Below, piece after piece: positions 1 to 39,201 of a DNA stretch of 39,201 nucleotides (position 1 is the stretch's first letter; every line of letters begins with the position of its first letter). Below the pieces are notes generated by a model. It did no database searches. It saw only the letters and a program-made list of their open reading frames with translations, and was not told the origin of the DNA. This stretch comes from Coriobacteriales bacterium (GTDB lineage: Bacteria > Actinomycetota > Coriobacteriia > Coriobacteriales > UBA8131), in the NCBI GenBank assembly GCA_031279835.1, contig JAITHV010000125.1, positions 1 through 39,201 of the forward strand, read 5' to 3'. Position numbers and translations under genes: made by a program.

Positions 1-91
1 TCAGCGCAGAGTTGATGACAAGCATGTTTTGTGCCCCAATAGGCGCCACATAGGCAAGGCCAATGACAAGGCCCTGGACAAACAGCCCCAT
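1..91 (-). CDS. LysE/ArgO-type amino-acid exporter, N-terminal 30 residues (runs off the window)
   Basis: Only the first 30 codons are present; the gene continues beyond base 1. The translation from the ATG at 91 includes GLAYVAPIGAQN followed by MLVINSAL, which matches the very conserved first membrane helix of LysE/ArgO (RhtB superfamily) exporters that expel lysine, arginine or related amino acids. The start lies two bases after the stop of the upstream phosphatase gene, so the two are probably co-transcribed and translationally coupled. Substrate cannot be judged from this fragment. Confidence 0.75.
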   Translation of the reverse strand, partial: MGLFVQGLVIGLAYVAPIGAQNMLVINSAL

Positions 92-93
92 TC

Positions 94-1155
94 CTAGGTG
101 TCCGAGCGTCTGCGTGACGTTTGCTCCAACGCCTCGAGCAAGACTCCTTCAAGAATGTCAGTCTCGCTCACCACGAGTTGCGACACGTTGCTCAAGCGCA
201 AGGCGTTTGTCAATACGACGAGCCCGCCTACGACGACCGGAGCACGAAGTGGATCGAGGCCAGCCACCTCGCAGCATTGTACAAGCGACAAAGCAGAAAG
301 CCTCTCAAGAATTGCCTCTAAGTCCTCAATTCGCAGGATCGTCCCATGGACGAGTGTCGGGTCGTAGACCTGCAGCTCTTTAAAGACGGATGCCGCAGTC
401 GTGGCCGTCCCGGCAACAGCGTAGACAGCAGCAGGCATGAACCCGTTCTGTGCGAGTTGCGCGTAATACGGGGACATCTGCCCGGCCACCCATGAGTTGG
501 CAGCTGCGAGCTCATCGCGGCCAGGAGGCATGCTTGGCAGGAACATGTCGGTCACGCGTCGGCTGCCTATGTCAAACGACTTCGCCTGTCGCACAGTCGA
601 GGCCTGTCGCTCATGTGGCCAACTGGAGTCATGCCGCGCATTCGAAGGCCCGACGCTCTCTTGTGCGAATGCTTCTCGCAAATCGCCCACAATAACCTCA
701 GTCGAGCCGCCTCCAACATCTACGACCATCACAGTGCGAAGCTTTTCCCCGTGATCGAGCGCAAAGCCGCTCAGGGTCCCCGAGAACGCGAGCGCAGCCT
801 CACGGTCACCAGAAACAACCTCCACGTCAAAGCCGAGCCTCTTTATCCGCGCACAGGCCGCATCCCTGTTGGCTGCGTCACGCATTGCTGACGTGGCGAT
901 TGCGCGAGTCGGCACTCCGGGGGGGATAAGCGATGCGAAACCCTCGAGCGCAGAGCAGACTCGGTCAAGGGCGGCCGGGCTTATCGTCCCGCGCTCAGCC
1001 AGCCCATCCCCCATATGCGTGATAACGGCGTGACGCTCTAGCACGGACAGCCCATAGTTCCCAACGCGCACAAGAAGCATCCGAGAGGTGACCGTTCCCA
1101 GGTCTATGACCGCATGCAGCTCTCCGCAGGCTGGAGCAGGCAACAAGGTAGCCAT
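94..1155 (-). CDS. Ppx/GppA-family phosphatase (exopolyphosphatase / pppGpp phosphohydrolase-like)
   Basis: A 353-residue protein of the ASKHA-fold Ppx/GppA family, which hydrolyses inorganic polyphosphate or the pentaphosphate alarmone. The N-terminal phosphate-1 motif is DLGTVTSRMLLV and the phosphate-2 motif is VVDVGGGSTEVIVGD; a third glycine-rich stretch, AVAGTATTAA, lies in the second half. Size fits the single-core, short members of the family. The frame is open up to 1296, but I start at ATG 1155 because earlier codons overlap the upstream gene and do not resemble the family. It follows the FtsB-like gene by seven bases and precedes the LysE-type gene by two. Polyphosphate and pppGpp activity cannot be told apart here. 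Confidence 0.82.
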   Translation of the reverse strand: MATLLPAPACGELHAVIDLGTVTSRMLLVRVGNYGLSVLERHAVITHMGDGLAERGTISPAALDRVCSALEGFASLIPPGVPTRAIATSAMRDAANRDAACARIKRLGFDVEVVSGDREAALAFSGTLSGFALDHGEKLRTVMVVDVGGGSTEVIVGDLREAFAQESVGPSNARHDSSWPHERQASTVRQAKSFDIGSRRVTDMFLPSMPPGRDELAAANSWVAGQMSPYYAQLAQNGFMPAAVYAVAGTATTAASVFKELQVYDPTLVHGTILRIEDLEAILERLSALSLVQCCEVAGLDPLRAPVVVGGLVVLTNALRLSNVSQLVVSETDILEGVLLEALEQTSRRRSDT

Positions 1156-1162
1156 GCAGTCG

Positions 1163-1642
1163 TCAGCGGATAAAGGGGTCGTTGAGCTCTTTGGCAGGAG
1201 GCGTGGCGTCATACCCAAACAGCGTGTCGAGAAAATCGGTTTGCCAGTTCGACTCAGGGGCGTCTGAGCCTGGAACGATCTCCGAGGTGAACTCAACCGT
1301 TGAGCTCGTTGTTCCCAAGCCAGGTATGTTGACGGCCTCTTCCCCCGGCAGCGTCATGTTGTATTCCTTGCGGGCAATATCCATTATGCCTTCATCAGTA
1401 TAAAGGCGGTCGGTTTGAGCCTTTATCTCGTCGTTCAGCCGCTGCTCTGCCGCACTCTTGTCGTTAAGTCGTTGTAGCTCGCGTTCGGCAAAGTACTGGT
1501 CCCGTAAGTTAATAAAGGTCGAGGGCGTTGCGAGAACCACCACTATGACCGTAAAAAGCGCGATGATGGCAAAACGATAAGGGCGCCGACGCGGCTTGCG
1601 CGGCTTTTTGGGGACACCGTCTCGTTCACTCGGATCGGGCAT
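1163..1642 (-). CDS. FtsB/DivIC-like septum formation initiator protein
   Basis: A 159-residue single-pass membrane protein: a basic cytoplasmic N-terminus (KKPRKPRRRPYR), one transmembrane helix around residues 24-45, then a charged heptad-like segment (about 46-80, ending in LYTDEGIMDIARKEYNM) facing outward. This is the architecture of FtsB/DivIC, which pairs with FtsL and FtsQ/DivIB to activate septal wall synthesis. The phrase 'DIARKEYNM' near the end of the coiled coil is typical of the family. A low-complexity tail of about 50 residues follows. It sits 17 bases downstream of hpf and just upstream of the phosphatase, on the same strand. Confidence 0.75.
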   Translation of the reverse strand: MPDPSERDGVPKKPRKPRRRPYRFAIIALFTVIVVVLATPSTFINLRDQYFAERELQRLNDKSAAEQRLNDEIKAQTDRLYTDEGIMDIARKEYNMTLPGEEAVNIPGLGTTSSTVEFTSEIVPGSDAPESNWQTDFLDTLFGYDATPPAKELNDPFIR

Positions 1643-1659
1643 GACTGCCTACTGCCTGC

Positions 1660-2253
1660 CTAGCCTTCAAGTGACTCGACGCGCGGCAAAAGGATGCCGT
1701 AGCTGCCGTCTTTGCGACGGTACATGACGTTCACTAGCCCGTCCACCGGATTTGTGTACATGAAGAAGTCGTGGCCAAGCAGGTCGATCTGGATGAGCGC
1801 CTCTTGCTCGGTGAGCGCCACAAGGTCGATCTCCTTTGTGCGCAAGACCCTGCCGTCGTCTTCGACAAGCTCGCTGACCGGCTCTTCTCCCGTCGACGAA
1901 ACGATGGTGCCGTCTTGCAACGCCTCCTGAAGCTTCTTTGAGTGTTGGCGCTTGTCGAGAACCCTCGTCTTGTACTTCCGCAACTGGCGCTCGACTTTTG
2001 CAGCAGCAACGTCAATAGCCGCGTACATGTCTTCTTCAGCTTCTTCAGTGCGGATAATATGGCCTTTTGTGAACAGCGTCACCTCGGCTATAGCCGGCTT
2101 GGGTATTGCAGGGTTCTTCTCTTTGCGCAGCACGACCTCAGCTGACATAGGCGTGATGTTGAACACCTTCACGGAGTTACCGATTTTTTCCTCAACGTAA
2201 GAATGCAGGGCGGGGCTGACAGTCATCTTGCGTCCAGTTACCGTGATATCCAT
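1660..2253 (-). CDS. hpf: Long-form ribosome hibernation promoting factor
   Basis: A 197-residue protein of the long HPF type, which binds the decoding centre of the 30S subunit and dimerises 70S ribosomes into inactive 100S particles. Residues 1-105 are the beta-alpha RaiA-like domain (starts MDITVTGRKMTVSPAL). About residues 140-190 form the dimerisation domain, with the diagnostic GHDFFMYTNPVDGLVNVMYR followed by KDGSYG. A strong ribosome binding site (AGGAGG) lies nine bases before the ATG. The gene is first in its apparent transcription unit; about 200 bases separate it from the ABC transporter genes upstream, and I see no convincing promoter there beyond a TACAAT-like box. Confidence 0.93.
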   Translation of the reverse strand: MDITVTGRKMTVSPALHSYVEEKIGNSVKVFNITPMSAEVVLRKEKNPAIPKPAIAEVTLFTKGHIIRTEEAEEDMYAAIDVAAAKVERQLRKYKTRVLDKRQHSKKLQEALQDGTIVSSTGEEPVSELVEDDGRVLRTKEIDLVALTEQEALIQIDLLGHDFFMYTNPVDGLVNVMYRRKDGSYGILLPRVESLEG

Positions 2254-2451
2254 GTGGTGATCCTCCTAAAGGCCGTTCTGGCACTGCTTTATTGGAACCT
2301 GAAGCATACCAGCTCGCTGCGATTGGACTTTGTTTCGTATGCGAATTGTAGCAGATTGAAGCACGTGCCGACAGTCGCGCCGCGCGCTACTGCATGTTTG
2401 GCGATTGGCTGTGTGGCTGGCATGCCACGGGCACGTCATAGGCTTGCCGCC

Positions 2452-3195
2452 TTATATGATGTGACCGAGAAAGTCCTTGGTCCTCTCGTGCTGTGGGTCG
2501 TCAAACAGCTGCTCGGGCGTGCCCTCTTCGACAATAGCGCCCTCGTCCATGAAGATGGCTCGGTCGGCCACGTCACGGGCAAATCCCATCTCGTGCGTCA
2601 CCACGATCATGGTCATGCCCGCCTGCGCCAGCGCGCGCATGACATCGAGAACGCCGCGGACAAGTTCGGGGTCCAGCGCGCTCGTCGCCTCGTCAAAGAG
2701 CATGACATGCGGGTCCATCGCCAATGCGCGCGCGATAGCCACACGCTGCTGCTGGCCGCCCGAGAGCTGTGCAGGCATGTAGTCAACCCGATCGGCGAGC
2801 CCTACCTTCCCCAAATGCTCGAGCGCGATGCGCTCGGCCTGTTCTTTTGTCCGCTTAAGCACCTTTCTCTGCGCCAGCATCACGTTATGCTTTGCAGAAA
2901 GGTGAGGGAACAAGTTAAACGACTGAAACACCATTCCCACTTGCTCGCGAATCTTGTTGACGTCGGTCGCAGGGTCAGTGACGCGGGTGTCCTCGAACCA
3001 TATGTCTCCCGCTGTCGGCTTCTCAAGCAGGTTCACGCAGCGCAGCAATGTGGACTTCCCTGATCCTGAAGGTCCCAGTATGACGACCACCTCGCCCCGC
3101 GCGACGTTCAAGTCAACGCCGCGCAAGACGTCAAGGGCGCCAAACGACTTATGCAGGTCCTCAATGCGGATAACCACCCCGTTGCTCTCCGTCAT
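2452..3195 (-). CDS. Polar amino-acid ABC transporter ATP-binding protein (GlnQ/HisP type)
   Basis: A complete 247-residue ATPase subunit that drives import of a polar amino acid at the cytoplasmic face. All nucleotide-binding elements are present: Walker [10 protein letters not shown] (41-49), signature LSGGQQQR (144-151), Walker [13 protein letters not shown] (164-175) and the switch histidine in VTHEMGFA (201). It closely follows GlnQ-type proteins in length and motif spelling. The start codon overlaps the permease stop (ATGA), so translation is coupled. It is the last gene of the importer cluster. Substrate is not predictable; glutamine, glutamate, arginine or cystine are all possible for this class. 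Confidence 0.93.
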
Positions 3196-4694
3196 GAGCC
3201 TTCACCTCCCGCGGCATGCCCCGTGCCTCTCGCGCCCACCGCAGATGCAGCAGCCTGCAGAGCGTTCTCTTGGTGGCTGTCTTCAGCCGTCGAGTCGCCA
3301 GAGGATCCACGTCGGGCTCTCTTTTTTTTCTTGCCGGGCGGCTCGTCAGTATGCCCTTCTGCCGCTGCGAGCTTCTTCTCGAACGCTGCGATGATCTTGG
3401 TAAGCGGTAGCGTAACGAGGAGGTAATAGCCGGCTGCAACCACATACGGTGTCATGTCAATTGACGTAGCAACGATCGACTTTGAGAACATCATGAGTTC
3501 CATGACCCCGACGGCAGCGAGCAGCGACGTGTCTTTATAGAGCAAGATGAACTCTGACGTGGCAGTTGGAATAATGCGTCGGACCGTCTGGGGGATTATC
3601 ACCGAGAACATCGTTTGCGCGCCGTTCATGCCAAGAGACGCCGAAGCCTCGAACTGGCCTTTGTGGATCGACTGTATGCCGGCCCTGAATATCTCGGCGA
3701 GGTATGCGCTTGAGTTGAAAGCTAGCACAAAGATGCCCAAGAGGTAATTGTCCACATTGACGCCCAGCATAGGCAACCCAAATATGATTATATATATCTG
3801 TAGGAACAACGGGGTGCCCCTGATGACGTTGACATAGATACTCGCAATAAACCTCAGGACGGCAAGCTTGGACATCCGCAAAAACGAGAAGGCCAGCCCG
3901 ATCGGAATTGCGAGTGGGAAGCCCAACAACACCAACCCTAGCGAGCGCAGCCATCCGACAAAAAGCGCGGGCACGGACGAGACGGCTGTCTGCGGCTTGA
4001 AGAAGGTCTGACACACCGGGAAGCTGTTCCACTGCTGAACCCACGGCTGGTCGCTCAGCCAGTCGGTAAGCTTCTCGACGGGAGGACGTGCAACTACCTT
4101 GATTGGCTGCATGGCGCGGGAGTCAAACGTGCGCGTCGCGCCGGTGTCGTCAGTATATGAGCCAGTGAGGGCATAAGACGCGTCCGCGTCCGGAAAAACC
4201 AAGTTGACAACGCTGATCTGGATCTTATGCCCCGTCTCGACCGGCTTGCCAAAGGTGACAGTCGCACGTTCATTGTCAATTACCCAGGTCACATCCTCCT
4301 CGATGCGGTTGCTGCCGCTCGTCACCTGAACGTCAACCCTCGAGTACTGGTCTGATCCCTGGTCGTCTTGAGAGACAGGCTGCCCGCCCAACTTCTCTGA
4401 CCGGCGTGAAGCATCGTCACCGAGGAGGGGCGACACACCGTCAGGGAGATTGATGACAACCGACTCAATCGACTCAGAAGGGCCTACGGTGCCGATCCAG
4501 GTCACACGCACTGGCCGCCCGCCCATTACCTCGTTGCCGCCTATCTGGTTTGATCGCGCCGTCACGCTGTCTACCGTAAGCGCCTCTGCGGGCGATGCGG
4601 CAATCATGGGCAGCAACAGTGCGAGCACCATGGCAAACAGCAGTGTTGAGCGCACTAAACGCACCAGGGCACCCTGAGTCCTCATCGTCATCAC
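3192..4694 (-). CDS. Amino-acid ABC transporter permease with a fused secreted N-terminal domain
   Basis: A 500-residue fusion. Residues 1-38 look like a signal peptide or first membrane helix ([21 protein letters not shown]). Residues 40-205 form a beta-rich extracytoplasmic domain with no membrane segment. Residues 240-440 are a HisM/GlnP-type permease, including the coupling loop [12 protein letters not shown] (349-360) that docks on the ATPase. Residues 441-500 are a charged, low-complexity cytoplasmic tail (GKKKKRARR). Ordinary permeases of this class are 220-250 residues. Start options are GTG 4694 and ATG 4691 or 4685; an AAGGA-like site precedes them. It lies between the receptor and ATPase genes. 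The extra domain may help capture substrate or hold the receptor, which is inference. Confidence 0.85.
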
Positions 4695-4731
4695 GCCCGT
4701 CCTTATCGGCGTAAAGTGTTATTCTGCCGTG

Positions 4732-5556
4732 CTACTTGATGACCGGAGCGGTCAGATCAGGGAAATACTTGTAGAACAAAGAGTCAAAAGTTCCATCGGC
4801 CTTTAAGTCTACCAATGCTTGGTTCACTGCGTCGCGAAGCTCAGGGTTGCTCTTTGACACTGCTATCCCATACTGTTCGGCAGTGGGGACAACAACCAGT
4901 ATCTTGCAATCGGTGTAGGTTGTCGTGACATGATAGGCAGCAATAGGCGCATCGTAGATGGCAGCCTCGACGTCGCCGGTACGCAAGGCAATCACAGCAT
5001 CAGTGGTCGCGTTGAAGTTCTTAACACTGACCCCCGGGATGAACTCTGCTGCCCAGTCAGCTCCTGTCGTGCCGCTCTGGGCGCTCACCGCGAGTCCCGC
5101 GAGCTCGCTGTAGTCGGTGTATTCGGAGTTGCTGCGCACAACGACCGCTTGGTTCGAGTCGCAATAGGGCTTGCAGAAGTCCACGAGCTGCTTGCGCTCC
5201 TCAGTGATGGTAAAAGACGACACGCCAATGTCTGCCTTGGTGCCTGCGGCCACTTGAGACAAGATCGTGTCGAAGTTCTGCGGCTCGGTGTACTCGAGCT
5301 CGAGCCCGAGCTTGCCTGCAACAGCCTGCATGAGCTCGTACTCAAAGCCGTTTGGCCTGTCTCCCTCCAAAAAGATGAATGGCGGGTAATCGCAGTCGGA
5401 CGCAACCGTGAGCACGCCGTTCTTTACCAACTTGTACTTTGTCTCAGCGGGTGCATCACTTGGGCTGCTCGTACAGCCAACGAGAACGATGCTTAGGGCT
5501 AGAATCGCGCTTGCCACAACGGCAAGCGCCTTGCGCGACTTTGACAATGATGACAT
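4732..5556 (-). CDS. Amino-acid ABC transporter substrate-binding lipoprotein
   Basis: A 274-residue family 3 solute receptor (SBP_bac_3). A signal peptide with lipobox IVLVGC predicts lipidation at Cys28 and anchoring on the outer face of the membrane. The mature part starts with the usual first lobe (VLTVASDCDYPPFIF, then GFEYELMQAVA) and contains the hinge and second-lobe motifs AAIYDAPIAAY and GIAVSKSNPELRDAVNQAL typical of glutamine/arginine/cystine receptors. A strong ribosome binding site (AAGGAGG) precedes ATG 5556. It lies 37 bases upstream of the permease gene and is surely the receptor for this importer. Confidence 0.92.
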   Translation of the reverse strand: MSSLSKSRKALAVVASAILALSIVLVGCTSSPSDAPAETKYKLVKNGVLTVASDCDYPPFIFLEGDRPNGFEYELMQAVAGKLGLELEYTEPQNFDTILSQVAAGTKADIGVSSFTITEERKQLVDFCKPYCDSNQAVVVRSNSEYTDYSELAGLAVSAQSGTTGADWAAEFIPGVSVKNFNATTDAVIALRTGDVEAAIYDAPIAAYHVTTTYTDCKILVVVPTAEQYGIAVSKSNPELRDAVNQALVDLKADGTFDSLFYKYFPDLTAPVIK

Positions 5557-5751
5557 ATTCGGCCTCCTTCGTGCAGAAATGCTTCCCTCCAGCTGCTACT
5601 CCAGTGCAACAGAGCGCTAGAGTACGATAGACGAATACTACCAGATACCCAAAGCAGAAACAGCAGAGAACGGCCTATTTTCCGATCACGCCCACACCAT
5701 CCGCCCGCGAGTAACTGCCAGTCATAGGCGTGAAGAGCGCTATCTGCCCTT

Positions 5752-6804
5752 CTACTGCGTGCCGTCGCCCGCGTTGGACGGGTCGGGCAAGTCGTCTCCC
5801 GTGTCTTGCGCAGCCTGATCGTCCGGCGCCTGAAGGCCAGCGCTGACGTCGGTGCCCTCTGTGCCCTGTGCGCCAATTGTCGAAGAGGGCTGCTGAGAAG
5901 GGCCTATGGCGTCTGAGGCACTTTGGGAGACTATCGCCTGCGTGTTCATGACAACGGTTGAGGAGACCGGCCCGAGCCATTTGTTGAGTATGACCCCCAA
6001 CTCGCCATTGTCGCGTATCGTGCGCAGGGTTGTCGTCAACACATCGGCAAGCTGGGAGTTTGTCTTGCTGACCCCGATATAAACCCCCGTCGGAGTTCCC
6101 AATAACTTGACACAAGAGATGTCGCGGTATCGGGCGGGGTTCTTTGGATCGTAGTTGTAGGTGAGATATGACCCAATAATGGCATCTGCGGCGGCATACG
6201 TAGACTGCCCGTTGCCCACTGCGTCGAAGACGTCGCTCAACGTGGCAAGTGGCCGTGAGGTGTTTGCACCTATGAGCTCGTCAACGGTCCATGCCGAAAG
6301 CGAGTCTTTTTGGGCAACCACAGTCGTACCCTTGAGAGTCTGCAAGTCTACCGAAGGCACCGTGTTGGAGCGCGTGACCATGAACAAGGCAGGCGCCGTG
6401 TAGACATACGGGCCGATAACCCTGCCTTGTGATATGACGTTGCCGCTCTGCTCAAGGCTCATGACCATGTCTACCTCACCCGAATTGAGCAGGTCGTCAG
6501 CGCTCTTTCCGGCGATGTCAACAAGCTGAAGGCGCAAGCCGAGGCGGTCGGCAATCGCTGCGGCAATGTCTACGTCCATGCCAACATATCCTGATTGATA
6601 GGAACTGGTAAAGGGGGCGAGGCGCTTGGAGTCTACTCCGACCTTCAGCACGCCTGCCTGCCCGATAGCCGGCGTCGAAACCGTTGGGCTGAGCGGCAGC
6701 TGCCGTGAGCCTGTCGCACCAGCACAGCCAGTCAGTCCCATGCCTGCAAGAGCAAGCACCGTCGTGATGACAAGTGCTCGCGCCCAGAAGCGCCTACCAA
6801 TCAT
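5752..6804 (-). CDS. Second substrate-binding lipoprotein (SBP_bac_3) with an acidic C-terminal tail
   Basis: A 350-residue receptor-like lipoprotein with lipobox GLTGC (Cys27). The body resembles family 3 solute receptors (GQAGVLKVGVDSKRLAPF, GMDVDIAAAIADRLGL, GVYIGVSKTNSQLADVL) but is clearly diverged from the receptor encoded next to it. After the domain there is a 60-residue proline-, glycine-, aspartate- and glutamine-rich tail. I use ATG 6804 because an AAGGTAGG ribosome binding site lies just upstream and the lipobox is then at a normal distance; the frame stays open to 6870. A gap of about 195 bases separates it from the first receptor gene. It may widen the specificity of the same importer or serve another system. 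Confidence 0.82.
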   Translation of the reverse strand: MIGRRFWARALVITTVLALAGMGLTGCAGATGSRQLPLSPTVSTPAIGQAGVLKVGVDSKRLAPFTSSYQSGYVGMDVDIAAAIADRLGLRLQLVDIAGKSADDLLNSGEVDMVMSLEQSGNVISQGRVIGPYVYTAPALFMVTRSNTVPSVDLQTLKGTTVVAQKDSLSAWTVDELIGANTSRPLATLSDVFDAVGNGQSTYAAADAIIGSYLTYNYDPKNPARYRDISCVKLLGTPTGVYIGVSKTNSQLADVLTTTLRTIRDNGELGVILNKWLGPVSSTVVMNTQAIVSQSASDAIGPSQQPSSTIGAQGTEGTDVSAGLQAPDDQAAQDTGDDLPDPSNAGDGTQ

Positions 6805-7197
6805 ATGTCCTACCTTCTCTCGAAACATCGGCCCCTTCGGCTGACCTGGTCTTTGACCCCACACTCGCATACCGGGATGGTTGCTTGATACTATCTCACT
6901 ACTGATCCTCTCGTCTGGGGAGCGGATGCTCCTATCACCAAACGGTACGGCTTACCCCTAAGACGCGCCATGCTCGCGCACAGAGAGACCTGTGCGTTTA
7001 CGTGGATCCTTTCGGCCGCGTCTACCATGGACTAAGAGCATGCACGAGCGTTCGCTCGAAGCAGCTCTGCAACCACAGACCCGAAGGGGCTTCGATGATT
7101 CTAGCACGTTTACGCGGCAGGGGCGTGAGCCAGTCGCACCCCTGCCGCCCCATGCGTCCGGACCGACCGGACAACACGTCTGTCAAAGTGGAACGGC
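6805..7197. other. Intergenic region rich in inverted repeats, no gene seen
   Basis: About 390 bases between the terminator of the BTAD regulator gene and the second receptor lipoprotein. Short open frames here have no coding character. It holds four inverted repeats: CGAGCG/CGCTCG (7045-7058, two-base loop), CGAAG/CTTCG (7082-7094), a perfect ten-base pair GCGGCAGGGG/CCCCTGCCGC (7114-7123 with 7139-7148), and GTCCGG/CCGGAC (7156-7172). None has a T tract on either strand. The promoter of the receptor gene should lie near 6850-6950, but I could not name boxes with confidence. Confidence 0.5.
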
Positions 7198-7248
7198 AAA
7201 AAACCGCGCCTATCCCCTATCGAGGAGGAGGTCCTGATAGAGCGCGGT
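7198..7248 (-). terminator. Intrinsic terminator overlapping the end of the BTAD regulator gene
   Basis: On the minus strand, ACCGCGC-T-CTATC pairs with GATAGGCGCGGT (a 12-pair stem with one bulged T; plus-strand arms 7236-7248 and 7203-7214), followed by six T residues (7203-7198). The regulator's stop codon at 7210-7212 lies inside the second stem arm, so the last codons of the gene also form the terminator. It would end the four-gene surface operon that begins at 15587. Confidence 0.85.
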
Positions 7249-9075
7249 AGTCCGTACCGAGGGCAAAATACCGAGTGTCTCAGAGAGAAAGCTCTTGCAA
7301 GCAAAGTAGGTCTCAATAGCTGATGTTCGTTGCCCGGACTTTATCTGCGCGTCCATGAGGGCCCGGTAGACGTCCTCGCGAGAATGGTCACGATCATACG
7401 CCCGCCTCGTGAACCACAGTGAGGTAGTCAAGTCGCCCAACTCGTCGGCAATGCGAGCCGCTGCCAGCAGCGCGTCGATCAATAGATCGTGTTGGCGCTG
7501 GCGATGGTGCTCAAGTGCCCCGGGAAGCTTGTCGCCCGCGAGTATGCCGTCGCAATGCAGGCGCTCCATCTCGTACGCCGCATCGAAGCACTCGTTGTGC
7601 TTTGTGTCGCCGAAGAGGACGGTATGCGCAAGCTTCTCGAACAGGTCAACGTCGGTGGTAACAAGCGAGCTGTCAAGATGGTAGAGTGTCCCAGTGCGCA
7701 GGAGGTACCCGCTCCCTGAGTCACGGTTCGGCGCAAGAGCCAACTTCAGCCGCGAGCATGCCACATGAAAGTTCCTGACTCCACGCTCGTGGTCCATCTC
7801 TGGCCAAAACTGCTGAATGGCCATGTCGCGCACAACGCATTTATGCGGGCTTAACAGCAACAGCGCCAACAAGGAGCGAACTCTTGATCCAGACAGGTAG
7901 CCGTGCTCAACCCTCACCATGTCACGGTATATCTCAAGCCTGCCAAAAAGGCGCACAAACAGCGACTGGGCATCAGGACGCTCGCGTTTGCCTGACTTGA
8001 GAGACTCGACAATAGCATGCCCTAGCTGCAGCTCGCCTTCATGGGGCTCAATGAGCGCGCCGCCTGACTGCCCAGCCGACCATGGCGTGGGCTCTATGGC
8101 TGTGGAATCCGGTTGGCTTGGCGCTGAGTCGAACATTGCCTCCAAACAGGCCAACAGCTCATGTGAGCGCGCGTGTTGGCCGCGTTTTAGAAGATGGACT
8201 GACAACCGTGTCAGGTCCTCAATAACCAACCCGCGCACCTGTTCAAAGTCGCTGTGGCCATGGTACTCGGACAAGACTGCCTTGATTTCTTCCACGATCG
8301 GTTTCAGCGGCATCCCTTTGAGAGACAGGCGGCACCCCTGGCCATCGGCGCTTTTCTCGCATGTGAACAAGGGGTTGAGATCGGCGATAATTGCTGGGAG
8401 GTCGTCACGTGCCTCAAAACCTATGGCGCGCAGTTCTTCTCCGTCTGCCTCAGCGAGCACCATGACGAGCATGGCAAAGAGGCGCATCTCAAGTGGCAGC
8501 TCGTCGGTCAAAAAACGCGCCGCACAGTTTTCGCGGAGCTCAAGCGGGCAATGCCCTGGGTCTAACAGTTCGGTCCCTTTGACGAGCTGGCGATCAGATT
8601 GCAGGCGCTCAAGACAATCGTTGAGCGGCGTCGTCACAACCAGAACGCGCCAGCCGTCTTCTATTAGCCCATCGATGTCGTCCGAAAGGCATTGCGCCTG
8701 ATGATCCTCGAGAAACGCGAGGTTGTCGATAATGAGCAGCTGGTTTTTTGAAGAGCTGCCAGTTACGCGCTTGGCAAGAAAGTGCCTGATAGTTCCCGCC
8801 TCGACTCCTTGCGCAAATGAGGCTGCCTTTCCGTCTAGCCAGTGCACGTCGTCGCTTGCCCAGTGTCGCTGCACGTAGCGCAAGGCAAGCGTGGTCCTTC
8901 CTGAGCTTCGTGGCGCACGGATAAAGCAGGGAACCCCGGGATCCATGAGGATTTTTGCCGCCAGCGCATCAAGATGTTTGTCAAACAACTGATAGTTTGT
9001 TTCACATATCAACTTTTTTGTATTTGCACTTGCTATTGTTTCTACAAAGAGGCTGCCGCCTTTGTTCTGACGCAT
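7210..9075 (-). CDS. AAA-like ATPase / BTAD-domain transcriptional regulator
   Basis: A 621-residue multidomain regulator. Residues 45-125 carry a nucleotide-binding fold with a degenerate Walker A (APRSSGRTTLALRY, 54-67) and a Walker B-like NQLLIIDNLAF (111-121). Residues 376-450 are a winged-helix OmpR/SARP-type DNA-binding domain (LFGRLEIYRD through FHVACSRLKLAL). Residues 475-615 are a helical bacterial transcriptional activation domain (BTAD) ending in ETYFACKSFLSETLGILPS. The order ATPase then wHTH-BTAD is unlike classic SARPs, where the BTAD comes first. It begins 27 bases after the stop of the adhesin gene with its own GGAGC site, so it is likely the local regulator of the surface operon. 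Target and signal are unknown. Confidence 0.78.
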   Translation of the reverse strand: MRQNKGGSLFVETIASANTKKLICETNYQLFDKHLDALAAKILMDPGVPCFIRAPRSSGRTTLALRYVQRHWASDDVHWLDGKAASFAQGVEAGTIRHFLAKRVTGSSSKNQLLIIDNLAFLEDHQAQCLSDDIDGLIEDGWRVLVVTTPLNDCLERLQSDRQLVKGTELLDPGHCPLELRENCAARFLTDELPLEMRLFAMLVMVLAEADGEELRAIGFEARDDLPAIIADLNPLFTCEKSADGQGCRLSLKGMPLKPIVEEIKAVLSEYHGHSDFEQVRGLVIEDLTRLSVHLLKRGQHARSHELLACLEAMFDSAPSQPDSTAIEPTPWSAGQSGGALIEPHEGELQLGHAIVESLKSGKRERPDAQSLFVRLFGRLEIYRDMVRVEHGYLSGSRVRSLLALLLLSPHKCVVRDMAIQQFWPEMDHERGVRNFHVACSRLKLALAPNRDSGSGYLLRTGTLYHLDSSLVTTDVDLFEKLAHTVLFGDTKHNECFDAAYEMERLHCDGILAGDKLPGALEHHRQRQHDLLIDALLAAARIADELGDLTTSLWFTRRAYDRDHSREDVYRALMDAQIKSGQRTSAIETYFACKSFLSETLGILPSVRTTALYQDLLLDRG

Positions 9076-9102
9076 GTTCTGCTCCTGTCTACTGCGTGAT
9101 GT

Positions 9103-12100
9103 CTAGGTACTATGCTTGTCGCCGCTCAGGACGCTTTTCCCGTCACCTTCGGCCCTGCGCCTGCGTCTATGGCTCAGACCGCTCAATAGCGCCACTGCTC
9201 CTATGAGCGTTCCGCCAGTGAACAGCACGGTGAGGACAAAGGCGTTGTCGCCCGTTTTGGGAAAACTGGTTCCCGTGCCGCGTGACACCTTGGGCTCTAC
9301 CGTTGGCGTGTCGGCGCCAAACGTCATCATGAAGGGGCTGATCACTGTAGTGATGACATTGTCGACTGCATCGTCTGTGAGCACGTAGTTGCGTGCAATA
9401 TGCGCTGAGGCACTGGAGACGATCTCATCGGGTGGCAGCATTTCGCCTGGGCAGACCACCAAATAATATGCCGGATACAGCCCTTGTGCCAACGATGCCT
9501 GCGCAAGTGACGATTCAACGGGGCCTTTCTGTGCACTGCTGCCCTTGGCCTCGGCACCCCAGGGCATAGTGGACGACAAGAGGTAGGGACTCCAGTCGAG
9601 CGGGGACTTCCAGACCTGCTGCTGAGGCACTGCGGCGTTGTCGGTGGTAAAACCGACCTCCACAGAACCATATTCATAGCGTACGCCGGTGACATACTCC
9701 CCTGCTGCCAGACCAAGGTCTGCCGTCGCAAGATGAGTGGTGCGCGTAGTTGGCAAGTCCTGCGCCCAAAGCTGCCAGCCTGAAGACGAGAAGCGCTGTG
9801 CGTTCTCGGGGTTATGGCGGTTTGCAGGATTGGTAGACATTGCGCTCGCTCGTGAATAGATGACGTCTGGGTCACTCAGATTCGTACGGTACCAGAGGTT
9901 CATAGCGCCATCTGTGTCGCCATAAACCACCGGAGTCCAGAGTTGCGTGAGGCGCACTTGTCCCGAAAGCGCGTTTTCCATTGGGTCGATGACAGTGAAC
10001 TCATCGGCGCGCACATTCGAGGTAGAGCGGAACCCCACTTTGTACGCAAACTCCTCAGTGCCGACATTGTTAATCTTCAGGTAGTCTTTCTCAAGTGTCT
10101 TGAACGCCGCTGAAGTAACATTTATGGTGTCCTTGCGCACCTCGCACGAGATCTGTATGAGGCTGTCGTAGAACACTTGGACCTCGCCAGTAGAGTCTTT
10201 GTCTAGCACAAAGACGTGCGGCTCACCACCTGTCTCCTCATATGAGGCATAAGCTTGGTTGGGCTGTGTCTCGCGCAGCTGATAGACCCCAAAGGAAAGC
10301 CCACCGAACTCGACTTTTCCGTCTGCCCCGGTGAGAACGCGGTCTGTGACCGGCGCCCATAAAGGGTCGTCAGCGGCTATGGCCCCAAGATCGCAGTCGA
10401 CGCGCCCTTCGAGCACCGGTACCGGGTAGCGAAGGAGCTCGAACTCAGTGTTTGGCAGGGGGGCCTTGGTGTCAGCGTCTAGCTTGATCCCCGTTTGCGT
10501 GACACGGCGATGATCAAAGAAGGTGACCGCGACGACAGTCTCCTCATCCGCTACCATAAAGCACGTCTCAGGGGGAAGCCCTTCCTCTGCCCGCTCCATG
10601 TACTCTGGGTTCGCGCGAGTCTCCACCACTTTGTAAGAACCAGCCTCTACCGGCGCAAAGGACGCGGTGCCATCTGCACCCGTGAGCTTGGTCTCGAGCA
10701 GCTGCCAGTCGCCTGCCTCTGGCACAGACTCCCTGAACAGGGCGAACTCGGTGTTGGGCACAGCCTCTTTTGTCGCTGCGTCAAGTTTGCTGACTACCAG
10801 GGAGCGCGACGTGTTGTCAAGCGTGATGACGATTCGGCCTGACGCAGGAGTGACCTCGAACAAGACGCTGCGCTCCTGTTCACCAGGAACAACATAGAAG
10901 GGGTTGGGGTATTCCTCGGTAAGCCGGTAGCTGCCGATTGCAAGCGGCGAGAAGAGCGCGGTGCCGTCGGAGCCAGTTTCTTTTGCCGCCACCTGCTGCC
11001 AGTCGCCTGCCCCTTTGGCCGACTCGCGCGAAAGGCTGAACCCGGTGCCGGGGATTGGCGCACCCGTCTCATGGTCGAGTTTGACTACCTCTGCCTCGTG
11101 AGGCTGCTCGACGACGACAAGCGCGTTGAGGCGGCTCACTGAGTCTTGCGCGATGCCGTCAGTCGACAGGGTTCGAACGAGCTTCCCGTTGGCGTCTTGC
11201 CGGACCATGAGCACCGACACAGGGTTGGGGTCGGGAAGCAGGTAGGCGTCAGGTGCCTTTGACTCCTGTATGAGCATGGTGCCGAGAGGAATTGTCAAAT
11301 TATGATCGCTGTCAAAGTATAGCTCGTCACCAGAGACTTGTGAGGACTTGCTAAAGTAGGCGTACCCGCCATCCCCAGTCTCGAACACCCAGGTCCTCGT
11401 CGGCTGGCCTGACGCCTCAGCGGCGGCTGCCGTGTGGTAGTAGCCGTCAAAGTAGCGCCAGGTGTACTGCGCGCCGGCCAAAGAGCGGCCAGAGCGGTCG
11501 TCAAGGCCGCCCGCCTTCCCCGTCACCGCATCGAGCTTTTGGACGTGCATGGGCGCTGGGTCGCCGACGGGCTGCTCAGGCACTGCTCCGTCATTGACCA
11601 AGGCGGGGCTGTTGGCCGCAGTGAGGCTCACCTCGTATACTGCGGGATCAAGCGCGTACCCCTGGGAGGCGACGACCTCCTTGACGTGATAGACGCCGAA
11701 GTACAGCTCGCCAGACGTGGCCTTGCCCGAGCCGTCGGTGACGAGCGTGCCGACGCGCCCTGTGTCTTGGTGTGCTTCGGCTTTGCTGGCATATACTCCA
11801 TATGTGGCACCAGTCAGGCTGTAGCATGCGTTGTCGCTCGTTATGGACGTGACGGCCGATCGTTTGGCGAGTGTAAGGCGGCCTTTCTTTGGCGCGTCGA
11901 GGGCATCGATGAACTGCTCGGAGGCAGCTCCTGCCGTGAACTTGCGCCAGCCTTCGTTGCCGTTTTGGTAGTCTGGGCTCGGGCTTACCTCGCGCCACTC
12001 GTACTCGGCCCCGACACGCAGCGCCGCCGGCGCCCAGTCTGTGTAGGTGCACGGCCTGCCCCCCGCTCCTTCATTCAGAGCGTAGCGCGTCGTGAGCGTC

Positions 12101-13524
12101 GCGAGCACGGTCTTGTCTGCTCCACGCAGCTGAAAGACCGTGCCCATGGTCGAGTAGGACGGGTTGTGGTCGGTCGCTGGGTCGGCCGAGTACTTGCCAA
12201 AGCGAACCTTGGGAAAGACCCAACGTATGCCCACAGAAACGTCCCCGAGATACTGATAGCTTTGTTTTGCTGGATTCTCGACATCATAGATATGGGTCGC
12301 CTTGGCCGTGTACCAGGCAATCCCCGCTGCCTCGTCAAGCCAATCAAGCGAAAAGGCGACCGGTCCCCAGTTGCGCGTGCCCGGTCCCAGCGGCCCTGCC
12401 AAAAACGCGTCGTCAGGCCACAGCCAATGGGTCGGGCCCGAGCCGTCAAGGCACATGAGTCGCCCGTCGTCGAAGGCCGGCGCGTTGGAGCCCCATGACG
12501 CGATCTCAAATCCGTCATTCGTCTGAAGGTGGCCTTGGTGATAGGCGACCGGGACTGTGCCAGCGTTATAGTCCGTTGCGACTGCGCACTCAAACGTGCC
12601 GTAGATTTTCTGAGGCGGCGCACCCGTGCCCGGCTTGCCCGTCGTGCTGTTGGTGAGCGGAGTCGAGACGCCAAAGGGCATGATGGCCTCAGGACCGGAT
12701 CGTGTTGAACGGGCCTGCGGCAACACATTCAAAGCTGCGTCATCTGCCAGTATGTTAGGCAACGGTATTGCTATGACAACAGTTGTTGCCACTGCACAAA
12801 ATGAAGTCGTGCTGCCTGTGTCCTGCTCAAAAAAGAACACTGCGTCGTAGTACGCGCGCCCGGCAAGCGTGTCGAGATTCTTGAGCGATAGGCACGAGCC
12901 GTCTGATGACTGAGACCGCACGGGCAAAGCGGCAGTGGGAGTCAGTATCTCTGCGTCTTCGCTGTCAAAGCGAGGGGTCTCAACGCCAAACGAGACGAGT
13001 CCCGGCTGAGTCACCGCGCCCGCCACGCGCCCTTCCTTCACAGCCTCGACCGTAAGCGTCGCAGTATTCCAAAGCTCGTTTGAAGGTGCGCTGTTGGGCG
13101 CGGCAGGATGTGCCCGAGCATCAAGCGCCTTCTGGTGCTTGTCGGTAAGCCAAACAGGGCTCTCGACAGCGGGCGTGCCGTCGCCATCTTGCCTTACGAC
13201 CTTGTCAGGCACCGCCACATCTGGCGTGGGTCGTGTGGCTTCCTGCTGGTTTGGCTGAGAGCCGTCATTTGTCTCGCCAGCCTGTTCGACGGTCGCAGAA
13301 GGCTCTTCTTCTTCCTCGCCTGCCGCATGAGGTATCGCGACGTTTTTTACTCGTTGCAGGGCGGTGCCCGGCTCAAGCTGTTGCTGCGCAGCAACAGCTT
13401 GTTCTTCCGAGGGGACCGCGCCGACGTCGTCGGCCAGCGCAGGCGCTACAGGTATAGACGCCATCACCAGGACCGTTGCCAGTGCAATGCTTAAGACGAT
13501 CTTCTTGAAGCTGTTTTTGACCAT
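9103..13524 (-). CDS. Large LPXTG-type surface adhesin / pilin-like protein with SpaA (Cna-B-like) domains
   Basis: A 1473-residue cell-wall protein. A signal peptide (1-31) ends at PALADD. Residues about 100-540 form a unique N-terminal region containing FECAVATDY and RLMCLDGSGP. Five SpaA-like beta-sandwich domains follow, beginning near residues 551 (LTLAKRSAVTS), 663 (KLDAVTGKAGG), 815 (KLDHETGAPIPGTGF), 911 (KLDAATKEAVPNTEF) and 1013 (KLDADTKAPLPNTEF); the lysine after V/S/I and the E in the TE/VE loops are the usual isopeptide partners. A further domain occupies about 1130-1400. The C-terminus has the sortase motif FPKTG, a membrane helix and a basic tail (HRRRRR). A strong ribosome binding site precedes ATG 13524. 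It probably projects from the cell and mediates adhesion; whether it polymerises as a pilus is unclear, and no sortase gene is in the window. Confidence 0.88.
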   Translation of the reverse strand: MVKNSFKKIVLSIALATVLVMASIPVAPALADDVGAVPSEEQAVAAQQQLEPGTALQRVKNVAIPHAAGEEEEEPSATVEQAGETNDGSQPNQQEATRPTPDVAVPDKVVRQDGDGTPAVESPVWLTDKHQKALDARAHPAAPNSAPSNELWNTATLTVEAVKEGRVAGAVTQPGLVSFGVETPRFDSEDAEILTPTAALPVRSQSSDGSCLSLKNLDTLAGRAYYDAVFFFEQDTGSTTSFCAVATTVVIAIPLPNILADDAALNVLPQARSTRSGPEAIMPFGVSTPLTNSTTGKPGTGAPPQKIYGTFECAVATDYNAGTVPVAYHQGHLQTNDGFEIASWGSNAPAFDDGRLMCLDGSGPTHWLWPDDAFLAGPLGPGTRNWGPVAFSLDWLDEAAGIAWYTAKATHIYDVENPAKQSYQYLGDVSVGIRWVFPKVRFGKYSADPATDHNPSYSTMGTVFQLRGADKTVLATLTTRYALNEGAGGRPCTYTDWAPAALRVGAEYEWREVSPSPDYQNGNEGWRKFTAGAASEQFIDALDAPKKGRLTLAKRSAVTSITSDNACYSLTGATYGVYASKAEAHQDTGRVGTLVTDGSGKATSGELYFGVYHVKEVVASQGYALDPAVYEVSLTAANSPALVNDGAVPEQPVGDPAPMHVQKLDAVTGKAGGLDDRSGRSLAGAQYTWRYFDGYYHTAAAAEASGQPTRTWVFETGDGGYAYFSKSSQVSGDELYFDSDHNLTIPLGTMLIQESKAPDAYLLPDPNPVSVLMVRQDANGKLVRTLSTDGIAQDSVSRLNALVVVEQPHEAEVVKLDHETGAPIPGTGFSLSRESAKGAGDWQQVAAKETGSDGTALFSPLAIGSYRLTEEYPNPFYVVPGEQERSVLFEVTPASGRIVITLDNTSRSLVVSKLDAATKEAVPNTEFALFRESVPEAGDWQLLETKLTGADGTASFAPVEAGSYKVVETRANPEYMERAEEGLPPETCFMVADEETVVAVTFFDHRRVTQTGIKLDADTKAPLPNTEFELLRYPVPVLEGRVDCDLGAIAADDPLWAPVTDRVLTGADGKVEFGGLSFGVYQLRETQPNQAYASYEETGGEPHVFVLDKDSTGEVQVFYDSLIQISCEVRKDTINVTSAAFKTLEKDYLKINNVGTEEFAYKVGFRSTSNVRADEFTVIDPMENALSGQVRLTQLWTPVVYGDTDGAMNLWYRTNLSDPDVIYSRASAMSTNPANRHNPENAQRFSSSGWQLWAQDLPTTRTTHLATADLGLAAGEYVTGVRYEYGSVEVGFTTDNAAVPQQQVWKSPLDWSPYLLSSTMPWGAEAKGSSAQKGPVESSLAQASLAQGLYPAYYLVVCPGEMLPPDEIVSSASAHIARNYVLTDDAVDNVITTVISPFMMTFGADTPTVEPKVSRGTGTSFPKTGDNAFVLTVLFTGGTLIGAVALLSGLSHRRRRRAEGDGKSVLSGDKHST

Positions 13525-13593
13525 GGTTCTCCTCTCCTTGCCGTATACAGTCCCGCCAGACGCTCAGGGCATATGCCTTGCTTGTCGCGGGTC

Positions 13594-14421
13594 TTACTGC
13601 CAGTACCCTTCGTGGTGCACGTTGTGCGAGGTGTCTACCCAGACGTCCACCTTGTCGTCCCAAGCATCATCAATCATATATGTTTCATAGCCTATAACAT
13701 CTCCTGTAAAGTAGTTATAGTGCTTAGTCTCTTCATTGTGCGGGGTTATCGAACCAGCAATGGTAAACCCGCAGGTTAGGCATCTCGCGCCGATTATTGG
13801 ACGCTCACCCCATAGGGCTTCATAATGGACGACGGTGGTCTCCCAGTGGCCCTCGGTGACCCATTCGTCTCGTGGCGGTATCCAGACCCGTGATGGCTGC
13901 ACGACGCCTCCTTTGTCGCCGCCGCTCGGAGCAGTGGCATTTGAGTCGTTCTTGTCAGGGGTGCCTGCGCCTGGCTTGCTGTTCTCGGCAGGCACAGGTC
14001 TTTCTGGCGTGCTCGGAGCCTGAACGCTGGCAGGCGACGATGCGCCCTTGTCTCGAGTGCCCGTGTTGAGCGACGCACTGGCAGCATGGGCTACGTCTGC
14101 CGTGTGAGGCATGCTAGCATACTGCGTGAGTTCTTCTGGCGCGGGCTCAATAGGCCCAGCAGGGTCCTGGTTGTTGCCGTCGCCCAACACCGAGCTCGAC
14201 AAGTCTTCTGCCCTAATCTGCGTGACAGGCGATACTATGCGTGACATGCTGCTGAGAGGAGTGCGGCCGTCAGGGAACACCTCATACTCCCGCGATCCTG
14301 AAGCGGCAGACATGACGACAATTATCGTCACAAGCCCCGCCGCCGCCACAAGGAGCGAAACTGCTTTGCCAATAGTCAAGAGCCTCTTGTCGCTCTGTGT
14401 GCCGTCAATGCTGCGCTTCAT
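13594..14421 (-). CDS. Membrane-anchored surface protein with a C-terminal C2H2-like motif, unknown function
   Basis: A 275-residue protein with a single membrane helix near the N-terminus (about 19-40), a long disordered linker rich in Pro, Ala, Ser and Gly (about 65-175), and a compact C-terminal domain of about 95 residues. That domain begins at WIPPRDEWVTEGHWETTVVH and carries C214-x2-C217-x10-H228-x5-H234, a spacing that could hold a zinc ion, followed by paired aromatic strands (YETYMIDDAWDDK) and YW at the end. I have seen similar His/Cys repeat domains in gut Gram-positive surface proteins, but no function is established. Its ATG overlaps the stop of the upstream gene (ATGA). It precedes the adhesin gene by 69 bases. 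Confidence 0.72.
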   Translation of the reverse strand: MKRSIDGTQSDKRLLTIGKAVSLLVAAAGLVTIIVVMSAASGSREYEVFPDGRTPLSSMSRIVSPVTQIRAEDLSSSVLGDGNNQDPAGPIEPAPEELTQYASMPHTADVAHAASASLNTGTRDKGASSPASVQAPSTPERPVPAENSKPGAGTPDKNDSNATAPSGGDKGGVVQPSRVWIPPRDEWVTEGHWETTVVHYEALWGERPIIGARCLTCGFTIAGSITPHNEETKHYNYFTGDVIGYETYMIDDAWDDKVDVWVDTSHNVHHEGYWQ

Positions 14422-15587
14422 GCGGCACCTCCTTCTGCGCTAGTCGGCAAACATGCGTCGAGGGATGATTCCTCTGCGAGCAACCCGCTGCTTGCAAGAG
14501 CTAACAACCGTTGCTGAAGATCTATCTCTCGTTCAAGCGGAATGATCATCATGTGGCGACCTCTCCACACAATTGACATGACCCCCTGCTTGGCTGCTAA
14601 CGAGGGCTTGACCCGAAGTTGGTGCGACTCCTCAAGTGACGTGAGCGCACATTGGTCGGGTATGACAAACGTTGCAACACCCTTTTGAATCCGCACATGC
14701 TTACGACAAACAGTACGCGAAGCCTCTTGAGGACCGACTGCCACAAGGCGCACGTTCCAGTAGCGTGCGAGGATCAACAATGCCAAAGCCCCAAGCAGCA
14801 CGACCAACACCGCCATAGCGACCGCCTGTGACCAAACAGGCTCTGGCGCGGGGCTATTCGCAACCTGTGGCGCGGCCAAAGTGGACACTTGCACAAGGGG
14901 AGGTGAAGCAGGCAGCGGTTTTTCTTCTGTCTGTCCGACCTCGGGCAGCAAGCGCGATACCGTTCCCTCATAGGTCGCGGTAACAGTCACATAATCGCTG
15001 ACAAGCTCGCGCTCAAGGCCTCGATAGGTGACAGCAGCGGTGTATCCGAGAGGTCGCCCCGACTCGTCGTAGCCTTCATGCTCCCAGGTCACGGCCGTCA
15101 TCTCGAGAACAGCGTTCGTGCGCGCACCCGCATATGCAGCATCTGCAATTTCATACTCTCGAAGTTGAGGTATATAGAGAATGTCTGGATTTGGTTGATT
15201 TTTGTAAAACGCCTCGCGTTCGACTTGCCGCTCATCAACTCGATAGGACACTTCACAGGTAATCCCAATACGATCAAGGTACCCGTCATAGCCATCGTCT
15301 GAATAGCGCATAGATGGTGTAAACATTTGTGTTAGATATTCTTCGCCACGTTGATATATTTCATTAGTCACTATTTGACTCTGACTCATTGTGCGCGAAA
15401 CGCTCTCGGTACGGTCAGATGAAGGGTTTGAAGGAGTTTCAGCATACGCTAAATTCACAGGTAAAATACATATTAGCAGCAATATCACTACAATTAGATA
15501 ACATCCCCCAAGCACTCGATAGGGAAAAAATGACCCACTAAAATATACGTTCCTACAGTGGTTAGGTAGAGTGCGGTTGCCATCCAT
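14418..15587 (-). CDS. Signal-peptide protein with a second membrane helix, unknown function (first gene of surface operon)
   Basis: A 389-residue protein I do not recognise. A signal peptide or first helix covers residues 25-49 (ending VNLAYA). An extracytoplasmic domain of about 200 residues follows, with many Tyr, Glu and Thr residues and only one cysteine (C111). A second helix lies at 253-275 (AMAVLVVLLGALALLILA), leaving a cytoplasmic domain of about 110 residues. The N-terminal part of the gene is noticeably AT-richer than the rest. A GAGAGGA ribosome binding site precedes ATG 15587. Co-transcription with the zinc-finger-like protein, the adhesin and the regulator suggests a role in presenting or sensing the surface protein; that is inference. 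Confidence 0.7.
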   Translation of the reverse strand: MDGNRTLPNHCRNVYFSGSFFPYRVLGGCYLIVVILLLICILPVNLAYAETPSNPSSDRTESVSRTMSQSQIVTNEIYQRGEEYLTQMFTPSMRYSDDGYDGYLDRIGITCEVSYRVDERQVEREAFYKNQPNPDILYIPQLREYEIADAAYAGARTNAVLEMTAVTWEHEGYDESGRPLGYTAAVTYRGLERELVSDYVTVTATYEGTVSRLLPEVGQTEEKPLPASPPLVQVSTLAAPQVANSPAPEPVWSQAVAMAVLVVLLGALALLILARYWNVRLVAVGPQEASRTVCRKHVRIQKGVATFVIPDQCALTSLEESHQLRVKPSLAAKQGVMSIVWRGRHMMIIPLEREIDLQQRLLALASSGLLAEESSLDACLPTSAEGGAA

Positions 15588-15912
15588 AGCTAATCCTCTC
15601 CATTGGACAATAAAACGCTTGCTAACCGTCAGGCATTGACGTATACTAGCACAGGATTTTCAATAAGTCCATGAAATCTTGACATATTTCTAACTTTTTT
15701 GAGAGGAGAATTCGATGTGCTATCAGGTATGCTAGATATGGTGGTGCTGAGTGCTGCCTTGCACTACGGGTCACGCATTGCTCGGCAATGGCTCTGTGGG
15801 GCTGCGGGCGCCACATACGTATTATTAGACGGCCGTATTCATTGTTCCGGCTAGCCGGATGATTTCGACCATGGACGACTGCCGTGTCTGACCAGAGCGA
15901 AGGTGTTCGACG
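15588..15912. promoter_or_regulatory. Divergent intergenic region between the surface operon and the coiled-coil gene
   Basis: A 325-base region that must hold promoters for both directions. It is AT-rich near 15600-15720. It contains a perfect 14-base palindrome centred on CTAG (TCCGGCTAGCCGGA, 15846-15859) 53 bases before the ATG at 15913, and an inverted repeat CATTGC/GCAATG with a three-base loop (15776-15790). Both are candidate operator sites. I could not place -35/-10 boxes with good spacing. The small open frame on the minus strand here has no coding look. Confidence 0.4.
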
Positions 15913-16878
15913 ATGATATACAAAGGACGCAATAACAATTTGTACCTTTACGAGGTGACCGAACAAGACCTATTGGTCCCCAGCGAGCTTTCTCAACAAT
16001 ACAAGGCAGGCAATGTGCTTGTGTTCTCCAGTAAGAAGCAGGTTGAGCTGGGACAAGAACTGATTCGTGCTGACGACATGGAGGCGGCGTACGAGTTCCT
16101 CGAGAACAGCGACGGGTATCTTTACGAGAGCGTCAAGTCGATGCAGAAGCGAATCGCTGACCTCGAGCATCGAATCGTCCTTCGAGACAACCTTCTTGGG
16201 GAGCTCAACGATGACCTGCTGAGCCAGCAAGAGACAAACGGCGTTCTAATCGCATTTTTAAAAAAGGCGCAGTCTCAGCTCAAAGCCGGGGAGTTGAGCC
16301 GCAACGAGCTCGTCGACGACTTACAGCAAGTGAGCGCCGAGACACACACGATAGGGATTGCCCTTGAGCGCTCTCTTGAAGAAAAGGAGCAGCTTCAGGC
16401 GGAATTGGCAAAGCTCATCACCGACCTCCTTGACCTCAACTGCCAAAACGACGACCTCAAGAGGCAGTTGTCCGAGCTTCGCACGATCGGTGAGGGGGAC
16501 GGCCCACAAAAGGGGCCAGAACCAACAAGCAATGTTCAAGAAATGCCTGTGCCTCATGACAATATGCTCAGCAAGGCCGCAGTGCCTCAACTTGGCACTT
16601 GCGAGCTGGCAGTGGAGCCATATTCACGCGAACGCGCACAGATGGTAACGATGACGTCTGGCAAGCAGGTGCATGTGTTTCATGAATTTGGGACGCCTCC
16701 CCGCCGAAGCGCCCGTTCATGGGCATCGCTGACCGTTCGCATGCTTCTGCGCGCCGCCTTAATAACCACCGCAGTCATGGTGACGTTCGTGCTTCTCAGC
16801 GTCTTTGCAACCGCTCAACTCAACGGCATCAGCATAGGCGAGGCTCTTGACAAGCTCGCCCTATTGCTCAAGCTCTAG
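15913..16878 (+). CDS. Coiled-coil protein with C-terminal membrane anchor, unknown function
   Basis: A 321-residue protein with a small N-terminal domain (about 1-70, starting MIYKGRNNNLYLYEVTEQDL), a long heptad-repeat coiled coil (about 75-200, rich in Leu, Glu, Gln, Lys), a linker, and one membrane helix at about 277-303 followed by a short amphipathic tail. It looks like a tail-anchored cytoplasmic coiled-coil protein. A GAAGGTG site precedes the ATG. It is transcribed divergently from the adhesin operon, from a region with a perfect palindrome, so the two may share regulation. No enzyme motif is visible and I cannot assign a function. Confidence 0.72.
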   Translation: MIYKGRNNNLYLYEVTEQDLLVPSELSQQYKAGNVLVFSSKKQVELGQELIRADDMEAAYEFLENSDGYLYESVKSMQKRIADLEHRIVLRDNLLGELNDDLLSQQETNGVLIAFLKKAQSQLKAGELSRNELVDDLQQVSAETHTIGIALERSLEEKEQLQAELAKLITDLLDLNCQNDDLKRQLSELRTIGEGDGPQKGPEPTSNVQEMPVPHDNMLSKAAVPQLGTCELAVEPYSRERAQMVTMTSGKQVHVFHEFGTPPRRSARSWASLTVRMLLRAALITTAVMVTFVLLSVFATAQLNGISIGEALDKLALLLKL

Positions 16879-16928
16879 TCTGTCGTCGCGTCCTATTTGG
16901 TTTCGTTCATTCAGCACAAGACTAAGGA

Positions 16929-16983
16929 GTGCCGCTTCTCCTCGGCACACAAACGAGAGGCCCCCCCACAACGGAGGGGCCTC
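16929..16983. terminator. Two adjacent hairpins between convergent genes, probable bidirectional terminator
   Basis: GAGGCCCC (16957-16964) pairs with GGGGCCTC (16976-16983) over an 11-base loop, and GTGCCG (16929-16934) pairs with CGGCAC (16943-16948). They lie between the ends of the coiled-coil gene (16878, plus) and the superoxide reductase gene (17045, minus). No clear T tract follows on either strand, so termination efficiency is uncertain. Confidence 0.5.
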
Positions 16984-17044
16984 GCTCATGACATCGCCTG
17001 GCAATGACACACCAGCAACACTATGCAGCACAATGCTCTTTTAC

Positions 17045-17419
17045 CTATGCGCGGGCTTCCCACAAGCCATGTAGGTTACAAAGGGCCTGCGCCACAATCT
17101 GGGCGTCACTGTTGTCGACGACAAGCTCGAGCTCAGGCTTGTCAGTGGGACCAAAATGAACGTCGCTTGCCAGTTCGCCGCCGACAAACACGCGAATCCA
17201 CTCGATCAAATGCTCTTCGGTCTGTGGGTGCGCGATGTTCTTAAGTCCGATGGACACCTTGACAAGACGCCCGGCTTCCTGATTGGCCACCTCGATGCAA
17301 GGGGTATGCTTTAGCTCAAAGTCGGTAGCAGAATCGATGTCTTTTATACAGTGCACTTCCTGTGCGACACCATCATTGACCTCAAGGTTGGCATTATCGT
17401 ACTCAGCTAAGTCACTCAT
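17045..17419 (-). CDS. Superoxide reductase (neelaredoxin / desulfoferrodoxin-like, one-iron type)
   Basis: A 124-residue cytoplasmic protein that would reduce superoxide to hydrogen peroxide without releasing oxygen, a defence of anaerobes. The iron ligands of the active site are all placed as in one-iron superoxide reductases: H38 (KHTP), H64 and H70 (six apart, in IAHPQTEEHLIEWI), C114 and H117 (CNLHGLW). There is no N-terminal desulforedoxin-type FeCys4 centre; instead a 30-residue acidic leader precedes the core. The glutamate that usually lies two residues before the first histidine is shifted to three before it. GGAG precedes the ATG at 17419. It sits beside the oxygen-sensitive molybdenum/iron-sulfur island, divergent from its first gene. 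Confidence 0.85.
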   Translation of the reverse strand: MSDLAEYDNANLEVNDGVAQEVHCIKDIDSATDFELKHTPCIEVANQEAGRLVKVSIGLKNIAHPQTEEHLIEWIRVFVGGELASDVHFGPTDKPELELVVDNSDAQIVAQALCNLHGLWEARA

Positions 17420-17479
17420 GATAATTCTCCACTTCTTAGTATACTATTCTGATAGGTGCATAGGCATGTATGCCCTCCA

Positions 17480-17485
17480 ATTATA
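17480..17485 (-). promoter_or_regulatory. Candidate -10 box for the superoxide reductase gene
   Basis: A perfect TATAAT on the minus strand, about 60 bases before the ATG at 17419. The -35 position at a 17-base spacing (ATGGTA) matches the consensus poorly. The inverted repeat GCATA/TATGC (17458-17473) lies just downstream, between this box and the gene. Confidence 0.35.
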
Positions 17486-17543
17486 CCCGTCGTTCAGTGT
17501 GGTACCATAGCATGTCTCTTACCGTTTGACGACAGGTCTTCTT

Positions 17544-18281
17544 GTGACAACACGCACACACACGCCCCCCCACCCCAGCCCTGTGCGCCTTGCGGCGCTT
17601 ATCCCCGCTGCTGGCCTCTCATCGCGCATGGGCACGTTCAAGCCTCTGGAACCAGTCGCTGGCCGGCCATTGATCCAATGGACCATCGAGTCAGTTTGGG
17701 CGGGCGGAGTCTCCCGTGTGTGCGTCGTGCTCGGCCGTCGCGCAAGAGACGTGCGCATGGCACTCGAGGCTGCCGAACTGGCATGTGGTCGTCAAGGCAG
17801 TTTGTACTTTGTTGAGAATATTTCTTATACGACAACAGACATGTTATACTCTTTACAGTTGGGACTAGGCGCCCTACTTGCCAAAACCGACCCTCCTAAT
17901 GCCCTGTTTGTCTTGCCGGGAGACATGGCGGGAGTCTCGCAGACGACCTTCCGCACACTGGCGAAGCGCGCTCAGCATTCTCCAGCCCGTGTCTTGCGCC
18001 CTACATGCAACGGAATCACTGGCCACCCCATCTTGATCCGAAGCGAGTGCCTGAAGCCCGTCCTCGGCTATTCGGGAGAAGGCGGGCTGCGCCAGGCGCT
18101 CGCAGGCCATCCTGTTGAGTCGGTTGAGACAGGCGATATCGGCGTGCTTCTCGACGCTGACGAGCCTGCAGACCTAGAGGTGTTGAGAAAGCATATGGCC
18201 GCTCTGCGCCATGGCAACAGCCAAAATGTTGCCACAGCAGACACAGGTCGTTTGCCTGGCCCACAGGTGCCAACAGTATAG
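17544..18281 (+). CDS. MocA-like molybdenum cofactor nucleotidyltransferase (DVU_1551-family NTP transferase)
   Basis: A protein of about 245 residues with a MobA/MocA nucleotidyltransferase fold. The signature LIPAAGLSSRMGTFKPL and the metal-binding region VLPGDMAG are clear. Relatives transfer CMP to molybdopterin to make the dinucleotide cofactor used by xanthine-oxidase-type enzymes, which fits the oxidoreductase encoded in this island. The start is uncertain: the frame opens with TTG 17526, GTG 17544 follows an ACAGG-like site, and a third GTG occurs at 17580 right before the conserved core. It is the first gene of a two-gene plus-strand unit with the XdhC-like gene, 19 bases downstream. 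Confidence 0.8.
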   Translation: MTTRTHTPPHPSPVRLAALIPAAGLSSRMGTFKPLEPVAGRPLIQWTIESVWAGGVSRVCVVLGRRARDVRMALEAAELACGRQGSLYFVENISYTTTDMLYSLQLGLGALLAKTDPPNALFVLPGDMAGVSQTTFRTLAKRAQHSPARVLRPTCNGITGHPILIRSECLKPVLGYSGEGGLRQALAGHPVESVETGDIGVLLDADEPADLEVLRKHMAALRHGNSQNVATADTGRLPGPQVPTV

Positions 18282-18300
18282 TACCGAGAAAGGAATAAAC

Positions 18301-19344
18301 TTGTCCGAGAAAAACGTGTTGACTCGAACCATGTATGCGCGTCTCCTTGAGATCCTCAAGGCAGGAGAATCGGCAGCAGTCGTCACCGACTACCATGCAT
18401 CAGGCGCCGTGACGCGCCGCCTGATGCCGAACACTGACGCTGCGGCAGCTGCTGAAGTCGACGCTCTCCAGAAGCACCCTGACGCCGTCGCGCACGGACC
18501 GGTCACCCACATTCGCCGCAGTGACACCGCCATGACCGTTGTGGAGAACTACGCTGTGAAGCCACGCCTCATTATCATCGGCGCCGGCCATGTGGCACTT
18601 GCGCTCGCACAGATGGCAAAACTCGCAGACTTCACGGTGATCGTCTTTGACGACCGTTCAAGCTTTGCGAACACTGAGCGCTTTGCCTGCGCCGACGAGG
18701 TAGTCTGCGACGGCTTCGGGCATCTCTTCGAGCGCATTGCAATTCAAAAGACCGATTATGTGGTCATTGTCACACGAGGCCATCAATATGACGCGGTGAG
18801 CCTGGCCGGCGTGCTGAGTGGCGTCGAACCGTGCTACACCGGGATGATTGGATCCAAGCGACGCGTTGCCATCGTTAAAAAGCAGCTGGCGCTCGAGGGC
18901 GCCGACTCGTCTCGGTTAGAGCGGCTGCACTCCCCCATCGGGCTAGCCATCGGCGCGGTGACGCCCGCTGAGATCGCAGTATCGATCTTAGCCGAGATAC
19001 TATCTGTCAAGCGGCTCGCGAGCGCCACATGCCATGCCTCGTGCGACCTTGAGGCTGTCGAGGCAATCGCCGCTGGGATGGATGCCGACGCGCTCATCAC
19101 AATCGTAGACACCTTTGGCTCTGCGCCCAACGAGCCAGGGGCAAAACTTGCCATGAGCTATACCGGCGCTATACAGGGCACGGTGGGCGGAGGCTGCGGC
19201 GAGGCAGACGCTATGCGCGCGGCGCGCGAGCTAATAGCTGTCGGCGGATGGCGCTGGCACACTATCGACCTCAACGACAGCGCTGAAGACGAGGGCATGG
19301 TCTGCGGTGGAGAGATGCGCCTGATCATAGAGACGCTCGATTGA
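18301..19344 (+). CDS. XdhC-family molybdenum hydroxylase maturation factor
   Basis: A 347-residue protein. A short N-terminal segment (1-80) is followed by a Rossmann domain with IIIGAGHVALALAQMA (91-106) and MIGSKRR, as in the C-terminal half of XdhC. The XdhC/CoxI domain, with TVGGGCGEADAMRAARELI and GMVCGGEMRLIIE, is at the C-terminus (about 235-347). In ordinary XdhC proteins the CoxI domain comes first, so the order here is reversed; I recall that aldehyde-oxidoreductase maturation factors linked to this gene set share it. XdhC binds the molybdenum cofactor, protects it and helps its sulfuration before insertion. Start TTG 18301 is chosen because GAAAGGA lies six bases upstream; the frame is open from 18211 but overlaps the previous gene. 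Confidence 0.82.
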   Translation: MSEKNVLTRTMYARLLEILKAGESAAVVTDYHASGAVTRRLMPNTDAAAAAEVDALQKHPDAVAHGPVTHIRRSDTAMTVVENYAVKPRLIIIGAGHVALALAQMAKLADFTVIVFDDRSSFANTERFACADEVVCDGFGHLFERIAIQKTDYVVIVTRGHQYDAVSLAGVLSGVEPCYTGMIGSKRRVAIVKKQLALEGADSSRLERLHSPIGLAIGAVTPAEIAVSILAEILSVKRLASATCHASCDLEAVEAIAAGMDADALITIVDTFGSAPNEPGAKLAMSYTGAIQGTVGGGCGEADAMRAARELIAVGGWRWHTIDLNDSAEDEGMVCGGEMRLIIETLD

Positions 19345-19435
19345 GCAACGTTGCGAAGCCACGTGACAGAGATGCGAAGCAACGCCACGCCGCAGCGCCT
19401 ATCTGATATTTCGCGAGCATTTGACTATAATAGCG

Positions 19436-20791
19436 CTAACATCTGGCTGCAGCCCTTGCGGGCAGGATGGAGCGCTTAGCCGGATACCACGGGCGAAACG
19501 CGGAAAACTGCCTGATGTCTGCCTCCACGCCCAAGGCGCCTGACACGACGAGCTGCCCCAGGCCTTCTCCTAAAGCCACTCGGACGTCTTGCGCCGAGAG
19601 GGCGTGCCCCGGAAGCACGGCCAACACGAGTGAGAGAAGGCACTGGGCAGCATCGTATGAGGCGTGAAAATCCACGACTCCTGGCAGCTTGAAGAGACAG
19701 TCCTCCAACTCGTACATCCCAAAACGGCGGCCATGGCATGCTATCTGCTCGTCAAGCCTCCCCTTTACGGCATCGATGCGCACAAGCAGCGATCCGCAGG
19801 CGCAGCGCCCGCTGATGAGGCGCGTCATGTCGCCGGTGCGGTAGCGGACAAGCGGCATGGCGCGGCGCGTAAGCGTCGTGACCACCAGTTCGCCCCAAGA
19901 CCCCAGATGTGCGAGCGCGCCCGTGCAGGGGTCAATGACCTCGAAGACCAGCTCGGATTCGCGGACATGGTAGCCCGTATGATGCGGGCATTCTACCGCG
20001 CCGCCGTAGCCAGTCTCGGTCATGCCAAAATGGCCAAACACCGCAGCGCCCCAAATGCGCTCGACCTCGCCTCGCAGGCTCGGTGCTATGGTGTCGGCCG
20101 ATAGCAGCACGCCTTTTACGTCTAAAGAGACCCCCACATGCTCGCACCAGCGCGCAAAGGCAAACACGTGCTGGGGGAATCCCACGATGCCTTGCGCTTT
20201 GTGGCCAGCCAAGGCGTCCGCAAGCTCAGGAAAGCCTGTGGGTAGCCCCAGGGCGAGCGGGGTCGAGCCAGCCTGGCGAATTGCCTGTGCCAGTAGGTCG
20301 CCGAGGCCGCCAGGACGCTCGCAAGGATACAGAATTGCAATTGCCTCTCCTGCGCCTGCGAGCATGCGCATGCCTGCAGCAAAATAGTCTACGGTGGCCG
20401 CATGGTCGGCAGGCGTGAAGGCCACGCGCTTGGGCGTTCCCGTTGTGGCGCTCGTGGGCAGGGTCACTAGCCTGCTCACCTCGTCTTGCCCGACACAGAG
20501 CAACGGCCCAATGCCTGCCGAGAGGTCCGTCGGCCCCATGAGCGGCAGGGTCACGAGGTCATCAAGGCGCAAAAGTCGCCGAGACGGCAGCTGAGAGCGG
20601 TAGAATCGGCTGTGGGCACGGGCATGTGCGATCGTCTCGTTAAGGAGCCCAATGCGCAGATGGTCGAGCTCGCCGCGCGTAAGGGCCCCAGCAATTCCTT
20701 GCTGCACACGATACGCATACGCTAGCTCGCCTCTCAGACTGCCCAGCCTCCCCGTAGGCCTGCCATCTGCGCGCCAAGCGCTGCTACTCAT
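19436..20791 (-). CDS. AMP-dependent CoA ligase-like protein (DVU_1553 family, PaaK-related)
   Basis: A 451-residue adenylate-forming enzyme related to phenylacetate-CoA ligase. The nucleotide loop is TSATTGTPKRVAF, the adenine-binding motif GHFGMTETGYGG, and the hinge region includes VRYRTGDMTRL, followed by a small C-terminal domain. A cysteine pair (RCACGS) lies in the region where PaaK relatives can bind zinc. These enzymes activate a carboxylate with ATP and transfer it to CoA; the substrate is unknown. The ATG at 20791 overlaps the last codons of the radical SAM gene by eight bases, so translation is coupled; a GTG start at 20815 is possible. It is conserved beside Mop-type oxidoreductase genes in Desulfovibrio (gene name from memory). 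Confidence 0.78.
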   Translation of the reverse strand: MSSSAWRADGRPTGRLGSLRGELAYAYRVQQGIAGALTRGELDHLRIGLLNETIAHARAHSRFYRSQLPSRRLLRLDDLVTLPLMGPTDLSAGIGPLLCVGQDEVSRLVTLPTSATTGTPKRVAFTPADHAATVDYFAAGMRMLAGAGEAIAILYPCERPGGLGDLLAQAIRQAGSTPLALGLPTGFPELADALAGHKAQGIVGFPQHVFAFARWCEHVGVSLDVKGVLLSADTIAPSLRGEVERIWGAAVFGHFGMTETGYGGAVECPHHTGYHVRESELVFEVIDPCTGALAHLGSWGELVVTTLTRRAMPLVRYRTGDMTRLISGRCACGSLLVRIDAVKGRLDEQIACHGRRFGMYELEDCLFKLPGVVDFHASYDAAQCLLSLVLAVLPGHALSAQDVRVALGEGLGQLVVSGALGVEADIRQFSAFRPWYPAKRSILPARAAARC

Positions 20792-22286
20792 AGTGGTGCA
20801 GGGCACGTGCCGCACGGTAATGGCTCGGCGTGTTGTTGCTGCTCAAATTGTAGGCGCAAAAAGGCACCAAGGTTCCGTCGGCATCCATGACAAAGATGTA
20901 GCAGCGGCGCAGCCGGTCAAAATCCATCGTCTCAGCGTCCATAAACGCCATGCCGGTGAGGGAGAAGCCGCGCGCCTTGGTGCGCCAAAGGAAGCCGTCA
21001 AGGGTGGCAGGAGGCAAAGGCCCGAAGCCAAGCTCGCCGATGTCGCAGCCCCATCGTCGTGCCTGCGTGTCTTGCGCACGCTGCACGGCGTCTGCCTGCG
21101 GCATGCCGCAACAGGTTCCCACAGACGGGCCGTCAGGGCGCACAGAGACGAGCCTTCCCTCATCGTCAATGAGATAGTTGGCGTTAAACGAGCAGTAAGG
21201 GTTCTCTGCAGTGCCTCCGCTAAAGTGCTCGCGGCTGATCATTCCACCGCTTTGCTCTTCAAGCAGTGCGAGCACGTCAGGTATGGTCATTCGGCGTGGG
21301 GGCGCAGGGATGTCAGAACGGCCAAAAGAGGCAAGAGGCTGCACGTGCACGCCCCGGACCACCGGGCATCGCGATACGCCGAATTCCACAATCGGCATGA
21401 GCTCATGCTCATTGACGCCGCCGGCAAGAGTGCACACAAGCACGACCGGCAATCCAGCGACGGCACAGGCGTCGATCGCTGCCAGCTTCTGCTCGCGCAG
21501 CGCGCGCCCTCGAAGCAGGCGCACTGGCTCGTCGTCAAGTCCGTCAAACTGAAGGAACACGCAGGTCAGCCCTGCCTCCTTGAGTCGTTGCGCGCGCTCG
21601 GGCTCCTCGCCGAGAAGGATCCCGTTCGTGTTGAGCTGAAAGTAGCTGAAGCCCTTGTCGCGTCCGATGCGAATGATGTCTTCGAGGTCGTCGCGCAGCG
21701 TAGGCTCCCCACCTGAGATCTGGATGTGGCATAGCCCAGCCACAGCCCGCAGCGCGTCGTACCAATGGGCAATAGCCTCAAGCGGCGGGTCCGCCACGTC
21801 AGTCGCCGCATGCGCCTGCTTCGCAAGGCGAGACCGGCCGGCGTCAGCATAGCAGACCGGGCAGGAGAGGTTGCAGCGCTGTGTCACCTCAAAGAGCACA
21901 CAGCAGGGGCGGGTCTCGTGCTGAGCGCACGTACGACACCCGTCGGGACACGGTGGTCCCACCAGCGCATTTGTGGGCCTGGCTTCCCCCGGTGCCAGGT
22001 CGCCTGCTGCAGCAGCGCCACAACACGAGGACAGCGCGGATGCCGCTTCGGGGTTGCTCCATGAGGAGAAGTCGATGCGACGGGACCACACAAGCTCTGA
22101 GAAGCTGCCGTGTACAGGGCAGGAGCGCTGGAGAAAGACGTCTCCCTCGCGAATGACGCGCCGTGCCTCCAAGGGCATGAGGCACACAGGGCAGACACTT
22201 GCAGTTATGGCGCAGGGCCCGTCACCAGAAGGTCCCGTTGCCAAGGATGGTGGTACTGGCTCATTTTTTGAGCAACATACGTCCAT
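20784..22286 (-). CDS. trsS: Radical SAM protein, TrsS-like
   Basis: A 500-residue radical SAM enzyme. The N-terminus has a zinc-ribbon-like pair CPVC (32-35) and CPVHG (56-60). The cluster motif is RCNLSCPVCYADAG (C138, C142, C145), followed by the SAM-binding QISGGEPTLRDDL. Further cysteine groups occur at 113-129 and near residues 350 and 390, and the C-terminus reads LVPFCAYNL. This pattern fits the family I know as 'radical SAM (seleno)protein TrsS', which accompanies Mop-type oxidoreductases; here every candidate site is cysteine and there is no in-frame TGA. Reaction unknown. AAGGAGG precedes the ATG. It heads a minus-strand unit with the CoA ligase. Confidence 0.78.
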   Translation of the reverse strand: MDVCCSKNEPVPPSLATGPSGDGPCAITASVCPVCLMPLEARRVIREGDVFLQRSCPVHGSFSELVWSRRIDFSSWSNPEAASALSSCCGAAAAGDLAPGEARPTNALVGPPCPDGCRTCAQHETRPCCVLFEVTQRCNLSCPVCYADAGRSRLAKQAHAATDVADPPLEAIAHWYDALRAVAGLCHIQISGGEPTLRDDLEDIIRIGRDKGFSYFQLNTNGILLGEEPERAQRLKEAGLTCVFLQFDGLDDEPVRLLRGRALREQKLAAIDACAVAGLPVVLVCTLAGGVNEHELMPIVEFGVSRCPVVRGVHVQPLASFGRSDIPAPPRRMTIPDVLALLEEQSGGMISREHFSGGTAENPYCSFNANYLIDDEGRLVSVRPDGPSVGTCCGMPQADAVQRAQDTQARRWGCDIGELGFGPLPPATLDGFLWRTKARGFSLTGMAFMDAETMDFDRLRRCYIFVMDADGTLVPFCAYNLSSNNTPSHYRAARALHHYE

Positions 22287-22753
22287 AGCGCTACCTCCTT
22301 GTTCACAGGCACAGCCTGTTCATACTGATCAAGACAAAACAACTGTGCTTGTTGGGTGCGTTGCTGTCAAGCGGCCCTCAACGACAACTCATGGAGTTGT
22401 TGGCGCTGTTGCTCTTGGCAGGGGAGGCAAGGGATCGTCTTTTTTGCTTTCAGCCTGCCTGCAGCCCGCCTGCAGCCCGTCAATGCTCACGCCCCCTGGC
22501 ATGCTTTCTTGCGGCACACTGGGGGCTCGGCGTGTCGGGGCCTGCCAGCCTCTGCTGTTGTTTCATGGATGGATCCTGCGGCTTCGGCGCTTCGCGCCTT
22601 TGCGCAGGATGACGGATGAGGGGCATGCTCGCAGCCCGTCATATGTCTTTGCGCCATTGACAACATTCTCAGACTAGAACACAATGCTCATAAACACAAG
22701 GCATCTGCTGTTGGTATCTGCTATTAGCACGTTATCAAGTAAGGAGTGGAGCG
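22287..22753. other. Intergenic region with divergent promoters and hairpins
   Basis: About 470 bases between the radical SAM gene and the broken surface gene. Directly upstream of the radical SAM ribosome binding site is ACAGGC-ACA-GCCTGT (22305-22319), a possible operator. A nested hairpin lies at 22573-22610 (outer ATCCTGCG/CGCAGGAT, inner GGCGC/GCGCC). An 11-base unit is repeated in tandem at 22457-22478. A plus-strand TTGACA (22657-22662) with CACAAT 17 bases later (22680-22685) is the best promoter candidate for the surface gene. The open frames across this stretch do not look coding. Confidence 0.45.
22657..22685 (+). promoter_or_regulatory. Candidate promoter of the broken surface gene
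   Basis: TTGACA matches the -35 consensus exactly; CACAAT at a 17-base spacing is a four-of-six -10. It is 68 bases before the ATG at 22754. Confidence 0.35.
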
Positions 22754-25543
22754 ATGTCTACGACACAAGTATCGAGGCTGCCTCGGGAGAAGGGCGCCAG
22801 CACGACCGCCAGAACAACGCGCGCGGCATGGGCATCAATGGCGCTTCGGGTGATGCTCGTTCTATCGGTGGTCGCCACGGCGACGCTCGCCAGCGCGGGC
22901 ATGTACGCAGGCTCTGCGCCAGCAAGCGCAACCGCCACAAGCGCCACAGCCGCTGACCTGCGGCCTCTCGCGACGCTGGAGCTCTATGTCGCTCCGGACG
23001 GCGACGACGCGGCATCTGGCAGCATCGACGCACCGCTGGCCAGCCTAAAAGGCGCCCGCGACAAGCTGCGCACCCTCAAGCAACAAGGGCCGCTGCCCCA
23101 GGGCGGCGCCACCGTCTATCTGCGTGGCGGCACCTACCTGCAGGAGCAGGGGCTGCGCTTCGGGCCGTAGGACTCCGGCAACGCGGACGCGCCCATAGCC
23201 TATGCCGCCTACCCCGGCGAGAGCCCTGTCATCAGCGGCGGCGCCAGCTTCGGCCAGACCGACTTCTCGGCTGTCCCGGCAAGCTTGGCCGCCCGGCTGC
23301 CCCAGGCGGCGCAGGGCAAGGCGGTGGCCGTCAGCCTGTTCGACCAGGGCTTCACTGCTGCTGATCTAAGCTACGACGAACCGTGGTGGACGGAGGGCAG
23401 CTACCAGCCCACCGGTCTTATCTCGGTCTTCGTCGACGACACGCCTTTGCACATGGCCAGGTACCCGAACAAGATACCCGGCGACTTCGGCGGCATTGAC
23501 TACACCCGGTTCCTCTACCTCAAAGACGCGGTGAGTGGATAGAGGGCGGTCAGTTCCCAGATGTCCAGTACCCGGTGCTGCGGCTGCCAGCCGACGTCGC
23601 TGCGCGGGTAGCTGCCTGGCAGGGCACCGAGGACGTGCTGTTCTCCGGCAACCACAGCTACGATTGGCTGCATGAACACAACATCATTCGCAGCTTTGAC
23701 GCAGGCACTGGTCATCTGGAGATATCCAAGAACAACCAGCTTGACTGGTCCCGCTGGGAAGGTTTTGGCATGTATTACTTCCAGAACGTGCTGGAGGAGC
23801 TGGACGCCACTGGCGAGTACTACATCGACAGGCTCACAGGCACCCTGGTGTTTTACCCGCCCGCCACGGCCGGCCAGAGCTTCAGCGTCAAGGTGCTGAG
23901 GCAGGACAACAGCGCAGACGCCATCATCGAACTGGCAGACGCATCGCACATCGCATTCCTAGGCCTGACCTTCGCCTACTCGCAGAACAGCGGCTTTATA
24001 GCCTGCGGCGTCGAGCACGTCACGCTCAAGAACAGCGTTGTGAAGAACGTCAGCGGCCATGGGCTGGTCCTCGGCGAACACGACCCCGGCATGTTGGGGC
24101 TTGAGTATAAGTACGGCGACAACGGTTGGTACGACGACGGCCACACCGCCCAGGACAACGGCCTGCACTACACGGTCACCGGATGCGACATCATGAACTC
24201 CGGGGCCTGGGGATGCCTTGTCTTCACGGGCGACAGCTCGCGGCGGGCGAGCGGGCATCTGCTGTTCCAGGACAATGTAGTCGAGTACCCCGGCCTCATC
24301 CACAACACGCCGGCCCTGGAGATAACCGGCGTCGGGACCAAGCTCTTGAGCAACCGCTTTGCGCATGCTCAAAGCGGCGGGGTCGCGCTCTCGCTGGTAG
24401 ACAGCGAGTTCGCCTACAACGAGATCCGCGACACCTTTGGCGACATGGGCCAGGACGGCGGCGCCCTGGCCATCGCTACTGGGCTCCGCTTCGGGCTGCG
24501 CGTCCACCACAACCTGATCCACCAGATACCCCGCCAGCAGGTCGCGCTTTCCTGGAAGCCGCGCGGCGTCGCCAACCGGTCGGGAATCTACGTTGACCAG
24601 GTGGCGACGAGCATGGAGCTGAACCACAACGTGCTGTTCGGCTGCCCTCGAGGCATTATCATGCCCCAACATCAACGAAAAGACAGACTTCAAGCAATAC
24701 ATGGACAAGGTAGACGACAACGTTGCGATAAACCTGGCAGTTCACAAAGTGCCACAGGAACGGTCGCGAGTCCTGCCTGCCGACGGCGCACCTGACGCAC
24801 CGACACCCGACCCGCTCTACGGCAGCTACGGCAACAACCGCTACCTGACGAGCGACCCCGGCTTCGTCGACTATGCAGGGGGCAACGCCCAACTGACGCA
24901 GGAGGCCGCCGACAGCCTGGGCATCAACTGGATAGACCTGAGCAAGATAGGCGCCCGACGTGACACGGTCAGCGAGGAGCCGCCTGAACAACCAGGGCTG
25001 CCAGAACAACCAGAACAACCTGAGCAACCAGAGCCGCAGGTCTACCCGGTGCTGAGCAGCTTTGGCACCTGGACGGGCAGCGGCACGGCCAGCGCCCACA
25101 TAGACGCGCCGACAGCCAAGTTCACCGGCTTGGCCACGGCAGACGGCGTGCGACTCGGCGCAGGCGACTACTCTGTGGCCGAGGGCAGCACGGCCATAAC
25201 GCTCAGCGAGGCAAACCACGAGTCCCTGGCAAACGGTAGCTACGCTTACGTGGCGCGCTTCACCGACGGCCAGAGTGCCGAGAAGGCGCTCACGGTGAAC
25301 GTGGCTGCGCCCAGCGAAGGCAGCCCGCCTCCCGCGATCCCCAACACGGGGGACAAAGGCGGGGCGCTCCTGGCCTTCGCGATCGCCAGCGCCCTAGCCG
25401 GGACGGCGGCGCTTGGCAGCTTCTTGCTGCTGCGCATGCGCAGCCATGGCGCGTCCTTATACCTCAGAGTATTCGATATTAATAATAATAGTAGTAATAA
25501 TAACTTGATGAGCCGCCAGATGAGACGCCCCCCGAGTCGCTGA
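22754..25543 (+). pseudogene. Broken LPXTG surface protein with right-handed beta-helix domain
   Basis: A secreted protein of about 900 residues disrupted at several points. It has a good ribosome binding site (AAGGAG), a long signal peptide, and the opening of a beta-helix polysaccharide-type domain (LELYVAPDGDDAASGS, TVYLRGGTYLQEQGL). A TAG at 23168-23170 interrupts RFGP/DSGNADAPIAY. Near 23535 the frame shifts: DAVSG-stop continues in another frame as GEWIEGGQFPDVQYPVLRLP. Near 24655 it shifts back, from GCPRGII to CPNINEKTDFKQYM. The 3' part has a Pro/Glu/Gln linker and a sortase-like IPNTGD with membrane helix, but no normal basic tail and stop; the frame runs on into the convergent gene. 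Three separate lesions argue against a single sequencing error. The intact protein would be wall-anchored and possibly act on glycans. Confidence 0.82.
25478..25504. repeat. Triplet microsatellite (TAA/TAG)n
   Basis: A run of ATTAATAATAATAGTAGTAA followed by TAATAA lies at the junction of two convergent reading frames. On the minus strand it encodes seven consecutive tyrosines and the stop of the small membrane protein. On the plus strand it is read as an Asn/Ser run in the read-through tail of the broken surface gene. Confidence 0.8.
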
Positions 25544-25877
25544 ACAAGACGATGATCGCTCCTATGACCATCAAGAGAAGGGTCAGGACTAAAACCCATT
25601 GGACAATCAACTCGATCGCTCTAGGGAAATACAACGTGTCAAGCTCGTTGATTGTCTTGAACACAATGCTGCCCTGCACAAAGAAGAGCACAACCCCAAT
25701 CAGGAGGTACAGCAAGAAGGGGGTCTCGACGCCGGGAAGGTAGTCTGACCGCACCAGGTGGTCAGTTTTATCAAGCACTGAGCTGAGGCTGAAGGCGAAC
25801 CATGCGGCAGGTATGAAGGGAGAGAGGGCACAGAACACCCACCAGGGAGTCTTCCTGTTTGAGTAACGCCTTGCCAT
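25479..25877 (-). CDS. Small three-helix membrane protein with a heptatyrosine C-terminus, unknown function
   Basis: A 132-residue protein with three predicted membrane helices (about 11-35, 52-72 and 89-114), a Ser/Gly linker (SGGVSSGGSSS) and a tail of seven tyrosines encoded by a triplet repeat. I use ATG 25877 because GAGGTAG lies seven bases upstream and the first helix follows at once; the frame is open to 26087. No family is recognised. The final 65 bases overlap the read-through tail of the broken surface gene on the other strand. The tail could be a phosphorylation or membrane-interface signal, or an accident of repeat growth. Confidence 0.62.
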   Translation of the reverse strand: MARRYSNRKTPWWVFCALSPFIPAAWFAFSLSSVLDKTDHLVRSDYLPGVETPFLLYLLIGVVLFFVQGSIVFKTINELDTLYFPRAIELIVQWVLVLTLLLMVIGAIIVLFSDSGGVSSGGSSSYYYYYYY

Positions 25878-26093
25878 TGTCGCTACCTCACTGTGACGCG
25901 CGTCGCCTGTGGCGCACGTTGCCAGCCAAACCGCTGCATAGACTATTACACACGTAAGCACTCTGCCCAACGCGAGCACCCACTTTACGACAACTGAAGT
26001 AATTGACGACGGCAGATGGACGCAGGCGCCTGTCATCGCGCGAGGCCGTGGGCACGCGAGGGCGCAGGAAAGCCTGGGGTGTCGCAATCGCGG

Positions 26094-26099
26094 TATACT
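26094..26099 (+). promoter_or_regulatory. Candidate -10 box for the C-GCAxxG-C-C operon
   Basis: TATACT on the plus strand, 74 bases before ATG 26168; no good -35 is visible at 16-18 bases upstream. An inverted repeat ACATGC/GCATGT with a five-base loop (26117-26133) lies between it and the gene. Confidence 0.25.
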
Positions 26100-26167
26100 G
26101 TGTTACAGCAGAAACAACATGCTTGCCGCATGTGAGGCGTGTGCTTCAGAAGGGAGCAGATAGGTCT

Positions 26168-26587
26168 ATGCGCGAGAGAATGGTGACCTTGGCGTCTGAG
26201 GGGTTTGCCTGCGCCCAGATCATGATGATCCTTGTGCTTGAGAGCGAGGACAAGTCAGATCCAGACCTGATCCGGACCGTCGGGGCGCTCAACAACGGCG
26301 TGCGCGACACCGGGAACATCTGCGGCGCTTTTACGGGGGGTGCCTGCATGCTCTCTTACTTTGCCGGCCAAGGCGAGCGCGACGAGGTCTCTGAGCCATC
26401 GCTGGACGCGATGACGCAGGAGCTCTACGACTGGTTTGCCGCCCTCGCGCGCGCGCGCTATGGCGACGTGACCTGCCCGGCAGTGCTCGAGGGAGACGCG
26501 ACAAACAAGCTCGTGCGATGCCCACAACTCGTTGAGGAGACCTTTTCTAAGGTGGTTGAGCTGTTGGAGAGGGAGGGCCTGCTGTGA
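26168..26587 (+). CDS. C-GCAxxG-C-C family redox protein (DVU_1555-like)
   Basis: A 139-residue helical protein with the cysteine pattern of the C_GCAxxG_C_C family: C15 in GFACAQIM, C52 in NICGAFTGGA, C103 in VTCPAVL and C118 in VRCPQLV, plus an extra C60. Members may bind iron-sulfur clusters or metals and often lie beside redox enzymes; no activity is firmly known. This subtype travels with Mop-type aldehyde oxidoreductase genes. I start at ATG 26168; the longer frame back to 26003 has no family resemblance. The stop overlaps the GTG start of the next gene (GTGA), so translation is coupled. Confidence 0.78.
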   Translation: MRERMVTLASEGFACAQIMMILVLESEDKSDPDLIRTVGALNNGVRDTGNICGAFTGGACMLSYFAGQGERDEVSEPSLDAMTQELYDWFAALARARYGDVTCPAVLEGDATNKLVRCPQLVEETFSKVVELLEREGLL

Positions 26588-27762
26588 CCGGCCAGTCTTC
26601 TGGCATCGAGAAGGCCTATCTCAACAATGCCGCAACCTCGTACCCCAAGCCACCGTCAGTCGCCGAGGCCGTCTATGCCGCCCTGCAAAGGCTTCCTGGC
26701 GCCGCTAACCGCGGAGGCATTGACGACTTTGACGTGATGGGCACCGTGCGCCAGCGCCTTGCCCCGGTGCTTGGCGTCGCTGACAGCAGCCGCATCGCGC
26801 TCGGGCCGAACGCCACCTGGGCGCTCAACCTCGCCGTGTTCGGGCTGGGCTTGCGCGCCGGCGACTGGGTGGTGACGACAAAGGCTGAGCACAACTCGGT
26901 GCTTCGACCGCTCTATGCACTCAAAAAAGAACGTGGCGTCGAAATCATCTACATAGACACTGACCGCGACGGGCTGGTGTTGACCGACGACTGGGAGGAG
27001 CAAATCAGCTTCCATCGCCCACGGCTGTGCGTTTTCTCCCATGCTTCCAACGTGACCGGGGCTGTCAACGACGCCTCTCGTCTCACGGCAATAGCGCGGG
27101 GGAACCGGGCGCTCACCCTCATAGACCTTGCCCAGACCCTCGGCTGGGTGGACGTGCGACTCGAGGCATGGGGCGCCGACCTTGCCGCCTTTACCGGCCA
27201 CAAGTACCTCCTCGGGCCGCAAGGCATCGGGGGCCTCTATGTGCGCGGCGGCCTTGAGCTTCGACCTCACCTGGTGGGCGGCACTGGCATCCACTCCGAG
27301 CTTGACACGATGCCTCCCGACATGCCGCTGCGCCTTGAGGCAGGGACCGGCAACGAGCCAAGCGCCCATGGCCTGCTTGCAGCGCTTGCCTGGGCTGCCC
27401 AAAACCCCCTGGATGCTGGCGAGCGAGACCGCGTGTCACGCGAGGTCGAGTTCTTGCGCACCGCCTTGCTGCGCCTGCGCTGCAAGGTCGCCAACCCCGA
27501 CCCTTCAGGCCCGTGCACCCCCGTGATCTCGTTTTCGGTCGAGGGCATGAGCGCGAACGACGTTGGCGGTTTATTACTAGATTGCTATGATATTATCGTG
27601 CGCACAGGGCTTCATTGTGCGCCGCGCGTCTTCGAGTGCCTCGACTTTGACCCGTCTGCCGGAACCGTGCGGGCAAGCCTCTCGCGTTTCACCACTCACG
27701 AGGAGGTTGTCGCTTTGATAGAGGCAGTCAAGGACATCATCGCGTCTGGCTGCGCTAGCTGA
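26584..27762 (+). CDS. Class V PLP-dependent cysteine desulfurase-like protein (EF2568 type)
   Basis: A 392-residue PLP enzyme of the cysteine desulfurase / selenocysteine lyase class. It has the N-terminal YLNNAATSYPKPPSV, the ring-stacking histidine in KAEHNSVLRPL (H103), the phosphate-binding DLAQTLGWVD, the Schiff-base lysine K207 in FTGHKYLLGPQG and the catalytic cysteine C345 in RTGLHCAP. The short loop around the cysteine is that of the group found with selenium- or sulfur-requiring molybdenum hydroxylases. It is a good candidate for the sulfur donor that places the terminal sulfido ligand on the cofactor with XdhC. Start GTG 26584 overlaps the preceding stop. Selenium transfer is possible, but no SelD is in the window. 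Confidence 0.85.
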   Translation: MTGQSSGIEKAYLNNAATSYPKPPSVAEAVYAALQRLPGAANRGGIDDFDVMGTVRQRLAPVLGVADSSRIALGPNATWALNLAVFGLGLRAGDWVVTTKAEHNSVLRPLYALKKERGVEIIYIDTDRDGLVLTDDWEEQISFHRPRLCVFSHASNVTGAVNDASRLTAIARGNRALTLIDLAQTLGWVDVRLEAWGADLAAFTGHKYLLGPQGIGGLYVRGGLELRPHLVGGTGIHSELDTMPPDMPLRLEAGTGNEPSAHGLLAALAWAAQNPLDAGERDRVSREVEFLRTALLRLRCKVANPDPSGPCTPVISFSVEGMSANDVGGLLLDCYDIIVRTGLHCAPRVFECLDFDPSAGTVRASLSRFTTHEEVVALIEAVKDIIASGCAS

Positions 27763-27783
27763 GCCAAGGGGAGGGCCGCAGTA

Positions 27784-28065
27784 CTGAAGTTCGAGTCACA
27801 CAAGACAAGCGACTGCTTTGTCAATGCGGAGAACTACGAGTACCGCATCGCATCCACCTGTGCCGCGTTCGTAGCAGCTGCCTCGTCGAGCTTTGCCGAG
27901 CTGCGCGTCTATGAGCAGCTGCGCCGGCCTGCGTTTGCGGGAACCCTGCTCAGTGGCGCGCGCGTCAAGGGCGTCATGACTAGCGCCGTGCTCAAAGTCG
28001 GGTTTGACCCGACTTGTCTCGACCTGCAAAAGACGACCCTTGAGCAACTGCTCGACGCACTGTGA
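27784..28065 (+). CDS. 93-residue hypothetical protein with apparent CTG start
   Basis: An open frame directly after the PLP enzyme, in the same reading frame as it but separated by TGA. It contains no ATG, GTG or TTG before its likely start; CTG 27784 lies eight bases after a strong GGGGAGG site. The product (KFESHKTSDCFVNAENYEYR to TLEQLLDAL) has balanced, protein-like composition, two cysteines in the first third and one near the end. I do not recognise a family. It ends 14 bases before the convergent diaphorase operon. Alternatives are an internal start at a later ATG, leaving only about 30 residues, or chance openness. Its position in a coupled operon favours a real gene. Confidence 0.55.
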   Translation: MKFESHKTSDCFVNAENYEYRIASTCAAFVAAASSSFAELRVYEQLRRPAFAGTLLSGARVKGVMTSAVLKVGFDPTCLDLQKTTLEQLLDAL

Positions 28066-28079
28066 CCCAGGTCTTCTCC

Positions 28080-28829
28080 TCAGCCGAGATAGCGCTCGCG
28101 CGTCTTGAGCTTGCGCGCGACGCCCTGCTTGCCACAGCGCTCGCACAATAGCTCCGGCGACTCCCCGCCTTTGCGGGTGAGAAAGTCGTGCTGCTCGCGG
28201 GTCATTAGCGGCGCGTTGCAGCCAGTGCAGCGCATGAGCTCGAACTCCCTGCCCCAGACAGACACGGATTCGTCGGTGTGCTCATAAGCGATAGTTCCTG
28301 TTGGGCACACATGCGCGCACGAGCCACAGCCGATGCAGTCTGGTGGCATGCCGTCAAACGGCGCGGCTATCTTTTTTGTGACGCCGCGGCCCACTTTGGC
28401 GATTGCCCCGGTGCCGAGTGCCTCGCAGGCGGCGGTGCAGCGTCCGCACAGCACGCAGGTGTCGCTCTCGGGCGCCTTCACGAGCCGAGGGATGTCTGCG
28501 CCAAGCTGAAGGGCGAGCCTCTTGATCTCTGTGCTGCCGGGCGCAAGGCTCAAAAGCAGCGCGATGATGACTGAGCGTTGCTCGCGGATGCGCGGGCTTG
28601 CAGTATGGACCTCGATGCCGTCACGCACGGGATACACGCACGACGCCACCACCTTGCTGCGCCCACGCTCGATTACCTCCACGATGCACACGCGGCAGGC
28701 GCCGATAGGGAGAAGCCCCCTGTGATAACAGAGATGTGGTATGAGCATGCCGTTTCTCTCGGCAACGTCGAGCAGGTACTCGCCCTCCTCGCACGCGCAC
28801 ACACGGCCGTTGACAGTAATGCTGATCAT
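28080..28829 (-). CDS. NuoG/HndD-N-terminal-like iron-sulfur protein with zinc ribbon
   Basis: A 249-residue electron-transfer subunit. Residues 1-78 are a [2Fe-2S] domain (C34, C45, C48, C64). The usual His-Cys3 cluster segment that follows in NuoG and HndD is present in length but lacks the ligands. Two [4Fe-4S] motifs follow (C125/128/131/135 and C165/168/171/175). The C-terminus adds a ribbon with CTGC (201-204) and CERC (229-232). No hydrogenase or NuoG molybdopterin-type domain is present. ATG 28829 overlaps the NuoF-like stop (ATGA) and is preceded by AAGGAGG; the frame open to 28967 is upstream overlap. It is the last gene of the operon and would pass electrons between the diaphorase and the other subunits. 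Confidence 0.85.
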   Translation of the reverse strand: MISITVNGRVCACEEGEYLLDVAERNGMLIPHLCYHRGLLPIGACRVCIVEVIERGRSKVVASCVYPVRDGIEVHTASPRIREQRSVIIALLLSLAPGSTEIKRLALQLGADIPRLVKAPESDTCVLCGRCTAACEALGTGAIAKVGRGVTKKIAAPFDGMPPDCIGCGSCAHVCPTGTIAYEHTDESVSVWGREFELMRCTGCNAPLMTREQHDFLTRKGGESPELLCERCGKQGVARKLKTRERYLG

Positions 28830-30616
28830 GCGAGCGCCTCCTTGCGCTGATGGGCCGACACCGCGTCGAAGCGGCAGGACTCGCGGCAGGACCCGCAGGC
28901 TATGCAGCCGTCGCGCGCGATCTCGTAAGGTGTGTCTTTGTCTCCGCTGATCACGTCTACAGGGCATGCCTTCTTACAGGCCCCGCACGAGGTGCAGGCC
29001 TCGCTGTCTATGACAAACGTCGTGAGTGCCGGGCACACGCCGGCGGGGCACCTGCCCTCCTCGATGTGCGCGGCATACTCGTCGCGAAAGTGCGCAATGG
29101 TCGAGAGCACCGGGTTGGGCGCGCTTTGCCCAAGCGCGCACAGGGAGCTCTCCTTCATAGTCGCGCCGAGCCGCTCAAGCAGCTCGATGTCACCTTGCTG
29201 CCCGCGCCCCTCGCACAGGTCGGTGAGTATGGCGAGCATCTGGCGCAGACCCTCGCGGCACGGCGTGCACTTGCCACAGCTCTCGTCCGAGAGGAACTTC
29301 ACGTAGTAGCGCGCGACCTCGACCATGCAATCGTGCTCATCCATGACGATCATGCCGCCCGAGCCCATCATGGCGCCCTTCTCGGTCAGCGTGTCAAAGT
29401 CTACCGGCAGGTCAAGCAGCCCCTCGGGGATGCACCCGCCCGACGGGCCGCCCGTCTGAACCGCCTTGAAGCGCCGGCCGCGCCTGATGCCGCCGCCGAT
29501 GTCGAAGATGAGATGGCGCAGCGTCACTCCCATAGGAACCTCGACGAGGCCAGTGCGCTCCACCTTGCCTACGAGGGAGAAGACCTTCGTCCCCTTGGAG
29601 CCCTCGGTGCCGATCTCGGCAAAGCGAACGCCGCCCTGCGCGATGATGACGGGGATGTTCGCCAGTGTCTCGACGTTGTTGAGCACCGTTGGCTTGTCCC
29701 ACAGCCCGCGCTGGACGCTGCGCACGTACTTCGCGCGAGGCTCCCCAAGCCTGCCTTCGATAGAGGCCATGAGCGCGGTGGACTCGCCGCAGACGAAAGC
29801 CCCGCCGCCGCGCACTATCTCGAGGCGCAGGCGGCGCCCGGAGCCTCGTATGTTGGTGCCGATGTACCCTCTCGCCTCAGCGGCGCCAAGCGCTGCGGCG
29901 ACGTTGGCGCACGCAAGGCCGTACTCGTCTCGTATGTAGAGAAACCCCTGCTCGGCGCCGATGGCAAGCGCGGTGATGGCCAGCCCCTCGATCACGCTGT
30001 GCGGGTCGCCCTCTAGAATTGAGCGGTCCATAAAGGCACCGGGGTCGCCTTCGTCGCCGTTGCAGCAGACATACTTGGGAAACACCTCCTCAGCGCGGGC
30101 AGACGCCCATTTGACGCCCGTCGGAAACCCCGCCCCGCCCCGGCCGCGCAGGCCTGACGCAGTGACCTCGGCGATTATCTCGTCAGGCTCCATCGCAAGT
30201 GCCCGTTCGAGCGCCCGGTACCCCCCTGCGTCCAGATAGTCGTCGATTGCAAGCGGGTCGATGGTCCCGATGTTGCGCAGCGCGACCTTGTGTTGTGGGG
30301 CGTAGAAGGGGTTGTCCGCCTGCCGCAGCACGAGCTTCTTGTCTGCGTCGCGAAACAACAGCGACATGACTGGCCCATGCCCGAGTGACGCGGCGATCTT
30401 CTCTGCATGCTCTGGCTTCACCCGGTAGTATGATATGTCGTCAGGCTGCACCTTCACGATAGGGCCGTTCTCGCAAAACCCGTTGCAGCCGGTGCGCTTG
30501 ACGCTTGCCTCTGGGCAAGCCGCGTCGAGGGCGTCAGCGACCGCAGCGGCCTTGTTGGCGAGGCACCCCGTTCCACAGCAGACCAGCAGGGTTCGGCTTG
30601 TGGCGTTGTCACTCAT
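28826..30616 (-). CDS. NuoF/HndC-like NAD(P)H-binding diaphorase subunit
   Basis: A 596-residue flavoprotein. The N-terminal thioredoxin-like [2Fe-2S] domain has C14, C18, C44 and C48 (CCGTGC, GCNGFCENG). The FMN site shows GLRGRGGAGFPTGVKW and the NAD(P)H site NGDEGDPGAFMDRSILEGDP. The [4Fe-4S] motif is SCGKCTPCREG with a later cysteine in SLCALGQ. Two ferredoxin motifs end the protein (CTSCGACKKACP and CIACGSCRESC). This is the layout of HndC and bifurcating hydrogenase/formate dehydrogenase diaphorases. Starts at 30616 or 30619 (tandem ATG) overlap the NuoE-like stop; GGTGAG lies just before. It likely hands electrons from aldehyde oxidation to NAD(P), or runs the reverse. Confidence 0.92.
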   Translation of the reverse strand: MSDNATSRTLLVCCGTGCLANKAAAVADALDAACPEASVKRTGCNGFCENGPIVKVQPDDISYYRVKPEHAEKIAASLGHGPVMSLLFRDADKKLVLRQADNPFYAPQHKVALRNIGTIDPLAIDDYLDAGGYRALERALAMEPDEIIAEVTASGLRGRGGAGFPTGVKWASARAEEVFPKYVCCNGDEGDPGAFMDRSILEGDPHSVIEGLAITALAIGAEQGFLYIRDEYGLACANVAAALGAAEARGYIGTNIRGSGRRLRLEIVRGGGAFVCGESTALMASIEGRLGEPRAKYVRSVQRGLWDKPTVLNNVETLANIPVIIAQGGVRFAEIGTEGSKGTKVFSLVGKVERTGLVEVPMGVTLRHLIFDIGGGIRRGRRFKAVQTGGPSGGCIPEGLLDLPVDFDTLTEKGAMMGSGGMIVMDEHDCMVEVARYYVKFLSDESCGKCTPCREGLRQMLAILTDLCEGRGQQGDIELLERLGATMKESSLCALGQSAPNPVLSTIAHFRDEYAAHIEEGRCPAGVCPALTTFVIDSEACTSCGACKKACPVDVISGDKDTPYEIARDGCIACGSCRESCRFDAVSAHQRKEALA

Positions 30617-31085
30617 CATTCTCACCGCCCTCACGATAGCTGTCTACCAGGGTAGGAAGCTGCTCAAGGGAGACCTTCCCGTAATAGGCCTCACCGACGA
30701 CCATGACCGGGGCCAGTGCGCAGGAGCCGAGGCAGTTGACCAACTCGACCGAGAACTGTCCGTCGTCGGTCCTGCCATCCGCATCGAGCCTGAGCTGGCG
30801 GCTCAAGCTTCCCAGCAGGTTGCCAGCGCCGCGCATGTGGCAGGCCGTGCCGTCGCAAAGCTTGACGACATGCTTGCCCTTAGGCACCAGCGAAAGCGAC
30901 TTGTAGAATGTCGCAAGCGCATACAGGTGTGCCTGGGGCGTGTCGAGGCGCGCTGCGACGATAGGCAAAGCCTCTGCCGGAATGTAGTTGAACTCCCGCT
31001 GGATGTCTTGCAGTATTGCAAGTGAGAAGCGCCGCTCGGCAGGGTAGCGTCGAGCGATCTCCTCGATATGCGTGCTGTGGTCCAT
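30609..31085 (-). CDS. NuoE/HndA-like [2Fe-2S] subunit
   Basis: A 158-residue thioredoxin-fold protein of the 24 kDa NADH dehydrogenase family. Cluster ligands are C77 and C82 (CDGTAC) and C118 and C122 (CLGSC). The N-terminal helical part (IARRYPAERRFSLAILQDIQ, YIPAEAL) is the usual family lead-in. It pairs with the NuoF-like subunit. ATG 31085 is chosen since GGAAGG lies eight bases upstream; earlier codons of the frame are unlike the family. The stop overlaps the NuoF-like start region, indicating coupled translation. The flavoprotein gene ends 46 bases upstream. Confidence 0.92.
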   Translation of the reverse strand: MDHSTHIEEIARRYPAERRFSLAILQDIQREFNYIPAEALPIVAARLDTPQAHLYALATFYKSLSLVPKGKHVVKLCDGTACHMRGAGNLLGSLSRQLRLDADGRTDDGQFSVELVNCLGSCALAPVMVVGEAYYGKVSLEQLPTLVDSYREGGENDE

Positions 31086-31131
31086 GGATGCCTTCCTTCG
31101 TCTTCTCCGTGGCGGCGCCTGGCGGGCAGGG

Positions 31132-33576
31132 TCAGTCGCGCAGTATGCCCATCCGGTGGCTGTAGGCGCCAAGCACCAGCAAAGCGTCGCCGTCACGGCG
31201 GTAGTGGGTCCAATAGGTCACGTCGTTCTTCTTAAGCGAGGCCAGCTTGCTGCCGTCGTCTTTGTGGGCAAAGCAGGCCGCCGTGCCGTTCTCGGCGGCG
31301 GCTATGGTGTCTGCGAGGTCTTCCATGAGGATAAGGCGCTCCTCCATGAGGCCCAGCAGCTCGGGCGACACGGCAAGCGGCATGCCGTCGACCGTCGGCG
31401 GCGCACAAGGGCTTGCGCTGTCGTCGTCTTGCGCATGGACAGCCCTGAGCAAAAGACGCCGACACTCCATGCGGTTGACGCGGCGCTCAGACAAGGTTGG
31501 CATGCGCTTCGGCTCCCCGCCTGTTGCCAGCGCCTCGGCGCTTTTTGGCTCTCCGCCTGCTGCCAGCGCCCCGGCCATTGGCACTTGAGAGGGCGGCCCA
31601 AACACGAGGTCGAGCAGGTGGAACGCGCGACGTCCGGATTCCACCAGCAAGTCGCGGCACATCGCGCAATAAACGAGCAGGTCGTTGGTGCCCGAAAGCG
31701 GGCGCTCTGAGGCGAACTGCCGCCCCTGCTCGCGATCGGCATAATACACAAGGCCGCCGTAGCCACAGCATGGGGCGTCATCACGCGTGTAAGGGAGCTC
31801 GTCTATGCGATAGCCGAGACGCCCTGCTATGAGACGCACTGCCTCATGGAGCGGGGCGTTGCCGCGCGCGGAGCAGGCATCGTGTATGCTGAGCGCGCGC
31901 TGCTGGCCATGAGGCTCGTCGCGGGCGTCGCGGGCGTCGCGGGCGTCGCGGGCATCGCCGGCGTCGCCGCCTGCGTGGCCTGCGTGGCCGCTTCGTTCGG
32001 GAAGGCCAAGCTCGGACATCAACTCCCAGAGTGACACCTGTCTCATCTCAGGCAGTTGCTGCGCAAAGGTGTCCATACAGCTCGGGCAGGCGCAGACCAC
32101 GCAGGGGCGGCCGAGCCGCTCCCAATGTGTGCGAACCGTGCCGACGGCCTCCTCAAGCAGGCCATCGCGTCCTGCCCATCGCGCAGGCGCTCCGCAACAG
32201 CCAAGCATGGCAGCCACTCCCTCAGGCAAGCGGTCGCGCAGGAAGCCGTAGGCGCTCAGCACGTGCTCGGGGCTATACGCAGACAGCTGGCAGCCGGGAA
32301 AGAAGAGGTAGCGAGGCTGATCGCCCGATGCCTCGAGCTCAGGCGGGCAGAGCACAAGCGAGCAGGCGGAGCTGTTCGAGAACGCCATGTCGCGCAAGGC
32401 GAAGTCATGGGCAGATGGCGGCATTTTTTCTGTCGCCACCATGCTTCGTCGTGCTGCGGCAACGAGCCGCGTCATGCCGATGCCCAACGTGCAACGCTGC
32501 TCGCACAGGCCGCAGAGCGTGCAGGAGTTTATCATCCGGTTCGCGTAGCGCGTGCCCATAATGACGTTCTCGTTCGTGTACACCTCTCTGCCGTACGACT
32601 TGGGCCGCTTGCCGTAGCGCCGCAGATGGGCACAGGCCCTCGTGCAGGCGTCGCACGTGCACAGCAGGCAGCGCGACGCCTCTGAGGAGGCCTCGTCTTG
32701 TGTGTAGACGGTGCCCGTCTTTTGCACGCGAGGCAGCGACGCAGCTTCGGAGAGGTCGTAGTCGAGCAGGGTCTCGTAAGCGCCCTCGCGGGCGCGCTCA
32801 GCGGTGAGCGAAAGACGCTTGATGTAGCGCTCGACCGATGCGGCCGCTCGCTTGCCTGAGCTTGCCGAGGCTATGACGGAGGAGTCGCCAAGAAGCCTGC
32901 CCGCCACAAAGAGCGGCCTGCCTGCAGACTGATAGGTTGTCGCGTCGACTGGCACGCAGTCGCCCCATGATCCGGTGGCCAGCAGCACGGCGGCGTGTGT
33001 CGCGAACAACTGCTCAAGACGGCCGGCATCGAGTGAGGCGCCGTAACGCACGGTGATGCCAAGAGCACAGAACCCCTCGAGCTCGCGCTCGATATACTCG
33101 TGCGAGACGAGCGTGCCCTCGAAGGACCACAGTCTGCCGCCGAGAACGTCGGCCTGCTCGAACAGCTCGACGGCAAACCCCTTGCGGTCAAGCTCCCCTG
33201 CTGCAGAAAGACCGCTTATCCCGCCGCCCACCACGGCCACCGACCCTTGCGTCTTCGCAGTCGCGAAGCGCCGTTTGAACGGCTTGTAGCCGTAGGCGAC
33301 CGCCGCGCGCTCGAGCTCTCCGACGCTCACTGCGGCGTCAAGTCCTCCGCGCACGCAGGCGTCGGTGCACGGATGGTCGCAGACCATGCAGACGGCCCCC
33401 GCGAGGGGAACATGCTTTTGAAGCAGCGCATAGGCAGCCGCGTACTCGCCGCGCGCCACATGACGCGCAAGCACGGGAACGTCCACGTGCACCGGGCATC
33501 GTGCCGTGCATGCCGCCGGCTCGTCTTGCAGGCACCGCTCAAGCTCGTCGTACAAGGCCTGCTCTATTGGCACCAC
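31132..33576 (-). CDS. FAD-dependent pyridine nucleotide-disulfide oxidoreductase fused to Fe-S and CCG domains
   Basis: An 814-residue modular redox protein. Residues 1-80 form a GltD-like N-terminal cluster domain (C63, C66, C70, C74 among others). The FAD-binding motif VAVVGGGISGLSAAGEL (113-129) follows, then LLATGSWG of the second nucleotide site. Two [4Fe-4S] motifs come next (CLLCTCDACTRACAHL and CTLCGLCEQRCTLG), then two heterodisulfide-reductase-type CCG domains (FFPGCQLSAYS to LGCCGAPARW, and HDACSARGN to CCGYGG). A C-terminal domain ends in TYWTHYRRDGDALLVLGAYSHRMG. Two in-frame repeats encode linkers. Start is one of two tandem GTG codons (33576 or 33573) after GAGGAGG. It would connect the oxidoreductase to the NuoEF pair; flavin-based bifurcation is conceivable. 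Confidence 0.85.
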   Translation of the reverse strand: MVPIEQALYDELERCLQDEPAACTARCPVHVDVPVLARHVARGEYAAAYALLQKHVPLAGAVCMVCDHPCTDACVRGGLDAAVSVGELERAAVAYGYKPFKRRFATAKTQGSVAVVGGGISGLSAAGELDRKGFAVELFEQADVLGGRLWSFEGTLVSHEYIERELEGFCALGITVRYGASLDAGRLEQLFATHAAVLLATGSWGDCVPVDATTYQSAGRPLFVAGRLLGDSSVIASASSGKRAAASVERYIKRLSLTAERAREGAYETLLDYDLSEAASLPRVQKTGTVYTQDEASSEASRCLLCTCDACTRACAHLRRYGKRPKSYGREVYTNENVIMGTRYANRMINSCTLCGLCEQRCTLGIGMTRLVAAARRSMVATEKMPPSAHDFALRDMAFSNSSACSLVLCPPELEASGDQPRYLFFPGCQLSAYSPEHVLSAYGFLRDRLPEGVAAMLGCCGAPARWAGRDGLLEEAVGTVRTHWERLGRPCVVCACPSCMDTFAQQLPEMRQVSLWELMSELGLPERSGHAGHAGGDAGDARDARDARDARDEPHGQQRALSIHDACSARGNAPLHEAVRLIAGRLGYRIDELPYTRDDAPCCGYGGLVYYADREQGRQFASERPLSGTNDLLVYCAMCRDLLVESGRRAFHLLDLVFGPPSQVPMAGALAAGGEPKSAEALATGGEPKRMPTLSERRVNRMECRRLLLRAVHAQDDDSASPCAPPTVDGMPLAVSPELLGLMEERLILMEDLADTIAAAENGTAACFAHKDDGSKLASLKKNDVTYWTHYRRDGDALLVLGAYSHRMGILRD
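31507..31575. repeat. In-frame duplication (about 36 bp) in the flavoprotein gene
   Basis: Two imperfect copies of a 36-base unit encode ALAAGGEPKSAE and ALATGGEPKRMP. They form a linker between the last CCG domain and the C-terminal domain. Confidence 0.65.
31918..31989. repeat. 9-bp tandem repeat in the flavoprotein gene
   Basis: Three perfect copies of GCGGGCGTC (from 31921) are followed by degenerate copies and two copies of TGCGTGGCC. The encoded linker is rich in Asp-Ala-Arg triplets and joins the two CCG domains. Unit length is a multiple of three, so copy-number change would alter linker length without breaking the frame. Confidence 0.75.
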
Positions 33577-33682
33577 TCACCTCCTCGCGTCATCGGATGG
33601 GCCGCAGAGGACCCTGCCGGCGCAATGCCAGCAGGGCCAGTCTGTCTGCAGGCGCGCCCGTCGGCAGAGCGCGGCAAACGCG

Positions 33683-36406
33683 CTAGAGCGCCGCAAGCAC
33701 CTTCTCCGGACGAGCAGGGAGCTTGGTGACGCGCGCCCCGCAGGCGTCGTAGACGGCGTTCATTATGGCGGCGTGCGGTGCCGAAAGCGGCATCTCACCC
33801 GACCCCGAGATGCCCCATGGGCCGTGGGGGCGCGGCGTCTGTTGATGGATAATGACCATCTCGTCTGGCACGTCCTTTATGCGTGGGATGCCGCATTTGA
33901 GGGGCGACACATGCCGTTTGATGTCTTCAAAGTCCTCGGTGAGCGCAAGGCCGATGCCTTGGGCAAGGCCGCCCCAGAGCTGGCCTTCGAGCACCGTCTT
34001 GTTCGAGACAGTGCCGCAGTCAGACACGAGGGTGAGCTTGTCTACTTTAGTTGTTCCTGTAGTAGTGTCTACCGAGACCTCTGCCAGCAGGACGCCGTAC
34101 ATATAGCAGGAGAAGGGGTCTCCCTGACCGGTCTCGACGCTGCACTCGGCGTTCGGCGCCGTCCACGAGCCCTCGTAGCGCGTGTCGAGGCCTTCAGCGA
34201 CGACCTCGTCGTAGGTGCGAAAGCCGCCGTCGTCCTTGCGCAGCGCAGCAACCAGGTTCTCACAGGCCACACGGATGGCGTTGCCGGTCACGACGTTCGA
34301 GCGGCTGCCGCCGGCGGGGCCTGAGTTGGGCGTCCGCTCCATGTCGTTCATAAGCAGGCGGATCTTGCGGTAGTCGAGGCGCAGCTCCTTGAGCGCCTCG
34401 CTCGCTGCGGTCAGCGCGCCCATGTCGGCGCCCTGGCCGTGGTCCTCCCACGACACGCCAAGCGTGACACCCTCGGGCGTCAGCTCAACCCATGCGCTTG
34501 AGCTGTCGGCGCCGTCAAGGCCGCAGCCGTACTCGAGCAGCGTAATGCCCGCCCCGTGCTTGACCGGCCCTCCCTTGGCATTCTTGGCGCGCGCGTCCTC
34601 CTTGGCCTTTTGGTACAGGGGGCGCATCTTGTCAAGTGCGTCAGGGAAGGCTATCACGTCAGGCGGACAGCCGTTCGGCGTCGTCGAGCCCTCACGGTAG
34701 ACGTTGAGGTAGCGGAACTCGAGTGGGTCCATGCCGACCTTCTCCGCAAGTTCCTCGACGAGGACCTCGGAGGAGAAGAGGCTTTGTGGGGCGCCGTAGC
34801 CGCGGAACGCCGATCCCCATGCATGGTTGGTCGCCACGGTGCGCCCGTTGCCGCGAATGTTGGGAATGTCGTAGCCGGCGCCGATGAACTGCGATCCACG
34901 CATGGCGAGAAGGTCGCCGAACTCGCAGTAGGGACCGTGGTCGATGGTCCAGTCGGACTCCATCGCCTGGATGCGCCCGTTTGCGTCGGCGCCCATTTTC
35001 AAGTGGACGAAGAAGGGCGAGCGCTTGCCGGTGTAGGTGATCTGCTGGTACGTGGTCAAGCCGAGGTAGACCGGCTTGCCGGTGACAAGCGCGGCCACGC
35101 CGAGGAGGCCTTCCATAGTCGGCGAGAACTTGTAGCCAAACGTGCCGCCGGCGTTGTTTTGGACGATGAGGATCTTGTCGGCGTCGATGCCGATGCCTTC
35201 TGCGACCATGAGCGAGTGCAGGTGTATGCCGATGCTCTTGGAATGGATGACGAGCCTCCCCTCCTCGTCAAGATAGGCAAAGCCGACATCGGGCTCGATG
35301 GGCAGGTGCGGCTGGCGCTGCACGTAGAAGTCGTCCTCGACCACATAGGGCAGCTTCTCAAAGAGGTCCGAGACATCGGCGCCCTTGACGACGTGGTTCT
35401 CAAAGTACACGTTGGGGGTGCCGGGATGTATCTCGATGGCGTCAGGCTCCATGGCGGCTGGCGCGCTCAGGTAGGCAGGCAGCTCCTCGAGCTCGACCTT
35501 TACGAGCTCGGCGGCCTTCTCCGCAACAGCTGGCGAATACGCGAGCACCATAGCTATTGCGTCGCCAAACTGAAAGACCTTCGTGTCGTTGAGGATGGGG
35601 CGCTCCTTGCCGTTGCCTTTGTTCGAGGGAAACGCGAGGCCGTTGATGCGATTGGTGCCCGGGACGTCCTTGTGCGTGATGACCCGGTAGACGCCGGGGA
35701 CGCGCTCGGCGGCAGAGGTGTCGATAGAGAGGATGTTGGCATGAGAGACCTTCGCCTGCACGAGCTTGACGTGCAGCGTGCCCTCGGGAAGTTTGAGCCC
35801 AAGGTCTGCGCCGAAGTCCCAGACGCCGGTGACTTTTGCAAGCGCCGAGGGGCGCGGAACCGACGAGCCGAGGAGGCTTGCGCCCTCTTCGACCTCGACT
35901 CTGGCCCAAAGGTCTTCGGGGCTCAGCTCCTTGCGGATGACACGCGCCGCGTCCATGACGGCGTCCACGAGCGGGACGTACCCGGTGCAGCGGCAAAGGT
36001 TGCGGTTCTTGTGGAACCAGTCGCGCACCTGTTCGCGCGAGGGGTCGGGGTTCTTGTCGAGCAGCGCTTTTGCCGACACGATGAAGCCAGGCGTGCAGTA
36101 GCCGCATTGGGCGCCGCCATGAACCATCCAGGCAAGCTGCAGGGGATGCAGGGCGTCTTTGGTGCCGACGCCCTCGATGGTCACGATGTCTGCGCCGTCA
36201 GGTATCCGGTCCATGGTGTAGTTGCACGCGCGGACCGCCTTGCCGTCCCAAATAACGGTGCAGGCGCCGCACTCGCCGAGCCCGCCGCAGCCAATCTTGG
36301 TGCCCGTCAGCTTGAGCTGGCCGCGCAAGACGTTCACGAGGGTCTCGTCGGGCTCGACGACGAGCTCCCGCGCGATGCCGTTCACAATGAGATGCTTGGT
36401 TATCAT
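33683..36406 (-). CDS. Mop-type molybdenum aldehyde oxidoreductase
   Basis: A 907-residue enzyme of the xanthine oxidase family, the same length as Desulfovibrio gigas aldehyde oxidoreductase, which oxidises aldehydes to acids with a molybdopterin cytosine dinucleotide and two [2Fe-2S] clusters. Plant-type cluster ligands are C40, C46, C49 and C61; second-cluster ligands are C101, C104, C138 and C140. The molybdenum domain includes GSAFRGYGAPQS and the C-terminal GISGSGEMPLSAPHAAIMN with the probable catalytic glutamate at 871. There is no FAD domain, so electrons must leave through partners. The first cluster loop is C-x5-C-x2-C rather than the usual C-x4-C-x2-C. ATG 36406 follows GAGGAG. 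It lies between the ferredoxin and flavoprotein genes. Substrate is not predictable. Confidence 0.93.
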   Translation of the reverse strand: MITKHLIVNGIARELVVEPDETLVNVLRGQLKLTGTKIGCGGLGECGACTVIWDGKAVRACNYTMDRIPDGADIVTIEGVGTKDALHPLQLAWMVHGGAQCGYCTPGFIVSAKALLDKNPDPSREQVRDWFHKNRNLCRCTGYVPLVDAVMDAARVIRKELSPEDLWARVEVEEGASLLGSSVPRPSALAKVTGVWDFGADLGLKLPEGTLHVKLVQAKVSHANILSIDTSAAERVPGVYRVITHKDVPGTNRINGLAFPSNKGNGKERPILNDTKVFQFGDAIAMVLAYSPAVAEKAAELVKVELEELPAYLSAPAAMEPDAIEIHPGTPNVYFENHVVKGADVSDLFEKLPYVVEDDFYVQRQPHLPIEPDVGFAYLDEEGRLVIHSKSIGIHLHSLMVAEGIGIDADKILIVQNNAGGTFGYKFSPTMEGLLGVAALVTGKPVYLGLTTYQQITYTGKRSPFFVHLKMGADANGRIQAMESDWTIDHGPYCEFGDLLAMRGSQFIGAGYDIPNIRGNGRTVATNHAWGSAFRGYGAPQSLFSSEVLVEELAEKVGMDPLEFRYLNVYREGSTTPNGCPPDVIAFPDALDKMRPLYQKAKEDARAKNAKGGPVKHGAGITLLEYGCGLDGADSSSAWVELTPEGVTLGVSWEDHGQGADMGALTAASEALKELRLDYRKIRLLMNDMERTPNSGPAGGSRSNVVTGNAIRVACENLVAALRKDDGGFRTYDEVVAEGLDTRYEGSWTAPNAECSVETGQGDPFSCYMYGVLLAEVSVDTTTGTTKVDKLTLVSDCGTVSNKTVLEGQLWGGLAQGIGLALTEDFEDIKRHVSPLKCGIPRIKDVPDEMVIIHQQTPRPHGPWGISGSGEMPLSAPHAAIMNAVYDACGARVTKLPARPEKVLAAL

Positions 36407-36453
36407 AGGATTATCTCCTCGTCTCTGTTCGTCTTGTTTAAGGCACTGCGGCG

Positions 36454-36903
36454 TCATTCGACGTCCATCAAGGACTTGAAGCGGGCTGCAAGCGCTCGCT
36501 TCTTGTCAAGCGCCGAGGCCGTGGCGCTTGCGTACACGATTGCGGACGTGGGACAGTACTTCGCGCAATCGGGACTTCCGCCGCACAGGTCGCACTTCAC
36601 GATGCGCTTCTCGGCGAAGTTGAACTCGATGTTGCCGAAGGGACACGCCCCCACGCACAGCTTGCAGCCGATGCAGCGGCGCACGTCGACAAGCACGGTG
36701 TCGTCAACGTCGCGGTACAGCGCGCCAACGGGGCACACGTCCATGCAGGCAGCCTCTTCACACTGCATGCACATGACGGGGATCGCAATGCTCGCCTCGT
36801 CGTCTGCAAAGGCGATGACGCTGACGGCGGCATTGTCGCAGACTGACTCGCAGGTGCCGCAGTCCTTGCAGAGCCGGGGTGTGATCAACAGGGTCTTATC
36901 CAT
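36454..36903 (-). CDS. Four-cluster ferredoxin (HycB/DmsB-like electron-transfer subunit)
   Basis: A 149-residue protein with 16 cysteines in four [4Fe-4S] motifs: C12/15/18/22, C45/48/53/57, C77/80/83/87 and C104/107/113/117. The layout matches DmsB/HycB-type ferredoxin subunits that carry electrons between a molybdenum enzyme and a partner. No twin-arginine or secretion signal exists, so it acts in the cytoplasm. It lies just upstream of the oxidoreductase and is its likely direct electron acceptor. The nearest strong ribosome binding site (GGAGG near 36945-36950) is about 40 bases before ATG 36903, with a hairpin between. Confidence 0.9.
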   Translation of the reverse strand: MDKTLLITPRLCKDCGTCESVCDNAAVSVIAFADDEASIAIPVMCMQCEEAACMDVCPVGALYRDVDDTVLVDVRRCIGCKLCVGACPFGNIEFNFAEKRIVKCDLCGGSPDCAKYCPTSAIVYASATASALDKKRALAARFKSLMDVE

Positions 36904-37010
36904 AAGCTCGTGGCAGCGCGCCTATAAGGGGCGCCGCCGGCTCACCTCCTCAAATACTGGGTCGGTAACGACGGGTGGATGGCCACGCAGCGCAAGGCAT
37001 GCGCAAATCC

Positions 37011-38198
37011 TCATAATTCCAGGAAGACCGGCTGCTTGGTGACAAGGACGGCCGCGCACGCCGCCGCCTCGGCGCTCGCGTCGGTCCCATGGTCGACACC
37101 GCTTGCAACCGGAAGGGCCTCGATGACGAGGGCGCTTGGGTCTATGCCGATGCCGGCAGCAATCGCCGCCGCGTTGATGTCGGGCTTTTGGGTCTGCACG
37201 ACGAGCCGCCCCTTGCTGTTGAGGTAGGCGAACACCACTGTTGGCTCGGGCAGCGCGGCGCCCGACAGACCGGAGCCCACGGCGCCGGGGGCCGAGGCGT
37301 CGGGGGCCGAGTCGTCGGCCTCGAGCTTCGCCACAACTTCACAGGCAGCCTCGGCGGCAAGGCCCTTGTGACAGGCCAAGACGATCGCGACGGCCTCGTT
37401 GCCGCGTGAGAGCGTCCGGTCGGCAAGTATCTTGCCGGTCGCTCCCAGGCGGTTGCTGCCAGGAATGTCTGACGCGGTCAGCACCTGCAAGACCCCGGGT
37501 GTCCTCAGGGCGCTGGCCGTGTCGATCGAGAGAATGCGCGCACCGAGCACGCCAGGACACACCAGTCTTGCATACAAGGTGTTCGCGGGAAGGCCGATGC
37601 CGACGTCGCAGCCAAAGCGCGCCGCGCCGGTCACCTTGGCGACCTCCTCGCGCTGCGCGAGCTCGGCACCAGGCGTATAAGGCTCGCCCTTCGCCTTGAG
37701 CCACAGCTCCTCGACCGAGGCGGTGCCCGACATGAGCCGCGCTGCGTCGAGCACGGCCTTGACGGCGGCATCGAGCGCCTCGGCGCCACAGGCGCCCTCA
37801 CAGCCTTCAAAGGCCGCAGCAACCTGTTCGGGAGCGGGGTTGCCTTCTTGGTCGAGCAGCGCCTTGGCGCGCACGATGAGGCCTGGCGAGAAGAAGCCTG
37901 CCTTCGCTACCCCATTGATGATCCACGTGACTTGTAGCGGGTGCAGGCACTGTGCGGTGCCCACCCCTTCGATGGTAATGACGCGCGCGTCTTCCGGTAC
38001 CTCTCTCATAACGAGCTCGCCGGCGTCTGTCGGGCTACCGTCAAGGATGACCGTGCGGGCTGCCTTGCCGGCAGGCCCCCGGACGTCCTTGGTGCCGGTG
38101 AGAAAGAGCTGCTCGCGCAGCACCTTCAATAACGTGTGCGCCGGGTCGGCAACCACACGTCGTTGCTCACCGTTGAGTATCAGTGTCTTTTTTAACAT
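37011..38198 (-). CDS. Truncated, cluster-less paralogue of the aldehyde oxidoreductase
   Basis: A 395-residue protein homologous to roughly the first 430 residues of the 907-residue oxidoreductase in the same operon. Shared stretches include the start (LxLNG, VLREQLxLTGTK), ITIEGVGT and LHPLQ, SPGLIVRAKALLD, LSIDTA, PGVLQVLTASDIPGSNR and GIGID. Seven of eight iron-sulfur ligands are gone: C40 is R40, the C46/C49 pair falls in GKAARTV, C61 is G60, C101 is A100, C104 is F103 and C140 is A139; only C137 aligns with C138. The molybdenum domain is absent: the ORF stops after PVFLEL, matching PVYLGL. The reading frame is intact with a strong ribosome binding site (GGAGG) before ATG 38198. It cannot bind the clusters; an assembly, scaffold or decoy role is inferred. 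Confidence 0.82.
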   Translation of the reverse strand: MLKKTLILNGEQRRVVADPAHTLLKVLREQLFLTGTKDVRGPAGKAARTVILDGSPTDAGELVMREVPEDARVITIEGVGTAQCLHPLQVTWIINGVAKAGFFSPGLIVRAKALLDQEGNPAPEQVAAAFEGCEGACGAEALDAAVKAVLDAARLMSGTASVEELWLKAKGEPYTPGAELAQREEVAKVTGAARFGCDVGIGLPANTLYARLVCPGVLGARILSIDTASALRTPGVLQVLTASDIPGSNRLGATGKILADRTLSRGNEAVAIVLACHKGLAAEAACEVVAKLEADDSAPDASAPGAVGSGLSGAALPEPTVVFAYLNSKGRLVVQTQKPDINAAAIAAGIGIDPSALVIEALPVASGVDHGTDASAEAAACAAVLVTKQPVFLEL

Positions 38199-38219
38199 CA
38201 GCCACCTCCACCTTCTTCT

Positions 38220-38426
38220 TCACTTGTCTTCTAATGCTTTTTCGACCTCAAGCATCTTGCCTAAGGCAAGCGCCTCGCCGACGAATACCTCGCCGCAATC
38301 TGGACAACACGACAGCTCGGCCTCGAAGTCCTTGCCGAGGTAGGCCAGTTTCGTCTTCCTCGGCACCAGGTCAGCCCCGCACCGCAGGCATCGCCAGCCT
38401 ACAGCGCTGTAGGCGTCATCTCGCAT
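38220..38426 (-). CDS. Small zinc-ribbon-like redox protein (DVU_1557 family)
   Basis: A 68-residue protein with two cysteine pairs, C13-x2-C16 (WRCLRCG) and C41-x2-C44 (CPDCGEVFVG), and a helical end KMLEVEKALEDK. This matches the DVU_1557-type redox proteins that accompany Mop oxidoreductases; it probably binds zinc or iron like a rubredoxin-type knuckle pair. No ordinary ribosome binding site precedes ATG 38426, which fits control by the structured leader upstream. It ends 21 bases before the truncated paralogue. Confidence 0.78.
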   Translation of the reverse strand: MRDDAYSAVGWRCLRCGADLVPRKTKLAYLGKDFEAELSCCPDCGEVFVGEALALGKMLEVEKALEDK

Positions 38427-38452
38427 GGATTCGGCTTGCTGTCGCAGACAGG

Positions 38453-38598
38453 CACCGCGCCTGCCTTCCCTTTTGTGGTGCTGTCACTGCAGATCCCTTC
38501 GTCAGGTGGCTTGCTCCGGGCATGTGCCGGGACGAACCGCCGAGGAAGCGGGGCTGCCCCTGCATGCCTGACCGTGCGGCTGCCGGCCACACGCAGGC
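38453..38598 (-). ncRNA. Candidate molybdenum-cofactor (Moco) riboswitch
   Basis: Minus-strand leader just before the Mo-enzyme operon. In order it holds GCCTGC (38598-38593), ACATGCCCGGA (38525-38515), GCCACC (38510-38505), CGAAGGG (38501-38495), GGGAAGG (38470-38464) and GCAGGC (38464-38459). The first and last segments can pair to close the element. From memory, the E. coli moaA Moco RNA has GCCACC, then GGCGAAGG, and near its 3' end GGAAAGG flanking the closing helix. The element ends 27 bases before the ATG at 38426, where a translation switch would act. Without a covariance search this stays tentative. Confidence 0.4.
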
Positions 38599-39099
38599 AG
38601 AACAGAAGTCACAAACGCTTCCACAAGAAAACAATAGCCCCTTTTTGGTGATAAGTAAAGCGAGCGCGTCGCCCACTCAAATAATCTGGTCGAAGCAGGT
38701 TTCGTCAGTTTTTCGTGTTGGACGGCTGCGGGCGAAAACCGGGTCGGGTCCCTGCAGGAGGCGTGGAAGCAGCCGAACCGATTGGACACAGGCCGTTGAT
38801 TTCTTAGTGAGCTCTTCGCTTTCTGTCGATTCTTCTTCACACCGTCATTTGTTTTTGGAGACGGCCGCTTTTCGTTGCCTTAGGCAAAGCTCGGTGGGTG
38901 ACCGTATCACCAACTTTCGGACATGATCACACTTGGCAGAATTATTTGTATTTATAGATTATTTTATATTTGTGTTTTTTATGATTTATTCTTTTATTAC
39001 TATAGGACTTTTTTATCGAGAATCACACTCTTCACAAGAAATATGATAAGATCCCGAACTAGAAGACAGATAGTTATTTAACCACGTAATCTTGGAAAG
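38599..39099. other. Non-coding region upstream of the oxidoreductase operon, with an AT-rich patch
   Basis: About 500 bases without a supportable gene; open frames here have low-complexity, non-protein-like translations. Bases 38936-39060 are strikingly AT-rich against a GC-rich background and likely include the promoter of the minus-strand operon. A possible minus-strand TTGTGA with TAAAAA 16 bases on lies near 39010-39040. A small inverted repeat GGTGA/TCACC occurs at about 38894-38908. Confidence 0.4.
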
Positions 39100-39201
39100 T
39101 TAGGTATGTAACAACAGCGGCTCCACAGACAGAGGTGTGCCCAGCGCCTCGAAGAGTTCTTGCTGTCTTGCAAGCAGGTTGCTTGAGACCCATCTGCCGC
39201 C
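39100..39201 (-). CDS. C-terminal end of an unidentified protein (runs off the window)
   Basis: The last 33 codons of a minus-strand gene whose start lies beyond base 39201. The peptide (ending EALGTPLSVEPLLLHT) has normal protein composition and a helical look, and the frame closes with TAA at 39100-39102 right before the AT-rich non-coding patch. Too short to assign a family. Confidence 0.5.
   Translation of the reverse strand, partial: GGRWVSSNLLARQQELFEALGTPLSVEPLLLHT

Follow-up and report, generated by a model that had tools for sequence, protein, structure and literature searches.

The window, that is, the whole 39,201-nucleotide stretch of DNA analyzed here, carries on its minus strand the operon of a Mop-type aldehyde oxidoreductase. 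In minus-strand order, it encodes a DVU_1557-family redox protein (positions 38220 to 38426; NF045645, 89.7 bits against a cutoff of 60), P0001 (37011 to 38198), a 4Fe-4S polyferredoxin that is kept in sister operons (36454 to 36903), the intact 907-amino-acid Mop, P0002 (33683 to 36406; NF045668, 1523.8 bits against a cutoff of 1100, and Pfam), a pyridine nucleotide-disulfide oxidoreductase/dicluster-binding protein termed diclust (31132 to 33576; NF045663, 817 bits against a cutoff of 530), and three further subunits, NuoE-like with a [2Fe-2S] thioredoxin fold (30609 to 31196; PF01257, 6.7e-43), NuoF-like FMN/NADH (28826 to 30634), and NuoG/HoxU-like Fe-S (28080 to 28967). Mop has all eight cluster cysteines and both Moco domains; P0001 is a cofactor-less, half-length paralogue of 395 amino acids.

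The P0001 gene, directly downstream of the DVU_1557-family gene and separated from it by 21 bases, begins in the context GGAGGTGG-CTG-ATG, with the ribosome-binding-site-like GGAGGTGG at 38202 to 38209. Its frame contains no internal stop, as the first-pass annotation had described, and its GC3 of 0.785 is of the coding type, like that of its neighbors.

The gene content is that of a DVU_1551-1559-type Mop locus, with DVU_1557, diclust, an XdhC-type factor, an NTP transferase, and TrsS near Mop, the matches of the last three scoring below their own cutoffs. The maturation-type genes lie at 17526 to 22286 and comprise a DVU_1551-family NTP transferase, an XdhC-family AOR maturation factor, an AMP-binding-domain protein (below cutoff), and a TrsS-like radical SAM protein (474.5 bits against a cutoff of 490). 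The diclust and NuoE/F/G-like set downstream of Mop (28080 to 33576) recurs in the same order in two sister genera, which suggests an NAD-linked rather than a flavodoxin-linked aldehyde oxidoreductase complex. Elsewhere in the window, at 9103 to 13524, a 1473-amino-acid protein, matched four times by SpaA prealbumin-like domains, is probably a surface or pilus-type protein.

P0001 had been described as kept in the operon of the active enzyme, a statement that holds for this genome only. Two genomes of sister genera (G008 and G006) have the identical operon order without P0001, and the contig part available from a third (G018), which spans the DVU_1557-family, ferredoxin, and Mop genes and the start of diclust, lacks it as well; co-occurrence with Mop is thus not conserved. 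The spacing between the DVU_1557-family and ferredoxin genes in these three genomes is roughly 55 to 180 bases, and no recognizable remnant of P0001 was found in these gaps. Since the sister-genus operons share the gene order without it, P0001 either was added to an operon that is otherwise conserved or is the last copy left in it.

Homology and cofactor sites

P0001 and the Mop-type aldehyde oxidoreductase are paralogues, the former located inside the operon of the latter. Its match to the neighboring Mop (E = 1.3e-60 over residues 1 to 308), together with a second matching piece at residues 318 to 394 (3.4e-5), excludes a chance resemblance. The alignment runs along the length of P0001, but it covers Mop residues 1 to 450 rather than the first 430 reported earlier, at about 42% identity and with about 55 Mop residues deleted inside the span; the several length changes are all in frame. 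Four segments can be distinguished, all on the minus strand: a Fer2-like (plant-type ferredoxin) domain at residues 1 to 75 (37974 to 38198; AlphaFold2 confidence, 75 to 97), a Fer2_2-like helical domain at residues 76 to 155 (37734 to 37973; PF01799, 3.2e-9), an aldehyde oxidase/xanthine dehydrogenase a/b hammerhead domain at residues 204 to 293 (37320 to 37589; PF01315, 1.6e-12), and a truncated MoCoBD_1 remnant at residues 318 to 395 (37014 to 37247). The Pfam search of P0001 matched neither Fer2 nor any Moco domain.

Both the molybdenum half at the C terminus and the iron-sulfur ligands have been lost from P0001. Consistent with the original count of seven replaced [2Fe-2S] cysteines out of eight, the Fer2-like domain has lost all four of its ligands (C40R, C46K, C49R, and C61G in Mop numbering) and the Fer2_2-like domain three (C101A, C104F, and C140A). 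The sole ligand retained is Mop C138, corresponding to C137 of P0001 (codon 37788 to 37790); P0001 has eight cysteines in total, the others being scattered. All eight ligands are present in 13 of 13 full-length Mops of the alignment and, by automatic count, in 81 of 83 distinct relatives; the other two have a common alignment gap, located in the first loop; one of them, translated directly, has all eight.

The loss falls preferentially on the ligands. Within the two Fe-S domains, one of eight ligands is kept versus 24 of 29 other invariant residues (P = 0.0005), and over all residues invariant in the 13 Mops, the contrast is 1/8 versus 39/52 (one-sided Fisher test, 0.0013). The conservation claimed for non-ligand residues near the cysteines stands in part, but not for the ligand-loop residues G39, Q100, R135, R139, and Y143, which are also lost. 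The molybdenum domain, stated to be missing, is not wholly so: a MoCoBD_1 remnant of about 78 residues persists without a Pfam match, whereas its Moco-contact segment, GGTFGYKFSPT in Mop, has been replaced, the Mop sequence beyond residue 450 is absent, and no recognizable remnant of the missing half was found in the 107 bases after P0001.

By common descent and N-terminal fold, as seen in the E value, the Pfam matches, and the AlphaFold2 and Foldseek results, P0001 belongs with NF045668, the family that includes the enzymes of D. desulfuricans (1dgj) and D. gigas (1vlb/1sij). It shares both Fe-S folds and the hammerhead with them, and 1dgj is its best solved-structure match (2.9e-56). However, it scores only 254 bits against the curated cutoff of 1100, has one of the eight cysteines that hold the two [2Fe-2S] clusters of the family, and in place of two molybdopterin-binding domains has the motif-less MoCoBD_1 remnant.

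Predicted structure

The AlphaFold2 model of P0001, computed with 12 sequences, has a mean pLDDT of 69, with values mostly between 72 and 97 at residues 1 to 170, between 55 and 85 over much of the hammerhead, and below 50 at residues 172 to 202, 246 to 260, 297 to 323, and 364 to 375. When the active Mop was predicted with the same sequences as a control, the profile of the first 170 residues was nearly identical, so that the Fe-S half of P0001 is predicted no worse than that of the active enzyme; as such predictions lean on homologues, this does not prove that P0001 folds. The top Foldseek matches of the model were 1dgj and 1sij. Its Fe-S half superposes on the small, CoxS-type Fe-S subunits found in CO dehydrogenase, 4-hydroxybenzoyl-CoA reductase, and nicotinate dehydrogenase, all of the xanthine oxidase family, with target TM-scores of mostly 0.8 to 0.9. 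Unlike P0001, these subunits lack a fused hammerhead; those checked among the relatives keep all eight cysteines, as is general in this group.

Phylogenetic range and placement

P0001 is known from one MAG, which is also the only genome of its genus. Genomes were scanned at the levels of family (33), order (399), class (400), and phylum (397), along with 69 genomes of the order of G413 and 299 of the class of G652. These roughly 1,660 overlapping scans yielded no half-length, cysteine-less orthologue; the matches were full-length Mops, pairs of Fe-S and Mo subunits, or genes truncated at the end of a contig or by a frameshift. Among the short frames, three were opened, and a few matching at 27 to 30%, such as those of G151 and G200, were left out. 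The 336-amino-acid frame of G880 proved to belong to a full-length Mop, complete in its cysteines, that is broken by a frameshift; those of 592 and 625 amino acids, in G846 and G875, arise from the end of a contig and from a frame that is shifted or interrupted. No gene of the P0001 type was found in genome contigs, where only distant Clostridiales relatives matched, in viral contigs, or in plasmids, whose best matches were ordinary Fe-S/Mo subunit pairs. As many genomes of the family are incomplete, this absence is not proof. Our literature searches found no such case described.

Two observations on Mop genes were made along the way. The broken Mop-like gene of G880 (L100, 3840 to 6540, minus strand), its Fe-S cysteines all intact, is either a recent pseudogene or the product of a sequencing error, and contig 50 of G035 carries two full-length Mop genes (L066 and L067) about 14 kb apart.

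In the tree, the P0001 branch measures 1.2 to 1.6 substitutions per site, versus 0.12 to 0.16 for the adjacent Mop, and about 17% of the sites under strong constraint in Mop fall into a fast class on it. Since the AU test rejected none of four constrained placements, a duplication within the lineage, an older duplication followed by losses, and a transfer are indistinguishable.

Decay or constraint

A codon branch model rejected dN/dS = 1 on the P0001 branch with both topologies tried (2dlnL of 42 to 48 overall). By part, 2dlnL was 21 to 23 for the Fe-S domains, 16 for the linker plus hammerhead (residues 156 to 293), and 6 to 9 for the Moco remnant, whose last 41 or so codons are indistinguishable from neutral; because dS is saturated, omega values are not estimates and only likelihoods were compared. 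Retention was then compared with that expected had the codons evolved neutrally to an equal overall identity. Among sites invariant in five close Mops, P0001 keeps 54 of 74 hydrophobic residues versus about 31 expected, 13 of 38 charged residues (15 expected), and 11 of 34 other polar residues (12 to 13 expected), the latter two being as neutrality predicts; hydrophobic/Gly/Pro sites differ significantly from polar sites in retention (P <= 4e-5). As a spell of function and subsequent neutral decay would lower hydrophobic and polar retention alike, these data imply that a constraint on the fold, not on the surface or active site, once acted.

Judged by these comparisons, P0001 is not a simple decaying duplicate. 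The first-pass annotation had proposed that missing orthologues together with a dN/dS near one would mean such a duplicate; orthologues are indeed missing, as expected for decay, yet dN/dS is not near one in the Fe-S and hammerhead parts, and the frame contains neither stops nor frameshifts. Its suggestion that selection kept the fold and not the redox function gains support from both the branch model and the retention test, which indicate that P0001 evolved under constraint on its hydrophobic core. What these tests document is past constraint rather than present-day selection.

The same evidence bears on a late-decay scenario, in which P0001 is a once fold-constrained protein that is now a relic with its frame open by chance. 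This we consider unlikely, although it is the rival that fares best. The scenario fits the absence of P0001 from all relatives scanned, its very long branch, its truncation in the middle of MoCoBD_1, and the neutral appearance of its last 41 residues. Moreover, the open frame is a weak argument in itself because the DNA is GC rich: neutral drift to about the identity of P0001 would leave no stop with a probability of 0.001 to 0.044, depending on the GC equilibrium. Speaking against it, purely neutral decay is rejected by both tests, length changes are in frame without exception, and the ribosome-binding site and GC3 are intact.

Discussion

The best reading of our data, to which we give roughly even credence, is that P0001 is a paralogue particular to this lineage, devoid of cofactors and maintained for its fold, most likely in the role of a partner in docking or assembly for the Mop complex. 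The kept frame, GC3, rejection of dN/dS = 1, core retention, preferential ligand loss, confidently predicted Fe-S half with its CoxS-type superposition, operon position, and dedicated ribosome-binding site favor this reading, of which the partner role is the inferred part; the lack of orthologues, the occurrence in one MAG, the very long branch, and the unconstrained C-terminal 41 or so residues count against it.

In the mechanism we propose, P0001 would be translated as a folded, redox-silent protein of two ferredoxin-like domains plus hammerhead, a pseudo-subunit presenting the faces with which the N-terminal half of Mop docks. It would most likely bind the usual partners of that half, either a maturation factor or the acceptor module of the operon (ferredoxin/NuoEFG type), and would thereby aid assembly, tethering, or tuning of the active complex. 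The aldehyde oxidoreductase of D. gigas lacks an FAD domain and passes its electrons to a separate protein, flavodoxin (PMC10223205), and for this reason a face near its Fe-S domains is presumably a docking face in this family. Here, the electron acceptor is presumably the set of ferredoxin, diclust, and NuoEFG-like proteins; a copy devoid of clusters might keep that set in place or modulate it, or else serve in assembly. Partnering through the known dimer interface of the enzyme seems less likely because the Moco half is gone. Sequence does not discriminate among the roles suggested earlier, namely, those of a scaffold, a dimer partner, a chaperone, or a regulator.

An improbable alternative is that P0001 acquired a new function outside the Mop complex, for example, as a regulatory or small-molecule-binding protein that puts the cluster-less ferredoxin pocket to new use. 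Its ligand loops have been replaced, not deleted, and the fast-class sites could reflect such a change, but they are equally expected from lost constraint; furthermore, a single sequence cannot show a new conserved motif, and P0001 is located in the Mop operon. There is precedent in the cysteine-less 2Fe-2S-ferredoxin-like domain of proline dehydrogenase, which, like P0001, lost its cluster ligands while retaining the fold, possibly for reuse (PMC1949818). That domain, however, is part of a larger, different enzyme, whereas P0001 is a separate paralogue beside an active one. An assembly artefact is very improbable: the MAG is a single one of 134 contigs, but P0001 lies in the interior of a 39-kb contig, is flanked on both sides by sister-genus operon neighbors, matches them in composition, and is too far in sequence from any other to be a misplaced copy. 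Despite its eight cysteines and family resemblance, a P0001 that is still active as a redox Fe-S or molybdenum protein is scarcely credible with one cysteine at a ligand position and the Moco motif gone.

A further-reaching reading, somewhat less likely than not, is that a duplicated xanthine-oxidase-family enzyme now serves within its own electron-transfer complex as a structural or regulatory subunit free of cofactors. The route to such a pseudoenzyme would have involved deletion of the molybdenum half and discarding of the [2Fe-2S] ligands, with the ferredoxin folds kept. Complex I offers a parallel in NuoG, which contains a cofactor-free molybdoenzyme-like domain, a redox-enzyme fold retained as structure after cofactor loss; in contrast to P0001, that domain has the DMSO-reductase-type fold, is fused, and is widely conserved.

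The weight of the finding is limited by its single occurrence. Should P0001 prove genuine and functional, it would represent a paralogue without clusters retained next to an active molybdenum hydroxylase, within a family in which the relatives checked keep every cluster ligand, and it would amount to a natural split of the docking role of the fold from its electron-transfer role.
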